Assembly: GCF_008124865.1 (NCBI RefSeq)
Contig: NZ_VNHY01000002.1
Coordinates: 124,001 to 188,000, forward strand
Length of the DNA: 64,000 bases
DNA from: Fodinibius salinus
GTDB lineage: Bacteria; Bacteroidota; Rhodothermia; Balneolales; Balneolaceae
Direction: 5' to 3'
Shown: positions 1 through 64,000 of the stretch, piece after piece
How the letters are laid out: each line of letters starts with the position of its first letter
Numbering within the stretch: position 1 is the first letter of the stretch
Program-made: the position numbers and the translations under genes
The notes under the pieces: model-generated
The model's input: the letters and a program-made list of their open reading frames with translations, nothing else
Told to the model about the DNA's origin: nothing
Database searches by the model: none

Positions 1-258
1 CTCATATTCAAATCCCCATTCAACACCTTGGTGCAAAAAGTACGTATTTGAACTATACCGCGTGATCATACGCAGCACGCCATCCCCTTTAATTTCGGCG
101 TAATCACGCTCAACAGGCTCGGTAACGGTTACTCTAAGCCCGTCGGGATTATCTTGTGGGTCAGGTTCGCCATTGAAAGAACAGCTCCCCAGTGATAAGC
201 TTAATGCAACGCTTGCAACCAGGCAAAACCTGAGTGATGTTGCTTTGTATTTTTGCAT
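1..258 (-). CDS. Putative lipoprotein, partial (N-terminal 86 residues)
   Basis: Translating the minus strand from the ATG at 258-256 gives 86 residues that stay open to the window edge, so the C-terminal part lies outside. The N-terminus has a basic start, a hydrophobic stretch (residues 8-24) and a lipobox ending in Cys26 (LGSC), followed by a polar, Asp/Pro-rich linker. This predicts a signal-peptidase-II lipoprotein facing the periplasm or cell surface. The rest (VTEPVERDYAEIKGDGVLR and on) matches no family I can name. The AT-rich 134 bp on its upstream side separates it from the DMT transporter gene, which is also on the minus strand. I infer its export but not its function. Confidence 0.6.
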   Translation of the reverse strand, partial: MQKYKATSLRFCLVASVALSLSLGSCSFNGEPDPQDNPDGLRVTVTEPVERDYAEIKGDGVLRMITRYSSNTYFLHQGVEWGFEYE

Positions 259-392
259 AATGCAAAATTAAGTTATCGCCAATGTACCTGCTTATAAACT
301 AATAACGTCTCTAACTGTCACTTTATACTGCAAAATAATGAAAAATCGGCAATATTTCGTTTAATAATTTCTAATGTAAGGATATTGAGCTG

Positions 393-1307
393 CTATTCTC
401 GTGATTTTTTTCCGGACTTTTCTGTCGATCGCTTCCATGTTAGGGCTACGCCAAACAAAATGATGACCATTGCTAATATTGAAACAATAGGCGGCATTTC
501 AGAAAAAATTATAAAGGCCAACACTGATGCCAAAAGCGGTTCTACAAGGATGAGGGTAGAAAGCAAAGTTGGTGAAATATATTTAACGGCATAATTCATA
601 GATCCGTGTCCCAATATCTGAGGACCAAATGCGAGGCCTGCTCCCGCCCAAATACCAACTGTTGATATATTTGTTAAATCTTTACCCAACACTACGGCAA
701 TCAATATACAAGTAACAGCCGCATAAAAATAAACTGGAAAGACATAGTCGATCCATGCTCTCTTTTGACGAATCTGCTGGCCTATAAGCAAGTAAATCAC
801 AAAAATAAGGGCGGCCGAAAAAGCTAAAAAGTTGCCAAAAAGAGGGTCTGCAAACGACTGTTCAATTTGACTGTCAGAAATTCCCAGTAATACTGAACCG
901 GCAAAGGCTAGTACAACACCAATCCATGTTGCAGTAGCAAAACTCTTTTTAAACCAAAACCGCTCCACTAAAATCATGATAATAGGATGGATGGTAACCA
1001 GTACCGAGGCCGATGCAACAGAGGTATAATAGATCGAAGCAATCCAGCATGTAAAATGGAGGCCCAAACAGGCACCAGACAATGCCATCCACATTCGTTC
1101 CTTTGATTTTCCTGCCCGTTGATCGTTGTTACGCGTCCAGAGCCAAAAAGGAAGCAACATTAGGGCAGCAAAAACAGTGCGATATACAACCAAGACAAAC
1201 GGAGAAGTCTCTGGTACAAAACGTACCAGAATAGGAGCAAAGCCGAATGAGGCAAGGCCCGCTGCCAGAGCTGCTAAAACCTGGATCTTCGGATAATCAG
1301 AAGACAT
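393..1307 (-). CDS. EamA/DMT-superfamily transporter
   Basis: The 304-residue protein is almost entirely hydrophobic, with about ten membrane segments arranged as two EamA-like halves. The first half opens with GFAPILVRFVPETSPFVLV and the second contains GPQILGHGSMNYAVKYISP followed by LLSTLILVEPLLA, both typical of the drug/metabolite transporter superfamily. The family exports or imports small metabolites across the inner membrane, and the substrate cannot be read from sequence. The start is the ATG at 1307-1305, with a TTCTTT-poor leader. The gene lies 18 bp after the DUF4293 gene on the same strand, so the two are probably co-transcribed. A second EamA protein is at 44720 and is a different subtype. 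Confidence 0.85.
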   Translation of the reverse strand: MSSDYPKIQVLAALAAGLASFGFAPILVRFVPETSPFVLVVYRTVFAALMLLPFWLWTRNNDQRAGKSKERMWMALSGACLGLHFTCWIASIYYTSVASASVLVTIHPIIMILVERFWFKKSFATATWIGVVLAFAGSVLLGISDSQIEQSFADPLFGNFLAFSAALIFVIYLLIGQQIRQKRAWIDYVFPVYFYAAVTCILIAVVLGKDLTNISTVGIWAGAGLAFGPQILGHGSMNYAVKYISPTLLSTLILVEPLLASVLAFIIFSEMPPIVSILAMVIILFGVALTWKRSTEKSGKKSRE

Positions 1308-1325
1308 GAAAGAAGTCTAAAAAAA

Positions 1326-1733
1326 TTAGCGGATACGATCCATCGATTTTACCAACTCGATATCATCATTAATTTTTTTACGGGCGTAGAGCTGGCAGAG
1401 AAAAGCCAAAAACAACAAGCACAAGCCTATGGTCTCATCCCAAAGATAAGTACCAAATCCGCCGAGAGAGATATAAATACCTACAGCGAAACCAAAGCTA
1501 ACAACTTGTGGAATTAAAAGACGACTAACCCAACGGAGATGGCTTTCTCGATTTTTATAAAGGAAAATAGCTCCCAGAGAACCCAATGATGCTATGGTCA
1601 GCATGATGGCAAAGGTAATGCCAATCCATCCCCGGGGGTCATCCATAGCATGGCGGTAAAGAGCATTAAAAAACACACTGCCATTTAGCAGAAAAGCAAT
1701 GAATAAGAATAAAGTTTGGATGCGTTGAATCAC
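1326..1733 (-). CDS. DUF4293-type small membrane protein
   Basis: This 135-residue protein begins MIQRIQTLFLFIA and has four hydrophobic segments followed by a charged C-terminus (ARKKINDDIELVKSMDRIR). The opening MIQRIQT-hydrophobic pattern, the four-helix layout and the length match the DUF4293 family, which is common in Bacteroidota and has no known function. It is an inner-membrane protein. It is the first gene of a probable two-gene unit with the DMT transporter gene downstream. The family call rests on the N-terminal signature and topology, so it is good but not certain. Confidence 0.75.
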   Translation of the reverse strand: MIQRIQTLFLFIAFLLNGSVFFNALYRHAMDDPRGWIGITFAIMLTIASLGSLGAIFLYKNRESHLRWVSRLLIPQVVSFGFAVGIYISLGGFGTYLWDETIGLCLLFLAFLCQLYARKKINDDIELVKSMDRIR

Positions 1734-2003
1734 GAAAGTAAGAGCTTATTGTTGTTAGTGATAAAAACTTAAAGATAGTAATTTTCAGCTATTTACTCAT
1801 CCGCAAACATTATTATTATATGACTCTTCCCAATAAAGAAGAAACCATGAATATTGAATAGATAAAGATCTGGTTAAAAGGGTATCCCTTTTCAAATGCT
1901 GAAGGTTATGCATCTATCGTATTTGGGATCGCTCACCCTCAAAACAAGGCATTGAAATCACCAAGGGGAGGGGTAGAAGACGCAACTGCTACCCCTAAAC
2001 TTA
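1734..2003. other. Intergenic region with hairpin next to efflux operon end
   Basis: These 270 bases carry no supported gene. The only clear structure is an 8-bp perfect inverted repeat, AGGGGTAG at 1969-1976 and CTACCCCT at 1989-1996, with a 12-nt loop. It starts 8 nt past the RND pump stop codon. It could end the efflux operon transcript, but it has no U-run on the minus strand. The surrounding sequence (CACCCTC, AAGGGGAGGGG) resembles decayed copies of the C/G-run inverted repeats seen elsewhere in the window. Confidence 0.4.
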
Positions 2004-5000
2004 TTATCCCGTGAATTTCTCTTTAAACTTACGCTTGGTCTGCACGCCAATGTAGTACATCGACGGTACCAAGAATAGCGTGAGCAGAGTGGCAAAGCCA
2101 AGACCAAAGATGATGGTCCAAGCCAAGGCACCCCAGAAAGCTGCACTATCGCCACCGAAATATATATTGGGATCCAAACTGGCAAACAGCCCGTAAAAAT
2201 CGATGTTTAATCCTATTGCCAACGGAAATAGCCCAAGTATCGTGGACGCAGCTGTCAGGATTACTGGATTCAATCGGACCCTGCCACCTTCGATGACAGC
2301 CTCCCGCAGATCTTTGCCCTCATTGCGTAAGATATCGGTATAATCGACCAGAATAATTCCGTTCTTGACCACAATTCCGGCCACGGCAATGATCCCCATT
2401 CCCGTTAGCACCACGGAAATATTCATCCCAAAGGTTGCAAAGCCGATAAAAACGCCAATCAGACTGAAGACAACCTGCGACATGATGATTACGGGCTTGC
2501 CGATGGAGTTAAACTGGGCAACAAGCGTTAAGAAAATGAGTAATACCGCAGCCACCAGCGCTACACTCAGGAAGTTCATGGTTTCCGCCTGATCCTCCTG
2601 CTGACCGGTAAGAGCCACCGAATAACCTTCGGGAACTTCAAAGTCTTGCAGGGCCGTACGGATTTGAGTATTAATTTCATTGGCGTTATACCCTTCCAAC
2701 ACGTTAGATGAAAGCGTGACTACCCGCTGCAGGTCAATACGATTAATCGATCCATAGCTTTTGGTGTACTTTGCATCTGCAACCGCCGAGATCGGAATCA
2801 TGCCACCGGCGGTAGGCACCTGCATACTCATTAGCCTAGTAATATTGGAACGATCTTCCTTCTGTGCTCGAAGCGTAATATCGTATTCATCTTCTCCTTC
2901 GCGGAATGTAGAAACCGGTATGCCCAAAAGGGCCGTTCGTATCTGACTACCCAGCTGTGCGTTGTTGATGTTGTAGCTGTTAGCTTTCACCTCATCAATA
3001 TTCACGAGAATCTCGGGATTATTGACCTGAAGGTCGGATTTCAGCTCTTCAATACCCGCGATATTCTGCGAGGTGATATATTGCTGTAATTTGTTCGAAA
3101 GGCTTACAAGCCGATCGAAATCCTCTCCGGCAATTTCAATATTTACCGGTTTTCCGGTGGGCGGACCCGACTGTTCCTGCTCGACTACAATTTCGGCACT
3201 GGGGATACCCCGCAAATTTTTGCGGATATCATTCAATATTTTCTGTGTCGAAACGCCCTGCCGATACTGATAATCAACAAAAGAAATGCTGACCTTACTC
3301 TTGTTGGCACTTTGTGTTTTATCCATATCAGAACGCGAAGCAGCCCCAACTGCCACATTGGAAATTACTGACTTTACAATGGGATTATCCCTGCCAATAA
3401 CTTCATAAACGCGGTCTTCAATCTCCTTGGTTACCTCGTTGGTCGTTTCTAGGTCGGTACCCACTGGCATCTGGTTATAGATATACACAAAGTTGGGCTG
3501 GCTCTCGGAGAAGAATACCACTTTGGGCGAAACAATACCCAATAATACCACACTCATTACCAGTCCCGCAATAGCGCCTCCCAGCGTATACCACGGACGA
3601 TTACCTTCCAGAATCCAAGATATTGCTGCCTTGTAGTTTTCTTGTATACGCGGAAGTACCGATTCATTAAACTTAGCGATCAGCGGTTTAAGCACAAATC
3701 GCTCCACCAAATACAATCCATAGAGGAATAGCAACAGATTGCCAACAAACCAGTTCCCAAACAGGTAAAAGATACCAGCAAGGGCAGCAAAAATGCCGCC
3801 GCTAATCCAAAGGCCTTTATTATCACCATTGTGTTCGTCCTTGCCGCCGTTTCCATCTTCCTTTTCCATAAATGAAGCAGCAAAGACCGGATTTATTACA
3901 AGGGCAACAACCAGCGAGGCTATCAGCGTTAAAATCATGGTAATCGGCAGATACACCATGAACTTCCCAATAATACCACCCCAGAATAACAGCGGTACGA
4001 AAGGAGCAATAGTCGTGATCGTGCCGGTAATTACCGGCAGGGCAATTTCTCCGGCCGCTCGCTTGGCCGCCTCTATTTTACTGTAGTCTCTCTCATTAAT
4101 ATACCTGTAGATGTTTTCAACAATCACAATAGCGTTATCGACCACAATACCCAGCCCCAGAATAAGGGCAAAGAGTACCACAATATTGATACTAAAGCCA
4201 AGAGACGGCATCACTGCAAAAGCAATCAGGGAGGAAAATGGAATAGCCAGACCAACATATATAGCATTCTCGACGCCCATGATAAACATGAGCACCACCA
4301 CAACGAACAGGAACCCCATAATCACCGTGTTAAACAGGTTGGAAACACTCTGCCGGGTATCATCAGATCGGTCACCGGTATACGTAATATCAAGACCTTC
4401 GGGCAGAGTGGTCTGCTGCATATCCTGTATGGCCGCCCGCGTACGATCGGTTGCTTCAATAAGGTTAGCCCCCCCCTGCTTTTTCACGTTCACGGTGATT
4501 ACCGGTTTCCCACCAAGGCGAGCATAACTTTCCCGGTCGGCAAAGCCCCCCTTGATTTCTGCAATATCCTTGAGATACACATCGCTGCCCCGCGCATTTT
4601 TCAAAATCAGGTTCTTGAGGTGCTTTGCACTATCTACTTTCCCATCAACGCGTACGGCGTGCTCCATGCGTCCCAAATCAAGGCCACCGCCGGAAATGGT
4701 CACGTTTTTCTGCGCAACGGCTTGTCTGATTTGCGGAAAGGTGATACCCGTGGCCTGCATTTTGGCCATATCGGTATTGATCTGAATTTCGCGCTCGAGT
4801 CCACCAACAATCTGCGCTTCGTTGATTCCCGGGAGGCTTTCTACCTTATCCTGGATGTCTTTGGCATACTGCTTAAGATCAACAATATCGAAATTACCAG
4901 AGAGGTTGACGTTCAAAATTGGCTGGTCGGAGGGATTGATATCATCCACCGACGGCTCTTGGGTAAGCTGCTGCGGGAGCTCAGTGCGTGCCTTATCAAC

Positions 5001-5348
5001 CGCATCGTTGACCTCCTGCTGAGCCACCAGCTTATCTTTACTGGTCTCGAACTCAATAGTAATGACCGAGGTGGCCTGCTTCGAGACACTGCTTATTTCA
5101 TCAACGGCGTCAATACCTTTCAGCTCCTGCTCAATGGGACGCGTAATAAGATTCTCAACATCCGCTGGGGACGCACCGGCATAAATTGTAACAATATTAA
5201 AGGTCGGGATCTGCACTTCGGGAAACTGTTCCTTAGGCAGTGTCAGGTACGAAAAAACTCCCATAAGCGTAATCAGAACCGTCATCAAATAGACGGTGGT
5301 CCGATTATCTATTGAAAGACTCGAAATTTTAAATTCTTTGAAGCTCAT
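2004..5348 (-). CDS. RND-family efflux pump, inner-membrane permease subunit
   Basis: The 1114-residue protein is the AcrB/MexB-type proton-driven pump of a tripartite efflux system. It starts with an amphipathic helix (SFKEFKISSLSIDNRTTVYLMT) and TM1, then the porter segment YAGASPADVENLITRPIEQEL. TM4 has GLGIVVDNAIVIVENIYRY, with the Asp expected to carry protons. The second half repeats the layout (GIIAVAGIVVKNGIILVDY). It is longer than AcrB (about 1050). Around residues 500-560 there is a Gly/Asp-rich linker plus two extra hydrophobic segments between the halves, and the C-terminal half has DPNIYFGGDSAAFWGALAW before the last helices. It is the last gene of the TolC-adaptor-pump operon, 21 bp after the adaptor. 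The drug substrate cannot be inferred. Confidence 0.95.
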   Translation of the reverse strand: MSFKEFKISSLSIDNRTTVYLMTVLITLMGVFSYLTLPKEQFPEVQIPTFNIVTIYAGASPADVENLITRPIEQELKGIDAVDEISSVSKQATSVITIEFETSKDKLVAQQEVNDAVDKARTELPQQLTQEPSVDDINPSDQPILNVNLSGNFDIVDLKQYAKDIQDKVESLPGINEAQIVGGLEREIQINTDMAKMQATGITFPQIRQAVAQKNVTISGGGLDLGRMEHAVRVDGKVDSAKHLKNLILKNARGSDVYLKDIAEIKGGFADRESYARLGGKPVITVNVKKQGGANLIEATDRTRAAIQDMQQTTLPEGLDITYTGDRSDDTRQSVSNLFNTVIMGFLFVVVVLMFIMGVENAIYVGLAIPFSSLIAFAVMPSLGFSINIVVLFALILGLGIVVDNAIVIVENIYRYINERDYSKIEAAKRAAGEIALPVITGTITTIAPFVPLLFWGGIIGKFMVYLPITMILTLIASLVVALVINPVFAASFMEKEDGNGGKDEHNGDNKGLWISGGIFAALAGIFYLFGNWFVGNLLLFLYGLYLVERFVLKPLIAKFNESVLPRIQENYKAAISWILEGNRPWYTLGGAIAGLVMSVVLLGIVSPKVVFFSESQPNFVYIYNQMPVGTDLETTNEVTKEIEDRVYEVIGRDNPIVKSVISNVAVGAASRSDMDKTQSANKSKVSISFVDYQYRQGVSTQKILNDIRKNLRGIPSAEIVVEQEQSGPPTGKPVNIEIAGEDFDRLVSLSNKLQQYITSQNIAGIEELKSDLQVNNPEILVNIDEVKANSYNINNAQLGSQIRTALLGIPVSTFREGEDEYDITLRAQKEDRSNITRLMSMQVPTAGGMIPISAVADAKYTKSYGSINRIDLQRVVTLSSNVLEGYNANEINTQIRTALQDFEVPEGYSVALTGQQEDQAETMNFLSVALVAAVLLIFLTLVAQFNSIGKPVIIMSQVVFSLIGVFIGFATFGMNISVVLTGMGIIAVAGIVVKNGIILVDYTDILRNEGKDLREAVIEGGRVRLNPVILTAASTILGLFPLAIGLNIDFYGLFASLDPNIYFGGDSAAFWGALAWTIIFGLGFATLLTLFLVPSMYYIGVQTKRKFKEKFTG

Positions 5349-5369
5349 TATAGAATTCGTCTTTTGAAA

Positions 5370-6425
5370 TTAATTTTCTTGGATGGTAATGGGTGTTTGA
5401 TCGCTCAGGGCATTGTACCCCACCGTTATCAGCCGATCTCCCGGGCGTAACCCCTTTTCAATGAGCGCCTGATCGTTATAGGTCAGCCCCAACTTAATTG
5501 GCTGCTTGCTGGCTACCCAGTTGGGATTGTCCTGCTTTGCTACATACACAAAAGCGTTACCTTCAGGTTGTTGAATAGCATTAAGCGGTATGGTTACTTC
5601 ATTGGAGCGCGTAACGTCATTCACCCGAAGCTTCGCCAGCATATTGGGGCGTACCATTCCATCTATATTGGGAATGTAAACTTCAATGGTAAACATGCGA
5701 TTCGACGGATCAATCACCTGGCTCACTACATCAATGGTCTTAGTAAGCTGACGATCCAGACTGGGCAGTTGCACTCTTACGCTGTCGGTACGGTCAACAC
5801 GCGTAATGTAAGCTTCTGAAATTTCGGCCGTCACCTTCAAGGCTTCAGAATTAGCAATTTGAAACGCCGGTTCAGCTGGTCCAATATTAACGCCTTCTTT
5901 GATATACACCCGGTTTACCGTGCCGCCAATTGTGGCCGTAATGGTATAATTATCATATTGCTCCTGCAATGTAGCCAACTTATTTTCAAGCGACCGTACT
6001 TGTGTCTCCGCTTCCAAAAGCTGGATTTCAGACCCAATGTCGTCTTCGCGGAGATTTTTCTGCCGTTCATATCGCGTTTTAGCCAGCTTAAGCTGTGACT
6101 CTACTTCTGCGATCTGTGTTCGGGTAACCTCCCCATCAAGCTTGGCCAATACTGCACCTTTTCTAACCACATCTCCAGCCTGAACATTAATTTCCTCAAC
6201 CGTTGCTGCAGCCTTTGGGGTTATCGAAATCGTCTTGTCAGATTCAACAGTTCCCTGAATATTCAAATAATGATTAAATGTAGAGGGCGTCACCTCTTCT
6301 ACATTGACTGCTACCAAATCACCATTTTCCTTATTTTCTGTTGCCGGTCCGTTACTGCAGGCCGACGCAAACATCAGTGTACTTAATGCAATTACTAAAA
6401 TTTTTTTCATTGTTCGTGTGTTCAT
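5370..6425 (-). CDS. RND efflux periplasmic adaptor (membrane fusion protein), lipoprotein
   Basis: A 351-residue HlyD/AcrA-type adaptor that links the inner-membrane pump to the TolC channel. A lipobox ends at Cys23 (FASAC) and predicts lipid anchoring. Then come the barrel-sandwich/lipoyl halves (ISITPKAAATVEEINVQAGD and GTVNRVYIKEGVNIG) around a coiled-coil hairpin at roughly residues 105-165 (VESQLKLAKTRYERQKNL and on). The beta-barrel and membrane-proximal domains end at the C-terminus. The ATG at 6425 abuts the TolC TAA directly, which indicates translational coupling. An in-frame Met six codons in (MKKILVIALSTLMF) gives a more usual signal peptide and is an alternative start. Confidence 0.93.
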   Translation of the reverse strand: MNTRTMKKILVIALSTLMFASACSNGPATENKENGDLVAVNVEEVTPSTFNHYLNIQGTVESDKTISITPKAAATVEEINVQAGDVVRKGAVLAKLDGEVTRTQIAEVESQLKLAKTRYERQKNLREDDIGSEIQLLEAETQVRSLENKLATLQEQYDNYTITATIGGTVNRVYIKEGVNIGPAEPAFQIANSEALKVTAEISEAYITRVDRTDSVRVQLPSLDRQLTKTIDVVSQVIDPSNRMFTIEVYIPNIDGMVRPNMLAKLRVNDVTRSNEVTIPLNAIQQPEGNAFVYVAKQDNPNWVASKQPIKLGLTYNDQALIEKGLRPGDRLITVGYNALSDQTPITIQEN

Positions 6426-7940
6426 TTATTCGAGTTCAATCTTATTTTTAATAGATTCAATATCTTCTTCAACAAAAGGGACTTGGCCAACTGCCTGATC
6501 GTATTGGGCTTTTGCAGCCAGATAATTAAATACCATCTGCGCATAACCAACTTCTGCCTCACGCAGTTGAAGCTCTGCATCCTTAACTTCCTGTTGCGAA
6601 CCCAACCCGGCCTGGTAACGTTTTAAAGCCCGATCATATCCTTCTTGTGCCAAATCTAAAGCCCGCTTACGCGCCGACTCTACTTGGAAGGCTTCCTTAA
6701 TACTCTCTTCAGCTGAAGTGATCTCACTTTCAGCATTTCGCTGAGATTGATACTCTTGCAGCTGTAAATCTTTCTTTTGGATTTGAGCCTGCTGGATAGC
6801 AGCATTCCTGCGAAATCCCTGGAAAATTGGCAGTTGTACTCCCACCATAAATGTCTGTGACCGAGCTCGCTGTTGGTCAGTACCAAAGAATACTGGGGTA
6901 CCAGCCTGAGAGGCCGACCACTGTAAATTATAGTTCGCAACAATACTGGGTAGATATTTACTTTTTTCGGCTTTTATTCGTTTCTGCTGAAGTTGCTGTC
7001 GAATATCAAGCACCCGCAAATCTCCGCGCATCTCAAACGCTCTTTGCAACATTGTAGAATCAGATTCCAGGGAAAGCGGCGTTGCCTGATCTACTTTTTT
7101 AAGTGCTTTGTTTTCTTCTTCGGATGCATCTGGAGCCTGAATATTAAAACTGTTAAGGTCCCCCTTCACTTCTAAACTCAGGTTAACAGGCAAGCCCATA
7201 GTATCTAATAAATTCCGTACGGCTTCTTTTTTAGAAAATTTAGCACTGGTTAGTTGGGGCTTAATATTTTCAAGCTGAACTTCGAGCTGCATTACTGCAT
7301 ATTCATCAACCAATCCCTGCTCAAAACTCTTGCGGGTATCTTTAATATTTTTGCGTACTCGATCTAATCGACTTTGCTGCAAACGCACCTGCTCATTCGC
7401 AATAAGCACCTGGTAATAAGCCATCCGCGTTTGGGTAACAATACCCTGTGCGGTAGCTCGCAAGCCTTCGGATTGTGCTGCCTTATATAAGCTGGAAGTG
7501 CTTATCCCTACAAAAGCCTGCCCATTAAAAATAGTTTGAGAGATGGTAAATCCACCCTGCCAATTATTATCAGTACCAAAGGCCACAGGCACTAGCTTAT
7601 CCGGATCACCATTGGGATTAAAAACAACTTCGGGAATAAAATTCACCGGTATTTCCAGATTACGAGTATAATTAGCGGAAGAGGTAACCTCAGGCAAGAC
7701 ATTACTCCAGGCTGTTCGTACCTGCTGGTCTGCATCACGCACCGAAAGGAGTGATCGTTTTACCTCAGTATTATTGGCCAAAGCAATTTGTATAGCCTGA
7801 TCAATCGAAATTGCTCCCGGTGCTTCCTCAATTTTTTGAATACCCGATTGAGATACATCCTGTTGCGCCATAACCGTTGTGGAAAGCGACAATAACAGGA
7901 CGAATGTTAATCCAATTTTTAGAATATTCGCTGGATACAT
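6426..7940 (-). CDS. TolC-family outer-membrane efflux protein
   Basis: The 504-residue protein has a signal peptide (ILKIGLTFVLLLSLSTTVMA) followed by two OEP repeats of long helices with strand segments. Repeat one has SIDQAIQIALANNTEVKRSLL and GGFTISQTIFNG. Repeat two has MRGDLRVLDIRQQ, GVQLPIFQGFRRNAAIQ and YQAGLGSQQEVKDAELQL. This is the trimeric outer-membrane duct of the efflux system. It is the first gene of the operon and is followed without a gap by the adaptor gene. A TetR-type palindrome at 8031-8043 lies about 90 bp upstream, so repression by the adjacent TetR protein is likely. Confidence 0.93.
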   Translation of the reverse strand: MYPANILKIGLTFVLLLSLSTTVMAQQDVSQSGIQKIEEAPGAISIDQAIQIALANNTEVKRSLLSVRDADQQVRTAWSNVLPEVTSSANYTRNLEIPVNFIPEVVFNPNGDPDKLVPVAFGTDNNWQGGFTISQTIFNGQAFVGISTSSLYKAAQSEGLRATAQGIVTQTRMAYYQVLIANEQVRLQQSRLDRVRKNIKDTRKSFEQGLVDEYAVMQLEVQLENIKPQLTSAKFSKKEAVRNLLDTMGLPVNLSLEVKGDLNSFNIQAPDASEEENKALKKVDQATPLSLESDSTMLQRAFEMRGDLRVLDIRQQLQQKRIKAEKSKYLPSIVANYNLQWSASQAGTPVFFGTDQQRARSQTFMVGVQLPIFQGFRRNAAIQQAQIQKKDLQLQEYQSQRNAESEITSAEESIKEAFQVESARKRALDLAQEGYDRALKRYQAGLGSQQEVKDAELQLREAEVGYAQMVFNYLAAKAQYDQAVGQVPFVEEDIESIKNKIELE

Positions 7941-8030
7941 AAAGAATTCTATTACAAAGTGTAGTTATTTACAATTAAATATGTGCGTCGTAAGGTATGG
8001 TATCTATATACTATTATTACCCATTAAATG

Positions 8031-8043
8031 AATGACAGTCATT
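8031..8043. promoter_or_regulatory. Candidate TetR operator upstream of efflux operon
   Basis: AATGAC-A-GTCATT is a perfect 13-bp palindrome in the 103-bp gap between the tetR stop codon and the tolC start. It shares the TGAC...GTCA core with a second palindrome just upstream of tetR (8747-8759), the usual arrangement for a TetR-type repressor that controls itself and its pump. The family assignment of the site is inference from symmetry and position. Confidence 0.6.
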
Positions 8044-8730
8044 TTAACCATCTTTTGAGTTATGTAATTCCTTTTCAGAAGCCATCCCCTTTACTAATAA
8101 GTTAAGAAAGTTCTCAAATATAGTACTCATCCCCACCTCAATTTCCTCTAAAAGCTCAGCATGAAGCCCTCTTCCGCTGGCATGTGCCATTGCAGTTAAT
8201 CCTCTTGTGCTGGCAAAAATAATAGTTGCCAATTCCTTGGGCTCATAGCTGTCATCTACCGATCCGTCTTGCATGCCAATCTGCAGAGCTCGAACCATAA
8301 AGTTCAAATCTTCGCGCTTGTTTTGATTACACTGCTTTGCATAAGTACTGTCTTCTAGGGCATCAAGATCACTTAACGACTCGTAATACATAAAAGCCGT
8401 AAAATAGTTAGGATACTCCCGTACAAAATCCAAATAAGTCTCTCCCATTTCGCGGATAAGTTCCAGCCCTTTCTGATCATGAGCCTCCGAAAAAATCTTA
8501 GTAAACCTACTATTCAACATATCTGACCCGCGCTGGGTAATAGCAATGTATAGTTCGGTCTTATTTTCGAAATAAAGGTATAATGTACCCTTACTGAGCT
8601 CGGCCTCTTCAGCAATCTCATCCATTGTAGCCTTCTCGAGACCTTTCGAAAAAATAACCTGTTCGGCAGCATCAATAATCTGATTACACCGACGCTTCTT
8701 TTCTCGTTTTTTTCGCTCTTCTTTACCCAT
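8044..8730 (-). CDS. TetR/AcrR-family transcriptional repressor of the efflux operon
   Basis: A 228-residue protein. After a very basic start (GKEERKKREKKRRCNQ) comes the TetR helix-turn-helix domain (residues about 15-65: IIDAAEQVIFSKGL, then MDEIAEEAELSKGTLYLYF and ENKTELYIAI). The C-terminal all-helical ligand domain is variable, as normal for the family. Such proteins bind a palindromic operator as dimers and leave it when a drug or metabolite binds. The gene lies immediately upstream of the tolC-adaptor-pump operon on the same strand, with candidate operators on both sides of it, so it very probably represses both itself and the pump. Confidence 0.92.
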   Translation of the reverse strand: MGKEERKKREKKRRCNQIIDAAEQVIFSKGLEKATMDEIAEEAELSKGTLYLYFENKTELYIAITQRGSDMLNSRFTKIFSEAHDQKGLELIREMGETYLDFVREYPNYFTAFMYYESLSDLDALEDSTYAKQCNQNKREDLNFMVRALQIGMQDGSVDDSYEPKELATIIFASTRGLTAMAHASGRGLHAELLEEIEVGMSTIFENFLNLLVKGMASEKELHNSKDG

Positions 8731-8746
8731 AAATTTTCAATTGAAA

Positions 8747-8759
8747 TGACTATCAGTCA
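8747..8759. promoter_or_regulatory. Candidate TetR operator at the tetR promoter
   Basis: TGACT-ATC-AGTCA is a 13-bp palindrome 17 bp upstream of the tetR start codon. It sits directly downstream of a Bacteroidota-type promoter (-7 box at 8769-8776), about where transcription should begin. Binding there would block tetR expression. It shares its half-site with 8031-8043. Confidence 0.65.
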
Positions 8760-8768
8760 GAAAGTGAC

Positions 8769-8800
8769 CAAAGTTAAGACTATTGAATATGTTATGCAAA
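8769..8800 (-). promoter_or_regulatory. Bacteroidota-type promoter of tetR
   Basis: On the minus strand TTTG (8800-8797) is followed by 20 nt and then TAACTTTG (8776-8769). This fits the TTTG/N19-21/TAnnTTTG consensus of the Bacteroidota primary sigma factor exactly. Transcription would start near 8762, next to the palindrome at 8747-8759 and about 30 nt before the tetR ATG. Confidence 0.65.
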
Positions 8801-9106
8801 TAATCGAACTGTGAAAATTACGTTACTGGCCTACCTTACTGGCAGTCAATCAGACAGTATGGAAAAGTAGGCCTTCTTAACTGCAACCATTCCAATAGCA
8901 GGCATCCGTAAATTTCTTAAAGAAAGGTATCACAAAATTCGTCTTTTTTTACTCACACTTGCCTGGGAATCGTGTACTCAGCTTCTATCCTGCAAACTCC
9001 GTTGCCCCCATAATACATCTACACAATTGGCTATAACCAGCATGTATTAATTCAAGAGACATAAAAAGCCTCAATGAATAGGTAAAACGCAAACTACCAA
9101 TAAAAA
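8801..9106. other. Intergenic region between tetR and yaiO-like gene
   Basis: About 300 bases with no supported gene. An inverted repeat GGCCTAC (8828-8834) / GTAGGCC (8867-8873) encloses a second weaker pair (TTACTG / CAGTAT), giving an imperfect hairpin of about 46 nt. A further pair AATACAT (9012-9018) / ATGTATT (9042-9048) lies nearer the stop codon of the outer-membrane gene. Neither has a convincing U-run. I see no promoter or ORF here. Confidence 0.35.
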
Positions 9107-10339
9107 TTAAAATCGATAGGCTACAAATGCTTTGAAACTAAAGCGTTTTCTGGTAAAATTTGGATATTCAGAAGAATCATAGCCCGCATTGCCTCCTATA
9201 AACAACCTTTCAGACAAAGGGTACTGCCCGTCTATGCCAAGCGACCAAGAATCCAGCGTTTGTATATCTTGGGGAAACTGAATGTCAGTAGTGGTAGAGG
9301 CAGATCCAAACCCACCATTGAGACTTAAATAACTATTAGCCGATCCAAAGTATCTGCGAACAATCAAACTCAATGATTTTGAACTTCTGGCTTGTGATGG
9401 TACCAAATAAGTGCGCAATGTAAATAAATAGCTTCCCGAATATTTAGTTAGCGAAGCAGTATAGATATCTGTTTGTGAAGTGTTGAAATCGAGATAACGC
9501 ATCCCGATCTCCAGCTCGAATGACGACGGCAGAGATTTATATAAAGAGATCCCAAATCGATATTCAGGATAAATTGAGGATTTTGAATATCCCCCGCTTA
9601 TATAAGCATATAATCCTTCTGTAATCGAAGGATAAGCATCCAGATTAAATTGCGTACCATCAGAACCAAATCGCTGAGCATACTGAATGCGCCCAATAAT
9701 GGAGCCATACGGTGTCTGACGAGTTAACCCAAACTCCGAAAATTTCCAAGGATCAAAAATATCGGTGAAATAGTCATACCGGTATGATACATTAACTTTG
9801 TATTTCATCTGTTTTAGCTGCACCTCTTGCAATCCCTCACGTGCTTCTCTATTAGCAGAAGAGGATCGTAAAATCTTTTTATATACCTCTTCGGACTCCT
9901 CATATTTTTCCAATTTGTAAAATATAGAAGCTTTCTGAAGCAGAAGTTCGTTATCTTCGGGATAGTAGTTGATCGCGCGATTCACAATTTGCATTGCCTT
10001 TCGCTGATTACCAGACCAGTTTTCGACATCTATTATCGCTAGTAACGCCTCTCGGTTATCGGGATCATTCTCTAACACATATGTCAATTCTTCTCTTGCC
10101 TTTTGATACTTTCCTTCCCAGCTAAACAGGCGACCAACAAAAATTCGTATACCATGATAGTTTGGACTTCGGTCTAATGCACTATAAGCATATCCACGGG
10201 CCTTTTTATAATCCCCCTCATCAAAAGCTGCTATACGAGCCTTTTCATAAAGTTGATCTACTGATAATTGCTTTTGTGCAACCGATGTGGCATGGGTAAT
10301 GAGTAAAAAAGCTCCCAAAATTGTAAGAACTCGTTTCAT
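9107..10339 (-). CDS. YaiO-family outer-membrane beta-barrel protein with N-terminal TPRs
   Basis: I start it at the ATG at 10339-10337 because it gives a clean signal peptide (MKRVLTILGAFLLITHATSVA). The longer reading needs a GTG at 10366. The mature protein has three to four TPR-like helix pairs (about residues 25-165: YEKARIAAFDEGDYKKARGY, NPxxHG-type turns, EKYEESEEVYKKIL). About 240 residues of alternating aromatic/polar strands follow (YRYDYFTDIFDPWKFSEFGL, IIGRIQYAQRFGSDGTQF, FGISLYKSLPSSFELEIGMRYLDF), ending in aromatic FVAYRF. That pattern fits the YaiO outer-membrane family, which in E. coli sits beside a glycosyltransferase (yaiP). It follows the sulfatase-TPR gene by 44 bp from this start, so they form an operon. 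I infer a role in export or anchoring of a polysaccharide. Confidence 0.82.
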   Translation of the reverse strand: MKRVLTILGAFLLITHATSVAQKQLSVDQLYEKARIAAFDEGDYKKARGYAYSALDRSPNYHGIRIFVGRLFSWEGKYQKAREELTYVLENDPDNREALLAIIDVENWSGNQRKAMQIVNRAINYYPEDNELLLQKASIFYKLEKYEESEEVYKKILRSSSANREAREGLQEVQLKQMKYKVNVSYRYDYFTDIFDPWKFSEFGLTRQTPYGSIIGRIQYAQRFGSDGTQFNLDAYPSITEGLYAYISGGYSKSSIYPEYRFGISLYKSLPSSFELEIGMRYLDFNTSQTDIYTASLTKYSGSYLFTLRTYLVPSQARSSKSLSLIVRRYFGSANSYLSLNGGFGSASTTTDIQFPQDIQTLDSWSLGIDGQYPLSERLFIGGNAGYDSSEYPNFTRKRFSFKAFVAYRF

Positions 10340-10383
10340 ATTATCAATATTAAGAATATTAACCACTTATAAAATAACTTTAA

Positions 10384-12843
10384 TTATTTATAGAGACCGA
10401 TATTTTCGAATTCTTTTAGGCTGCTATCGGCGGGAGAAATCTGTTTTTTAAAACGATTATATACCTCTTTCGCTTCGGAATACCTTTTCAATCCTGCTAA
10501 AACCTTAATTTTACGTTTCAGAAATTGTTTACGCTGGGGATGATATTTAAGTCCTTGGTTTACTACTTCTAAAGCATCCTCATAGTTACCTGCCCAATAT
10601 TCATTATCAAAATATGCACTGTAAGTATCATAATAAGTTGAGTCTGATTTCAGAACCTCCTTAAAGTGCTTACGAGCTTCGCTATAGTTTTCTTCCCACG
10701 CATGCGTTCGGCCAATAAGAATGCGCACGTCGTGATATCCTGGATGGTTCATTAATATACGCTTTGCAATTGCACGAGCCTTCCCATAATTACCAGTAAA
10801 TGCCATTTGACGTGCCTCCTGATACTGCTGATCTATTGACAGTCCTTGTTTATCTAACTGTGCAAATAGGGTATCGTACTCTTCTAAAAAAGTATATTCG
10901 GGACCAACAGCTTTAGAGTCACCCGGGTACAACCTATTACTCTCTATAACAAATTGATTGATGGATTTAAAACGGCTTAACTTTTCCTCTAACCTTGCTT
11001 TCACCTTTTTATTCTCCTTGTGAGTTAATGTTAGACCTTCGCCCAATTTGTATAATTGGTCGTCATATAAATAGTATTCCCCGTCAAGGTAATCAGAAAT
11101 ACGGTTCTTATTCCTCATCAACGGTACCGACTGTCGGCTTCTAAATTTTCTGCTAGTATCCATTATACCACCTATCCAATGCACTGATTGCGGCATCTCC
11201 AACTTGGTTTGACTTCTTAACAATGCTGTAAAGGTTGGTACTATTTCTGCATGGGTATTTACAGATTTAAAATGGCCTGTTCTTTTCAGCTTAGGCGAAT
11301 AAATCATAATGGGTACATGATATCTCGAAATAACTGATGGTTGTGGTATTGGAACAAGCCAGTGATCACCTGTGATTATAAATATTGTATTCTCAAACTG
11401 ATCTCGCTGACGATATGACTCCATAAATTGTTTAATCGACTGATCAGCAAATAGAAGTGTCGTAAGTTCAGCACGATATTGCCTATAGCCCTTTTTTCTT
11501 TCTTTAGAAACGTCCAGCTTATTAAGCCTGTCTCTAAATTGCGCTTCATATTTACCAGCATTCGGCACTGTAAATGGAGAGTGACTTTGTAACGTATGGT
11601 ATATTTCAAGGCGCGGAAAAGCTTTGGCAGTATCCAAAAGCGTAGAAGATAAACTAAACATTGTTTTGTCATCTACGCCCCAGTAATTGGAACTTTTAGT
11701 TGATTCAGGGAATAATTTCTCCAATTTCTGCTTATTAAGCACATAATCTATTCCCTGATAATCCAAAAAGAAATCAAGTTTATCGAAATAAGTATCATAA
11801 CCACTGTAGAATGCCGTATAATAACCGCGCTGGTCGAGTAAACTAATGAGTGATTGATGATTTGGATAACTGGGTCCTAATTCCATGAATCCATGTTTGC
11901 CGAAAGGCAGTGAGCCCAACACTGAAGGTACCAGTCCAAAGGTGCGGCCAGACAGGCTAAGGCCATTTTCCCAATATAAACTCTCTTTGGAAAGCGAATC
12001 CAAGTAAGGAGTAAAACCGGCCCATTGGCCATTAGGACCCATAAATTCTCCACCCATACTCTCGACAAATAAAAAAACTATGTTAGGGGGCGTATTAAAC
12101 TTGTTGAAAAAAGGGCCCAGTACATCCTTTTGCTCAGCTTCTCGCAACAAAGGATATTCATTCTTTTCAAAAGCAGTTACTTTATCTCCAAACAGCCCTA
12201 TCGCTGAAAAGCTACGTGTTGCAAAGTAAGAAAGTTTGTTCTCCTGTTTTTCTTTTTGAATGACATTTACATCCCTATCTGCTTCAAAAGCCACACTAAC
12301 TATATAGATCACTAATATAGCAACAACTCCAGCCCCAACACCTTTGGCCTTAACTTTTGCAAAAACCTCTAAAGATTGGATCGTGCGCACAAGCCAATAA
12401 AGCATTAAATAACTCATTACAAGAAATAACACACTCCAAACTGTAATATAGTTTGTAGCCAGTACAGTATTGAAGATCTCAGTAATTGAATAACCCCAAA
12501 AGTCAGCCCCCAATGGCCTTAAGGTGATCGTAAAATATGATATCAAAAAAATATAAATCATTGTCACAATCACTGTCAGATGAGCCGTAATATTTTGAAC
12601 AGCCTCTTGCCGGTAGATTAATTGCAAAGGTATTGCCAACAATAAAAACAAGACCGTTAACACAACACAGATCTGTAAATCATGGACGAGTGCCATAAGC
12701 ACATAATCTAGTCCTATCGTATTAAAACCATGATAGACAGACATACCAACCCACTCATAGCACCTGGCAAAAAGGAAAGCTATGAAAAACATACTAAATT
12801 GCGCTAGGTAAAACTTTTTTTTGGGGACGAGCTTGGTATCCAT
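10384..12843 (-). CDS. LTA-synthase-like alkaline-phosphatase-fold transferase fused to C-terminal TPRs
   Basis: I use the ATG at 12843-12841; a TTG two codons earlier is possible. The 819-residue protein has five N-terminal membrane helices (residues about 10-190), then an extracytoplasmic sulfatase/LtaS-fold domain (about 250-575). Likely metal and catalytic residues are Glu261 (FVESMGGE), nucleophile Thr301 (SGRTFG), His421 (QSHSPF) and Asp493/His494 (TGDHW). Members move phosphoglycerol or phosphoethanolamine onto glycans or lipids. The C-terminal 140 residues are TPRs (SIDQQYQEARQMAFTGNYGK, then AWEENYSEARKHFKEVL) that resemble the N-terminal TPRs of the YaiO-like protein encoded next. 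This fusion is unusual. Its neighbours suggest that it decorates an exported polysaccharide. The exact donor is unknown. Confidence 0.85.
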   Translation of the reverse strand: MDTKLVPKKKFYLAQFSMFFIAFLFARCYEWVGMSVYHGFNTIGLDYVLMALVHDLQICVVLTVLFLLLAIPLQLIYRQEAVQNITAHLTVIVTMIYIFLISYFTITLRPLGADFWGYSITEIFNTVLATNYITVWSVLFLVMSYLMLYWLVRTIQSLEVFAKVKAKGVGAGVVAILVIYIVSVAFEADRDVNVIQKEKQENKLSYFATRSFSAIGLFGDKVTAFEKNEYPLLREAEQKDVLGPFFNKFNTPPNIVFLFVESMGGEFMGPNGQWAGFTPYLDSLSKESLYWENGLSLSGRTFGLVPSVLGSLPFGKHGFMELGPSYPNHQSLISLLDQRGYYTAFYSGYDTYFDKLDFFLDYQGIDYVLNKQKLEKLFPESTKSSNYWGVDDKTMFSLSSTLLDTAKAFPRLEIYHTLQSHSPFTVPNAGKYEAQFRDRLNKLDVSKERKKGYRQYRAELTTLLFADQSIKQFMESYRQRDQFENTIFIITGDHWLVPIPQPSVISRYHVPIMIYSPKLKRTGHFKSVNTHAEIVPTFTALLRSQTKLEMPQSVHWIGGIMDTSRKFRSRQSVPLMRNKNRISDYLDGEYYLYDDQLYKLGEGLTLTHKENKKVKARLEEKLSRFKSINQFVIESNRLYPGDSKAVGPEYTFLEEYDTLFAQLDKQGLSIDQQYQEARQMAFTGNYGKARAIAKRILMNHPGYHDVRILIGRTHAWEENYSEARKHFKEVLKSDSTYYDTYSAYFDNEYWAGNYEDALEVVNQGLKYHPQRKQFLKRKIKVLAGLKRYSEAKEVYNRFKKQISPADSSLKEFENIGLYK

Positions 12844-13054
12844 GAGCAATTGTAGATTTATATATTTCCTGCTTTAAAATAAAATAGCTCTTCTCTTCCA
12901 AAAAATATATCCCTCCCTATCTTCGAATAACATTGTATTTAATTATTTAAGTAGAAAAAATATTTTAATGTAAATAAATTTGTTACTTTATTGTATAGAC
13001 ATAATAAAATAAGCTGCCAATATATAATAATATCTAATCTCAAATACAGGCAGT
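12844..13054. promoter_or_regulatory. Divergent promoter region between the two arms of the glycan locus
   Basis: A 211-bp, very AT-rich gap between the minus-strand sulfatase-TPR gene and the plus-strand response-regulator gene, so both promoters must lie here. On the plus strand TAAATTTG at 12975-12982 matches the TAnnTTTG -7 consensus and would start transcription near 12989, but I see no TTTG at the right distance upstream. No long palindrome is visible. Confidence 0.4.
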
Positions 13055-13519
13055 ATGAATACACTGGACCCTCTTTATCCTTCTATTGGAATCTACTATA
13101 GTCCCGAAAATAGTTCCGGTGCTTCTGCAAACTCACCATCCCCCTCTAACGAAATTTTGATCGTTGATGATGACGAGTTGACCAGACAGTTATTTAACAG
13201 GCTTTTAGATCGAGAATTTGATAAAAAAATAGTACTCTTTAGTAATGGTCTTAAAGCATTAGAGTATGCGAAAGAAAATATACCTTGCTTGATGATTCTG
13301 GATTTAATGCTCCCCGGGATGAGTGGCTATGAAGTGCTCCAAAACGTCCGGAAAAACGCTATCTTTCAAAATACAAAGGTCGTACTGGTATCTGCCAAAT
13401 CAAGATCTGAGGATATTAAGCGTGGTTTTGATCTTTCGGCAGATGAATATATTACCAAACCCTTGCAACCGAAAGAATTCATAGCCCGCATCCGAAAGCT
13501 GATAACAAAAGCGGCCTAG
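13055..13519 (+). CDS. Single-domain response regulator (REC only)
   Basis: A 154-residue protein consisting of a variable 33-residue N-terminal tail and one receiver domain. The acidic pocket is Asp38-Asp40 (IVDDDE), the phospho-acceptor is Asp83 (ILDLMLPGMSG), and the conserved Ser113 (VSAK) and Lys125 (YITKP) are present, so it should be phosphorylatable. There is no DNA-binding or enzymatic output domain, so it must act by protein contact. It is the first gene of a three-gene plus-strand unit, 16 bp before the HEAT-repeat gene. No histidine kinase gene is nearby. It may switch the HEAT protein or the glycosyltransferase, but that is inference. Confidence 0.9.
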   Translation: MNTLDPLYPSIGIYYSPENSSGASANSPSPSNEILIVDDDELTRQLFNRLLDREFDKKIVLFSNGLKALEYAKENIPCLMILDLMLPGMSGYEVLQNVRKNAIFQNTKVVLVSAKSRSEDIKRGFDLSADEYITKPLQPKEFIARIRKLITKAA

Positions 13520-13535
13520 CTGCTTATATAAGGAT

Positions 13536-14732
13536 ATGTTTGATTTTACAATTGCATTCAGAACCCTTATAGCCCTAGTAAGTTTTCTTTTTATTCTTTT
13601 CTTTTTTCTATTAGGATATACATTCTGGACACGTCTAACGAAAAATTATTGGGAAAGGTATGAAAAAAAGTTCCGCAGTTACTTTTTTTCACTCATTTTA
13701 GATTACGCTGAACAGACCTCTCCCAAACAAGACGCTGACGATATTATTAAGCAATTAAGCAGACGTACAAAAGATTATGCTTTCTTTCTTAGATTGCTCA
13801 ATAAACTTGTCAATATATTAGATGGCGAAGATCGAGAACGACTAAATGATTTTATAGAGCACCCTGCTTTTTTGTCTTTATTCCAAGAGAGACTTTTTGA
13901 CTATTCTACTAATTCGAAATTACTTGCTTGCAGATACTTTCGATTTGCCGAAGATATTGATCAGCGTACTCTGGCTAAACTAATTTCTATGAGTAGAACA
14001 TCGAATATAAAACTGGCATATGCAGCAACAAAAGCCATTATTACTTCTGGAAAACCAACTATTCAAAAAACTACATTGCTCCGATTTTTTAAACGTAGTG
14101 ACTTTTCCGAACTCATGGTTCCCGAACTTCTTTATTTACTTGACCCTGGTAATACTGCTTATCGTCCCCAAATAGGCCGTGTACTTAAGAGCCTTCTAAT
14201 TGAGAATATTGGTCAGACTGCCAAAATCGTTATTATCCGCTACTTAGGATGCCAACGGTTTTATAAACAAAGCAATTTTTTATTTCAGTATTTAAAACGC
14301 CTGCAATATAACAACGCAAAAGCTCCACTTATCCAGGCATTAATTATTGCACTAGGACAATTACACAATATAAATGCGTCCTCTGTAATTAGAGCATATA
14401 CTCAAAAAGGCATGCCCACAGACATACGGCTGGCGGGTGTAAAAACACTAAGTACTCTAGGAGGAGAAAAAAATCTAATCTTTTTAGTAAACAATCTACA
14501 GAATGCAGAATTTGCTGTACGGAAGGCTATCATCGAAGAGTTCATACTCAATGACAAAAAACGTCTTGAGTATCTTTTGCAATATGTAATATCTAACTTG
14601 GATTTGATCAGAAAGATTAAAGATCAAAAACAACCTCCAAAACATATCTATCCATTTTTAGATAAAATCGATAGTATCGCAGCAGGAATTCAGATAACTC
14701 TCAGCCACCGTTTGATGAATACCAATGCTTAA
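13536..14732 (+). CDS. Membrane-anchored HEAT-repeat protein
   Basis: The 398-residue protein has one strong N-terminal membrane helix (residues about 7-30, TLIALVSFLFILFFFLLGYTF) followed by a soluble helical solenoid. Repeated pairs such as YFRFAEDIDQRTLAKLISMSR, IKLAYAATKAIITSG and IRLAGVKTLSTLGGEKNLIFLV read as HEAT repeats (roughly residues 120-340), a protein-protein interaction scaffold. No enzymatic motif is visible. The N-terminus probably tethers it to the inner membrane with the solenoid in the cytosol. The gene lies between the response-regulator gene and the GT2 gene and overlaps the latter by 8 bp, which argues for a tight functional link, probably as an adaptor for the synthase. 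Confidence 0.82.
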   Translation: MFDFTIAFRTLIALVSFLFILFFFLLGYTFWTRLTKNYWERYEKKFRSYFFSLILDYAEQTSPKQDADDIIKQLSRRTKDYAFFLRLLNKLVNILDGEDRERLNDFIEHPAFLSLFQERLFDYSTNSKLLACRYFRFAEDIDQRTLAKLISMSRTSNIKLAYAATKAIITSGKPTIQKTTLLRFFKRSDFSELMVPELLYLLDPGNTAYRPQIGRVLKSLLIENIGQTAKIVIIRYLGCQRFYKQSNFLFQYLKRLQYNNAKAPLIQALIIALGQLHNINASSVIRAYTQKGMPTDIRLAGVKTLSTLGGEKNLIFLVNNLQNAEFAVRKAIIEEFILNDKKRLEYLLQYVISNLDLIRKIKDQKQPPKHIYPFLDKIDSIAAGIQITLSHRLMNTNA

Positions 14733-16128
14733 CGAATTTTATTTATTTAGTATTATTGAAAAACTTATTGTCAGCTATTTTATGACAATAAATTCCGTGT
14801 ATCTACTTCTCACTGTAGGTGCACTCATCTATGTTCGGAAACAACTATTACAAAGCGATGTTGTAGAGGCAGACGCACTTTTTAAGACTGAGCTTTTTAA
14901 ATCAATTAGTATCCTTGTGCCTGCCTACAATGAGGCCGAAAACATAGTAGAATCGATTGAATCATTACTCAAGCTCGAATACCCGGAATATCATATCATT
15001 GTCATAAATGACGGCAGCAGCGACGACACCTTACAGCGACTTATTGACCATTTTGATTTAGTTGAAACAGAGATTTATTACAACAAACAGATAGGCCACC
15101 AGCCGATTCAAAAAATCTATCAAAGCCCCGACATACCAATTCTAACAGTAATTGATAAAAAGAATGGCGGAAAGGCCGATGCACTTAATGCTGGCATTGA
15201 CCTTGCAGAAACTGACCTTATCTGTTCGATTGATGCCGATTCCATTTTGGAACAGAATGTCCTAAAAAAACTTATCCAAACCTTTATTGAACATAAAAAC
15301 ACAGTGGCGGCAGGTGGTGTTGTTCGAGTGATTAACGGCTGTAAAATAGAGAGTCGTGAAATTAAAGAGATTCACACGCCCAAAAATTTTTGGGCTCGTC
15401 TGCAATCGGTAGAATATATCCGCGCATTCCTATTTGGTCGGGTAGGCTGGGATTATTTTAAAAGTTTACTCATAGTATCTGGTGCTTTTGGAATCTTTGA
15501 CCGCAAAGCTGTTATTAAGGTGGGCGGGTATTTGACCGATACGGTCGGAGAAGATATAGAACTCATTATTCGCCTTCACAGTTATCACCTTCGCAATAAC
15601 ACGGATTATCAAATACGATTTCTTCCTGAACCTATTTGCTGGACTGAAGTACCTACGGACTATACAAGCTTGAAAAACCAACGTAACCGTTGGCATCGTG
15701 GACTTGCCGACTCACTGTGGCGGCACAGGTATATGCTCTTCGATAAAACCTATAAGCATATAGGATTATTCGTAATGCCCTTTTTCTTATTTTTTGAACT
15801 GCTAGGACCTGTCATACAGTTTTTTAGCTATATCTATTTAGCCGTCAGCTTATTTTTACCGTCTCTTTTTAACCTTCCATTTATACTACTGTTTCTGGCA
15901 GTTTCCATTTTATATGGAATGGTCATATCACTAATTTCAGTACTGGCTGAAGAGATAGCATTTAAAAGCTATAGTAGTTTTAAAGATATTTTTATTCTAA
16001 GCCTGTTTTCCTTCGTAGAAAATATCGGTTATCGACAGATCCATGGTTTTTGGCAACTGAAAGGACTTATCGATTTTTTTAGAGGAAAGAAAAACTGGGG
16101 CGAAATAAGCCGTACAGGGTTCCAATAG
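14725..16128 (+). CDS. Processive family-2 glycosyltransferase (BcsA/PgaC-like polysaccharide synthase)
   Basis: A 467-residue inner-membrane GT2 enzyme. One N-terminal helix region (residues 8-38) is followed by the GT-A domain with the full set of synthase motifs: Asp96 in NDGSSDDT, the DAD metal motif at 170-172, GED at 275-277 and QRNRW at 319-323. The QxxRW motif marks processive synthases that polymerise and translocate glycans. Four or so C-terminal membrane segments follow (about 345-430). There is no PilZ domain, so c-di-GMP control is not encoded here. The start overlaps the HEAT gene by 8 bp. With the YaiO barrel and sulfatase-TPR genes opposite, I infer exopolysaccharide synthesis. 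The sugar is unknown. Confidence 0.88.
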   Translation: MLNEFYLFSIIEKLIVSYFMTINSVYLLLTVGALIYVRKQLLQSDVVEADALFKTELFKSISILVPAYNEAENIVESIESLLKLEYPEYHIIVINDGSSDDTLQRLIDHFDLVETEIYYNKQIGHQPIQKIYQSPDIPILTVIDKKNGGKADALNAGIDLAETDLICSIDADSILEQNVLKKLIQTFIEHKNTVAAGGVVRVINGCKIESREIKEIHTPKNFWARLQSVEYIRAFLFGRVGWDYFKSLLIVSGAFGIFDRKAVIKVGGYLTDTVGEDIELIIRLHSYHLRNNTDYQIRFLPEPICWTEVPTDYTSLKNQRNRWHRGLADSLWRHRYMLFDKTYKHIGLFVMPFFLFFELLGPVIQFFSYIYLAVSLFLPSLFNLPFILLFLAVSILYGMVISLISVLAEEIAFKSYSSFKDIFILSLFSFVENIGYRQIHGFWQLKGLIDFFRGKKNWGEISRTGFQ

Positions 16129-16149
16129 TTCTCTATTGTATAGAGAACT
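16127..16149 (+). terminator. Hairpin at the end of the glycosyltransferase operon
   Basis: A perfect 10-bp inverted repeat (AGTTCTCTAT / ATAGAGAACT) with a 3-nt loop starts inside the GT2 stop codon. It is well placed to end the three-gene transcript or protect its 3' end. The downstream sequence ATTACCC lacks a real U-run, so intrinsic termination is uncertain. Confidence 0.45.
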
Positions 16150-16284
16150 ATTACCCTGAAAATAACAGACTATTCTATTTGATGGATGGATATATGGTTA
16201 GCAGCCATATTATGTCTTACCCATGAAGTGGATAAGAAACAAAATAGTGAAATAAGTTCCACCGACAATTCTAGGGTATTAATT

Positions 16285-17247
16285 TTATATCCGTGTACCG
16301 CCGCTGAGCAGGTATAAAATGGCCATTCGCACGGCTACTCCATTGGTAACCTGGCTCAATATTATCGACCGATCACTGTCGGCCACTTGGCTCTCCATTT
16401 CCACCCCGCGATTTACCGGGCCGGGATGCATGATCACAAAATCGGGATATCTTTTGAGATGCTCCATCCTAATACCAAACATCTGGTGATATTCACGGAT
16501 ACTGGGGAACAGCTCGGTACCTTCTTCCTGCCGTTCTAGCTGAATGCGCAGCGCCATCGCAATATCGCACCACTCCAGTGTTTGATCCAAGTTATACGAA
16601 ACATCAGCTCCAAGCTCATTCACATAGGCCGGCATCATAGTCTTTGGGCCACAGACAGTAACATTAGCTCCCAACTTTAACAAGCCAATAATATTGGAAC
16701 GCACTACACGGCTGTGAGCAATATCACCAATTACAGCAATATTTTTACCTGCCAAATCGGGATGGACCTGCTGCATAGTAAACATATCGAGAAGGGCCTG
16801 TGTAGGGTGCTCGTGCTGTCCGTCGCCGGCATTTATAGTTGCCGCATCTACACAACGCGTTAGAAAATGGGGTACGCCGGGACTGCTGTGCCGAACAACC
16901 ACCATATCAATCTTCATAGAGCTAATATTACGGATGGTATCTTTGAGAGATTCCCCCTTCTTAACGCTTGAAGAACCTTTCGAAAAATTTACTACATCAG
17001 CACCCATACGCTTTTGGGCCAACTCAAACGAAAGACGGGTGCGCGTACTATCCTCATAAAAAAGATTGACAATAGTCTTGTCCCGCAGGGTAGGTACCTT
17101 AGGCACGGGACGATCTAAGATTTCCCGAAAATATTGTGCCTGATCGAGCACATACTGTATATCCTCTTTCGAATAATCAGCAAGCCCCAACAGATGCTGC
17201 TGCTCAAAGTCATGATCGTTATGTTGCAATTCAATTTCTTCGGCCAT
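16285..17247 (-). CDS. pyrB: Aspartate carbamoyltransferase, catalytic chain
   Basis: A 320-residue enzyme that joins carbamoyl phosphate and aspartate to N-carbamoyl-aspartate in the cytosol, the committed step of pyrimidine synthesis. The carbamoyl-phosphate site STRTR is at about residues 60-64 ([21 protein letters not shown]), followed by [19 protein letters not shown] and the C-terminal [11 protein letters not shown]. Length is normal for the family, and no pyrI regulatory chain is adjacent. Its start overlaps the last base of pyrR, the common pyrR-pyrB operon order, so regulation through PyrR is likely. The 156 bp downstream contain no gene. Confidence 0.97.
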
Positions 17248-17795
17248 CAGCTTTCCTCCTCCGGATTTTGTATCACATATACTGCATCTTCACCATCCAG
17301 CTCATTTACCTTTACGCGTACCTCTTCTTGAACGTGGGTAGGTAGGTCAGACCCCACATAATCAGCAGCTATGGGGAGTTCACGATGCCCCCGATCAACC
17401 ATACAACAAAACTTAATGCTACGAGGACGGCCGTAGTCCATCAGTGCATCCATAGCCGAACGAACAGTGCGTCCGGTATAAAGCACATCATCAATTAAAA
17501 TGACGTCACGACCGTACAGATCAAAAGGAATTTCGGTAACCTTTACTTGGGGCATCTTTAGATTTGTACGAAAATCGTCACGGTAAAAGGTTACATCCAG
17601 CACTCCAAAATCGGGCGCAAAATCAAACTGTTGCTCAATCAATTTTACGATGCGCTTACCCATATAGACACCACGGGTCTGCATCCCAATGAGCGCTAAT
17701 TGTTCGGGCTTATCGTGCGGCTCCACGATCTGATGAGCAAATCGCAGGTAGGTGCGATCCAGATCATCGGCCGACATGATTTTAACAGTATTCAA
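17247..17795 (-). CDS. pyrR: Bifunctional pyrimidine regulator PyrR / uracil phosphoribosyltransferase
   Basis: A 182-residue type-I phosphoribosyltransferase. The PRPP-binding loop is [22 protein letters not shown] (residues about 93-114), and the PyrR-specific features [11 protein letters not shown] and [16 protein letters not shown] are present. In other bacteria PyrR binds a hairpin in pyr mRNA in response to UMP and has weak UPRTase activity. It is the first gene of the pyrR-pyrB unit. I looked for a PyrR anti-antiterminator loop in the 284 bp upstream and saw none that I would defend. Confidence 0.95.
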
Positions 17796-18079
17796 ACGAA
17801 AACTTTTGGTGTGTGTTTTTGCTGAATGAAGTTAGGAAATGCCGGATGATAACTCAAGAAGGCTTTGAAATGGAATAGAGCTTTGCCAAACCTTTGCTGT
17901 CACCCTCCGTTACACGGAAAAATACCACACGTTCTTCTTCAACGGGGAGCAGAAGGGATGGTGGTCCATTGTCAAAACAGGCAAATAGTTCTACTGGATT
18001 TAAAAAAATTTTCGACTTCTAAATACATAGACTATCCCCCCCCCTAATTAAAAATCTATCTCAGTATTTGCCCAGTTGG
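17796..18079. other. Intergenic region with C/G-run repeat relics
   Basis: No gene is supported in these 284 bp. CCCTCCGTT at 17904-17912 and AACGGGGAG at 17941-17949 form a loose inverted pair, and a run of nine C lies near 18030. The style (TCACCCTCC ... GGGGAGCAGAAGGGATGGTGG) resembles decayed copies of short inverted-repeat elements such as those at 18790 and 25084. The pyrR promoter should be in the first 70 bp, but I cannot place it. Confidence 0.3.
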
Positions 18080-18745
18080 TTACATATTATTAAGCATTCC
18101 ATTTACAAACTTTATCTCATTCTCATTGACGGTATGGCCCATTTCCTTATAAATTTTTTTAGTAACATCAGCCTCAAGCTGGCTGAATATCTGCTCTGTC
18201 CGGTCCACCCGTTCTTGCGGAATATGGGGATCCCGATCGCTGCATCCCAAAAACACTGGTGTTTGTTTCAGTGACCCGCTGTAGTTTTGAGATTTTACTT
18301 CTTCACCAATCAATCCACCGCTGAATCCAACAATTCCGCCATAGTATTGTGGATGGCGCGCCGCAAACTCAGTAGTAAGGCAGGCACCTTGCGAAAATCC
18401 TAGTAACATAATCTTGTTCGTTGGTATACCGGCATTGTTAATTTGGGTAATTTCTTCATGGATAAACTGCAAACCACTGGATATACCCGGCTGATTCATC
18501 TCTTTGGGAGCTAAAAATGACCGGGGATACCATGTGTGCCTACTGGCCTGGATAGCCCGATAATGGATATCATCACGGGTAAATTCTTCGGCAAACAACA
18601 TCATGCTTTGGGCCGAAGCCCCGCGGCCATGAATGAGAATCATGCCAATATTAGCATCATCCATGGATACCCCACCGGTTACTACCGGCTGGTTTTGATG
18701 GGGACCGCTGAATGGATTGTCTGGATCAACTCGAAATAAAGACAT
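18080..18745 (-). CDS. MhqD-like alpha/beta hydrolase (phospholipase/carboxylesterase family)
   Basis: A 221-residue alpha/beta hydrolase. The oxyanion region is LIHGRGASAQSM (about residue 37), the nucleophile elbow is GFSQGACLT (Ser near 121), Asp lies in GCSDRDPHIP and the catalytic His in EMGHTV. Length and motifs fit the phospholipase/carboxylesterase group that includes MhqD of Bacillus subtilis, which is induced by quinones and catechols together with MhqO-type dioxygenases. Two such dioxygenase genes lie directly upstream here on the same strand, which strengthens the comparison. The true substrate is unknown. A short inverted-repeat element separates it from the next gene. Confidence 0.85.
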   Translation of the reverse strand: MSLFRVDPDNPFSGPHQNQPVVTGGVSMDDANIGMILIHGRGASAQSMMLFAEEFTRDDIHYRAIQASRHTWYPRSFLAPKEMNQPGISSGLQFIHEEITQINNAGIPTNKIMLLGFSQGACLTTEFAARHPQYYGGIVGFSGGLIGEEVKSQNYSGSLKQTPVFLGCSDRDPHIPQERVDRTEQIFSQLEADVTKKIYKEMGHTVNENEIKFVNGMLNNM

Positions 18746-18789
18746 TTAATTTATTTTGGAGCAAGGTATTGAAATTATGGCTTTTAAAG

Positions 18790-18872
18790 TCAATCCCCCC
18801 CCTTTTTAAGAGATTATCCCAGTATGAGTTAAAGCATCAAATTCCCCTGAAAAAGGAGGAGCGGGAGATTGA
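18790..18872. repeat. Short inverted-repeat element with TCAATC/GATTGA ends
   Basis: An 83-bp segment starts TCAATCCCCCC and ends GGGAGATTGA, so its ends are inverted copies. The right side (AAATTCCCCTGAAAAAGGAGG) resembles the right side of the elements at 25084-25178 and 25613-25648. I read it as a diverged member of the same MITE/REP-like family, placed between the hydrolase and dioxygenase genes. Confidence 0.5.
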
Positions 18873-18887
18873 AACACTAATAATTTT

Positions 18888-19820
18888 CTAAACTTCTATC
18901 GTGGGCAGTGCCGCTTCAATTTCTGTTCGACGAGTCTCATGCCAGGGCGTTAGCTCCAGTTTTTGAGCCTGATCCTCAGACGGATCGGAATTAACAAAAT
19001 AACCAGGACCGTGTGTAGCCATCTCAAATAGCACCCCGCCCGGCGTGCGATAATAGACAGACTTAAAAAAGTGCCGGTCAATAATTTCTGTCGGCTGCAA
19101 CCCAAATCGCAATACCTCATGACGCAATTCCTTCAGATCTTCAGCATCTTCTGTCTGAAAGGCTACATGATGTACAATGCCAGCCCCACTTTGTCCTTGG
19201 CTAAATGGCACTTCCTCAATAATGACAGAGTGGCCAAGCTCACTCTCAGTTTTGTAGAGGGTGGCATTCTCTTCCGAAGCAACCTTTTTAAATCCTAAGA
19301 TAGAAGTCAATACTTGTTCAGTATGATCCATCTCATGCAGCCGAAGAGTCGTACTCCAAAATCCCTGTATTTGATATTTATCCGGTACGGGAGACTTATT
19401 CCAACTTTTCAGATCAATTTTCTGGCCGTCAAATACCAAGTGCAACTGAAGCCCGTCCGGATCTTTAAATGAAAGATACTTCTTGCCAAATCGAATAAGA
19501 GGACCGCTGTATGGAATATTCTGTTCATCCAATCGCTCTTGCCAATAATCCAGCGAGCTTTCCGGTACGGCCAGAGAGACAGCTGTAGCTTCACCAGATC
19601 CGGAATCACCTTGCCGTGCCCGCGGCCAAGGGAAAAAAGTGAGACTAGATCCCGGACTTCCTTCAGAATTAGCATAAAAAAGATGGTACTTCGTTGGGTC
19701 ATCTTGATTGACTGTTTTCTTTACCATACGCATCCCCAGCTTTTTGACATAGAAATCGTAATTCTCTTGGGGGTCGCCGGCAATGACTGAAATATGATGC
19801 AGTCCGCGATATTTACTCAT
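18888..19820 (-). CDS. MhqO-like ring-cleaving dioxygenase, VOC fold (second copy)
   Basis: A 310-residue protein built from two glyoxalase/vicinal-oxygen-chelate halves. The first opens with GLHHISVIAGDPQENYDFYV and has FFPWPRARQG. The second carries VHHVAFQTED and GGVLFEMATHGPG, where His and Glu are expected to bind the metal. The size and duplicated VOC layout match the ring-cleaving dioxygenase (MhqO/LinE-like) family that opens hydroquinones or catechols. It lies 12 bp downstream of a paralogous gene of the same family, with similar motifs throughout, so the pair arose by tandem duplication and is co-transcribed. The aromatic substrate is not predictable. Confidence 0.88.
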   Translation of the reverse strand: MSKYRGLHHISVIAGDPQENYDFYVKKLGMRMVKKTVNQDDPTKYHLFYANSEGSPGSSLTFFPWPRARQGDSGSGEATAVSLAVPESSLDYWQERLDEQNIPYSGPLIRFGKKYLSFKDPDGLQLHLVFDGQKIDLKSWNKSPVPDKYQIQGFWSTTLRLHEMDHTEQVLTSILGFKKVASEENATLYKTESELGHSVIIEEVPFSQGQSGAGIVHHVAFQTEDAEDLKELRHEVLRFGLQPTEIIDRHFFKSVYYRTPGGVLFEMATHGPGYFVNSDPSEDQAQKLELTPWHETRRTEIEAALPTIEV

Positions 19821-19832
19821 ATACTATACTAA

Positions 19833-20759
19833 CTAATTGTTTAGTTCAGGTAAATCCGCCTCTAACTTGTGGCGGTAGGGTTCAAGATTATCGGGAAGCG
19901 TTAACGAACTTCCAAGGTCTTCCAAGTTTTCATCAACTGTAAAACCAGGAGGGTCAGTAGCCACTTCAAAAAGTATACCCCCCGGCTCATGAAAATATAC
20001 TGACTTAAAATAAGTTCGATCTTTCACTTCCGTCAGATGATAACCTTTGTGGTACAATTGTTCACATATAGCTTGTTGCTCTTGTTCATCTTCAGATCGA
20101 AAAGCAATGTGATGCACTGTACCTCTCCCAGCCCGGCCATTGGGTTGAAACTGGTCAATGACTTCAATCACAGAACCTATTTCAGAACCAGAAGTATAAT
20201 AATACCTATTATCTAACTGGTCGGTTAACTCAAATCCCAACTCGTATTCCAGCAATCTCCCTGTGCCCTCATAATTTTTCTCTGCCAGGCTAACCCCATG
20301 GATACCCCTAATGGCGTGCTTCTGTGGGACTACACCTTCACCCCACCCTTCTGTACCATCAACGCCGGGCGAAAACACTAGTTCAACGTAGAGTCCATCA
20401 GGATCTTGAAAACCTATTACTTCTTTGCCAAAACGTTCGAAAGGATCTTCAAAACTGACATCCTGATCCTCAAGATGTTCAATCCAAAATTGTTTGGATG
20501 TAGTGGGAACAGCGAATGCAACAGACACTACCTGCCCGCGGTCGGGCTTTCCTTTTTGCATATGCGGCCAGGTAAAAAATGTGATAATGCTTCCGGGATC
20601 TCCCGACTCATTGCCATAATATAGGTGGTAGGACGACGGGTCATCAAAATTGACTGTTTTCTTTACCAAGCGAAGTCCCATTACTTGGGTATAAAATTCA
20701 TAATTCCGTTGAGGATCACCGGCTATTGCGGTAATATGATGTATTCCTTTTTCTGCCAT
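19833..20759 (-). CDS. MhqO-like ring-cleaving dioxygenase, VOC fold (first copy)
   Basis: A 308-residue paralogue of the next gene, with the same two VOC halves: GIHHITAIAGDPQRNYEFYT near the N-terminus, FFTWPHMQKG, then VHHIAFRSEDEQEQQ and GGILFEVATDPPGF, containing the predicted metal ligands. It is the promoter-proximal gene of the mhq-like block (dioxygenase, dioxygenase, hydrolase). A 30-bp palindrome 31 bp upstream of its ATG and a minus-strand TAnnTTTG box upstream of that indicate a repressor-controlled promoter. In Bacillus the equivalent genes respond to quinone stress through MhqR (MarR family). No such regulator gene is adjacent here. Confidence 0.88.
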   Translation of the reverse strand: MAEKGIHHITAIAGDPQRNYEFYTQVMGLRLVKKTVNFDDPSSYHLYYGNESGDPGSIITFFTWPHMQKGKPDRGQVVSVAFAVPTTSKQFWIEHLEDQDVSFEDPFERFGKEVIGFQDPDGLYVELVFSPGVDGTEGWGEGVVPQKHAIRGIHGVSLAEKNYEGTGRLLEYELGFELTDQLDNRYYYTSGSEIGSVIEVIDQFQPNGRAGRGTVHHIAFRSEDEQEQQAICEQLYHKGYHLTEVKDRTYFKSVYFHEPGGILFEVATDPPGFTVDENLEDLGSSLTLPDNLEPYRHKLEADLPELNN

Positions 20760-20789
20760 GTCTTAAGATTTTTACTAATACAGCTAAAA

Positions 20790-20819
20790 CCATATTAGTT
20801 CAATATCAAACTAATATGG
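20790..20819. promoter_or_regulatory. 30-bp palindromic operator candidate of the dioxygenase operon
   Basis: The arms CCATATTAGTT and AACTAATATGG (11 bp each) match perfectly around an 8-nt centre (CAATATCA), which is itself nearly symmetric. The site lies 31-60 bp upstream of the first dioxygenase ATG. Its length and symmetry suit a dimeric repressor, for example a MarR/MhqR-type quinone sensor, but its sequence is not the Bacillus MhqR box. A partly decayed copy lies at 21447-21472. Confidence 0.6.
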
Positions 20820-20900
20820 CAATTCATTAATTCCAATTTTATCTAACGATTTGTACACTCAAAGGTAAGAAAGTTAAATGATGATTTTTGAAATGGAAGG
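20790..20900. repeat. Direct repeat, copy 1 (duplicated operator/leader region)
   Basis: About 111 bp that recur at 21445-21556 with roughly 15 differences. A 50-bp core running from TAATTCCAATTTT to GAAAGTTAA has a single change. It contains the palindrome and, on the minus strand, TACCTTTG (20864-20857 region), which fits a TAnnTTTG -7 box for the dioxygenase operon. The two copies flank a lone membrane-protein gene. Confidence 0.85.
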
Positions 20901-20964
20901 GTTTCGATTAGATGTACTTTAATTTTGAATAGTTATAAAAATTAATTTTAAGACTTCATATCCA

Positions 20965-21324
20965 ATGGATAAAAATATAATATCCAAAACAGCTCTTGGT
21001 GGTGCGGTAGCCGCACCACCAATTATATTACTCGCTTTCATTGCCGATGCCCCAAATTTTGAGTTGTACTTGAATATTTTTTCAGGGGCTTTTTTGATAT
21101 TCATCTTTTTGCACTGGTTTTTTCGTGATGATGAATTCGATAAACTGGAAGCAATTAAAAGATCAATCAACATACTATATTTTTATTATGCTATCATAGT
21201 TTTCGTGGCTAAGGTAGAGCAGCTATATATATTAATGTTTATGACGTTAGGACTCTTTGGCCTAACTTATTTTATAAGCAACTTAGTTAGTATTTTAGAA
21301 TTAGAAAAAGAAGATGAAAGTTAA
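20965..21324 (+). CDS. Small membrane protein of unknown function
   Basis: A 119-residue protein with four hydrophobic segments (about residues 15-30, 34-51, 68-83 and 86-108) and a short acidic tail (ILELEKEDES). A charged loop HWFFRDDEFDKLEAIKRS lies in the middle. I recognise no family. The gene sits alone between two direct repeats of the dioxygenase upstream region (20790-20900 and 21445-21556). This suggests that it arrived by, or was created in, a local duplication or insertion event. The nearby sequence is more AT-rich than the neighbouring enzyme genes. Confidence 0.6.
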   Translation: MDKNIISKTALGGAVAAPPIILLAFIADAPNFELYLNIFSGAFLIFIFLHWFFRDDEFDKLEAIKRSINILYFYYAIIVFVAKVEQLYILMFMTLGLFGLTYFISNLVSILELEKEDES

Positions 21325-21444
21325 AGCCTAGAACCAATCGCAATAACCCTGCCTATCACATTTATAAAACTTCCTTAAAGAAGTTGGGATGTGAACTAAT
21401 CGTTATGTGGTGGATTCCTATATTAGACATCAGAAATTTGTATT

Positions 21445-21556
21445 TCTATATAGTTCAATATTAAACTAATATGTCGATTAAGTAATTCCAATTTTGTCTA
21501 ACGATTTGTACACTCAAAGGTAAGAAAGTTAACTAATGATTTTTTGAAATAGCAGG
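21445..21556. repeat. Direct repeat, copy 2, upstream of the patatin gene
   Basis: The second copy of the 20790-20900 segment ends 7 bp before the patatin ATG. Its palindrome is partly eroded (left arm ATATAGTT, right arm AACTAATAT), and the 50-bp core is almost unchanged. The patatin gene may therefore have kept or gained the control signals of the dioxygenase operon. Confidence 0.85.
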
Positions 21557-21562
21557 ACACTA

Positions 21563-22366
21563 ATGAAAGAAACAATTGAAAAGCTCTGGAATGGTAAAAA
21601 ATCGGAGAAAAAAATAGGACTGGCGCTGGGTGGCGGTGCAGCGTTGGGGGCTGCCCACGTAGGAGTATTACGGGCATTGGAAAAATCTGAAGTCGAGATT
21701 GACTACATAGCAGGTACCAGCATTGGGGCTATGGTAGGAGCATTTTATGCATTTGGCATGCCGGTAGATAAAATTGAAGATATTGCCCTGGATATTGATT
21801 GGCCGGATGTTTCCGGACTTGCCCTTTCTAAAATGGGCCTGTTGACTAATAATGCCATGGGTGAACAACTCGACAAACATTTAGGAGATGTGAAGTTTAA
21901 TGAGGCTAATATTCCTTTTGCAGCAGTGGCAACGGATATTTCAAATGGAGAAAAAGTTATTCTTAAGAAAGGAGACGTATCGGATGCGGTAAAGGCCAGC
22001 ACCTGTATTCCGGTACTTTTTGAACCTGTGGAAATTGATGGTCGATTATTGGTAGATGGTGGATTAAGAGAAAGTGTTCCTCTTTCAGCTATTCTGGATA
22101 TGGGAGCAGATTTTAAAATCGGTGTAGACCTTAATGCATACAGAAATTATGAACGTCCAGAGAATATTTTGGACATCCTGAATAATACTCTTGAAATTGC
22201 ACTTAAGCATTTGGCAAATGTGAATCGGAATAACATTGATCTGCTAATCCAACCTAAACTAGCACAGTTTAGCCGTTCGGAAACAGAAAATACGGCCGAG
22301 ATGATAGAAAGAGGATTTCAGGCGGCTGAAGATTCGTTAAAAAGAAAGACAGGGAAAGTCGATTAA
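21563..22366 (+). CDS. Patatin-like phospholipase (RssA type)
   Basis: A 267-residue bacterial patatin domain. It has the glycine-rich oxyanion loop LALGGGAALGAAHVGVLRAL (residues 21-40), the nucleophile elbow GTSIGAMVG (Ser near residue 55) and the catalytic Asp in the DGGLRESVP motif (near 157). These form a Ser-Asp dyad that hydrolyses acyl-ester lipids. There is no signal peptide or barrel domain, so it is probably cytosolic or membrane-associated, like E. coli RssA. Its upstream region is the second copy of a duplicated operator segment. Its stop codon overlaps the stop codon of the convergent SDR gene (shared TTAA). Confidence 0.9.
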   Translation: MKETIEKLWNGKKSEKKIGLALGGGAALGAAHVGVLRALEKSEVEIDYIAGTSIGAMVGAFYAFGMPVDKIEDIALDIDWPDVSGLALSKMGLLTNNAMGEQLDKHLGDVKFNEANIPFAAVATDISNGEKVILKKGDVSDAVKASTCIPVLFEPVEIDGRLLVDGGLRESVPLSAILDMGADFKIGVDLNAYRNYERPENILDILNNTLEIALKHLANVNRNNIDLLIQPKLAQFSRSETENTAEMIERGFQAAEDSLKRKTGKVD

Positions 22367-23085
22367 CTCTTTCCATACACTGTAACGACACTACCGCGTG
22401 TTACCTCATTTTCTGGAGAGACAAGATGTGCAATTTGTTTAGCCAGCTGCTGGGGATTCGGCCAGTCTTCAAAATTAGCATCTGGCATGGCATCACGATT
22501 TTGGGGAGTGTCAATAACAGAGGGCGCAATAGCATTCACAAGGATATCATCCTCAACTACTTCGGCAGCCAAAGATTCGGTCAACGCTGCAACTCCGGCT
22601 TTGGCAACAGTGTAGGCCGTCATCCCTTTACCTTGTCGCGGTTCTAAGGCAGGACGTGCAGCAATATTGACAATTCGTCCGCCTGAATAGCCAGATGACC
22701 GCATAGCTTGAACCGCAGTGCGACATGAATTATAACAAGTCACCGTGTTTAACTGAATCTGCTTGTTGAAATCCGTAAGCGGAGTATCTTCAATATTTCC
22801 CACCCCGAATCCGCCGGCAATGTGGATGGATCCCCAAAGCGGTCCCTGGTATTCAATAGCATCCTTATAAAAAGATTGAGCTCGTTCTTCATCCGTTAGA
22901 TCAATACCAGCTTGTGTAAAAACATTCTCGTGACTGCTCAACTCAAACGTTTCTTGCTCAGCCTCGTTAAAACAAGGCACGCTGCAGGGAGCACCCGAGC
23001 CTGCCAATAACTGAACCACGGCAGAACCTAAAACACCAGCTCCACCTGTAATCACAATGTGTCGATCATCAAAGTTAAAACCCAT
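22363..23085 (-). CDS. Short-chain dehydrogenase/reductase with atypical active site
   Basis: A 240-residue SDR. The cofactor loop is ITGGAGVLGSAVVQLLAGSG (residues 12-31), then HIAGGFGVGN in place of the usual NNAG, and the YxxxK pair is in AYTVAKAGVAALT (about residues 157-161). The catalytic Ser normally found before Tyr (NISS) is replaced by NIAARPALEPRQGKG, a variant I have seen in a subgroup of SDRs. Substrate and direction are therefore unclear. It is convergent with the patatin gene, and both stop codons share the same four bases. Upstream lies an AT-rich gap before the toxin-antitoxin pair. Confidence 0.85.
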   Translation of the reverse strand: MGFNFDDRHIVITGGAGVLGSAVVQLLAGSGAPCSVPCFNEAEQETFELSSHENVFTQAGIDLTDEERAQSFYKDAIEYQGPLWGSIHIAGGFGVGNIEDTPLTDFNKQIQLNTVTCYNSCRTAVQAMRSSGYSGGRIVNIAARPALEPRQGKGMTAYTVAKAGVAALTESLAAEVVEDDILVNAIAPSVIDTPQNRDAMPDANFEDWPNPQQLAKQIAHLVSPENEVTRGSVVTVYGKS

Positions 23086-23251
23086 TAGTCAATTATTTTA
23101 GTTAAGATGCTTTTCATCAATATTTACCAACAAATTCTACCAGAAAAAAGGTCAAAAAACTGTTAATTCTCTTGCATAAGTTAATATTAATGTGAATATC
23201 AGTTTAGATAATTTTATTTTAATTAGTAGGTAATCAATTAAGATAAAGAAA

Positions 23252-23425
23252 ATGGCTAACGTAATAAGTCTCAAAAAAAGTGAAGATATTGAGCAGCTGA
23301 AGGAAACATTAGATTTTGCTCAAAATATTATTGACGGAATCAGCGCACGAAAATACTCTGGTACCATCACGCTTAAAGAAGATCCCGTTGCCTATCAAAA
23401 ACGAATCAGAGATGAGTGGAATTAG
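23252..23425 (+). CDS. Small antitoxin-like protein preceding a PIN-domain toxin
   Basis: A 57-residue gene of my own reading, from ATG 23252 (after AGATAAAGAAA) to TAG 23423-23425. The protein starts MANVISLKKSEDIEQLKETL, continues through DFAQNIIDGISARKY and SGTITLKEDPVAYQKR, and ends RDEWN. It is small, charged and helical at the N-terminus, with a short C-terminal segment that could bind the toxin. Its stop overlaps the GTG start of the PIN gene (TAGTG), which is classic type-II toxin-antitoxin coupling. I do not recognise a specific antitoxin superfamily. The call rests on size, position and coupling. Confidence 0.7.
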   Translation: MANVISLKKSEDIEQLKETLDFAQNIIDGISARKYSGTITLKEDPVAYQKRIRDEWN

Positions 23426-23787
23426 TGAACATACTCATTGATACGAATATTGCTCTTTACTTTTTAACAGGGGATAAAAAGCTGACTAACCTACTTGATA
23501 ATGCAATCATCTATTTATCTTTTATTTCTGAACTGGAGTTACTTTCCTACCCCGAACTCGATAACAAAGAACAAGAATCAATCAATAATTTCATTCAGGA
23601 ATGCGTAGTTGTTGATATCAATCCCCCTATTAAACAAAAGACAATTACCATTTGGCAACAATCAAATATCAAACTGCCTGATACCATTATTGCCGCAACG
23701 GCAATTTCTAAACAACTCCCTTTTCTATCGGCAGATAAAGATTTTGCACAAGTTCACGATCTACAATTGTTTTCATATGAACTATAA
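23425..23787 (+). CDS. PIN-domain ribonuclease toxin (VapC-like)
   Basis: The 120-residue PIN domain begins at GTG 23425, giving (V)NILIDTNIALYFLTGD, the expected first strand with the catalytic Asp6. A longer reading from GTG 23416 adds three residues. The other acidic positions appear in SELELLSYPEL (Glu near 36), LPDTIIAATAI and FLSADKDFAQV. Together they form the metal site of a Mg-dependent endoribonuclease. VapC-type toxins cut specific RNAs and are held inactive by the antitoxin encoded immediately upstream. The gene ends 33 bp before the M48 protease gene, which may be transcribed with it. Confidence 0.85.
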   Translation: MNILIDTNIALYFLTGDKKLTNLLDNAIIYLSFISELELLSYPELDNKEQESINNFIQECVVVDINPPIKQKTITIWQQSNIKLPDTIIAATAISKQLPFLSADKDFAQVHDLQLFSYEL

Positions 23788-23820
23788 TACTTTAAAGATC
23801 TTCAACATTTAATAATTGAT

Positions 23821-25050
23821 ATGAATATTTTTGCCATCATCATTTTAGCTACGCTGGGCATTGACTTTCTGCTTAATCTGGCAGCCGACTTTTACAATCT
23901 TAAATCACTGGACAAGGGATTACCCAATGAATTCAGTGATGTCTATGACGAAGAAACCTATGATAAATCCCAGCGCTACACCAAGGTTCGAACCAAGTTT
24001 GGTATACTGACCTCGGCTTTTAATCTGGTGATACTGCTAGTTTTCTGGTTTGCGGGTGGTTTTAACTGGCTGGACGGGCTCATCCGCAGCTGGGAGCTTG
24101 GCACCATCTGGACGGGCCTGGCATATATTGGAACCCTGCTGCTTGCCAAAAGTATACTTTCACTACCCTTTAGCTTGTATTCCACTTTTGTAATTGAAGA
24201 AAAGTTCGGGTTTAACGAAACAACCCTAAAGACCTTTGTTTTAGATCTGGTAAAAGGTCTTGGGCTAGGTATTCTGCTTGGCGGTCCCTTGCTAGCAGGT
24301 ATCCTGGCTTTCTTTACGTTTATTGACCAATATGCATGGCTGTATGCATGGGGAGCGGTTACTGCTTTTACACTGATCATTCAGTTTGTTGCCCCACGAT
24401 GGATTATGCCATTATTCAATGATTTTGAACCCCTTGAGGAAGGCGACTTACGGCAGAAAATCCGGAAATATGCCGATAAAGTTAATTTTGCACTCGAGGG
24501 AGTGTATGTGATGGACGGATCCAAGCGCAGCAGCAAATCTAATGCCTTCTTTACAGGGTTCGGGAAAAACAAACGCATAGCACTGTATGACACACTGATC
24601 GAAAATCACACTGAAAACGAACTGGTAGCGGTACTAGCTCACGAAATTGGTCACTATAAAAAGAAGCATATTTTTAAAAATATGGCTATCAGCATTGCCC
24701 AAACGGGTATTATGTTTTTTCTACTCTCAGTGTTCCTCAACTCACAGGGATTATATGATGCTTTTTATATGGAACAAATTTCTATTTATACGGGGCTTAT
24801 TTTCTTTGGAATGCTCTATGCTCCCATTGATATGATTGTATCCGTCTTTATGCAGGTACTTTCGCGAAAATACGAATTTGAGGCTGATGAATTTGCTTCG
24901 ACAACCTACCAGAAAGAACCAATGATTGAAGCTTTGAAAAAGTTATCTAAGGATAATCTTTCGAATCTTACCCCTCATCCATTTTATGTGTTCCTTAATT
25001 ATTCACATCCGCCAGTGCTGGAACGTATTGAAACCATAAAGAAAAACTAA
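23821..25050 (+). CDS. M48-family CaaX-type zinc metalloprotease (Ste24-like)
   Basis: A 409-residue integral membrane peptidase. It has several N-terminal helices, then the zinc motif HEIGHYKKKH (residues about 275-284) and the third ligand in YEFEADEFAS (Glu near 352). The N-terminal extension with YDKSQRYTKVRTKFG resembles the Ste24/CAAX prenyl protease 1 branch rather than HtpX. Bacterial members sit in the inner membrane, with the active site in a membrane-enclosed chamber, and are linked to membrane protein quality control. Bacteria do not use CaaX prenylation as eukaryotes do, so the substrate is unknown. It is followed by the repeat/DUF559 segment. Confidence 0.92.
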   Translation: MNIFAIIILATLGIDFLLNLAADFYNLKSLDKGLPNEFSDVYDEETYDKSQRYTKVRTKFGILTSAFNLVILLVFWFAGGFNWLDGLIRSWELGTIWTGLAYIGTLLLAKSILSLPFSLYSTFVIEEKFGFNETTLKTFVLDLVKGLGLGILLGGPLLAGILAFFTFIDQYAWLYAWGAVTAFTLIIQFVAPRWIMPLFNDFEPLEEGDLRQKIRKYADKVNFALEGVYVMDGSKRSSKSNAFFTGFGKNKRIALYDTLIENHTENELVAVLAHEIGHYKKKHIFKNMAISIAQTGIMFFLLSVFLNSQGLYDAFYMEQISIYTGLIFFGMLYAPIDMIVSVFMQVLSRKYEFEADEFASTTYQKEPMIEALKKLSKDNLSNLTPHPFYVFLNYSHPPVLERIETIKKN

Positions 25051-25083
25051 AAAGAAGAATAGAAGTATTGAATTTATTGCAGT

Positions 25084-25178
25084 TCAATCTCCCTCAATCC
25101 TCTTCTCCAAGAGGAACTTTACGATTCCGTAGTCCAAACAAAGAGTTCCTCCTTAGAAAAGGAGGGCAGGAGGATTGA
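25084..25178. repeat. Inverted-repeat element, copy A (overlaps the DUF559 gene end)
   Basis: A 95-bp element starts TCAATCTCCCTCAATCC and ends GGCAGGAGGATTGA. Its halves are imperfect inverted copies, with internal hairpin arms such as AAGAGGAACTTT against AAAGAGTTCCTCCTT. It aligns along its whole length with the copy at 25687-25800. The last 19 codons and stop of the DUF559 gene (25178-25119) are written by this element, starting exactly at its right end. Confidence 0.8.
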
Positions 25179-25547
25179 TTTAATTATTTGCCAGGCAGAT
25201 AATTTTCCAGTACCCTGATTACATTCTCTAAACCATTGTACTTCCCGCTCTGAAAATCGCACAGTGGTATATCCAAGCTCTTCTAATTTTTTATCTCGTA
25301 GTTTATCCTCTTCATGTTTGAATTTATGAGAGTATCCATCTACTTCGATAACCAACTTTAGTTTGCGGGAAATGAAATCGACGATGTAGTCATCAATACA
25401 AAACTGACGGTTAAACTGGTATCCATGAAACTTTTTTGCTCGTAAAACTTCGCTCCAAAGTATAGCCTCTCCCTTAGTGCCATCTTTCCGAAGCTTCCGG
25501 GCCAGTTCTTTATGCTTTTTGTTGTAGTTTGATTTGTTTTTATCCAT
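25119..25547 (-). CDS. DUF559 (Vsr/restriction-endonuclease-like fold) protein
   Basis: A 142-residue protein with the DUF559 signature: N-terminal ARKLRKDGTKGEAILWSEVLRA, then FNRQFCIDDYIVDFISRKL, VIEVDGYSHKF and LGYTTVRFSEREV. The Asp in YIVDF and the Glu in VIEVDG line up with the metal-binding residues of the very-short-patch-repair/PD-(D/E)XK-like fold, so a nuclease activity is plausible. DUF559 proteins are not experimentally understood as far as I know. The C-terminal tail (SILLPSFSKEELFVWTTES) is encoded by inverted-repeat copy A, and related repeats lie on the upstream side, so the gene is embedded in a repeat cluster. Confidence 0.85.
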   Translation of the reverse strand: MDKNKSNYNKKHKELARKLRKDGTKGEAILWSEVLRAKKFHGYQFNRQFCIDDYIVDFISRKLKLVIEVDGYSHKFKHEEDKLRDKKLEELGYTTVRFSEREVQWFRECNQGTGKLSAWQIIKSILLPSFSKEELFVWTTES

Positions 25548-25612
25548 TATCTCTTGATGTTTTCTGGTTGTAATCTCTTTTCTTTCTTTGAAGTATTTTT
25601 AATGTAATAAAT

Positions 25613-25648
25613 GGGTTCTTGCTTAGAAAAGGTAGGCAGAAGGATTGA
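25613..25648. repeat. Partial inverted-repeat element, copy B (right half only)
   Basis: The segment GGGTTCTTGCTTAGAAAAGG through AGAAGGATTGA matches the right side of copy A (AGAGTTCCTCCTTAGAAAAGG through AGGATTGA) with few changes. The left half is absent, so this is a truncated relic between copies A and C. Confidence 0.65.
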
Positions 25649-25686
25649 TCTTTCCGCTAAATAGATAAATTATGAGTTACATGTGG

Positions 25687-25800
25687 TCAATTTCCCTAAA
25701 TCCCTCTTTTCTAATAGGGACTTTTGGATTCCTCAACTTAAACAATGACTTCTTCCTTGCCTGCGAGAATTCGGTGGGCGAAGGAAGTCAGGAGGATTGA
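25687..25800. repeat. Inverted-repeat element, copy C
   Basis: A 114-bp element starts TCAATTTCCCTAAATCC and ends AAGTCAGGAGGATTGA. It aligns with copy A throughout the left half (TCTTTTCTAATAGGGACTTT, then GGATTCC). Its right half carries an extra hairpin (TTCCTTGCC ... GGGCGAAGGAA). Same terminal sequences as copies A and B. Confidence 0.75.
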
Positions 25801-25891
25801 TAATGTAATAACTAGGTCAAATCCCATCCGTGCAAAATTGCAGTTAATTTTGTTACTTGTCATTCTGTAATCCCAATAAAAAGGACTCTCA

Positions 25892-27010
25892 ATGCACAAA
25901 GAAACCCAAGCGATCCATGCCGCCATGGAAGTGGTCAACAATAATCCCGATATCGTGCCGCCGGTGCATCGCTCTACGGTGTACCAGCTGGATAAAGAAG
26001 GTAGAAGCGAGGGGGACTGGCATTATACGCGGCTCGAAAATCCCAATCGAGTACAATGGGAACATGTATTAAAAGTGATGGAAGATGGAGAGGCCGCAGC
26101 AGCTTTTTCCAGTGGTGTAGCGGCAGCAGCAGGAGTATTTCAATCGCTTGAACCCGGAGATCATATTATTATTCCCGAAGATGTATATGCCGGAAATCGC
26201 AAGTTAGTCAATAATATCATGAACCCGTGGGGACTGGAATCTGATTTTATTGACATGACGGATCTTACAAACATCAAAAACCACCTCAAAGAAAATACCA
26301 GCCTCATCTGGATTGAAAGTCCCTCCAACCCATTGATGAATATCATGGATATTGAAGCGATCTGCGATTTAGCGCATGAAAATGGGGCTGTGGTTTGTGT
26401 AGATAACACGTGGCCCACGCCTGTCAACCAGATGCCGCTAAAGCTAGGGGCAGATTTGGTTATCCATTCTACAACAAAATACTTTGGCGGGCACAGTGAT
26501 ATTCTAGGCGGAGCTGTTATCAGCAAGGAGCAAGATGATTTTTTTGAGCAGATCCGCATGGTTCAACGAACAGGAGGCGCCGTGCCCTCACCCGATGACT
26601 GCTGGATGCTGGCTCGAAGCACACGCACCATGCCCTATCGGATGAAAGGTCATAATAACAATGCAGAACGCCTTGCTTTTTATCTGCAAGATCATCCCAA
26701 AGTACAAGATGTCTTTTATCCGGGATTACCCAGCCACGACGGGCATAAAATTGCCAAAAAACAAATGAGCGGATTTGGAGGGATGATTTCCTTTTTGATT
26801 AAAGGACCCCAACAAGACGCAATCGAAATTGTTGGCAGATCAAAACTGATTGGCCGAGCAACTAGTCTGGGGGGCGTAGAAAGCACATGGGAACATCGCC
26901 GCAGCAGTGAAGGCGAAGGCTCGATAACACCCAAAAACCTAATTCGTATTAGCGTGGGACTAGAGCATCCCGATGATCTTTTGGAAGATCTGGAGCAGGC
27001 GCTGGGTTAA
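25892..27010 (+). CDS. Trans-sulfuration family PLP enzyme (cystathionine gamma-synthase/beta-lyase-like)
   Basis: A 372-residue fold-type-I PLP enzyme of the Cys/Met metabolism family. N-terminal HKETQAIHAAMEV and PPVHRSTVYQ are followed by FSSGVAAAAGVFQSL. The cofactor Lys sits in LVIHSTTKYFGGHSD (Lys near 191), preceded by VCVDNTWPTP. It ends GSITPKNLIRISVGLEHPDDLLEDLEQAL, the usual family C-terminus. Candidates are cystathionine beta-lyase, cystathionine gamma-synthase or methionine gamma-lyase, and motifs alone do not separate them. It stands as a single gene with a repeat-rich upstream region and a convergent propeller gene downstream. Confidence 0.9.
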   Translation: MHKETQAIHAAMEVVNNNPDIVPPVHRSTVYQLDKEGRSEGDWHYTRLENPNRVQWEHVLKVMEDGEAAAAFSSGVAAAAGVFQSLEPGDHIIIPEDVYAGNRKLVNNIMNPWGLESDFIDMTDLTNIKNHLKENTSLIWIESPSNPLMNIMDIEAICDLAHENGAVVCVDNTWPTPVNQMPLKLGADLVIHSTTKYFGGHSDILGGAVISKEQDDFFEQIRMVQRTGGAVPSPDDCWMLARSTRTMPYRMKGHNNNAERLAFYLQDHPKVQDVFYPGLPSHDGHKIAKKQMSGFGGMISFLIKGPQQDAIEIVGRSKLIGRATSLGGVESTWEHRRSSEGEGSITPKNLIRISVGLEHPDDLLEDLEQALG

Positions 27011-27082
27011 ACTAGTAGTATTACCAGTAAGAATGTAAAGTCATTATCCCAGTGAATGTATCTATCTGCGTCAACGATTTTG

Positions 27083-27190
27083 TTATTTTTGGTCGCTGGT
27101 ATTGTAATACGTAATGGTTTTATCGAGTGACATTCCGTATCGCTCTGCCTGGAGAAACCATTCGGTTAGTTCAAACTTTTTATAGCTTAA
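27083..27190 (-). pseudogene. Possible C-terminal remnant of a lost gene
   Basis: On the minus strand about 35 codons read without a stop as YKKFELTEWFLQAERYGMSL and then DKTITYYNTSDQK before TAA at 27085-27083. The composition is protein-like. There is a stop three codons further upstream, just before the terminator hairpin, and no start codon that would make a full gene. It may be the tail of a decayed gene, or chance. I cannot name a family. Confidence 0.3.
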
Positions 27191-27224
27191 TGTTCAGGCT
27201 GAATTCTTTTTCAGCCTGAACATT
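27189..27224. terminator. Strong bidirectional terminator hairpin
   Basis: A perfect 15-bp stem (AATGTTCAGGCTGAA / TTCAGCCTGAACATT) with a 6-nt loop begins 3 bp beyond the stop codon of the minus-strand propeller gene. It is positioned to end that transcript and perhaps read-through from the plus-strand PLP-enzyme gene. No long U-run follows on either strand, so efficiency is uncertain. Confidence 0.7.
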
Positions 27225-27226
27225 CA

Positions 27227-28102
27227 TTACAAGCTTATAATGTGAAATTTATTTTCGAGCAGTGCAGGCATAAACATGGTGTTATTTTCGAAGTCGATAA
27301 AGAAATCAGCAGGTCCGCCCAATGGGGCACCCAGCTTGACTGAAGTAATTTCACCTGAACTTAGGTTTAGTTTTTTGATGCCCCCCTTCTTTTCAAAACC
27401 AACCCAATCTGAGAAATAAAGCATGCCATCGCGATATTGCGCACCGTCCAGTTGCCCTTTGTAATCGCCGATTACTTCATGGGAAAGCGGATCGAGATTA
27501 ATTCGGTAGATTGGACCATTCGGTTTGTTATCGTCCCCAAATCCTACGCAATACAGCGTCATATTATCTTCAGATAAAGTCAGCCCATTAGGCCCCTTCA
27601 TAGCCGGCAGGTCTAGTAATTGATAGGAATTTTGTCCAACGTTTATGCGGATGATTTTGCCTGCATTGCTGTCGCTGACGAATAGCGTTTCCGGAGCTTT
27701 GGCTACGATATCATTAAGGAACTTCGCCTCCGAAATAGTTAACTCAAACACCCTGTTACCAGAATCCAAGTCAAATCCCAGTATTCGGTCGATGTCGGTT
27801 ACATATAAGGTGTTGTTAATAACCGTTACTCCCTTTGGTGCATTGAGCGAATCATCTTTCGGCAAAAAGTGAAGCTTCTCAATGTCGCCGTTCTTCTTTA
27901 CCTTGCTGATAAATCCATCTCCATCTTTAGCTGTGGATTGCCCTTGGGCTCCTATGTTACTCACATAAAAATGAGTTTCTGTAGCGACTACACTTTCGGG
28001 ATAGGAAAACACATCCAGTGTCTGAGAAATGGATTGTGCTTTCAAATTGCCGATCAGGGCCAGTAATAATCCAGTAGCGATCAGAATGACTAACCTTTTC
28101 AT
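27227..28102 (-). CDS. Exported beta-propeller protein (SMP-30/NHL-like)
   Basis: A 291-residue protein with a signal peptide (MKRLVILIATGLLLALIGNLKAQ) and a repeating strand pattern typical of six-bladed propellers: FYVSNIGAQGQST, LYVTDIDRILGFDLDSG, LFVSDSNAGKIIRINVGQ, LYCVGFGDDNKPNGPIYRI and LYFSDWVGFEKKGGIKKL. It resembles SMP-30/gluconolactonase-like and NHL-repeat proteins, which bind a metal and hydrolyse lactones, or act as binding scaffolds. I do not see a clear gluconolactonase active site, so function stays open. It is periplasmic or secreted. The AraC-type regulator gene lies 68 bp upstream on the same strand and may control it. Confidence 0.75.
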   Translation of the reverse strand: MKRLVILIATGLLLALIGNLKAQSISQTLDVFSYPESVVATETHFYVSNIGAQGQSTAKDGDGFISKVKKNGDIEKLHFLPKDDSLNAPKGVTVINNTLYVTDIDRILGFDLDSGNRVFELTISEAKFLNDIVAKAPETLFVSDSNAGKIIRINVGQNSYQLLDLPAMKGPNGLTLSEDNMTLYCVGFGDDNKPNGPIYRINLDPLSHEVIGDYKGQLDGAQYRDGMLYFSDWVGFEKKGGIKKLNLSSGEITSVKLGAPLGGPADFFIDFENNTMFMPALLENKFHIISL

Positions 28103-28170
28103 CGCATAAAGTTTTAGTTGGAATTTATGTCTGTAAAAAAATAGATAAATATACTCAGAGAAAATATTTT

Positions 28171-29055
28171 CTACGATTCAAATTCTGTGTTTGACTGTTC
28201 AAGCTGAAATTGTTTGGGAGTGACACCAAAATATTCTTTAAAGGACTGAATAAAATGGGAAAGATTCTCAAAACCTACATCAAAACAGATTTGGGATACA
28301 TTTTTTCGACTTGAGTGAAGCAGAAACTTTCCCTCTTCTAGCCTCTTTTGCTTAATCCACTTGCCGGGTGTAGTACCAAACTCTTCTTTAAAACGCCGTT
28401 TGAATGTGGACAGACTATATCCGGCCAAAAACGCAAATTGTTCCAGGCTTAGATTTTCTTTGTAATGTAGGTTCATTACATCCCCAAGCTGCTGGGCCGG
28501 ATTGGTACTTAGTTGACTTAAAAGTCCTTTAAACGAATGACCGTTATCAGAATTAGCCAAGAGTAAAAAAAGTTCTCTTAGTTTCAGGTTGGCAATATCC
28601 GGTGAATCGGCCCATGAAGAATCCTCAAAGTAGATCGACAGGCTGTTCAAAAAAGTTGTAAGGCCTGTAGTTGCTTTGAATTTAGAAAGATTAATATTAT
28701 TGGAATCCTGTTGAGAGATCAGCTTGGAATGATCCCTTGAAAACCGATGGGCAACTTCATCAGAAAAAAAGAACAAGTAGCTTCTGTACTGCTCTTGTTT
28801 GCCAAACTTTTCTGACAACAGGTATCGCCCCTTACGCAGAAAAAATCCCTCTCCCTGCCCAATAGTAATTTGTTGCTTTTTCCCCAACACTTCTTTGTAT
28901 CCGCTGGAGACAAAAACAATCAGGTTGTGATTGAGTCGGGTATTAACCCTTTCTATTTCTTGATTCTGGTGATAAGCCATAATCCTTACCCCATCATCCT
29001 GAATGCTGTCATGGGGAGAATCATCAAAAAGTTGGGGAACGTTAAATGTCACCAT
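28171..29055 (-). CDS. AraC-family transcriptional regulator
   Basis: A 294-residue regulator. The C-terminal 100 residues form the paired AraC helix-turn-helix (LSLEQFAFLAGYSLSTFKRRFKEEF, TTPGKWIKQKRLEEGKFLL, and VSQICFDVGFENLSHFIQSFKEYFGVTPKQF). The N-terminal half (residues 1-180) is a cupin-like sensing region with LIVFVSSGYKEVLGKKQQI and GEGFFLRKGRYLLSE, similar to ExsA/PchR-style regulators. The effector is unknown. It is divergent from a small membrane-protein gene and a TonB-dependent receptor gene, and upstream of the propeller gene, all plausible targets. Confidence 0.9.
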   Translation of the reverse strand: MVTFNVPQLFDDSPHDSIQDDGVRIMAYHQNQEIERVNTRLNHNLIVFVSSGYKEVLGKKQQITIGQGEGFFLRKGRYLLSEKFGKQEQYRSYLFFFSDEVAHRFSRDHSKLISQQDSNNINLSKFKATTGLTTFLNSLSIYFEDSSWADSPDIANLKLRELFLLLANSDNGHSFKGLLSQLSTNPAQQLGDVMNLHYKENLSLEQFAFLAGYSLSTFKRRFKEEFGTTPGKWIKQKRLEEGKFLLHSSRKNVSQICFDVGFENLSHFIQSFKEYFGVTPKQFQLEQSNTEFES

Positions 29056-29145
29056 CTGGATTCACTTTTTGTAATTTTTATTAAACTATTAAAGATGGTA
29101 GTATTTGCACAGAATCATACAACGACCTCATTGCTGTTTTACAAA

Positions 29146-29478
29146 ATGTCTCGTTCCGTATTCTATATAAAACTCATTCACTCTTTCCTGTTTGTCCTGA
29201 TCGGCATCTGTACTATCTATGTTTTTATTACTGCTACTTTTGGTCACATCACCAATCTTACGTGGATTGCCTTTGGCATTGCCATAGTAGAATTACTAGC
29301 ATTAATGCTCAACGGCTGGCGGTGCCCCCTCACTGATCTGGCCGAACAGCAAGGTGCCGAAGTAGGATCAGTAGCAGATTTATTTCTACCCAAATTAATT
29401 TCTGATCATTTGTTCACTATCTTTGGAATCCTGTTTGGCATAACATGCCTTCTTTTACTTTGGCGTACGACCGTTTAA
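29146..29478 (+). CDS. Small four-helix membrane protein (DUF2784-like)
   Basis: The open frame extends back through the AraC gene on the other strand, so I start at the ATG at 29146, which gives 110 residues beginning MSRSVFYIKLIHSFLFVLIG. It has three to four hydrophobic segments and the central motif NGWRCPLTDLAEQQGAEVGS, followed by DLFLPKLISDHLF. The CPLT motif between helices resembles DUF2784-type membrane proteins, of unknown function. The resemblance is by eye only. It is 50 bp upstream of the TonB-dependent receptor gene and may share its transcript. Confidence 0.65.
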   Translation: MSRSVFYIKLIHSFLFVLIGICTIYVFITATFGHITNLTWIAFGIAIVELLALMLNGWRCPLTDLAEQQGAEVGSVADLFLPKLISDHLFTIFGILFGITCLLLLWRTTV

Positions 29479-29490
29479 TGTTAAAAAAAA

Positions 29491-29515
29491 TCACATTGTA
29501 TTAAATGTAATGTGA
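29491..29515. promoter_or_regulatory. Palindrome upstream of the TonB-dependent receptor gene
   Basis: TCACATT (29491-29497) and AATGTGA (29509-29515) form an inverted repeat around an AT-rich centre, 14 bp before the receptor ATG. It could be a repressor site or a weak hairpin that ends the small membrane-protein transcript. Confidence 0.35.
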
Positions 29516-29528
29516 ATAAAAACATCAA

Positions 29529-31907
29529 ATGAAGATGAGAAAAAGCTTTATATCTGCTGCATCAATTATCCTTTGGATAGCAGTAATAATAACTCAAGCG
29601 AATGCCCAGCAAAATGCTTCTATATCCGGCTTTGTAACTGATGAAAAAACCGGAGAACCCCTGCCCGGTGCCACAGTACAAATTGCAAGTACTACCACAG
29701 GCGACGCTACCGATAAAAACGGCTATTACAAAATTAGTAATATTTCGACCGGTACATATACAGTAAGAGTAAGTTTTGTAGGGTATCAACCTCAAACAAA
29801 ATATAATGTTGTCGTTAAATCAGGGAGTAATCCAGACATCAATTTCAGCTTAAAACCGATAGTTCAAGAATTAGATAATATTACGATCTCCCCCGATCCT
29901 TATCAAAAACCAGCCGAAAATCCCCTCTCACGCAAAGAGTTGTCTCAGGTTCAGATAACTTCCTATCCCGGAGGCAATAATGATATCGCCAAAGTAGTAC
30001 AATCTCTGCCCGGAGTATCGAGCTCAGTAGGCAGCTTTCGAAACGACATTATCATTCGGGGCGGAGGGCCAAGTGAAAATGTATACTATCTGGACGGCAT
30101 CGAAATTCCGGTTATCAATCATTTTGCCACGCAGGGCAGTGCCGGCGGACCGGTAGGCCTGCTCAATGTCTCTTTTTTTGAAAACGTTAACCTAAGCACC
30201 AGTTCGTTCCCTGCTCGCTATGGCAATGTACTTTCGGGCGTATTACAGTTTGATCAGCGTAATGGCAATGCCCAAAATATAGCAGCCAACACACGCATAG
30301 GAGCCAGTGAAGCGGCCTTAACGGTTGAAGGCCCACTCTTTAAAGATGATGACGAAACGTATTCGAATACCACCTTTATCGCATCGGTCAGGCGCTCATA
30401 TCTACAACTGCTGTTTCAGCTTATTGATCTGCCCTTTTTACCAGATTACTGGGATTACCAGTACAAACTTAACCACAAAATCAGTAACACTGATGAAATT
30501 AATATCACCGGGGTGGGATCTATCGATGATTTTCGTATTAATAAACCCGATAATATAACGGCTGAGCAACAAGCCACGCTCGATAAAATTCCAATCATTA
30601 AGCAAAATAGTACCACTCATGGTATTAGCTGGAAACACCGATTCGAGAACTACGATGGATTTCTGGAAACCAGCCTTAGCACCAGTATTTTTAATAATGA
30701 TTTGCGTCGATATCGCGACAATGAAAACAAGCAGGGACTACTGCAAAGTACCAATTCTCGCGAATGGCTTTCAACACTAAGAAGCAGGTATAATCACTTT
30801 ATTGGTAAGTGGAAGCTGGCCGGCGGCATAGAAACCAAAAGAGTAAGCTACTCGGCACGAACCTTTCGATCACGAAACAATGTGAATTTCAATACTGACT
30901 TTAATTTTCTACGATATGGATTGTTCAGTCAGATTTCGACCGAATGGAATACCCGGTTGTCAACTTCACTGGGCATTCGGGCTGATGCCAATACCTTTAC
31001 AAAGTCGAGCACTCTTTGGGAAACTATTTCTCCCCGGATCGCACTCTCTTTTGACCTGGATCCCAATAACCAATGGACCGTTAATGCCTCGGCAGGACGG
31101 TATTATAAACTTCCTCCAGCCACGCTTTTAGGATATCAGAACGGCGGAAGTTTTGTAAATAAAAATGTAGAATATATCCGTAGTGATCACTATGTAGCAG
31201 GAGTTTCATACCAGCCGCGCCAATCAACACAGTTTTCATTAGAAGGGTTTTTAAAGCAATACAGTGACTATCCGGTTTCGGTAACAGATAGCGTATCACT
31301 TGCTAATTTGGGCACTAATTTTGATGTCTTTGGTAATGAAAATGTCCAAAGTATAGGCCGGGGGCGAGCCTATGGTTTTGAGTTTACCTATCAGCAGAAG
31401 CTGCAAGATAACTTCTATACAATATTAGCCTACACACTCTACTGGAGCAAGTTTTCCGGACTAAATAATAACCAATATCTCCCCTCTGTATGGGATAATC
31501 GTCATCTGCTAACATTTACCGGAGGCTATAAACTGAAACAGAATTGGGAAATTGGGACACGACTTCGGATTTCCGGCGGCTCGCCCTACGCTTCTATTAA
31601 CCGTTCCGCAACAGAAAATCAATATCCTATCCTGGTATTTGACTATTCAACATTAGACTCTAACCGGCTTGATCCCTTTATATCACTCGACATTCGCGTG
31701 GATAAAAAATGGAATTTTAGAAAATGGGCCCTGAATGTTTACTTAGAGGTCACCAATATATTAGGAAGCGAAATTCCCACACCCCCTGAATACGGCCTAA
31801 AAAGAAATCAAAGCGGAGATCCTGTATCCCCCAATCAATTAGTCCAGATAATGGCTCCAGATAACAGCGCTGCCTTGCCAACTCTGGGTATTGTCATAGA
31901 TATTTAA
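29529..31907 (+). CDS. TonB-dependent receptor with carboxypeptidase-regulatory-like domain
   Basis: A 792-residue outer-membrane receptor. Signal peptide (residues 1-26, ending NAQQ), a CarboxypepD_reg-like beta-sandwich (about 30-115: ISGFVTDEKTGEPLPGATVQ, KNGYYKISNISTGTYTVRVSFVGYQ), then the plug domain (about 140-245: VVQSLPGVSSSVGSFRNDI, IRGGGPSENVYYLDGIEIP) and a 22-strand-type barrel. The N-terminal sandwich is the common Bacteroidota form. No SusD partner is adjacent, so it is more likely a TonB-linked transporter for siderophore, vitamin or other small ligands than a SusC. The C-terminus (LPTLGIVIDI) is shorter than the usual aromatic end. Ligand unknown. Confidence 0.93.
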   Translation: MKMRKSFISAASIILWIAVIITQANAQQNASISGFVTDEKTGEPLPGATVQIASTTTGDATDKNGYYKISNISTGTYTVRVSFVGYQPQTKYNVVVKSGSNPDINFSLKPIVQELDNITISPDPYQKPAENPLSRKELSQVQITSYPGGNNDIAKVVQSLPGVSSSVGSFRNDIIIRGGGPSENVYYLDGIEIPVINHFATQGSAGGPVGLLNVSFFENVNLSTSSFPARYGNVLSGVLQFDQRNGNAQNIAANTRIGASEAALTVEGPLFKDDDETYSNTTFIASVRRSYLQLLFQLIDLPFLPDYWDYQYKLNHKISNTDEINITGVGSIDDFRINKPDNITAEQQATLDKIPIIKQNSTTHGISWKHRFENYDGFLETSLSTSIFNNDLRRYRDNENKQGLLQSTNSREWLSTLRSRYNHFIGKWKLAGGIETKRVSYSARTFRSRNNVNFNTDFNFLRYGLFSQISTEWNTRLSTSLGIRADANTFTKSSTLWETISPRIALSFDLDPNNQWTVNASAGRYYKLPPATLLGYQNGGSFVNKNVEYIRSDHYVAGVSYQPRQSTQFSLEGFLKQYSDYPVSVTDSVSLANLGTNFDVFGNENVQSIGRGRAYGFEFTYQQKLQDNFYTILAYTLYWSKFSGLNNNQYLPSVWDNRHLLTFTGGYKLKQNWEIGTRLRISGGSPYASINRSATENQYPILVFDYSTLDSNRLDPFISLDIRVDKKWNFRKWALNVYLEVTNILGSEIPTPPEYGLKRNQSGDPVSPNQLVQIMAPDNSAALPTLGIVIDI

Positions 31908-31953
31908 TACTAAAGCTGTCTTTTATTTCTAAATATATATCTTATATATACAC

Positions 31954-32517
31954 ATGAAAGATCTCGAAAATTTAGAAAAAGAAATCTTAACTATCAGTGT
32001 GGTCAAAGCCAATCTTTATGGCTTGCTATTTATGCTGCCCGTTGCCTTTATATTTGGATATCCCTTTTACCTTTTACACGGGAGACTAAGCATTTCGGAA
32101 TGGGGCACATCAAACATTATTATGTTCTTAACTGCTGTGGTAGTCGGCGTTATTGTTCATGAGTTACTTCATGGAATCACCTGGGCCCGATTTTCCAGTA
32201 AGGGATTCGAGTCAATAAAGTTTGGTGTGATGTGGAAGATGCTGACCCCCTACTGTCACTGTAAGGAACCGTTAACCGTACGCAGCTACCTTTGGGGGGC
32301 TGTTGTGCCCGCTATCGCTCTGGGATTTCTACCCGCACTGGCTGCCATCATCATTGGCAGTACAGGACTGCTTTATTTTGGGACTTTCTTTACTATTGCC
32401 GCCATCGGAGATTTTATGATCATTTACCTGCTTCGCAACGAAAATAAGGATGATTGGGTGCAAGACCACCCCTCAAAAGCAGGCTGCATTATTTATCGCG
32501 AAACCACGGTCGACTAA
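31954..32517 (+). CDS. DUF3267 membrane metalloprotease-like protein
   Basis: A 187-residue membrane protein with the motif HELLHGITWARFS (residues about 70-82), which contains the HExxH zinc signature, plus four to five hydrophobic segments and LTVRSYLWGAVVPAIALGFLPAL. This matches DUF3267, a family of putative membrane zinc peptidases of the site-2-protease type. CHCKEPL follows the first part of the fold. A second conserved acidic ligand is not obvious to me, so catalytic status is uncertain. It lies 46 bp after the receptor gene on the same strand. Confidence 0.8.
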   Translation: MKDLENLEKEILTISVVKANLYGLLFMLPVAFIFGYPFYLLHGRLSISEWGTSNIIMFLTAVVVGVIVHELLHGITWARFSSKGFESIKFGVMWKMLTPYCHCKEPLTVRSYLWGAVVPAIALGFLPALAAIIIGSTGLLYFGTFFTIAAIGDFMIIYLLRNENKDDWVQDHPSKAGCIIYRETTVD

Positions 32518-32747
32518 TTTAAAAATAGAGAGCATCATGAAATTTCAGCTTATAACACTTTTCCTTCAATATTGCTTAAAAAGACGCTAAAAGCTTTCTT
32601 TTATTAACCAACTAGTTACTTAAATTAGGGACATAAAGACCCAAATATTTTGATCTAACCCCATTTATTAAGATCTTTGAGCGCTGTTTACTGAACACCA
32701 AAAGCAGCGTTTATATATGAATTTTCAATAACTTAATCTGAGTACCA

Positions 32748-34550
32748 ATGGCCAAAGTAGAAGTAGAAATGCCCCAGATGGGCGAATCGGTAATGGAAGG
32801 CACCGTCATCGAGTGGACCAAAAATGTTGGCGACGAAGTAGAAGAAGATGAAACGCTACTTGAAATTGCCACCGATAAGGTGGATACCGAAGTACCCTCT
32901 CCACAAGCCGGAACGCTCGTAGAAACACTAGCAGGAGAAGGTGATACCATAGAAGTAGGGCAGGTCATTGCCGTCATCGAAACCGATGCTGACGCAGTTG
33001 ACACTTCCGGCGGAGACAGCGGAGAATCAGAAACTGAAACACAGCAACAAGAAACCGAAGAGACTACTCAACAAGAACCGGTCCAGGCCCAGGAAACTGC
33101 TGATACACTTTCAGGAGATGACGATGAAGGTGAACGTATTGAAGTTCAGATGCCTCAGATGGGTGAATCTGTCATGGAAGGCACGGTCATTGAATGGACC
33201 AAGAACGTAGGCGACGAGGTTGAAGAAGATGAAACATTGCTTGAAATTTCGACGGACAAGGTAGATTCTGAAGTTCCGTCACCACAGGCTGGAACACTTG
33301 TAGAAATTCTTGCCGAAGAAGGAGAAACAATTGAGGTAGGCCAAACTATTGCCATCCTTACTACAGGAGAAGCCCCTTCCGGCAGTTCGACTTCTGCAAG
33401 CACTTCCCAAACTCAGACTAAAGATAAGGAAGAAACCACCACTTCAACTCCATCACAAGAAACACAATCGCAGCCGGCGACTGCTTCTGGCAGTACTAAT
33501 GGCGCGCCCTCCGGTAGCACAGAACCACAACGTATCGGAAGCGACGGTCGCTTTTACTCTCCGCTGGTTCGCTCTATTGCCAGTGAGGAAGGAATTTCAC
33601 AAGAAGAATTGGAAAGCATTGAGGGATCCGGACAGGGCGGACGCGTTTCGAAGGAAGATATTTTAGGTTACCTCGAAGATCGCAAAGCAGGTAAAACACA
33701 ACCTGCTCAACCGGCGGCACAGCAATCCGACGAACTCAGCAAACCGACAACGAAAAAATCGTCTCCTGCCCAAAGCGAAGAGCGATCTATCTCGGCCGGT
33801 GAGCTTGATCTCGATCGTCCATCTCAAAATGTGGAGCGCATCAAGATGGATCGTATGCGTAAGACCATTGCCGAGCACATGATTCGGTCCAAGCAAACCT
33901 CGGCGCATGTCACCACATTCTCTGAAGTAGACGTCACCAAGTTGGTACGCTGGCGCGAAGAAAATAAAGACGAGTTTAAGGAAAGAGCCGGCGTAAAATT
34001 GACGTATACGCCACTGTTTCTCGAAAAAATCATACAGGCGATGCGCGAATTTCCGCTGATCAACAGCTCAGTGGACACTGATAATGATGAGATCATTCTG
34101 AAGCGCGACATCAACTTTGGACTGGCCGTTGCACTGGGAGAAGGCGGCAAAGGCGGACTGATCGTTCCAGTCATCAAACAGGCACAAAATAAAAACCTGG
34201 TGGGACTGGCCAATTCTGTTAACGATCTGGCTATCAAGGCACGCAATAAAAATCTAAATCCCGATGACTTAGTTGGCGGTACCATTACGCTAACAAACTA
34301 TGGTAGCGTAGGCAACCTGATGGGTACGCCAATCATCAATCAGCCGCAAGTCGCTATTATGGGAACCGGCGTCATTGAAAAACGTCCGGTTGTCCGCGAA
34401 ACCCCCGAGGGTGATGTAATCGCCATCCGCCACATGATGTATCTCTCTATGAGTTACGATCACCGCATTATTGACGGTGCACACGGCGGGGCCTTCCTCA
34501 ACCGCGTAAAAGAACTGCTTGAAGACTTTGATCCCGACCGAGCGGTATAA
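32748..34550 (+). CDS. Dihydrolipoamide acyltransferase (E2 of a 2-oxo-acid dehydrogenase complex), two lipoyl domains
   Basis: A 600-residue E2 core protein. Lipoyl domain 1 (residues 3-77, lipoylated Lys44 in ATDKVDTEVPS) and lipoyl domain 2 (about 130-205, Lys171 in STDKVDSEVPS) are almost identical, joined by acidic Gln/Thr-rich linkers. An E3/E1-binding domain follows (about 263-305: SPLVRSIASEEGISQEELESI, GRVSKEDIL). The catalytic domain ends with SYDHRIIDGAHGGAFLNRVKELLE, with the active-site His/Asp. It moves an acyl group from E1 to CoA. The MPQMGESVMEGTV style suits a pyruvate or branched-chain/2-oxoglutarate complex, and substrate choice is not certain. No E1 or E3 gene is adjacent. 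Confidence 0.92.
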   Translation: MAKVEVEMPQMGESVMEGTVIEWTKNVGDEVEEDETLLEIATDKVDTEVPSPQAGTLVETLAGEGDTIEVGQVIAVIETDADAVDTSGGDSGESETETQQQETEETTQQEPVQAQETADTLSGDDDEGERIEVQMPQMGESVMEGTVIEWTKNVGDEVEEDETLLEISTDKVDSEVPSPQAGTLVEILAEEGETIEVGQTIAILTTGEAPSGSSTSASTSQTQTKDKEETTTSTPSQETQSQPATASGSTNGAPSGSTEPQRIGSDGRFYSPLVRSIASEEGISQEELESIEGSGQGGRVSKEDILGYLEDRKAGKTQPAQPAAQQSDELSKPTTKKSSPAQSEERSISAGELDLDRPSQNVERIKMDRMRKTIAEHMIRSKQTSAHVTTFSEVDVTKLVRWREENKDEFKERAGVKLTYTPLFLEKIIQAMREFPLINSSVDTDNDEIILKRDINFGLAVALGEGGKGGLIVPVIKQAQNKNLVGLANSVNDLAIKARNKNLNPDDLVGGTITLTNYGSVGNLMGTPIINQPQVAIMGTGVIEKRPVVRETPEGDVIAIRHMMYLSMSYDHRIIDGAHGGAFLNRVKELLEDFDPDRAV

Positions 34551-34664
34551 TAGGTGTAATAAATACGGATGAAGCGGATTTGCTAGATAATCACAGCGGA
34601 GAAGGTATGTTCAAATGCTTTTCTGCGGACAATCCGCACAATCCGTTAACTCTGTGTTCGATAT

Positions 34665-35513
34665 ATGGAAGCTATTGACAACATTGATGACATTCGAACC
34701 AAGGTTCGATCTTTAAAAAAACAGGAAAAGTCTGTTGCGTTTGTCCCTACCATGGGCGCCCTTCACGAAGGACATCTTTCACTTTTTCGCCTTGCCCAGC
34801 AACATGCCGATGAGGTGGTTGTTTCCATTTACGTAAATCCTGAGCAGTTTGGCCCCGATGAGGATTTTGATGAATACCCCCGTGAATTGGAAAATGATCT
34901 TGCCAAATGCGAAGAAGAAGGCATCGCAGCCGTATTTGCTCCCTCGGATACCCTTATGTATCCCGGTGAGCAGTTGTTGAGTATCCACATTGATGAACTT
35001 AACAAATACATGGACGGCGGATCACGTCCCGGCTTCTTCGAGGGAATTTTGCTTATCGTTAATAAGTTATTCAATATCATCGGACCGGATATCGCTGTCT
35101 TTGGCCAAAAGGATATTCAGCAGTTTCGCATTCTACAACAGATGGTTAAAGAGTTTAACCATGATATTGAACTTATAATGGGTCCTATACAACGGGCCAA
35201 TGATGGACTGGCGCTAAGCAGCCGTAATGCATATCTGGATGACCAGCAACGCAAGCTGGCTCCCGGTCTTTATCGTTCTCTGCAATATGTAGCCAAGCAA
35301 ATTAAGGAAGGAGCACAAAACGTAGAATTACTGCTTGACCATCAAAAAGATGAATTGCAAGCAAAAGGATTCAAAATTGATTATGTTAACTTGTTTTCGT
35401 TTGAGAAAGTAGCTCCCGTTACAGACCCGAAAGGCAACAATAAATATATTTTAGGCGGAGCCGTTTACCTAGGCGAAACACGTTTAATAGATAATATTAT
35501 TATTGAAAAATAG
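34665..35513 (+). CDS. panC: Pantoate-beta-alanine ligase (pantothenate synthetase)
   Basis: A 282-residue cytosolic enzyme that makes pantothenate from pantoate, beta-alanine and ATP. The ATP motif [20 protein letters not shown] is at residues 26-45. [37 protein letters not shown] and [12 protein letters not shown] (pantoate/ATP contacts and the KMSKS-like loop) follow in the normal order and at normal length. It is directly upstream of panD, which supplies beta-alanine, with 10 bp between stop and ATG, so the two steps are co-expressed. Confidence 0.97.
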
Positions 35514-35523
35514 CCGTACAACT

Positions 35524-35955
35524 ATGAAGCTGACGATGTTCAAATCGAAATTGCACCAAATGAAGGTAACTGAAGCCAATCTTCATTATGAGGGAAGCAT
35601 TACTATTGACCAGCAACTGCTTGATGAAGCGGAGATCCTTCCCTACGAAAAAGTGCAAATCGTAAATATCACCAACGGAGCCCGTCTTGAAACATACACG
35701 ATTCCTGGAGAAGCAGGTTCGCGCGTCTGTTGCTTGAATGGAGCTGCCGCTCGCAAGACAGAAGTCGGGGATCGCATTATCATTATTTCATATGCGGAGA
35801 TGTCGCCCGAGGATGCCGAAGCCCACAAACCTAAGGTGGTTATTGTAGATGAGAATAACGATCCCAAAACCATTGTTGACGAAACCACGCATGGCGATCA
35901 ATATGACTTAAATAATGGCACACTGAGCAATCAAAAGCTGGACCAAGACGTTTAG
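35524..35955 (+). CDS. panD: Aspartate 1-decarboxylase precursor
   Basis: A pyruvoyl-dependent enzyme that makes beta-alanine from aspartate. I start it at the ATG at 35524, giving 143 residues that open [21 protein letters not shown] further Met four codons on is also possible. The autocleavage site is Gly-Ser in [13 protein letters not shown] (about residue 28), where Ser becomes the pyruvoyl group. [21 protein letters not shown] and [19 protein letters not shown] complete the beta-barrel. A C-terminal tail of about 25 residues ([18 protein letters not shown]) is longer than in E. coli. It forms an operon with panC. Confidence 0.96.
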
Positions 35956-36179
35956 CTTCCCATAAAGTTACCCCTCCTCTATCACCGAAGCCTCAAGGGA
36001 GTGTATTCTTGTTGATTTGTTATTTTTTAGTTACCCTTTCAATTATAATATAATCAACGATACTAGATAGGTACTTTTCCTAGAAAAATCCCGGGATAAC
36101 AAAACTACAAAGTAACATTCCTCAGAGAGATTATACTCAAATATCAAGCGAATACATTATTTGATAGCACCTCTTAACC

Positions 36180-37304
36180 ATGAAAATATTTAAGACTACG
36201 CTTCCGCTTACCCTCCTTTTCCTGCTCGTTTTTTACACCTTTGGCTGTAATATGGATCAACCAGAAAAGAACAGGGTTGATAACCATATTTTTGATAAAG
36301 CTGGAATTATCAGCACTTCAGATAAACCTAAGTTTGAATGGCTGCTTGACCTGATACAAAAAGAATCAGGTATCGATATAAAGTGCCTCTTCCTAAAGAC
36401 AATAAGACATACTACGGTTGAAGAGGTAGCCGTAAACAAAATGGATGAATATGGGATAGGCGGCAAAGGGAAGAAGCAACGAGGAATTCTTTTCCTATTC
36501 GTATTAGATAAGCAAAAACTCAGAATAGAAGTAGGCTATGGACTTGAGGCATACTTGCCAGATATATTTGTTGGTTATCTAATTAGAAATCATGCTGATG
36601 CTTTTTTTGAGGCTTCTAACCCAAGCCTGGGGTTAAGACTCTTAATTCGTATTCTTCAACACAGGATCCGTGAAGCTGCCTTAAACAAAAAGTATGACCC
36701 GAGTATACTAGAAAATGGAGTAAAGTTACCACATTTATCAGGCGGCGCCGGGGCATCAAAAAAAGTCGGGACGGACGGTTCGGACCAACCATTTATGGAT
36801 GATCAGTATGACAATGAAGATAAAAAACAATTTGTAGCTACTAACACAGTAAAAGGGACTTTCAATAATTACATTGCCTGGCTTTATGGTCGCAAGTTTG
36901 ATCCAGATGTGGACCTTTTTACGAAAGACAGCATACCAGTTTTAAACAACCTCCCCATGACACCGGCTTATTTTGACTATATCCTCATGATGGTTGTGGG
37001 AAATCAACATAAAATCATCAAGCGTGAGGATTTAGCTATCCTCTATTTCACCGATGATCCGTTGGCTACACCATTATTCTTTAATAAAATAGATGGAAAA
37101 TGGCGAATGAATATAGTAGCTGAAATAAGGAATAGTCAAAACCATGTCGGTGGGGTTTACTCATGGGCATTTAATACTGATAGCAAGGGTGAGTTTACGA
37201 CTACATTTAACGATTTACTTGTCAACATAAGGGGTTATCACCGTTTTAAAGATGGCGACAACAGAGAACTTCCTGTACAAGTTGATATTCAAAAGAATTC
37301 CTAG
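36180..37304 (+). CDS. Lipoprotein with N-terminal TPM domain
   Basis: A 374-residue protein with a lipobox ending at Cys23 (YTFGC), followed by a TPM (YgcG/TPM_phosphatase-type) domain at about residues 35-165: IFDKAGIISTSDKPKFEWLL, VNKMDEYGIGGKGKKQRGIL and LRIEVGYGLEAYLPD. The C-terminal half (HLSGGAGASKKVG, then NNYIAWLYGRKFDPDVDLFT, PLFFNKIDGKWRMNI) is not a family I recognise. TPM domains are seen in membrane-protein quality control (YgcG, TLP18.3/Psb32), and E. coli YgcG is uncharacterised. The expected location is the periplasm, anchored to a membrane. It is 224 bp from panD and 86 bp from a small membrane-protein gene downstream. Confidence 0.8.
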   Translation: MKIFKTTLPLTLLFLLVFYTFGCNMDQPEKNRVDNHIFDKAGIISTSDKPKFEWLLDLIQKESGIDIKCLFLKTIRHTTVEEVAVNKMDEYGIGGKGKKQRGILFLFVLDKQKLRIEVGYGLEAYLPDIFVGYLIRNHADAFFEASNPSLGLRLLIRILQHRIREAALNKKYDPSILENGVKLPHLSGGAGASKKVGTDGSDQPFMDDQYDNEDKKQFVATNTVKGTFNNYIAWLYGRKFDPDVDLFTKDSIPVLNNLPMTPAYFDYILMMVVGNQHKIIKREDLAILYFTDDPLATPLFFNKIDGKWRMNIVAEIRNSQNHVGGVYSWAFNTDSKGEFTTTFNDLLVNIRGYHRFKDGDNRELPVQVDIQKNS

Positions 37305-37390
37305 CCTCCAAAAACAACAGGAATCTTTGAAATACTTCGACTATAGTATTTAGCCTTTAAAAAGTTAATTACAGTTCAAAAAAAGAGAAG

Positions 37391-37582
37391 ATGAAGAAAA
37401 AAATACTTAGCGTTATTGGTGCTATTTGGGGAGCAGGAATTATCATTAACTGGTTTCTTTCCAATCCCTCTAATGGGAATACTGCATATGAATCCGGGCA
37501 AATCGGTGCCGTATTGATTGGAGCCTTTTTACTTATTTTCAGTATCTACTCCTATTTTAAAGAACCTAAAGATTCTTCTTAA
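37391..37582 (+). CDS. Small membrane protein of unknown function
   Basis: A 63-residue protein with two membrane segments (residues 5-23 KILSVIGAIWGAGIIINWF and about 38-55 IGAVLIGAFLLIFSIYSYF) separated by a polar loop (NPSNGNTAYESGQ) and ending KEPKDSS. The hydrophobic pattern and a purine-rich stretch before the ATG (AAAAAGAGAAG) support it as a real gene. No family is recognised. It follows the TPM-domain lipoprotein gene and may be co-expressed with it. Confidence 0.6.
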   Translation: MKKKILSVIGAIWGAGIIINWFLSNPSNGNTAYESGQIGAVLIGAFLLIFSIYSYFKEPKDSS

Positions 37583-37677
37583 ACCAACAGAGATAAAAAC
37601 AACCATTTTGCTAATCTCACTAAGCTATCCCAAGCATCCACGCTTGAGATAGCAGAGTGATATGTCCGGCAATATTT

Positions 37678-39048
37678 CTAGCTGTGCTCAGGAAGTAGCT
37701 CAAAGAACTTCGCCGAGGTGCGAATACCGCGGTAGAAATCCTTCAGCGCAAACTTTTCGTTGGGAGAATGAATGGCATCACTGTTGAGACCAAAACCCAT
37801 CAAAATAGATTGGGCGCCTAGCACTTTCTGGAAGTCAGCCACAATCGGAATAGAACCACCTTCTCGGGTAAACAGCGGCTCTATGCCATAAACTTCTTCA
37901 AAAGCATCAGCCGCAGCCTGCAGTCCATAAAAAGAAAGATCCGTAATGGCCGGATGACCGCCGTGATGTTCAGTAACCTCCACACTCACCGTATCTGGCG
38001 CCAGTGATTCAACATGTTTTTTAAACAGCTTGGCAATTTTCTTAGGGTCCTGGTCAGGCACCAATCGCATACTCACTTTTGCACCCGCCTTGGCCGGCAG
38101 CACCGTCTTAGCACCTTCTCCCTGGTAGCCGCTCCACATGCCATTTACATCCAAGGTGGGACGCGCCGAAGTGCGCTCCAGTGTATTATATCCTTTTTCA
38201 CCTTTCAAGGCCGCAAGACCCAGCTTTTCTTTGTATTCTTCTTCATCAAACGGCAGCTGGCGATAGGTTTCGCGATCATCTTCAGAAAGCTCAATCACAT
38301 CATCATAAAAACCATCAATCTGGATAACGCCGTCTTCATCTTTAAGCTGAGAAATAATATCAGAAAGTACATTAGCAGGATTATCAACCGCACCACCGTA
38401 AACACCGGAGTGCAAATCACGATTGGGGCCCTGGATTTCCACCTCCATGTAAGCCAACCCGCGCAATCCATAGGTGATAGAGGGTGTATCTTCGGCAAAC
38501 ATGGCGGTATCAGAAATCAGTACCATGTCGCATTCCAGTAGATCTTTATGTTCTTCGATAAAAGGCACCAAATGAGGGGAACCAATTTCTTCTTCACCCT
38601 CAAAGATAAATTTAATATTGACTGGGAAATCAGTATCCGACCTCAGGTACGACTCCAGCGCTTTTACATGAGTAAAAGACTGGCCTTTATCATCACTGGC
38701 ACCTCGGGCATAAATATCTCCTTCGCGCATCGTGGGCTCAAAGGGCGGGGTCTCCCAGAGATCCATGGGATCGGGCGGCTGCACGTCATAGTGACCGTAA
38801 ACCAATACCGTGGGTTTAGACTCATCAGTAATCAGTTCTCCATAGGCAATAGGATTACCGTCAGTCTCAAAAAGCTCGGTACGGTCCAAATCAAGCGACG
38901 ATAATTTATCAAGGATATAATTGGCTGCATCTTTGACATCATTTTTATAATCAGAATCGGTACTGATGCTGGGAATGCGCAGAAAATCAAAAAGTTCTGC
39001 TTTAAAGCGTTCTTTATTCGAATCTATATAATCAGAAACGTTAGACAT
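37678..39048 (-). CDS. M20-family dipeptidase
   Basis: A 456-residue cytosolic zinc peptidase. The first metal-binding motif is VLVYGHYDVQPPDPMDLWETP (His near residue 80). ARGASDDKGQ supplies the bridging Asp, and FEGEEEIGSPHLVPF contains the general-base Glu pair. A lid domain follows (LHSGVYGGAVDNPANVLS), and the C-terminal part has TREGGSIPIVADFQ and the last His in NSDAIHSPNEKFAL. This layout matches M20/M25/M40 dipeptidases such as CNDP2-like or PepV-related enzymes, which split di- and short peptides. It stands as a single gene with an inverted-repeat element upstream. Confidence 0.93.
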   Translation of the reverse strand: MSNVSDYIDSNKERFKAELFDFLRIPSISTDSDYKNDVKDAANYILDKLSSLDLDRTELFETDGNPIAYGELITDESKPTVLVYGHYDVQPPDPMDLWETPPFEPTMREGDIYARGASDDKGQSFTHVKALESYLRSDTDFPVNIKFIFEGEEEIGSPHLVPFIEEHKDLLECDMVLISDTAMFAEDTPSITYGLRGLAYMEVEIQGPNRDLHSGVYGGAVDNPANVLSDIISQLKDEDGVIQIDGFYDDVIELSEDDRETYRQLPFDEEEYKEKLGLAALKGEKGYNTLERTSARPTLDVNGMWSGYQGEGAKTVLPAKAGAKVSMRLVPDQDPKKIAKLFKKHVESLAPDTVSVEVTEHHGGHPAITDLSFYGLQAAADAFEEVYGIEPLFTREGGSIPIVADFQKVLGAQSILMGFGLNSDAIHSPNEKFALKDFYRGIRTSAKFFELLPEHS

Positions 39049-39068
39049 AGTAAGTTTTTATATTATCA

Positions 39069-39120
39069 TTGCATATTTCGTATTGCGTATAACGAATGAT
39101 ACGCATTACGAATTATGCAT
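39069..39120. repeat. REP-like 22-bp-arm inverted repeat
   Basis: Arms at 39069-39090 and 39099-39120 pair at 19 of 22 positions around an 8-nt loop (AACGAATG). The arm core is TTCGTATTGCGTAT. It lies in the 80-bp gap between the batE stop and the dipeptidase start, so it may also terminate the minus-strand bat transcript. Its form recalls intergenic REP/MITE palindromes. Confidence 0.65.
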
Positions 39121-39128
39121 AGCTGATG

Positions 39129-39914
39129 TCAAAGTGTACGAATATCACTGCTTTGAATCCATCCATACAGGCCGTTACTCATTCGCACATACGACCATTG
39201 GTTGACCTTTCGACTACGATGGTGATCCACAGTAAAAGTATAGCCCTCAAAAGATTGACTGATCAACGAAGCATCTTGCTGTGGATTTTCAAGCACTGGC
39301 GCCTGTTCGGTGACCATCACCGCTTTACTATATCTATTGTCTACATAATCAGTGTAAAAACTACAGCTGATCAAGAGCAGCGAAACGACCACCGTGGATA
39401 AACCAAAAATACGCAATAGTCCGGGATACCATTCCACAAACCAGCGAACCACATAAAGAATAACACCAATATTCAATAAGAGGATACCTATCAGCAAAAT
39501 ATTGGAAGCTCCAATATTATGGCGAAGCCAATCCACAGCCACATTCCAGGGAAATTTAGGCAGTACCGCCGACTGCCGGCTAAACCTCGATTCTACAAAT
39601 TGCAACCCTTCTTTAGCCTCTGACTCAGTTTCTTCAAAACGCGATGCCTTCAGCAAATAATACTTGGCTTTGCCGAGAGAGTCCACCCGCTCATAGGCAA
39701 CACCCATATTCAAAAATAGCGCCCCAGAGACAGTATTGTCATCTTCCAGCTGCTTATACAACGATAGTGCCTTGCTGTAATTGGCAGACTGCAACTGCTG
39801 GTTAGCACGATCGAACACAGCTTGCGGCTGCTGACTTTTTGCAACGCTGACACACCCCAAAAAGAACACAGCTGACAAAAAAATATTAGAAAAGAAACGC
39901 GATCGAGCTACCAT
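39129..39914 (-). CDS. BatE-like protein (TPR plus SH3-like domain)
   Basis: A 261-residue protein with an N-terminal signal/anchor (FSNIFLSAVFFLGCVSVAKS), two to three TPRs (residues about 30-110: FDRANQQLQSANYSKALSLY, LFLNMGVAYERVDSLGKAKYYLL), two membrane helices (about 130-185) and a C-terminal SH3-like fold (APVLENPQQDASLISQSFEGY, NQWSYVRMSNGLYGWI). This architecture is that of BatE in the Bacteroides aerotolerance operon. Its start abuts the batD stop (overlap of one base). It is the last gene of the batC-batD-batE run. Its molecular function is not established. Confidence 0.85.
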   Translation of the reverse strand: MVARSRFFSNIFLSAVFFLGCVSVAKSQQPQAVFDRANQQLQSANYSKALSLYKQLEDDNTVSGALFLNMGVAYERVDSLGKAKYYLLKASRFEETESEAKEGLQFVESRFSRQSAVLPKFPWNVAVDWLRHNIGASNILLIGILLLNIGVILYVVRWFVEWYPGLLRIFGLSTVVVSLLLISCSFYTDYVDNRYSKAVMVTEQAPVLENPQQDASLISQSFEGYTFTVDHHRSRKVNQWSYVRMSNGLYGWIQSSDIRTL

Positions 39915-41686
39915 TATAATACTTTTTTCAATTTTTCGAGCGTACTTTCGGCCAGACCTACATGCGATTTCAAATATGCATGCGAACTGTCGGGAGCATA
40001 ACTAATAGATGCGCATTTATCCAATAGCATACGTACATTTTTAATAAGATTTTGATCTACATTATTGTCCGCAAGCGCATCAACATAATCTGCATTAGAG
40101 AGACCGGCCTGCGGCAAATTGAGGCGATCACTTATAAATCCGGTAAGTGCTTTTTGCAGCATATTATACGCTTCTTTGATATTACCATTTTTGGATCTGC
40201 TGATAGCTTCCTGTAGTCGATCATGCGCCTTTTCGGTTGCTTGTTGCGAACGGGCAAAAGCTTGATCAGTATTCATTTTTTCGATATATGACTTTTGCCA
40301 GTAACCGACTCCAAAAATAATTAACGGGAACAGCCCCCCAACCCAAAACCACCAGCTACTAACCAAAGTTACTGAAGTAGGTGTAATCCATGATGCAAGT
40401 CCGGTAACAGGCCGTACAGGAAACTCTTGCTGACTATTTGATGCTACTGCAGCATCGGGATTAGCAGCCACTTCAAAGTTAATTTCTGACAGTGTTGTGG
40501 TAATATATTTATTTTGTGAAGGGTTAAAGTATGAAACCTTATGAGCCGGAATGGTATAGCTGCCGGGAGATCGTGCAATCACGACATCAGTAAATGTCTT
40601 GCGTCCGCTAATTTTATGATCTTTGCGATCGAGTGTGGAATTTTGCTGTGGCTCATACACTTCCAGTCCGTCAGGCAGCTGGTATTCAGGCTTAGTTATC
40701 AGCGGGATATTGCCGGTTCCCTCAATCCGGGTAGTTAGCTCAACGGTCTCTCCAACCTTTGTGCTGTTGGTATTTATAAAACGAGAAATATTAAAAAATC
40801 CGACTGCTCCCAAGTAATTACTATCGTCCGCATCAGGAACAGATTTAACAGTCAACTTAAGCGGATCGCTGCTTAACTCAACCTTACGCCTATTGCCTGA
40901 ACCGAAGAAACTACTAAATGGATTGCCACTGCCTCTCCCTGACTGTACGGACACAATAATTTCATAGGGACTAATTTCTAGTTCTCCCGCCTTAGTGGGG
41001 AAAAGAGAAAACTGCAGCAGTCGCGCTTTGCGATAACGGACACCGTCAATTACAGTTGAAGAGGCTTGGGGACGACTTGCATTCTTAAGTTCTTCCTTCC
41101 AAAAACCTTCAGCCTTCCAGCCCGGCACCGGTTGATAAGAACTAACTTCCAGCCCATCCTTAAAAAAGAGAATAACATCAGCTATAATTTGCTGTCCCGT
41201 AACGGGTTTCTGATCAGAAACCTCCATCTTCAGAAAAATTTCCGGCTGACCAGAACTGCCCGACTCCGCCGCTTTATTACGATCAATAATTTCAATATCA
41301 ATGGGATCAGTCTGATACGTGTTACCATCAATGGTTATACTGGCCGAGGGAATTTGATACGCACCTTTATTCTGCGCCGTCAAATAGTAGGTATAGGTAT
41401 AACTGGTACTGCTTTGTCCATTTACATAGCTGTAACTTCGAGAAGTAGAAGGAGTATTGCTGAGCAGGCGCACCCCCTCAAATTCGGGCAACTGTGGGCG
41501 GGATACATCATTAAAGTTACCACTTATTTTTACTGAAAACTTAACACGTTCTCCGTGATAAATGGTCGTTTGTGAAACACTGGCACTCACCGACACCGAA
41601 GACTGAGCATGCGCCGAGTCAAAAATTGCTCCTAACAGACAGAGCCCGAAAAGAAATATCCCAAACCGTTTACCAATCCTTCTCAT
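39914..41686 (-). CDS. BatD-family protein
   Basis: I start it at the ATG at 41686-41684, giving a standard signal peptide (MRRIGKRFGIFLFGLCLLGAIFDSAHAQ) and about 590 residues. A longer frame from 41755 would overlap batC by 86 bp. The mature part has repeated immunoglobulin-like beta domains (VSASVSQTTIYHGERVKFSV, KMEVSDQKPVTGQQIIADVI, FINTNSTKVGETVELTTRIEG), one C-terminal membrane helix (WFWVGGLFPLIIFGVGYW) and a cytosolic helical tail. This matches the BatD (oxygen tolerance) family of exported scaffold-like proteins. It overlaps the end of batC by 17 bp, so translation is coupled. Confidence 0.9.
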   Translation of the reverse strand: MRRIGKRFGIFLFGLCLLGAIFDSAHAQSSVSVSASVSQTTIYHGERVKFSVKISGNFNDVSRPQLPEFEGVRLLSNTPSTSRSYSYVNGQSSTSYTYTYYLTAQNKGAYQIPSASITIDGNTYQTDPIDIEIIDRNKAAESGSSGQPEIFLKMEVSDQKPVTGQQIIADVILFFKDGLEVSSYQPVPGWKAEGFWKEELKNASRPQASSTVIDGVRYRKARLLQFSLFPTKAGELEISPYEIIVSVQSGRGSGNPFSSFFGSGNRRKVELSSDPLKLTVKSVPDADDSNYLGAVGFFNISRFINTNSTKVGETVELTTRIEGTGNIPLITKPEYQLPDGLEVYEPQQNSTLDRKDHKISGRKTFTDVVIARSPGSYTIPAHKVSYFNPSQNKYITTTLSEINFEVAANPDAAVASNSQQEFPVRPVTGLASWITPTSVTLVSSWWFWVGGLFPLIIFGVGYWQKSYIEKMNTDQAFARSQQATEKAHDRLQEAISRSKNGNIKEAYNMLQKALTGFISDRLNLPQAGLSNADYVDALADNNVDQNLIKNVRMLLDKCASISYAPDSSHAYLKSHVGLAESTLEKLKKVL

Positions 41687-42407
41687 TCTTACTCTTGCTG
41701 GACTTTGATTTCTTTTTCTTAAACTGTTGCAACAACTTCTTTTCTTTTTGCTCAAGAGCCTTCAAAATCTTTTCTGCCTCTGCCTGACTTACCTTCTGTG
41801 GCTGTTTTTGTTGCTTTTTCTGTTTCTGGTTCTCTTGTTTTTGCTTATTCTGCTGCTGCTTCTGTTTATTTTGCTGTTGCTTATTCTTCTGATTCTTTTT
41901 CTGTTGGTCCTTATTCTGTTCTTGCTGGTCCTTCTTTTGCTGATCCTTATTTTGTTGTTGGTTCTTCTTGTTCTGATTCTTTTTATTCTTCTGATTATCC
42001 TGCTTTTTCTTGAGGGCCAGCTCAAAATTATGCTTGGCATCGCTGTCGGCATTCATATGGCGCAACGACTGCTTATAATACTCTGATGCTTTTTCCCATT
42101 TTTTATCCTTAGCTAATACATTGCCAATGTTATAATTAGCCCGCGCCTTATCCTTCGGACCATCAACCATTGTTTTATATTGCTCAAAGGTACGAATAGC
42201 TTCTTCGGATTTACCTGCCTTGGCCTGTGCATTAGCTAGATTAAAAAATAGTTTTGCATTCTTGGGATTGGCATCTATTGCCTTTTTATAAAGGGTTATT
42301 GCTTCTTCATAATTGGCGTTTTCATAAGCTTCATTAGCCTTTCGCGCATTATCAGAAACAGCACCAGTCAACAAAAAGGCAATAAACAAGATTAAAAAAT
42401 ATCTCAT
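41670..42407 (-). CDS. BatC-like TPR protein with Lys/Gln/Asn-rich tail
   Basis: A 245-residue protein with a signal peptide (MRYFLILFIAFLLTGAVS), then three TPRs (residues about 20-130: ANEAYENANYEEAITLYKKA, NAKLFFNLANAQAKAGKSEE, KWEKASEYYKQSL). A low-complexity segment of about 70 residues follows, made almost only of Lys, Gln and Asn, then a short coiled-coil-like end (AEAEKILKALEQKEKKLLQQF). BatC proteins of the aerotolerance cluster have the same TPR-plus-low-complexity plan. It follows yebC by 62 bp and overlaps batD. The repeat is highly charged and at DNA level is a purine-rich microsatellite-like tract that could slip. Confidence 0.85.
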   Translation of the reverse strand: MRYFLILFIAFLLTGAVSDNARKANEAYENANYEEAITLYKKAIDANPKNAKLFFNLANAQAKAGKSEEAIRTFEQYKTMVDGPKDKARANYNIGNVLAKDKKWEKASEYYKQSLRHMNADSDAKHNFELALKKKQDNQKNKKNQNKKNQQQNKDQQKKDQQEQNKDQQKKNQKNKQQQNKQKQQQNKQKQENQKQKKQQKQPQKVSQAEAEKILKALEQKEKKLLQQFKKKKSKSSKSKNEKDW

Positions 42408-42469
42408 ACTATTCTGTAATTTTAAGTTTGCCTAATATAACGAGCAAAAGCCGCTGAAGATTGTAGCCA

Positions 42470-43231
42470 TTAATCCATGTTTTCGGCAATTTCCAGCGTT
42501 TTTTTATCCATTTTCATATTTGTAAACACATTTGATACGTCATCATTATCTTCAAACTTTTCCATCAGTTTAAAGTTCGATTCAGCCACATTCGGCTCCA
42601 CGGCTACATCCGTCATGGGAATGCGAATAAGTTCGGCCGACTCAATATCATACTCCATCTCTTCAAGCTCTTCACGTACGTCGTACATGCTTTCACGACT
42701 AGTCGTCACGTTAAAAAACTCACCTTCAGTATCAATTTCTTCGGCCCCGGCATCTATAGCATTAAGCATAAATTCTTCCTCATCATGATCATCACTTTTA
42801 ACGCGAATCATTCCTTTTTGTTCAAAAAGATAATCCACCGATCCATCGGTACCCAAATTACCACCATGTGTTGAAAAAATGTGCCGTATATCACCTACAG
42901 TTCTGTTGTAATTATTGGTCGTCACCTCAATAAAATAGGCAATACCTCCTGGACCGTATCCCTCGTAGGTAGCATCTTCGTATTTTCCGTCTCCTTCATC
43001 AAGTTCACCCGTTCCCTTTTTTATGGCACGCTCTATATTATCCTTGGGAACGTTGTCACTTTTGGCATTGTCAATAGCCGTATCCAGACGGGGATTCATC
43101 TCTGGATCGCCACCACCTTCACGAGCTGCTACCGTAATTTCACGCAGGTGTTTATTAAATAACTTATTCCGCTTTTTGTCTTCTTTGGCCTTTTTATGCT
43201 TAATATTTGACCACTTGGAATGACCCGCCAT
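42470..43231 (-). CDS. YebC/PmpR-family protein (TACO1 family)
   Basis: A 253-residue protein with the family start MAGHSKWSNIKHKKAKEDKK, the middle GYGPGGIAYFIEVTTNNYNRTVGDIRHIFSTHGG and the acidic C-terminal domain (DAGAEEIDTEGEFFNVTTS). Length and motifs are canonical for YebC, long annotated as a transcription regulator and more recently linked in some bacteria to relief of ribosome stalling at proline stretches. It is cytosolic. It is the first gene of the run that continues into batC-batD-batE. Confidence 0.95.
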   Translation of the reverse strand: MAGHSKWSNIKHKKAKEDKKRNKLFNKHLREITVAAREGGGDPEMNPRLDTAIDNAKSDNVPKDNIERAIKKGTGELDEGDGKYEDATYEGYGPGGIAYFIEVTTNNYNRTVGDIRHIFSTHGGNLGTDGSVDYLFEQKGMIRVKSDDHDEEEFMLNAIDAGAEEIDTEGEFFNVTTSRESMYDVREELEEMEYDIESAELIRIPMTDVAVEPNVAESNFKLMEKFEDNDDVSNVFTNMKMDKKTLEIAENMD

Positions 43232-43421
43232 AATGAAAATACTTTGTTTTAAGTGTATGGTAAAAATACTGTATTTTCAGCAATAATCTACAAGCACATA
43301 AGCTTAAATATAACAGATAACAACCGTTGCACCTAATAGCCTGCAATGGAAATGAGAATGGAATTTATTTTGTTAGCTAGCGTAGAGAACTATCTTTTCA
43401 GCCAATTTATTTACTGATATA

Positions 43422-44567
43422 ATGAATATAGGAATTGTTTGTTACCCCACTTTTGGAGGAAGCGGCGTCGTTGCCACTGAACTAGCCAAGGGCCTGGCCG
43501 AACGCGATCATAATGTACACGTTTTAAGCTACGACCGTCCTGCACGGCTGGATACGTTCCGGACCAATATTTCGTATCATGAAGTGAACATGAATACCTA
43601 TCCACTGTTTGAATATCCTCCCTATGATTTGGCTCTGGCTAACCAGATGGCAAATTTGATTGAGTATGAGGATATTGATGTACTGCACGTTCATTATGCT
43701 ATTCCCCACGCCACCAGTGCTTATCTGGCTAAACAGATTCTGGGTGACAAGGCAACCGACGTTCCTTTGATTACCACTCTCCACGGTACTGATATTACAA
43801 TTGTGGGTAGCGATCCCAGCTACAAAAGTATAGTTGATTTTTCCATCAATCAGAGTGACGGCGTTACGGCAGTATCTAAATATCTACGGGATGAAACTTA
43901 CGACCGCTTCGACATCAAAAAAGAAATCGCCGTCATCCCCAACTTTATTGATTTAGAGCGTTTTCAACGATCGGATAAAGAGCACTTCCGCAAAGCCATA
44001 AGTCCCGATGATGAAAAAATCATTGTTCATGTCTCCAACTTCCGCGAGGTTAAGCGCGTACCCGATGTAGTATCTGTTTTTGATCATGTATTAAAAAACG
44101 ACATCAAGGCCAAGTTACTGCTTGTAGGTGACGGACCCGATCGCAATCGTGCCGAGCGACGATGCCGCGAGCTGGGAGTTTGCGACCAGGTTCGCTTTCT
44201 AGGCAAACAGGACCAGGTAGAAGAAGTGCTTTCTATTGCAGATCTGTTCCTTATTCCCTCTGGTTCAGAAACATTTGGCTTGGCAGCTTTGGAAGCTATG
44301 AGCTGCAGCGTGCCGGTAATCAGCTCGAATATTGGTGGATTGCCGGAAGTAAACATTCACGGCGAAACAGGTTTTCTTTGCGATCTGGGTGATATTGATG
44401 AGATGGGACAATATGCAGTAGATATCCTTTCGGATGAGGATCTTCACAAACGAATAGCAAAAAATGCTCGTAAGCAGGCTGAAAAGTTTGAGATGAGTAA
44501 GGTCATCACACAGTACGAAGAATATTACAAGCAATGCCGCGCTGAAATAACAGAACAGACGGGCTGA
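43422..44567 (+). CDS. bshA: N-acetyl-alpha-D-glucosaminyl L-malate synthase (bacillithiol pathway)
   Basis: A 381-residue GT4 glycosyltransferase. The N-terminus MNIGIVCYPTFGGSGVVATEL and VNMNTYPLFEYPPYDLALA are hallmark BshA motifs. The GT-B donor site follows with NFREVKRVPDVVSVFDHVL, GDGPDRNRAERRCRELGV and SGSETFGLAALEAMSCSVPVI (EX7E). It joins GlcNAc from UDP-GlcNAc to L-malate, the first step of bacillithiol, the low-molecular-weight thiol of many Firmicutes and Bacteroidota. No bshB or bshC is in the window. It is divergent from yebC. Confidence 0.93.
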   Translation: MNIGIVCYPTFGGSGVVATELAKGLAERDHNVHVLSYDRPARLDTFRTNISYHEVNMNTYPLFEYPPYDLALANQMANLIEYEDIDVLHVHYAIPHATSAYLAKQILGDKATDVPLITTLHGTDITIVGSDPSYKSIVDFSINQSDGVTAVSKYLRDETYDRFDIKKEIAVIPNFIDLERFQRSDKEHFRKAISPDDEKIIVHVSNFREVKRVPDVVSVFDHVLKNDIKAKLLLVGDGPDRNRAERRCRELGVCDQVRFLGKQDQVEEVLSIADLFLIPSGSETFGLAALEAMSCSVPVISSNIGGLPEVNIHGETGFLCDLGDIDEMGQYAVDILSDEDLHKRIAKNARKQAEKFEMSKVITQYEEYYKQCRAEITEQTG

Positions 44568-44719
44568 TCCATCGCTTCATCATTTTTCAACTTGTAATAA
44601 TAATACTTGTGATGTTTAATGCTCTGTATACTTTGAAAATACTATTCGAACGGTCATTACTTTATTCGTAATAGACAACCTTAACAATTCTTCAAACCCT
44701 CTTCATAATTTTCACTTGA

Positions 44720-45628
44720 ATGGACTATTCTGAATCCTCCCCTCCGCTGCGTGCCTTAGCCTATATCATTTTCGGCGCTGCGATGGTGAGTTTTACTTCT
44801 GTACTGGTAGAAGTAGCACATGTTGGTGCCACGGCTACTGCCTTCTATCGGATGTTTTTCGGTGGCATTATTCTATTCGGGATCACACTTGTTCGGGGTG
44901 ACCGTATCTGGCTGGGCATTAAAAGTCTGGGAATCCCTTTACTATGTGCTTTCCTATTTAGCCTGGACCTGTTTTTTTGGCATCGTAGCATTAATTTTGT
45001 GGGGCCGGGACTAGCAACTATTCTCGGCAATATGCAGGTATTTTTTGTAGCCCTTTTTGCCGTTTGGTTTCTCAAAGAAAAGTTAGGCTGGCGATTGATG
45101 GTTGCGATCCCATTCGCCGTACTGGGATTATTTTTGATCGTACGCACTGGCTGGGGACAACAGGGGGGTGCCGTAAAATTAGGCGTACTCTATGGGTTAC
45201 TTACAGCTCTTTCGTACGCACTGTACATACTTATCCTTCGTAAATCACAAACCACCGGACAAAAGCTGCAGTATTCCCTTATCCCCAACATGGCGTGGGT
45301 CAGCTTGCTATCTGCTTTATTGCTGGGCATCACTGTATTGGTCGAACCCCATGCACATTTTGTAATTCCTGACCTGCAAACCTGGGGTGCCTTAATAGGT
45401 CTCGGCATCATGGGACAAGTACTGGGCTGGGTATGCATCTCCAAGGGATTGCCCAAAGTAGATGCTTCGATAGGTGGACTGGCGCTGCTGTTACAACCAG
45501 CACTCGCTCTTATGTGGGATATCCTGTTTTTTGGTCGCCCCACAACTGCACTCGAATACGTGGGCGCGGCTGTTGTGTTGGGTGCTATTTATCTGGGATC
45601 TACAAAAAGTAAAAAAGGTGATTCCTGA
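44720..45628 (+). CDS. EamA/DMT-superfamily transporter
   Basis: A 302-residue membrane protein with ten predicted helices in two EamA halves: ALAYIIFGAAMVSFTSVLVE and TATAFYRMFFGGIILFGITL in the first, LYGLLTALSYALYILILRKS and GIMGQVLGWVCISKGLPKVD in the second. LFFWHRSINFVGPGLATIL is the typical mid-protein motif. It transports an unknown small metabolite. It is 152 bp downstream of bshA, has little obvious link to it, and differs from the DMT protein at 393-1307. Confidence 0.87.
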   Translation: MDYSESSPPLRALAYIIFGAAMVSFTSVLVEVAHVGATATAFYRMFFGGIILFGITLVRGDRIWLGIKSLGIPLLCAFLFSLDLFFWHRSINFVGPGLATILGNMQVFFVALFAVWFLKEKLGWRLMVAIPFAVLGLFLIVRTGWGQQGGAVKLGVLYGLLTALSYALYILILRKSQTTGQKLQYSLIPNMAWVSLLSALLLGITVLVEPHAHFVIPDLQTWGALIGLGIMGQVLGWVCISKGLPKVDASIGGLALLLQPALALMWDILFFGRPTTALEYVGAAVVLGAIYLGSTKSKKGDS

Positions 45629-45724
45629 GAAATAAATTCATGGGCTGATTTTCTCTCAATACCCTTTCATTGTAAATACCAATCCCGCTGTATCGCCACA
45701 ACATGGCATAGTAACAAATAAAAA

Positions 45725-45756
45725 AGGCCTGCTAAGTTTTGAATTTTAGCAGGCCT
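45725..45756 (-). terminator. Rho-independent terminator of sucC
   Basis: An 11-bp perfect stem (AGGCCTGCTAA / TTAGCAGGCCT) with a 10-nt loop lies 22 bp past the sucC stop codon. On the minus strand it is followed by TTTTTTATTTG, a good U-tract, so it is an intrinsic terminator for sucC. Confidence 0.85.
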
Positions 45757-45777
45757 GGAAACAAAATACTATTCAGT

Positions 45778-46992
45778 TTATGATGCCGGTGCTAGTACAT
45801 TTGACACTTCTGCCGCCGCATCCTTAAGCAATACTGCCGAGATTACATTTAGATCAGAATTATCGATAATCTCTTTGGCTTCTTCGGCGTTGGTACCTTG
45901 CAAGCGAACAATAATAGGTACATCATCCACTTTTTGTGCAATTTCAGGATCTTTAACTGCCTCAATTACACCGTTGGCTACGCGATCGCAGCGAACGATA
46001 CCGCCAAAAATGTTAATTAGGATAGCCTGTACATTTTCATCTTCCAGAATAATGCGAAATCCATTTTTCACTGTTTCGGCATTGGCACTCCCGCCTACAT
46101 CCAGGAAGTTAGCCGGCTCACCGCCCGAAAGCTTAATGATATCCATCGTAGCCATCGCAAGTCCGGCACCATTGACCATACAGCCTACGTTGCCGTCCAA
46201 ATTCACGTAATTCAAGCCAAACTCGGAAGCTTCCAGCTCAACAGGGTTTTCTTCTGATTTATCCCGCAGCTTCTCAATATCGCTGTGTCGGTAAAGCGCA
46301 TTGTCATCAAAAGTCATCTTGGCATCCAACGCCATCACATCACCACCGGGCGTAAGTACCAGCGGATTAATTTCGACAAGATTAGCATCCGTCTCCAGAT
46401 AACAATTGTAAAGCGCCATAATAAACTTGACCGCTTTCTTAAAAGCATCGCCTTCAAGTCCCAACGCAAAGGCCAAATGCCGCGCTTGGTTATGTTGCAG
46501 ATCCATACCCGGCTCTACCCATTCTTTGACAATCTTTTCAGGTGTCTCTTCGGCTACCGTTTCAATATCCATTCCTCCTTCGGTAGAGACCATAATCACG
46601 TTTTTGCTCTTCGCGCGATCAAGCAAAATGCCCAGGTAAAACTCTTGCTCAATTTCCACGCCGTCAGTTACGTAAATACGTTTAACTTTTTGTCCTTCTT
46701 CACCGGTCTGTTTAGTCACTAACACATCACCGAGCATTGATTCTGCAGCGTCACGGACTTCATCTATAGTATCGCAGAGAATAACGCCGCTGGCACCGCT
46801 GTTTTTCGTTTCGCCTTTCCCGCGCCCGCCGGCATGAATCTGTGCCTTAACCACAAAGAGGGTGGCGCCATTGGCCTTCATTTCTTCAGCAGCTTTAACG
46901 GCTTCATCGACTTCCGTAGTCGCAACACCAGCTGGAACCGGTACATTATAATCTTTTAAAATTTCTTTGGCCTGATACTCGTGAATTTTCAT
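45778..46992 (-). CDS. sucC: Succinate-CoA ligase (ADP-forming), beta subunit
   Basis: A 404-residue ATP-grasp protein. MKIHEYQAKEILKDYNVPVP at the N-terminus, FVVKAQIHAGGRGKGE (nucleotide contacts), VEINPLVLTPGGDVMALDAKM (Mg and nucleotide site), GAGLAMATMDIIKLSGGEPANFLDVGG (phosphate/CoA ligand region) and VRLQGTNAEEAKEI are all in place. It forms succinate from succinyl-CoA with ADP phosphorylation in the TCA cycle, with SucD as partner. No sucD gene is adjacent, so the two subunits are encoded apart here. A strong intrinsic terminator follows. Confidence 0.96.
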   Translation of the reverse strand: MKIHEYQAKEILKDYNVPVPAGVATTEVDEAVKAAEEMKANGATLFVVKAQIHAGGRGKGETKNSGASGVILCDTIDEVRDAAESMLGDVLVTKQTGEEGQKVKRIYVTDGVEIEQEFYLGILLDRAKSKNVIMVSTEGGMDIETVAEETPEKIVKEWVEPGMDLQHNQARHLAFALGLEGDAFKKAVKFIMALYNCYLETDANLVEINPLVLTPGGDVMALDAKMTFDDNALYRHSDIEKLRDKSEENPVELEASEFGLNYVNLDGNVGCMVNGAGLAMATMDIIKLSGGEPANFLDVGGSANAETVKNGFRIILEDENVQAILINIFGGIVRCDRVANGVIEAVKDPEIAQKVDDVPIIVRLQGTNAEEAKEIIDNSDLNVISAVLLKDAAAEVSNVLAPAS

Positions 46993-47154
46993 AACAACAA
47001 TGCTGTAATTAGTAATTAGATCTAAACTCGAAATATGGGATACTATAAATCTATCCCTTCATAAACTATATGCAATAAATTTGAGCGGTTAATATAATAA
47101 ATGAATGGCAAGAAATTCAGGCAATTACCAAATTATTTAATAGTCGAACCAATA

Positions 47155-47508
47155 CTAAATATCACCGGCCACATTTATTGATAACACTTCAGCAATAATA
47201 ATTTCATAGCCACTATACCAGCGTTCGTACTGCTGTTTAGCTTTTTGGTGTTTGGGATGCCGGGAAAATTCCTGCAGCTCTTCTCTGCTTTCCCAATAAT
47301 ATATAACCGACTGTGTATTGGTCTCAGGATCTTGCCACCATCGTTTCCCCAGGAATCCGGGACTGTCGTGAGCCGCTTCGTCTATTGCATCATTCAGGCA
47401 CTCAAAATCATCATCCAGCTCCTTGGTACGAAAATTAAAGGTTGCCGAATATACTGGTGTATTTTCACTTTGAATCCGCTTTTTTAACTCTCGTATATTT
47501 GCTTCCAT
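47155..47508 (-). CDS. ABM-domain (antibiotic biosynthesis monooxygenase-like) protein
   Basis: A 117-residue protein with the ferredoxin-like ABM pattern: SATFNFRTKELDDDFECLND, DSPGFLGKRWWQDPET, SVIYYWESREELQEFSRHP and KQQYERWYSGYEIIIAEV. It looks like a heme-degrading or quinol monooxygenase-type dimer, or a plain stress protein, and the family is broad. It lies 7 bp after the MarR gene on the same strand, which makes it a likely target of that regulator. The enzymatic role is uncertain. Confidence 0.8.
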   Translation of the reverse strand: MEANIRELKKRIQSENTPVYSATFNFRTKELDDDFECLNDAIDEAAHDSPGFLGKRWWQDPETNTQSVIYYWESREELQEFSRHPKHQKAKQQYERWYSGYEIIIAEVLSINVAGDI

Positions 47509-47515
47509 TTGTGAC

Positions 47516-47947
47516 CTATGATTCTATTTTTTCCAAGGCATTTGATATCATCTCGGAAAGAACTTCCATATAGCGTTCTCCGAGGACTTCTTTCTTATTT
47601 TCTTTGAGCTGCTCCCACTGCCCACCAATTTCCTTAGCTCGCTCACTTCCTTTAGTTGTACATACAATTAGTGATTTTCTTCCCTCTGAGGATCGTTGAA
47701 CCAGCTCCCGTTGCTCCAGCTTTTGCACTAAGCGACTAATAGTAGAAGGCTTTAGATATAGCTTTTGAGCAAGCATGCTCGGCTGTATATCAGGATGTTG
47801 ATCTACCAGCATTAATATCAGGGCATGGGATACAGACAAACCAAACCGAGCAAACTGATCTTCAGCTTCAGAGCTCAGCTTACGAGCCAGCGCACCGGCC
47901 AAGAAAAAGATATTCTCATCTAGTATCGAATCTGATTGGTCTGTCAT
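47516..47947 (-). CDS. MarR-family transcriptional regulator
   Basis: I start it at the ATG at 47947-47945 (MTDQSDSILDENIFFLAGAL, 143 residues). An upstream in-frame ATG would add 17 residues that do not look like protein. The winged helix is FGLSVSHALILMLVDQHPDI, PSMLAQKLYLKPSTISRLVQKLEQRELVQRSSEGRKSLIVCTT, with flanking dimerisation helices. MarR proteins repress resistance and stress genes and release DNA on binding phenolics, or through Cys oxidation. A palindrome 10 bp upstream suggests autoregulation. It is co-transcribed with the ABM gene. Confidence 0.9.
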   Translation of the reverse strand: MTDQSDSILDENIFFLAGALARKLSSEAEDQFARFGLSVSHALILMLVDQHPDIQPSMLAQKLYLKPSTISRLVQKLEQRELVQRSSEGRKSLIVCTTKGSERAKEIGGQWEQLKENKKEVLGERYMEVLSEMISNALEKIES

Positions 47948-47956
47948 ATCAACTAT

Positions 47957-47974
47957 TTTGTTTGCACATACAAA
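47957..47974. promoter_or_regulatory. Candidate MarR operator
   Basis: An 18-bp imperfect palindrome (on the plus strand TTTGTTTGC ACATACAAA, arms TTTGT/ACAAA plus partial inner symmetry) lies 10 bp upstream of the MarR ATG, where a repressor would block its own promoter or leader. Confidence 0.4.
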
Positions 47975-48097
47975 TAAAGTATAGCCTTTAAAAAACACTT
48001 ATACAAACCAGTCAGAACTTGGCTTCCTGTCGCTTAGTTTACCACTCCGAGTCCCAAGAAATCATAAGAGGGGTCTAAAGCGTACATCTTGCTAACC

Positions 48098-50551
48098 CTA
48101 TATCTCCACATCCCAAATGCGCTTGCAATAGTTTTTAATAGCCCGATCTGACGAAAAGTATCCCATATTGGCTATATTGATTATAGCCTTGCGGTTCCAA
48201 TCGAACGAACTGCGATAATTATACTCAACCTCTCGCTGCTTCTGTATATACTGCCGATAATCAGCTAGTATCATAAAGTAATCACCCTGGTTTAGCAGTG
48301 CGTTAGTAATAGGATGAAAAAGATCGGGCTGATCAGGACTAAAATAACCGCCGTGAATTTGGTCAATAACCTTTTTGAGTTCCTCATCCGATTTATAAAA
48401 CCGCTGCGGATCATATCCGCTGTCGCGCAGCTGTTGGATTTCATTAACTGTATGGCCAAAGATAAAGATATTATCCTTACCAACCTGTTCACGGATCTCA
48501 ATATTAGCTCCGTCCAGCGTCCCAATAGTTAGTGCACCATTAAGGGCAAATTTCATATTTCCAGTTCCCGACGCTTCCATTCCCGCTGTGGATATCTGCT
48601 CAGAAAGATCAGCCGCCGGAATCATTTTTTCGGCCAGCGAGACGCTGTAATTTTGCAAAAAAAGCACTCTCAGCGTTGACCCAACTTCCGGGTCGTTATT
48701 AATAGTGTTAGCAACATTGTTGATCAGCTTAATATACAGCTGCGCCATTTTATAACCCGGAGCAGCTTTTCCGGCAAACAGCAGTACACGCGGCTCAATA
48801 TCGGCTTCGGGATTTTCTTTAAGCCGATTGTAAAGCGTAATAGCATGCATCAAAGCCAGTAACTGGCGCTTGTACTCGTGAATCCGTTTAATATGGATAT
48901 CAAAAATAGCATCCGGATCCACCGTAATATCCATAGTCTTCTTGATGTACCCGGCTAACGCTTTCTTATTCTGCAACTTAATTTCACTGAACAATTCTTG
49001 GAAAGATTCATCTTCTGCAAATTGCTCTACTTGATTTAGCTGATCTAAATCGGTAATCCACTCCTCTCCAATACGATCCGTAATTAAATCAGCCAGCGGA
49101 CGATTACACTGACGAAGCCAGCGGCGGGGCGTAACGCCATTGGTAACGTTCGTAAATTTATTATCATAAATGTCGCTAAAATCACGAAAAATCGTCTCTT
49201 TCATGAGTCGGCTATGCAACTCAGAAACACCATTTACTTTCTGAGATCCGATAATGCCAAGATTCCCCATACGAATCATGGCGTCCTTCTCATCACTAAT
49301 AATCCGCATGCGATCCTGCTTGCTTCCTTCACCGCCGGATATTTCAAGAGTATTCAAAAAACGACGATCGATTTCCCGGATAATCTGCGTATGCCGCGGC
49401 AATAGCTCCGACATCAGCGAAAGCGGCCACTTTTCAAGTGCTTCGGGCATAAGTGTATGGTTGGTGTAGTTGACCGTCTGGGTAACAATATCCCAGGCCG
49501 GTTCCCACTTCATACCTTCCTGATCCATCAGCACCCGCATCAGCTCGGGAATCGCCAAATTTGGATGGGTATCGTTGCACTGCACCGCCATTTGTTGTGG
49601 AATTTTACGTAAGTCGTCAAACTGTTTTTTAAACCGGTTCATGGCATCCTGCAGCGAGGCCGAAACTAAAAAATATTCCTGTTTTAACCGCAGCTCTTGC
49701 CCCTTAAACACTTTGTCATTGGGATATAGGACGCGCGAAATATTTTCTTCAAGTAGATTGTTCCGCACGGCATTAATATAGTCTCCTTGGTTAAAGCTTT
49801 TCAGGTCAAATCCTTTGTCGGAGGTTGCTTTCCAAAGTCGTAAGTTATTAACTACATCATTTCGAAAACCGGGGATGGGAGTATCATAGGCAAGGGCCGT
49901 AACAGTATCGGTATTTATCCAGCTAAAATGGGTGCGTCCATTTTCATCTTTGTGTGTGGTAGTTTCGCCGTAAAATTCTACCGGATACTTTTTCTTGGGA
50001 CGCACGACGCTCCATGGATAACCATACTGCAGCCAAAGGTCCGGCTTTTCAACCTGCCAGCCATCTTTGATAGCCTGATCAAAAATACCATAATCGTAGC
50101 GGATGCCGTAGCCAAGTCCCGGTACCCCCAACGTAGCCATGGAGTCCAAAAAACAGGCGGCAAGACGTCCCAGCCCCCCGTTACCGAGACCGGCATCAAC
50201 CTCGGCCTCACGCACTTTATCATAGTCTAATCCCAGATCTTCGATAGCATCAGCGGCCGCGTCCTGCAGCCCCAGATTAATGAGCATATTATCCATCAGA
50301 CGGCCAATAAGATATTCCATCGATAGGTAATACACCCGCTTTGATTTATGCTGATAGTAATTTTGCTGGGTGTTTATCCACCGATCGTGCAACCGATCCA
50401 TGACGGCCAGAACTACACTGCGATAGTGGTCCCACTCGGTTGAGGAAAATTTATCTTTGGCCAGCGTATAGTGCAGGTGCTGACGGATATCCTCCCGAAA
50501 GGAATCTATATCCATGCCGGTGCGGGGAGATATATTAGGATCTGTACTCAT
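48098..50551 (-). CDS. glgP: Glycogen/alpha-glucan phosphorylase
   Basis: An 817-residue PLP enzyme that releases glucose-1-phosphate from storage glucans. It has the family blocks YYLSMEYLIGRLMDNMLINLG near residue 72, DAGLGNGGLGRLAACFLDS, WEKWPLSLMSELLPRH-like GLU-site region (ALEKWPLSLM), KRIHEYKRQLLALMH and the cofactor Lys in EASGTGNMKFALNGALTIGTLDGANIE (about residue 660). Length matches GT35 maltodextrin/glycogen phosphorylases. It stands as a single gene. The following lipoprotein gene upstream on the same strand ends in its own terminator. It is cytosolic and consistent with glycogen storage. Confidence 0.95.
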   Translation of the reverse strand: MSTDPNISPRTGMDIDSFREDIRQHLHYTLAKDKFSSTEWDHYRSVVLAVMDRLHDRWINTQQNYYQHKSKRVYYLSMEYLIGRLMDNMLINLGLQDAAADAIEDLGLDYDKVREAEVDAGLGNGGLGRLAACFLDSMATLGVPGLGYGIRYDYGIFDQAIKDGWQVEKPDLWLQYGYPWSVVRPKKKYPVEFYGETTTHKDENGRTHFSWINTDTVTALAYDTPIPGFRNDVVNNLRLWKATSDKGFDLKSFNQGDYINAVRNNLLEENISRVLYPNDKVFKGQELRLKQEYFLVSASLQDAMNRFKKQFDDLRKIPQQMAVQCNDTHPNLAIPELMRVLMDQEGMKWEPAWDIVTQTVNYTNHTLMPEALEKWPLSLMSELLPRHTQIIREIDRRFLNTLEISGGEGSKQDRMRIISDEKDAMIRMGNLGIIGSQKVNGVSELHSRLMKETIFRDFSDIYDNKFTNVTNGVTPRRWLRQCNRPLADLITDRIGEEWITDLDQLNQVEQFAEDESFQELFSEIKLQNKKALAGYIKKTMDITVDPDAIFDIHIKRIHEYKRQLLALMHAITLYNRLKENPEADIEPRVLLFAGKAAPGYKMAQLYIKLINNVANTINNDPEVGSTLRVLFLQNYSVSLAEKMIPAADLSEQISTAGMEASGTGNMKFALNGALTIGTLDGANIEIREQVGKDNIFIFGHTVNEIQQLRDSGYDPQRFYKSDEELKKVIDQIHGGYFSPDQPDLFHPITNALLNQGDYFMILADYRQYIQKQREVEYNYRSSFDWNRKAIINIANMGYFSSDRAIKNYCKRIWDVEI

Positions 50552-50670
50552 AGTTTTAGAACCGCAACGTGCGCAATAAAAGAATTAATGTCAAAATGGG
50601 GTTTATGTATCCTTTTACTCACCTTCGCATATCACCCAGTACCCTCTGCGACTATACTTTCTAAATAAAA

Positions 50671-50700
50671 AAGGCAGCCACCGTAAAGTGACCGCCCTTT
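50671..50700 (-). terminator. Rho-independent terminator of the surface-lipoprotein gene
   Basis: On the minus strand GGCGGTCAC and GTGGCTGCC pair at all nine positions (two G-U) across a 6-nt loop and are followed by TTTTTTATTT. It starts about 20 bp after the stop of the gene at 50720, so it ends that transcript. Confidence 0.8.
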
Positions 50701-50719
50701 ATAATGTTACCTTACTATT

Positions 50720-52300
50720 TTACGGGTTGGGACACGTACCCCACTGTGGTTGAATACCACTATTACCGTCGAAACCGGCACCGTCATCAAATGCTGATGG
50801 TTTTGAACCGATCTGACTCACACACCAGCCACTGATGTCTTGGTCAAAATTGGTGGCATTTTCAAACATGCGCTTCATATCGGTCACATTGGATACGTCC
50901 CAACTGCTGAGGTCCTGGTTGAAGCTACTAGCTCCGCTAAACATCCTATACATACTGGTGACCGCCGACACCTCCCAATTGCTGATATCCCCGTTGAAGG
51001 CGGAAGCACCGGAAAATATACCTCCCATAGTTGTCACAGATGATACATCCCAGGTGCCTATATCTTGATTAAAAGAGCGCGCAAAGAAAAACATACCGGT
51101 CATATTTGTCACAGAGGAAACATCCCAACTGCTAATATCTTGGTTAAAAGAACTTGCACTGGTAAACATATTGGCCATATCAGTTACATTTCCAACATTC
51201 CAGTTGCTGAGGTCTCCATTAAAGTTGCTAGCATTCCTGAACATAAATTTCATGTCCGTCACAAGCGAAACGTCCCAACCACCGATATCTTGGTTAAAGC
51301 TACTGGCTCCTTTAAACATACTCCCCATATTAGTAACCCCCGACACGTCCCAACTGCCAATGTTGCCGTTAAAATTGCTGGCTCCATCAAATAAATTACT
51401 CATATCGGTGATTCCACTGGTGCAAGTAGTAGGCGCATTGGAAGGAGTGATCTGTCCCACACGTCGTTTAGTATAGGTGGTGCCACCGATCGTGCCGGTA
51501 TCACCCACGCTGGCGTTCTCACACTTAATAGTCACTCCGTTGGAGGCTAGGTAAAATGCCGCTTGTCCAAATACGGCGGTCACTTGTTTGGGGGCGTCAA
51601 TGGTGATCTGATCCGGGTTTGTGCTACCACTAAGATCATCCTGCCATTCGACAAACTCCCAGCCAGTGGCGGGATTTCCTGTCAATTCTACGACCGTGCC
51701 CGCCTCATAATTTTTAGCCTGTACTACGGTTTCATCAACGGCTCCACTACCCTGTGTCGTTATATCAAGCTTGTAGGTTTTTTTCTCAAATACAGCTGTC
51801 ACCTGCTTTGCCTGGTCTATGGTAATCTGTGCCGGATTCTTGCTGCCGGTCATGTCCCCTTGCCACTTTACGAACTTCCAATCCGTATCGGGATTGGCGG
51901 TCAGCTCTACCACCGTGCCGGCCTCGTAATCGGTGGGCTTGGGGGAGACTACCTGCTCGTCCACGGTGCCCTGTCCGGTGGTATCCACGGTAAGGGCATA
52001 CTGCTTTTTGGCAAAGATTGCCGTAATGGTTTTATCTGCGTCCATGGTCACCGACCCCGAAGCACTGCTTCCGCTGTAGTCCCCTTCCCAGTGGTCAAAC
52101 CGCCACTGTGGGTTGGCGGTGGCGCTGATGGTGACGGTGGTGCCCTCATCGTAGGCGCTGTCGGCCGGGGCTACGCTGCCGCCCTGGCCGGGAGAGGCAC
52201 TGAGCGTTAAAGTATGTTGTGGGGTCGAACCCGAAGAGCCGCAGCCGCCAAGCACCAAAAGCATGCCCAGGAATACAGCTATAAATTGTAACGATTTCAT
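50720..52300 (-). CDS. Surface lipoprotein with InlB B-repeats and BspA/DUF285 leucine-rich repeats
   Basis: A 526-residue protein with lipobox Cys20 (LVLGGC). Residues about 28-240 are three divergent InlB B-repeats, each with a [12 protein letters not shown]-like start and WxFDHWEGDxSG and TAIFxKK ends ([60 protein letters not shown]). Residues about 285-500 are roughly eight 25-residue BspA/DUF285 repeats (NxxxMFxGASxFNQDISxWDVSxVT). Such repeats form extended rods used for surface binding or adhesion. The end [15 protein letters not shown]...QWGTC is a common cap. It is flanked by a terminator and a 295-bp gap. The DNA is tandemly repeated, so copy number may vary. Confidence 0.9.
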
Positions 52301-52595
52301 AATAGTAACGGTTTATTCATGATGATTGGTTAAAATATATTTGGAGCGGCTGAAACACTTGGCCCTCCACTAGTTTTATGCGTAAAAAATTGAGAAATAG
52401 GCCATTTTTTAGAAAAGAGAATATCCTCTCTTTAAAAAGTCCTGTGCGGGTCCAAAATTAATACCTAAGCCAAATGTGCAACTTGCTCTGCGGTTCGGTT
52501 TTTTAAATCGCAATGATTGCCTAAGCTCTAAAGGAGTTACACTACTGAAAATATGTCTCTGCGGGAGTGTATCTCCCATGTAACTACAATTCTAA
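52301..52595. other. Intergenic region upstream of surface-lipoprotein gene
   Basis: No gene is supported. A small hairpin AAAGAGA (52414-52420) / TCTCTTT (52427-52433) is followed by AAAAAG. It may end the ispE transcript weakly or be chance. The promoter of the lipoprotein gene should be in the first 80 bp, but no consensus is clear. Confidence 0.35.
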
Positions 52596-53471
52596 TCAAC
52601 CCTTTCGATAAATGCCATAATCCGGTTCAAAACCGGGTTTGGTGAGACTACAGGGAAAATCCAGATCCAGTAAACGCTTATAAGCATCCGTGGCCACAAA
52701 ATCTTGCTCAAAGATCCCAAAGACAGCGGAACCGCTGCCGGTCATAGAAGCATAAATAGCTCCAAACTCGTACATCTGATCTTTGAGATTTCCTGATACG
52801 TGCACCTGCGGAAAAACAGCCTGTTCCAGATCATTAAACAAAGTATAGCGCCACTCGTCCACAGGCGTTTCAGTAAGCGTTTTTTTGAGATCAAAATCAG
52901 GATCCGGGTCGGGTTGACAGTATTTATAAGCTTCCTTCGTATTACTTGATTCATTTGGAAAGCAAACTAAAATCGGAAGGTGAGGCTGAATATCGAGTTG
53001 CTCTATTTCATGACCAATGCCTTTACCGATGCCGGTCTCTCCTTTGATAAAGAAAGGGACATCAGCCCCAAGATCACGGCTCAGGTCAATAAGCTCATCA
53101 TCGCTAAGCCCCATCTGTTCAATTTTGTTCAGCATCCGCAACGTAAGGGCGGCGTTACTGCTCCCACCACCAAGACCTGCGCCGGTAGGAATACGCTTTT
53201 CTACCCGAATCAAATAATTATGTTTTAGTCCTACATATCGATCAAGGGCGGCCACGGCTTTATTAATAAGGTTACTGCCGTCAGTGGGGATCTCCTCGTC
53301 GCTGAGCTCCAATTTCATCTCCGGAGCCTGCTTCACTTCGAAACGATCGCGCCAGTCTACAAAACAAAACCCGGTCTCTATATGATGGTACCCGGTGGAC
53401 AGCCGTTCCAGTACGTGCAGTCCGAGGTTAATTTTCGCATAAGAATCTGCTATCCAAGTTTCATTACTCAT
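52596..53471 (-). CDS. ispE: 4-diphosphocytidyl-2-C-methyl-D-erythritol kinase
   Basis: A 291-residue GHMP kinase of the MEP isoprenoid pathway. It phosphorylates CDP-ME to CDP-ME 2-phosphate in the cytosol. The N-terminus has DSYAKINLGLHVLERLSTGYHHIETGF (substrate motif), the ATP loop RIPTGAGLGGGSSNAALTLR (residues 91-110), DLGADVPFFIKGETGIGKGIG and the C-terminal MTGSGSAVFGIF. All GHMP motifs are in place at normal length. It stands alone here. The neighbour tRNA nucleotidyltransferase gene on the same strand is 213 bp upstream. Confidence 0.96.
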   Translation of the reverse strand: MSNETWIADSYAKINLGLHVLERLSTGYHHIETGFCFVDWRDRFEVKQAPEMKLELSDEEIPTDGSNLINKAVAALDRYVGLKHNYLIRVEKRIPTGAGLGGGSSNAALTLRMLNKIEQMGLSDDELIDLSRDLGADVPFFIKGETGIGKGIGHEIEQLDIQPHLPILVCFPNESSNTKEAYKYCQPDPDPDFDLKKTLTETPVDEWRYTLFNDLEQAVFPQVHVSGNLKDQMYEFGAIYASMTGSGSAVFGIFEQDFVATDAYKRLLDLDFPCSLTKPGFEPDYGIYRKG

Positions 53472-53684
53472 AACATTCCAACATTTCTAAAATATATTAC
53501 AGACTTACTTATCGAGCCCTGAAATCGATACTAAAACAAACTCAGCGTTTCGTTCAGGATAATACAGGTTGTCCCATACTATAGTAATCAACATTAGAAA
53601 ACTAACATATGGTCAGCTATAGTAAATATTCATCTACGCAGCCAACTAATTTTGTTTACTTGTAAGCTTCCCAACAAATAACCA

Positions 53685-55097
53685 TTAATTAACATACTCA
53701 TCTTTAATTTCCATCATATAATCGAAAGCGGCATCATGCTCGTTGGGAATTTTTCCATCTAAAATAGCTTCTTTGATAGCATCTTTGATGTCCCCGATTA
53801 CCGGACCTGGGTCAATGTCTAGGGCATCCATTATCTCATCGCCACTCACAGGGTTCGTCCAGTTACGGATGCGATCTTTCTTTTCAACCTTTTTAATCTT
53901 CTCTTCTACGTGGTCAAAATTTTGGTTGTACCGCTTCACCTTGTAATCATTTTTGCTGGTAATATCGGCACGGCATAACATCATCAAATCGTCAATATCA
54001 TTTCCTGCTTCATAAATGAGCCGCCGTACGGCACTGTCCGTTACTTCATCCGATACCAACGCAATGGGACGTAGGTGCAGACGCACCAACTTACGAACAT
54101 ATCGCATCCGTTCATCCAGCGGTAGCCCTAATCGTCGAAAGATAGATTCTACCCAGCTGGCACCCAGCGCATCGTGCCCGTGGAATGTCCAGCCGGTTCC
54201 TTCTTTAAACTTCTGCGTTGCAGGCTTGGCAATATCGTGCATAATCGCTGCCCAACGCAGCCACAGATCTCCACCCATTTCGGCCACATTATCGAGCACT
54301 TTTAACGTATGCCAAAAATTATCTTTGTGGCGTACCCCGCGCACTTCGCGCACGCCGTGAAGCTTCACTAATTCCGGGAAAAAGTGGTGCAATATTCCTG
54401 TTTTAAATAAGTGGCTAAAACCAATGGAAGGCTTCGGTGACATTACAATTTTATTGAGCTCTTCGATAATCCGCTCTTTGGATATGATAGTGATGCGTTC
54501 GGCCATCTCTTCAATGCCTTTATACGTTTCGGGAGCAATATCGAACTGCAGCTCCGTAGCAAAACGGATCGCACGCATCATCCGCAGGGGATCGTCATCA
54601 AACGTCTGTCCCGGGTCTACAGGCGTTCGAATGAGCTGCTTCTTCAAATCCTGAATACCCTCAAAAGGATCTATTAACTCACCAAAATTGTCTTCATTGA
54701 GCGACCACGAGAGAGCATTAATCGTAAAATCGCGCCGGAGCTGATCCTCTTCGAGCGTGCCATCCTCTACGACGGGCTTGCGCGAATCACGATTATAACT
54801 CTCCTTGCGCGCACCTACAAATTCCAAATCCATATTTTCGTGTTTGATATGCGCGGTCCCAAACTGTTTAAAAACCGACAGGTTATCAGCATCGAGCCGA
54901 TCAGCAATCTCTTTGGCAAGCGTAATACCGGATCCAACCGTTACAAAATCAATATCCAGCTCATCAGCATCTTTGGTCCGATTAAGATAAAAATCACGTA
55001 CATAGCCTCCCACTACATACACTGGTTGTTCTACCGCTGCACCGGCAGCAGAAATAACGTTGAATACTTCTTTATGTTTGGGACTAATATCTTCCAC
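53685..55097 (-). CDS. CCA-adding-type tRNA nucleotidyltransferase / poly(A) polymerase-head HD protein
   Basis: A 470-residue protein. The nucleotidyltransferase head has VYVVGGYVRDFYLN (residues about 25-38) and the catalytic DELDIDFVTVG pair of Asp, then RRDFTINALSWSLNEDNFGELIDPFEGIQDL and the RNA-binding DDPLRMMRAIRFATELQFDI. An HD domain follows with WAAIMHDIAKPATQ. This order fits bacterial CCA tRNA nucleotidyltransferase type that also carries HD phosphohydrolase. Bacteroidota members usually add CCA to tRNA 3' ends. Specificity for CCA rather than only A or CC cannot be read here. Cytosolic. Confidence 0.9.
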   Translation of the reverse strand: MEDISPKHKEVFNVISAAGAAVEQPVYVVGGYVRDFYLNRTKDADELDIDFVTVGSGITLAKEIADRLDADNLSVFKQFGTAHIKHENMDLEFVGARKESYNRDSRKPVVEDGTLEEDQLRRDFTINALSWSLNEDNFGELIDPFEGIQDLKKQLIRTPVDPGQTFDDDPLRMMRAIRFATELQFDIAPETYKGIEEMAERITIISKERIIEELNKIVMSPKPSIGFSHLFKTGILHHFFPELVKLHGVREVRGVRHKDNFWHTLKVLDNVAEMGGDLWLRWAAIMHDIAKPATQKFKEGTGWTFHGHDALGASWVESIFRRLGLPLDERMRYVRKLVRLHLRPIALVSDEVTDSAVRRLIYEAGNDIDDLMMLCRADITSKNDYKVKRYNQNFDHVEEKIKKVEKKDRIRNWTNPVSGDEIMDALDIDPGPVIGDIKDAIKEAILDGKIPNEHDAAFDYMMEIKDEYVN

Positions 55098-55259
55098 GAT
55101 TGCAATCTTTCTTTTTTGGTCACAAAAACATCAAAATTAGATTTTTGTGTTTTGTGATTTAGTGGCCATTAAAACGAGCATAAAAATAAGAACTAATACG
55201 CTTGCTTTCAGATATTCTTTCTCTCATCTTTAAGCCACTCTTTCATTAGCTATTTATGT

Positions 55260-56192
55260 GTGAAATTATCATCCGCCAAAACAGCACTTCGTATCAGCTT
55301 GGGGGTATCTGTCATTTCGCTGATCCTAAAACTCAGCGGCTTCTGGATTACCAGTGCTACCACGGCTCTTTCTGATGCAGCCGAATCTGTCATTCACCTG
55401 CTTGCTGTCGGTTTCGTCTATTATGGATTGTCGCTAAGCGCTAAACCGGCCGACGACAAACATCTGTACGGACATGAGCGCGTGGAATTTCTATCCGTTG
55501 GAATTGAAGGTACAGTCATAATACTGGCCGGCATCACCATCATTTACCAGTCAATAGAAAACTATCTGTACGGTTATCAGCTACAGCAACTGCTCAACGG
55601 CGTTTATCTCATTGGTGGGGCCGGTATTATTAACTTAATTCTGGGCAATTATTTGCTCAAGGTCGGGAGACGCGAAGAGAATATGATGGTCATAAGCAAT
55701 GGCAGGCATACCCTTACAGATGTATGGACAAGTGCCGGAGCTGTTGCTACACTGTTGATCATCAAGTTTACAAATTTTGAAGTTCTAGACTCTGCTGTAG
55801 CCCTGCTGCTAGCCGGATACATCATGTATGAGGGGGTTAAACTGCTTAAATATTCGGTAGACGGCCTGATGGATTCGCGCGATCCCAAAGTGGATGCCGC
55901 TATTCGCGAGGAGCTCTCCGGCGACCTGCCCGGCGATATGATCAATGTGCATAATTTGCGCCACCGTACCACTGGAAATACTACCTGGATTGAACTCCAT
56001 ACGGTATCGAAGGCAGATGTAAATCTTAAAAAAGCGCACGACGATGCCACAGTGCTCGAAAAAAGGCTCATCAATGCTATTAAAGGTGATGTGATTGTTA
56101 CTATCCATCTGGAACCAGAGGGACATCACGAGGAAATGCATGACCAGCTAAGGGATGCAGACCAAAATCGCCCGCTTGAGGATTTTATATAA
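55260..56192 (+). CDS. Cation diffusion facilitator (CDF) metal efflux transporter
   Basis: A 310-residue inner-membrane antiporter. Start is the GTG at 55260, since no in-frame ATG fits. It has six helices, with metal-site residues in TTALSDAAESVIHLLAVG (residues about 37-54) and HTLTDVWTSAGAVATLL (His-xxx-Asp, about 158). HLYGHERVEFLSVGIEGTVII is the standard loop. A cytosolic C-terminal domain carries MDSRDPKVDAAIREELSG and VHNLRHRTTGNTTWIELH. Zinc is the commonest substrate; cobalt, iron or manganese are possible. It is convergent with the sugar nucleotidyltransferase gene, with a palindromic element between them. Confidence 0.92.
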   Translation: MKLSSAKTALRISLGVSVISLILKLSGFWITSATTALSDAAESVIHLLAVGFVYYGLSLSAKPADDKHLYGHERVEFLSVGIEGTVIILAGITIIYQSIENYLYGYQLQQLLNGVYLIGGAGIINLILGNYLLKVGRREENMMVISNGRHTLTDVWTSAGAVATLLIIKFTNFEVLDSAVALLLAGYIMYEGVKLLKYSVDGLMDSRDPKVDAAIREELSGDLPGDMINVHNLRHRTTGNTTWIELHTVSKADVNLKKAHDDATVLEKRLINAIKGDVIVTIHLEPEGHHEEMHDQLRDADQNRPLEDFI

Positions 56193-56264
56193 GATAGTAA
56201 CCTACCATTGCTTTACATTACATTTATCCATCTGTATCCGGTACTCTGCTCCACAAGCAAGGTA

Positions 56265-56293
56265 CTCCTTCCACAGCAAAGCAGTGGAAGGAG
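56265..56293. repeat. Inverted-repeat hairpin between convergent genes
   Basis: A perfect 10-bp stem (CTCCTTCCAC / GTGGAAGGAG) with a 9-nt loop, AGCAAAGCA. An outer pair CCTACC (56201-56206) and GGTAGG (56298-56303) extends the symmetry over about 100 bp. It has REP/MITE character and may act as a bidirectional terminator between the CDF and nucleotidyltransferase genes. Confidence 0.6.
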
Positions 56294-56318
56294 ATTAGGT
56301 AGGTCACTAGCCCAAAAA

Positions 56319-57326
56319 CTATATCTCTACGCCAATTTTTGAGTGATCACCAACATGAATCTCTTGGTCAACATCTTTCAGCTCAGTGTATCGGCCGATA
56401 GTTGAATTCTCAATATTACAACCTTCTAGTGTAGCATGCTCTTGGACAAGGCTGTTTTTGATTGTGCATTTCGTCATCTGAGTCCCTTCGTCAATGCTTA
56501 CATGGGGACCTATAATACAGTTTTCAAGTTCTACATCATCCCCGATATATACCGGCGGAATGATTTTAGTGTCTGTAAAACGATCTCCCTCCACCTCTTC
56601 GTATTCTTTCTCAACTACCTTGCCTGATGTTTCCAACCAGGCTGGCAATGTTCCACAATCCATCCATTCATCAACGGTCGCCTTGCGAAACACTTTGTCA
56701 TCTTTGAGCAGGCGGTCCAGGGCATCAGTAAGCTGAAACTCTCCCCCGTGCCCGCGCACATCATGCTCCAACAGATATTCAATTTCTTTTTTCAGCTGCT
56801 CGCCTTCTTTAAAATAATATACGCCTATAATTGCCAGATTTGAGATTGGGTTGTCTGGCTTTTCCACAAAATCAGTAATTTGGTCCTCTTCTTCGACAGC
56901 CACACCAAATCGCGAGGGATCATCAACTTCTTTCAACCAAACTACACTGTCGGCATCTTCGATGGATACTGAGCCTTCCATATCAAAAATAGTATCCGCA
57001 AAAACAATAATGCATTCACCACTAAGATCCTCTTCGGCACAATACACGGCATGGGCCGTACCCTCAGCACTCTCTTGAACCCGGAAAGTCGCTCTAGCAT
57101 TCTGGCGCTCACTCATGGCACTCAACGCATCCTTGATATCCTGGCCAAAATCAGGTCCCAGTATAAATACGATCTCATCAATATTGCGATCTAAAGTACG
57201 CGCAAAAGTCTCTACGATGCGTTCCACAATCATCTTTCCTGCTACGGGTAACAACGGCTTGGGAACGGTATGCGAATGGGGCCGAACTCTTGTTCCACGG
57301 CCTGCCATTGGTATTATTAATTTCAT
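56319..57326 (-). CDS. Sugar-1-phosphate nucleotidylyltransferase with left-handed beta-helix C-terminus
   Basis: A 335-residue protein. The N-terminal NTP-transferase domain starts IIPMAGRGTRVRPHSHTVPKPLLPVAGK (nucleotide loop plus catalytic Lys), then FADTIFDMEGSVSIEDAD, FVEKPDNPISNLAIIGVYYF and GHGGEFQLTDALD. The C-terminal part (about 265-335) has hexapeptide-type turns (VYIGDDVELENCIIGPHVSID, TMTKCTIKNSLVQ). It makes an NDP-sugar from a sugar-1-phosphate, similar to glucose-1-phosphate thymidylyl- or UTP-transferases. The sugar and base are not certain. It sits alone, divergent from the MurF-like gene, and may feed the cell envelope. Confidence 0.87.
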   Translation of the reverse strand: MKLIIPMAGRGTRVRPHSHTVPKPLLPVAGKMIVERIVETFARTLDRNIDEIVFILGPDFGQDIKDALSAMSERQNARATFRVQESAEGTAHAVYCAEEDLSGECIIVFADTIFDMEGSVSIEDADSVVWLKEVDDPSRFGVAVEEEDQITDFVEKPDNPISNLAIIGVYYFKEGEQLKKEIEYLLEHDVRGHGGEFQLTDALDRLLKDDKVFRKATVDEWMDCGTLPAWLETSGKVVEKEYEEVEGDRFTDTKIIPPVYIGDDVELENCIIGPHVSIDEGTQMTKCTIKNSLVQEHATLEGCNIENSTIGRYTELKDVDQEIHVGDHSKIGVEI

Positions 57327-57443
57327 ATATTTGAATCGATTAGGATGATAAATTATCTATTTTTGTTAGTCATTAATATAACGGATGTTCCGTACTTTAG
57401 CGACCATTTAAGCATTGAAATCTCATAACATAACTCCTTACAG

Positions 57444-59117
57444 TTGAGCTGGTATTTACAACTTATTGATATTCTTCTTCTCGGATTTGTCCTCGTCATG
57501 ACCCGCCACTTGTTGCTCAGGGGACGTTACTTTTTGCACATTTTCCAACAAAACGGTTATAAGCTGGGGGAGTATCGAGACTGGCTTATTGAACACTTTT
57601 TCAGGCGTGTCATCACAGCTGAACATATTTTGTTCAACATTGTGATTGCCGCCATGATTGTTCTGCTTTCGAACACTCTTACCGGCAGCAGCGCTGTTAT
57701 CATTCTTTCTGCATTTGCCGCTTTCTGGTTTGTACCTTTTAACTATTATGCCAGTGACAACTCCAAGAAACCACTCGCCTTTACCCCGCGGATGATCCGG
57801 CTGACTATCCCATTTGCCCTTCTGGCTCTATTGCTGCCTTCCTTTGTAACATACTTTTCATATACCGGACACATTCCATTTACTAATCTTCAATTTCAAA
57901 CTTCCATTTTATACTCAGCCGACATTTATCTGCTGGCATTCGGATGGATTGTAGCTGATGCGCTTGTCCCGTTTTTTATTTTCTTGGCAGCATTCATCAC
58001 CAAGCCTTACGAAAATTACGTGCATCGCTATTTTATCAGACAAGCCCAAAATAAGCTGGTCCAAATGCCCGATCTCACCGTCATTGCCATCACCGGCAGC
58101 TATGGCAAAACGAGTACAAAGTTTATGATTCGGGATCTACTCAGCGAGCGCTATTCCGTCTGTGCCACACCCGGCAGCTATAACACCCCCATGGGCATCT
58201 GCAAAGTTATAAACAATGATTTAACCGCCCGTCACCAAGTGCTAGTGCTTGAAATGGGGGCTCGCTACGAAGGCAATATAGACGAGCTTTGTGATATTGC
58301 CGAACCTGACATTTCGGTGGTGACCAATGTAGGCATTGCCCATCTCGAAACTTTCGGCTCTCAGGATGCTATCGCCCGCACGAAATCTACACTGGTAAAA
58401 CGTGCCAAATCAAATGGTACTGCCATCCTGAATGGAGATGACCAGCGCGTGGCCAAGATGGCTAACTTACGCGATGATATAGAATTTATTACGACGGGAT
58501 TGCAAAATGGAGATATTCGGGGAACTAATATTCAATACAGTTCTGAGGGCATGCAGTTTACGGTGTCTTTAGATAATAATTCCAAGCTATTTACTATGCA
58601 GCTGCTTGGCACTCACAACGTGCAAAATATGCTGCTGGCTGTGGGCGTGGGGCAAGCCCTGGACTTGCGACTCAGTACAATGTCAGCTGCAGCAAAACGC
58701 ATTGAACCGGTCGAGCACCGGCTGGAGCTTAAAAATAAAGGGTCCCTGACTATCATTGATGATGCCTTTAACGCCAATCCCATTGGCGCAAAAAATGCCG
58801 TCAATACACTAGCTAAGTTCAACAGCGGCCGACGTATCATCATAACGCCAGGTATGATTGAACTGGGTGATCTGCAGGATAAAAAGAATCGGGAGTTCGG
58901 CCAGCAAATCGGTCAAGCCGGGCTCGATCTCGTCATTCTTGTGGGCACTAGCCAAACCGAGGCAATACGAAAGGGCATTGCATCCACAGAATTTGATATG
59001 GGGAAGGTACACACCGTGCAAAGCCTGGATGAGGCTAACCGTTTAATGCAAGATACTGCTGAAGATGGAGATGTAGTGCTCTACGAAAATGATCTACCCG
59101 ACAGCTTTGATGAGTAA
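57444..59117 (+). CDS. Membrane-anchored MurF-like Mur ligase
   Basis: A 557-residue protein with about 200 N-terminal residues of membrane helices (about 5-22, 60-78, 84-102, 118-137, 155-190), then a full Mur ligase. ATP loop AITGSYGKTSTK (215-226), LEMGARYEGNIDELCD (Glu near 270), NVGIAHLETFG (His near 300), RTKSTLV (carbamylated-Lys position, Lys near 314), NGDD, and C-terminal IIDDAFNANPIGAKNAV. MurF adds D-Ala-D-Ala to UDP-MurNAc-tripeptide, and this could be that enzyme or a paralogue. An in-frame TAA at 57426 excludes an upstream ATG, so the start is TTG 57444, or Met 20 with loss of TM1. Confidence 0.85.
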   Translation: MSWYLQLIDILLLGFVLVMTRHLLLRGRYFLHIFQQNGYKLGEYRDWLIEHFFRRVITAEHILFNIVIAAMIVLLSNTLTGSSAVIILSAFAAFWFVPFNYYASDNSKKPLAFTPRMIRLTIPFALLALLLPSFVTYFSYTGHIPFTNLQFQTSILYSADIYLLAFGWIVADALVPFFIFLAAFITKPYENYVHRYFIRQAQNKLVQMPDLTVIAITGSYGKTSTKFMIRDLLSERYSVCATPGSYNTPMGICKVINNDLTARHQVLVLEMGARYEGNIDELCDIAEPDISVVTNVGIAHLETFGSQDAIARTKSTLVKRAKSNGTAILNGDDQRVAKMANLRDDIEFITTGLQNGDIRGTNIQYSSEGMQFTVSLDNNSKLFTMQLLGTHNVQNMLLAVGVGQALDLRLSTMSAAAKRIEPVEHRLELKNKGSLTIIDDAFNANPIGAKNAVNTLAKFNSGRRIIITPGMIELGDLQDKKNREFGQQIGQAGLDLVILVGTSQTEAIRKGIASTEFDMGKVHTVQSLDEANRLMQDTAEDGDVVLYENDLPDSFDE

Positions 59118-59166
59118 ATATTAATTGCTGTAAACTAACCACCTCACTTTTTTCGAATATCACCTT

Positions 59167-60525
59167 TTATCCCGCCATCACTTCTTCGATATCGGCACGC
59201 TCTTTGGGTACCGTCGTCAGGTTTTCGTGGCCGTTTTCCGTGATAATTAAATTATCTTCTATGCGGATACCACCAAAATCCATCAGGTCCTGCAGCTTAG
59301 ATCCATTAAGAAATTTTGAAGCTTTTTCATCTTCAAGCGCTGGCTGTAGCAAGGCAGGAACAAAATAGAGTCCCGGCTCAATGGTAAGCACCATGCCCGG
59401 CTGCAACGTTCGACGCATCCGCAAATACTTAATACCCGGCCGCTCGATACGCTCTACGCCCTTCGGATACCCACCCACATCGTGGGTGTCGAGACCTAGA
59501 AAATGACCCAGCCCATGCGGAAAGAACAAAGCAAAGATATCTTCCTCCATCATATCGTCAATAGATCCCTGCACAATGTCGGCATCTTTGAGTCCCTGCA
59601 TGATGATTCGCGCCGCAAGCATATGCAGATCCTCCATTTTCGCATCGGGTACTGAGGATTCTATAACCTGCTTTTGCGCTTCAAGCACGGCTTCATACAT
59701 AGCAGCCTGCGTGCTCGAAAATTCACCATTTGCAGGATACGTCCGCGTAAAATCAGAGGCATAGCCGTTACATTCAAAGCCGGCATCAATCAGAAAGAGA
59801 TCCCCGTCATGAATAGGACGATTATTTTCGACATAGTGCAGGATAGCACTATTTTTCCCAGATGCAAAAATTCCGTTGTAGGCATCCTGCGTTAACCCAT
59901 TTTCAATTTGGTGATAATCAAACACGGCTTTCATCTGGTGCTCAAACTTGCCCGGTTCTAGGGCATTAAGCACTGCCTTGTGAGCAATGTTGTTCACACG
60001 AGCGGCCTCCCGTATTTGATCCAGCTCCCAGTCGGTCTTGAACACGCGACAATGGGTGATAGCATTTTCAAGTGCATCTAAATCAATAGGCGTCTTGCGA
60101 TCAAACTCTTCAATAAACTCGGCCTGCTTTTCATTGATACAGTATATCGTTTCCGGATTTAACTCATCAAGCACTTTAGGCAATGCCCCTTCATAATGTA
60201 AGTGATCCGGCTGATATTCATCCTGCAGCTCATCTTTAGATTTAACAATCCCATGCCAAACCGCATACTGTGCACTCCGATCAGGCGCAAATAAATGGTA
60301 TTCTTGGGTTTGCAGGTCTAAAATAAGATGAAAATCGGGTTCATTTACACCGGTCAAATACCAGAAGTTCGACTCCTGCCTAAAAGGAAACTCATAATCG
60401 GTATCATACCGATACATGAGCTCAGCTCCCTTCATATAAACAATTTCAGATTTATCATCGTCAAGCAGAGAAAAGAGTTTTTCGCGGTGTAAATGATGCA
60501 TACTAACGGATTGGTTGAAATTCAA
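59167..60525 (-). CDS. Aminopeptidase P family Xaa-Pro peptidase (M24)
   Basis: A 452-residue dimetal peptidase that removes an N-terminal residue before proline. The N-terminal domain (DDDKSEIVYMKGAELMYRYD, SNFWYLTGVNEPDF) is the AMP_N part. The pita-bread domain has the metal ligands in LIDAGFECNGYASDFTRTYP (two Asp), FPHGLGHFLGLDTHDVGG (His), LTIEPGLYF (Glu) and GGIRIEDNLII (Glu). Length and order are those of PepP/aminopeptidase P. It is convergent with the MurF-like gene, with only about 50 bp between stop codons, and cytosolic. Confidence 0.95.
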   Translation of the reverse strand: MNFNQSVSMHHLHREKLFSLLDDDKSEIVYMKGAELMYRYDTDYEFPFRQESNFWYLTGVNEPDFHLILDLQTQEYHLFAPDRSAQYAVWHGIVKSKDELQDEYQPDHLHYEGALPKVLDELNPETIYCINEKQAEFIEEFDRKTPIDLDALENAITHCRVFKTDWELDQIREAARVNNIAHKAVLNALEPGKFEHQMKAVFDYHQIENGLTQDAYNGIFASGKNSAILHYVENNRPIHDGDLFLIDAGFECNGYASDFTRTYPANGEFSSTQAAMYEAVLEAQKQVIESSVPDAKMEDLHMLAARIIMQGLKDADIVQGSIDDMMEEDIFALFFPHGLGHFLGLDTHDVGGYPKGVERIERPGIKYLRMRRTLQPGMVLTIEPGLYFVPALLQPALEDEKASKFLNGSKLQDLMDFGGIRIEDNLIITENGHENLTTVPKERADIEEVMAG

Positions 60526-60577
60526 TGAATGAAACTTACGGTAAATTTGATACCTACGAAACTAAAATGGCATCTTG

Positions 60578-61501
60578 TTATTCTACATGTTTCTCAAAAA
60601 TAGCATTCGCTTGTTCCATAATTACTTCCGGTGAATTTTTTTCCTGAAGATTCCAGTGCTTGCCAAGATCAAATGTTCGGATACCGGACTTATCATACAA
60701 GCTACTATTTCCCTTCTTATCATCAAATAGCAGACCCAAATTAATTTCAAGAACGGCCTTATTCTCATCATCTTTATTAAAAATGATAATCATCCGATTA
60801 CCCCCGTAAGCTGTCTGCAGTGTGGTAACGGCCAATCGCTTATTATCAGACAATGAGCCAATGCGATAATAATGACTTAGTTCAACATCAGACGGACCCT
60901 GTCCGAAAGACAAAAACTGTATGGCATTTTCTTCTTCAGGGAAACACAACCCATCCAAGGTTTTTGTAAGCCAGGTTCTCAATTCGGGCGATGCTTTTTT
61001 GCCCGCAAATCCTCGGTCACACCAGTATTTGAAATCACATTCCAGAGTATTAACCTCATTCGTTGAAAGAGCCGGCACCTCTTCACGATCTATAGCCTTC
61101 GGTTTAGCATCCTCAATAACATACCAATAATCACTGCGGCCATTAGTCATTAGCAAGTAGGGAGCATTTACCTTTTGATTGTATCGGGCCAACTGTTCGG
61201 CAGTCTTCTCTGATATAGGTACATGCTCTGCTTTACATTCAACCAAGAGCTTAGGTTCAAAGTCCTGATTGTAGCAAATTATATCAGTTCGCATTTCTTT
61301 ATCAGCCATCTCACCGATAGACTCTTCGGTAGAAATACGGTGCTTTGACCAGCCGGCTTGCATTAGATGTTCAATGACCCGTAATCTCACACGTTCTTCT
61401 GGACGATTTTTAAGGGCCTTTTTTTGGATGGGATTCCATAACTTTTTTGCACGATCACGCCACACCACACGTGGAAAGATATGTTCCGCAATGCTAGACA
61501 T
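60578..61501 (-). CDS. Orphan protein with HsdR-N-terminal/PD-(D/E)XK nuclease-like domain
   Basis: A 307-residue protein. Residues about 35-130 look like the type-I restriction HsdR N-terminal nuclease domain: VIEHLMQAGWSKHRISTEE, then the PD-(D/E)XK triad Asp73 (RTDIICY), Glu88 and Lys90 (LLVECKAEHV) and QLARYNQKVNAPYLLMTNGRSDY. No helicase motor or HsdM/HsdS genes are near. The C-terminal half (FGQGPSDVELSHYYRIGSLSD, LAVTTLQTAYGGNRMIIIFN) is not recognised. Such orphans are common in Bacteroidota, and their role is unknown. It follows yidC by 119 bp, with a REP-like hairpin between. Confidence 0.8.
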   Translation of the reverse strand: MSSIAEHIFPRVVWRDRAKKLWNPIQKKALKNRPEERVRLRVIEHLMQAGWSKHRISTEESIGEMADKEMRTDIICYNQDFEPKLLVECKAEHVPISEKTAEQLARYNQKVNAPYLLMTNGRSDYWYVIEDAKPKAIDREEVPALSTNEVNTLECDFKYWCDRGFAGKKASPELRTWLTKTLDGLCFPEEENAIQFLSFGQGPSDVELSHYYRIGSLSDNKRLAVTTLQTAYGGNRMIIIFNKDDENKAVLEINLGLLFDDKKGNSSLYDKSGIRTFDLGKHWNLQEKNSPEVIMEQANAIFEKHVE

Positions 61502-61536
61502 TACAGTAATTATGACCTGGCAGTTTATTTAAAGGT

Positions 61537-61563
61537 TTGGCGCAAGCGAGACGCTTACGCCAA
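61537..61563. repeat. REP-like hairpin between yidC and the nuclease-like gene
   Basis: Arms TTGGCGCAAGCG and CGCTTACGCCAA pair at 11 of 12 positions with a 3-nt AGA loop. GC content is much higher than the surroundings. The form is like REP palindromes moved by RAYT/IS200-type transposases. It may also attenuate or stabilise the yidC transcript. Confidence 0.65.
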
Positions 61564-61620
61564 CATACAATATAGTTCTGTAAAAACCCGTTCGATCGAA
61601 AGTTATCTGCGTCCTATAAA

Positions 61621-63435
61621 CTATGCCGCAGCAGCTTCTTTTTCTTTATCCATCTGGCGGTAGATAATCAACTGCTGGCCAATAGATACTACGTTATAAA
61701 TCAAATAGTAGAGGCTGAGACCTGCTGCAAAATTGTTGAAGATAAACAACAACATAAACGGAAAGACATATTGTAGTGCCTTCATATTTGGTCCGGCACC
61801 GCCTCCGCCACCACCACCGGGTCCCATACCACCCGTAAGTTGGCTTTGGGCCATCATAGCTGCTGTCATCAGCAGTACAAAGCCGGCCAGATGATCACCC
61901 AAGAATGGAACGTCAAATGGAAGGCTTAAAATATAGTCCGGTGCAGAAAGATCCGATGCCCACAAGAACTCCTGCTGGCGAATGAGAATAGAGTTCTGGA
62001 AAAATCGCCAGAGCGTAATCAAGATAGGCAGCTGCAGCAAGTTAGGCAGACATCCGCCCAGCGGATTGACGCCCTCTTCTTTATAAAGTTTCATCGTTTC
62101 CTTTTGCTGCTTCTCGGGATCATCTTCATACTTCTCCTTAATCTCCTCCATTTTGGGCTGCAGCTCTTTCATGGCTGCCATACTGCGGTAACTTTTCTTG
62201 GTCAACGGATACAGTATCATCTTCACTAAGATAGCAAACAGGATAATGGCAAAACCCATCCCCATATATCCGTCCACAAGACCAAAATAAGGGATAATGA
62301 TATATTCAACGATCGGATCAGACATCCAGCTGAGCCACGAATATCCGGTATCCACCATTCCGTAAGCCTGGCTGTCATAAGCATGCAGCGCATCATATGA
62401 CATAGGGCCTGCAAAAAGCTGAAATGAGATATTGCCCCGCTGCGAAATGTTGCTAGAAATATACGACGTATAACGATGGTTTGTTAATGAATCATCGGCA
62501 GGACCGGTTTGTTCACCAGTCAACAGTGCACCCTGCGTAGTGTTCGATGTCTTTATAATTTGCGTAAAGAACTTGGTCCGGGTAGACACCCAGCTAATAG
62601 AACCATTATAATCCTGCTCATTGCTACCCGCTTCACTAACCTTCAGGCGCTCCATTTCTCCACCGGTATAAACGTAAGCAGCAGCATAACGGGCTTCGGT
62701 AGTTGCGGGATTTTTTTCCGTAAAGTTAAGCGGAGCTGTCCATCCAAAATCCACTTCCCCACCTATAATATTACGTTCCAGCCCTTCAAAAGAAATGTCA
62801 AGTCCAATTTCGTGTGAACTTCCACTAAAAGTATAGGTATAAACCACTCGCTTGTTATCACTAATATTGAGTGCATACTTCAGCTGCGTTGTATCATTTT
62901 TAGTAATATTTATAGAATCCGCATTGGTAAGCGGTTTAAATACAAGCTTGTCGGTTTCTACATTGTAATTTTCGTCCGTTAAAAACCCCATTGAATAAGC
63001 CGAACGCGACATACCTTTTATCATGTGCACCGGCTTGTGATCCCAAGTTTCGTAATCTTTTAAAACAATTTGAGAAGGACCTGCTCCCAGATTGGTAAAT
63101 GTTGCCCGATACAGAGGAGTTTTCACAATTGTTTCAGTAGTATCAGCCACGCTGGCTGTAGAAAACATCCCCATTTGCTCTTGTCCCTCTTCGGATTGCG
63201 TAGTTTCAGCAGGAGATTCCGATGATACTTCTTGGGATGCGGTAACATCTTGTGTATCACTATTTTCTGGCTGAACAGGTGTTTGTTGGGTATCAGCCTG
63301 CGCAGCAGCAATACTATCCTGACGCGCCTGTTCCTTTCGTTGTTTCAATTCTTCTTGCGATGGCATGGAAAAGTAGGCCCATGCAATCATCACTATAAAA
63401 ATTAATACTAAACCGGTTACTGTATTACGATCCAA
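61621..63435 (-). CDS. yidC: Membrane protein insertase YidC
   Basis: A 604-residue insertase that places membrane proteins into the inner membrane, alone or with SecYEG. TM1 (residues about 4-22) is followed by an Asp/Glu/Gln-rich linker and the large periplasmic domain (about 90-340). The conserved insertase core follows with LVDGYMGMGFAIILFAILVKMILYPLTKKSYRSMAAMKELQPKM and GGCLPNLLQLPILITLWRFF. A run of Gly (GGMGPGGGGGGGAGPNMK) marks a loop before the last helices, an oddity of this copy. It sits in the rnpA-yidD-yidC order, 13 bp after yidD. Confidence 0.97.
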   Translation of the reverse strand: MDRNTVTGLVLIFIVMIAWAYFSMPSQEELKQRKEQARQDSIAAAQADTQQTPVQPENSDTQDVTASQEVSSESPAETTQSEEGQEQMGMFSTASVADTTETIVKTPLYRATFTNLGAGPSQIVLKDYETWDHKPVHMIKGMSRSAYSMGFLTDENYNVETDKLVFKPLTNADSINITKNDTTQLKYALNISDNKRVVYTYTFSGSSHEIGLDISFEGLERNIIGGEVDFGWTAPLNFTEKNPATTEARYAAAYVYTGGEMERLKVSEAGSNEQDYNGSISWVSTRTKFFTQIIKTSNTTQGALLTGEQTGPADDSLTNHRYTSYISSNISQRGNISFQLFAGPMSYDALHAYDSQAYGMVDTGYSWLSWMSDPIVEYIIIPYFGLVDGYMGMGFAIILFAILVKMILYPLTKKSYRSMAAMKELQPKMEEIKEKYEDDPEKQQKETMKLYKEEGVNPLGGCLPNLLQLPILITLWRFFQNSILIRQQEFLWASDLSAPDYILSLPFDVPFLGDHLAGFVLLMTAAMMAQSQLTGGMGPGGGGGGGAGPNMKALQYVFPFMLLFIFNNFAAGLSLYYLIYNVVSIGQQLIIYRQMDKEKEAAAA

Positions 63436-63448
63436 GAGAAGTCCTCAA

Positions 63449-63682
63449 TTAAATTTTCGGGTTGCTGTGTTGTTCGGGCACGGGGTCATGGCCACCGTCA
63501 CTCCAAGGATGACATCGCGATATGCGTTTTACTGTTAACCAAAAACCTTTAAAAGCACCGTGTTTCCGAAACGCCTCGATACTGTATTGACTGCAGGTGG
63601 GATGGTAGCGGCAACTGCTGGGCATCCACGGAGAAATTATGTTCTGATACAAACGGATAAGCCCGATAAATAAATATTTCAT
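63449..63682 (-). CDS. yidD: Membrane protein insertion efficiency factor YidD
   Basis: A 77-residue small protein with an amphipathic N-terminal helix ([20 protein letters not shown]) and the family core [20 protein letters not shown] (Cys residues near 23 and 30), then [24 protein letters not shown]. YidD helps YidC-dependent insertion and associates with the cytosolic side of the inner membrane. Its ATG overlaps the rnpA stop (4 bp), and yidC starts 13 bp later: the conserved operon layout. Confidence 0.97.
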
Positions 63683-64000
63683 GATTTGCTATCTCCCGAG
63701 ATGGGATCTTTATTACAAAGATGCTCGATCAACATCACCACATCTTGCTCTACATCTTCATAGGATACACCAACAGATTTTGCCATAAAAGCCCCATGTA
63801 GTGTAACCTGAAGCTCATTAAGAACGCCAGTAAGCTTGTGCTGATGGTGCCGATAGGCTTCTTTCAAAAGCCGCCTCATCCTGTTGCGTTTGGTAGCCTT
63901 ACCCAGACTTTTTTTAACAATAAAGCCCATTTGACATCCAAAAGAGGTGTTATCTACAATTTGAAACCGTAAATCAACACGGGTCTCTCGGATGACACAG
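63679..64000 (-). CDS. rnpA: Ribonuclease P protein component, partial at window edge
   Basis: The reading frame stays open to base 64000, so the N-terminus is outside the window. At least 107 residues are visible. An internal Met at 63930 is not the start, since in-frame coding upstream ([17 protein letters not shown]) fits RnpA. The RNA-binding RNR motif is [22 protein letters not shown], followed by the C-terminal helix ([18 protein letters not shown]). RnpA is the protein cofactor of RNase P in tRNA 5' processing. Its stop overlaps yidD. In many genomes rpmH precedes it, beyond this window. Confidence 0.93.

Follow-up and report, generated by a model that had tools for sequence, protein, structure and literature searches.

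The window that we analyzed, a stretch of 64,000 nucleotides (G000:C2:124001-188000) from the salt-loving Fodinibius salinus (genome of 2.86 Mb in 9 contigs, 98.5% complete), carries at 9107–16149 the five open reading frames (ORFs) that had originally been predicted there, with the same coordinates and in two divergent arms. The plus-strand arm comprises a single-domain response regulator (REC; 13055..13519), a HEAT-repeat α-solenoid protein with one N-terminal transmembrane helix (13536..14732), and a membrane-embedded, processive-type GT2 glycan synthase (14725..16128), the ORF of which overlaps that of the HEAT protein by 8 nt. The minus-strand arm comprises an LtaS/OpgB-type transferase with C-terminal TPRs (10384..12849), which we propose to be a polymer-decorating enzyme, and a TPR-containing YaiO protein with an outer-membrane β-barrel (9107..10366), the proposed exporter. 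Between the arms lies a divergent intergenic region (12844..13054) that we assume to be a shared promoter region. Its predicted length of 211 bp is right if the LtaS-like gene starts at the ATG at 12843, as it probably does, and would be 205 bp with the TTG at 12849. The YaiO gene probably starts at the ATG at 10339, giving a protein with a signal peptide. The short direct and inverted repeats found within the locus look like chance.

The GT2 protein (467 aa) matched only GT2-type Pfam models (PF00535, E = 3.3e-26). Its predicted motifs are all intact, namely NDGS (95–98), DAD (170–172), GED (275–277), and QRNRW (319–323), and 67 relatives without exception keep residues D96, G97, S98, D170, D172, E276, D277, Q319, R320, R322, and W323. 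With an N-terminal transmembrane segment and a C-terminal transmembrane bundle, it has the layout as well as the family features (D, DxD, GED, QxxRW, and the bundle) of processive membrane-embedded GT2 synthases. Among solved structures, the AlphaFold model (pLDDT 91.0) best matched the Chlorella virus hyaluronan synthase (7sp7; E = 1.4e-16, TM 0.65), followed by chitin and then cellulose synthases. The best NCBIfam match was PgaC/IcaA (1.2e-43), with a score of 149.6 bits that lies below the equivalog cut-off of 422.3 bits (TIGR03937); the CelA score was 48 bits against an equivalog_domain cut-off of 699.1 bits, and Pfam detected no MshEN domain, the mark of NfrB-type synthases, within the 467 residues.

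The HEAT protein of the window scored 20.0 bits with Pfam HEAT_2 (PF13646), below the cut-off of 27.7 bits, yet its relatives scored above it (38.4–42.2 bits), and its AlphaFold model (mean pLDDT 91.8) is an all-helical solenoid of helical hairpins after a long N-terminal helix, with importin/ARM/HEAT-type solenoids as the best Foldseek matches. The protein is thus the anchored HEAT-repeat protein that had been proposed. Because its single transmembrane helix (residues 8–26) precedes basic residues, the solenoid is predicted to lie in the cytoplasm. Similarly, in the one locus with a natural HEAT–GT2 fusion (L191), an extra transmembrane helix between the two halves would keep both domains cytoplasmic.

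REC is likewise the single-domain response regulator of the original prediction: it matched Pfam Response_reg (E = 2.5e-25), has no output domain, and retains the acidic-pocket residue D39, the phospho-acceptor D83, S113, and K135. D39, D83, and K135 are kept in 22 of 22 relatives, and position 113 is either Ser or Thr. Histidine kinases often flank the operon in relatives. Within the genus, a gene stands between GT2 and PyrB, and where typed (L029) it encodes a histidine kinase; the operons of other genera have GAF-kinases, REC-kinases, and PAS hybrid kinases as neighbors. In the window, GT2 and PyrB are separated by a 156-bp gap with no kinase. The orthologue of the kinase in this genome lies 220 kb from the operon (G000:C2:359003-360208), and the best matches of its product in three other genomes (G002, G003, and G005) are precisely their operon kinases; it is likely the kinase for the REC of the window.

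The LtaS-like enzyme, with about five transmembrane helices and a periplasmic sulfatase-fold domain, matched Pfam Sulfatase (PF00884; E = 2.4e-34, 119.5 bits against a cut-off of 25) and carries TPRs, which confirms the predicted fusion. E263, D495, H496, H423, and W390 are invariant, and position 303 is Thr in 10 of 11 sequences and Ser in the other (L104). The sulfatase fold with catalytic E263, T303, D495, and H496 places it in the LtaS/OpgB type at large. It scored below every equivalog cut-off, including that of LtaS proper (NF053595; 33.4 against 970 bits), and matched phosphoglycerol transferase I/OpgB models weakly (3e-07). YaiO, predicted as a TPR-plus-barrel protein, exceeded both curated cut-offs (PF19413, E = 1.4e-58, 198.2 against 23.9 bits; NCBIfam TIGR04390, 172.4 against 32 bits) and carries TPR_19. 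Its TPRs are homologous to those of the LtaS-like enzyme in the window (34% identical). The barrel domain has ~230 residues; the porin domains of BcsC and PgaA are larger. In the open-access literature, where papers on YaiO mostly concern E. coli detection and genomics, we found no characterized function for the family.

How far does this arrangement extend beyond the window? A scan of named genomes with a GT2 alignment gave 80 loci, to which 7 plasmid loci were added, for a total of 87. Three of these were excluded as untestable, the contig beginning inside GT2, and in 84 of the 84 others HEAT lies directly upstream of GT2 or, once, is fused to it. These loci span ~20 phyla, among them Balneolota, Bacteroidota, Ignavibacteriota, Gemmatimonadota, Acidobacteriota, Actinomycetota, Bacillota, Mycoplasmatota, Pseudomonadota, Bdellovibrionota, Myxococcota, Nitrospirota, Nitrospinota, Elusimicrobiota, Cloacimonadota, and Deinococcota, together with Archaea (haloarchaea included). 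REC is present in the neighborhood of 72 of the 87 loci; since 15 show none in the stretch seen, several of them ending at contig ends, REC is not strictly obligatory. When a HEAT profile was iterated on the 87 loci, 85 of its 86 matches among 4,791 ORFs (1.2 Mb) adjoined GT2 and one did not, so the pairing goes beyond chance. On 40 further Bacteroidota loci, selected by GT2 alone, a frozen copy of the profile found HEAT in every case; the adjacency rule missed one of them (L260), in which HEAT occurs but the ORF of GT2 extends far upstream. Among 296 sampled genomes of the phylum, 70 carried the synthase module.

Furthermore, the pairing follows one GT2 lineage, because GT2s only 28–33% identical to that of the window, on Legionella, Bacteroides, and Planococcus plasmids, are still paired with HEAT, whereas a Sulfitobacter GT2 (28% identical) adjoins a polysaccharide deacetylase and has no HEAT partner. 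In a tree with PgaC, IcaA, the Sulfitobacter GT2, and YaiP, the HEAT-associated GT2s fell on one side (89/99), a result that we take as supporting only, given the long outgroup branches and unsettled bootstrap. The conserved unit is the triad of REC, membrane-anchored HEAT, and GT2, and it is not Bacteroidota-specific. RefSeq names the parts generically (HEAT repeat domain-containing protein, glycosyltransferase). We found no description of the triad in the open-access literature; subscription papers lay outside the search, and an earlier description is possible. The Stutzerimonas ‘sea’ locus (PMC12125118), considered as a possible match, could not be tied to the operon described here.

The two arms, the co-occurrence of which in relatives had been proposed as a test, do belong together. 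In the same genus, the order TetR-(gene)-YaiO-LtaS/REC-HEAT-GT2-(kinase)-PyrB is kept gene for gene (L029, L030, and L031), with a fourth block cut by a contig end (L034). The suggested search across Bacteroidota recovered complete five-gene sets: REC-HEAT-GT2-LtaS-YaiO on one strand in seven loci (L237, L238, L239, L251, L256, L257, and L264) and all five genes on one strand of an Emticicia plasmid. Moreover, GT2 and the LtaS-like domain form single polypeptides of 1,135–1,273 aa in six loci from four families, which ties the arms directly. Only 1 of 27 LtaS-bearing loci (from three Bacteroidota/Balneolota sets) has LtaS without YaiO. Within the stretch seen, about half of the Bacteroidota loci have no LtaS and some have no YaiO. 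With phyla assigned by cell-envelope type, YaiO occurs in 35 of 60 diderm loci, against 0 of 23 in monoderms or archaea (Fisher p = 1.8e-7, phylogeny-uncorrected). Consequently, the original five-gene system needs redrawing: co-function of the arms is supported by gene order and fusions, but the invariant core is only REC-HEAT-GT2, with YaiO added in diderms and the LtaS-like arm in Bacteroidota and relatives.

How might these proteins work together? We consider it reasonably likely that the locus is a synthase-dependent surface-glycan machine with REC and HEAT, and not a c-di-GMP receptor, as its regulatory core. A histidine kinase would phosphorylate the single-domain REC at D83, and phospho-REC, expected to act by contact because it has no output domain, would dock on the HEAT solenoid, which is anchored in the membrane, from the cytoplasmic side. 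HEAT would then touch the catalytic domain of GT2, and synthesis would be licensed or released. GT2, with the fold and motifs described above, would polymerize a nucleotide sugar and thread the chain through its own transmembrane channel, in the manner of hyaluronan, chitin, and cellulose synthases. The sugar is probably of the hexosamine and/or uronic-acid type: glmS and a nucleotidyltransferase adjoin the haloarchaeal copy (Halosolutus), and a nucleotide-sugar dehydrogenase and epimerases adjoin the Legionella copy, which suggests such a polymer, although clues from relatives so distant carry little weight for the window. Once in the periplasm, the chain may receive a phospholipid head group (phosphoglycerol or phosphoethanolamine) from the LtaS-like enzyme, presumably held in place by TPRs that match those of the exporter, and the TPR-YaiO protein would take the chain and pass it through the outer membrane by a putative polymer-wide pore. 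The synthesis, decoration, and export route with REC/HEAT control that was first envisaged thus stands as regards its parts and their co-occurrence, while the activities are read from sequence.

The mode of control could be otherwise, with REC and HEAT serving as a localization or assembly scaffold (e.g., at the pole) or as a co-travelling transcriptional branch. HEAT solenoids are scaffolds, the best structural matches of the HEAT model are importin/ARM/HEAT folds, and REC is missing in some loci, all of which would fit. On the other hand, HEAT is membrane-anchored beside GT2 and once fused to it, and a REC with no output domain of its own makes direct protein contact likelier than transcription; we hold this reading, which disputes the control mode only, to be unlikely but serious.

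Could the product instead stay in the periplasm? OpgB adds phosphoglycerol to periplasmic glucans, and the GT2 might make a periplasmic oligosaccharide to which the LtaS/OpgB-like enzyme adds phosphoglycerol, as in osmoregulated periplasmic glucans, with YaiO as a structural or porin-like protein and not an exporter. The weak OpgB match, the small barrel, and the diderm loci with no YaiO nearby agree with this idea. It is nevertheless improbable, as YaiO tracks the outer membrane and has TPRs in common with the LtaS-like enzyme, matching the TPR-plus-barrel proteins that export PNAG and cellulose, and in its model GT2 is similar to enzymes that extrude long polymers; moreover, the triad also occurs in monoderms and archaea, which are not known to have periplasmic glucans.

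To return to the REC/HEAT-gated surface-glycan machine, canonical c-di-GMP control appears unlikely in F. salinus, because no GGDEF match was found in the whole genome (98.5% complete; 8 of 14 control genomes were positive) and no PilZ match in the GT2 protein or the whole genome (5 of 14 control genomes were positive). The predicted lack of a PilZ part therefore extends genome-wide. Control without c-di-GMP, as first suggested, holds for this genome but not for the whole family, in which some receivers carry GGDEF. In Halolactibacillus, a Cloacimonadota MAG, and a genome of the same class (G085), the gene directly upstream of HEAT encodes a REC-GGDEF-REC protein, in two of the three cases also with Hpt; c-di-GMP may be made locally in these lineages, and control may differ between lineages. 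One could go further and regard the triad as a c-di-GMP system in general, with this genome using another cyclic dinucleotide or a cryptic cyclase, but the genome-wide lack of both domains and the many relatives in which the receiver is a single REC make that highly improbable. That the arms are two unrelated operons, divergent by accident, would suit the many relatives in which they are not divergent and the frequent lack of LtaS, but is ruled out, to a negligible residue of doubt, by the GT2–LtaS fusions, the co-directional five-gene operons in other families, and the Emticicia plasmid set.

In most known synthase-dependent exopolysaccharide systems c-di-GMP is the on-switch, and phosphorelay gating, if true, would be a counterpart of c-di-GMP/PilZ control: a synthase module of ~20 phyla would have a different apparent switch, here in a host with neither GGDEF nor PilZ domains. 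Tentatively, and with somewhat less than even confidence, we propose that bacteria and archaea share a widespread class of polysaccharide synthases, undescribed so far, that is phosphorelay-gated via REC-HEAT and that, in Bacteroidota, makes a teichoic-acid-like surface glycan decorated with phosphoglycerol or phosphoethanolamine and exported by YaiO. The synthase module would give the YaiO family a function and lead one to expect phospho-decorated glycans on the surface of Bacteroidota. It would also make the gating of glycan synthesis directly testable in bacteria without c-di-GMP.

The locus would appear to work like the Bcs, Pga, and Nfr synthase systems, yet it falls below the PgaC and CelA cut-offs and has no PilZ, deacetylase, or MshEN part; membership in the PNAG or cellulose systems was rejected on these scores and partner genes. 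With E. coli Bcs it shares a GT2 synthase, a periplasmic transferase of the alkaline-phosphatase superfamily, and a TPR outer-membrane protein (BcsC in Bcs). In Bcs, the periplasmic pEtN transferase BcsG is recruited to BcsA (PMC11470070, PMC11379886), and the proposed LtaS-like decoration parallels the action of BcsG on BcsA (PMC11470070). Unlike Bcs, the locus has no BcsB-like gene, REC-HEAT stands in place of PilZ and c-di-GMP, and the transferase is fused to the synthase in some relatives. With PNAG systems (PgaABCD/IcaADBC) it shares the PgaC/IcaA-like GT2 and a TPR-plus-barrel exporter, but the GT2 is only 26–28% identical, neither a PgaB-type deacetylase nor PgaD is among the annotated flanking genes, and PgaC and IcaA lie outside the HEAT-associated group in the tree, for which bootstrap is unsettled. 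In E. coli NfrBA-YbcH, NfrB carries the MshEN c-di-GMP domain that controls it (PMC8669469); a GT2 synthase, a TPR-plus-barrel partner, and, presumably, cytoplasmic allosteric control are common to both, whereas in the present locus MshEN would be replaced by a receiver domain and a HEAT protein separate from the synthase.

The E. coli yaiO-yaiX-yaiP-yaiS locus similarly has a YaiO barrel protein near a GT2, YaiP, with yaiX between the two. YaiP is only 23% identical to the GT2 of the window, the E. coli locus is without REC, HEAT, and LtaS, and the two YaiO proteins share profile kinship only, with no significant pairwise similarity (E = 0.14). The LtaS-like enzyme resembles LtaS and OpgB in its fold, catalytic Thr/Ser, Glu, and Asp-His, and the HSPF histidine, but differs in its fused TPRs and in its link to a glycan synthase. 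Finally, hyaluronan and chitin synthases, the closest solved folds of the GT2 model, are only 15–18% identical to it, and the GT2 of the window differs from them in having HEAT and REC partner genes.

Variation in the operon extended to its receiver partner. At three loci (L162, 5202-6851; L164, 4521-6938; L094, 5167-6954), the single REC was replaced by a REC-GGDEF-REC protein, which in L162 and L164 also contained an Hpt domain; this form of the receiver partner may serve as a local cyclase as well. In Fodinibius sediminis (L035, 8235-9436; L176), the HEAT gene was broken by internal stops into two ORFs of 130 and 279 aa, and the adjoining REC and GT2 genes were intact. The broken gene is possibly a pseudogene or the result of a sequencing error.

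The GT2 itself also varied. The GT2 ORFs of loci L041, L047 and L050 were 689-862 aa in length, with a long C-terminal extension beyond the transmembrane region that, in L047, ended in a SPOR domain. Furthermore, a single open frame at locus L139 (6738-10154) encoded both a GT2 (residues 419-878) and a YaiO barrel (918-1138). Such a fusion of inner-membrane and outer-membrane proteins is topologically implausible, and an assembly error is possible.

Could the module serve more than one polymer? One genome carried a tandem pair of HEAT-GT2-YaiO operons, the first with the LtaS-like gene (L256, G171:C19:142000-161000), and the two operons may make two polymers. In three monoderm loci (L142, 9436-11592; L157, 4218-6377; L181, 9438-11663), the REC-HEAT-GT2 triad was adjoined by a 718-741-aa partner matching no Pfam family, which may substitute for the periplasmic or outer-membrane parts. 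A plasmid of Bacteroides finegoldii (L225, 2644-5296) carried a HEAT-GT2 pair, with a chondroitinase-family lyase gene nearby; the module is therefore present in the genus Bacteroides too.

Elsewhere in the F. salinus genome, three kinase-like ORFs were clustered at locus L092 (4531-10209; G000:C2:354530-360208), one of them the relocated orthologue of the histidine kinase that flanks the operon in relatives. Within the window, two neighbouring ORFs of nearly equal length (18888-20759; 310 aa and 308 aa) resemble each other at their N-termini. The pair has the appearance of a tandemly duplicated gene of the glyoxalase/ring-cleaving-dioxygenase type.
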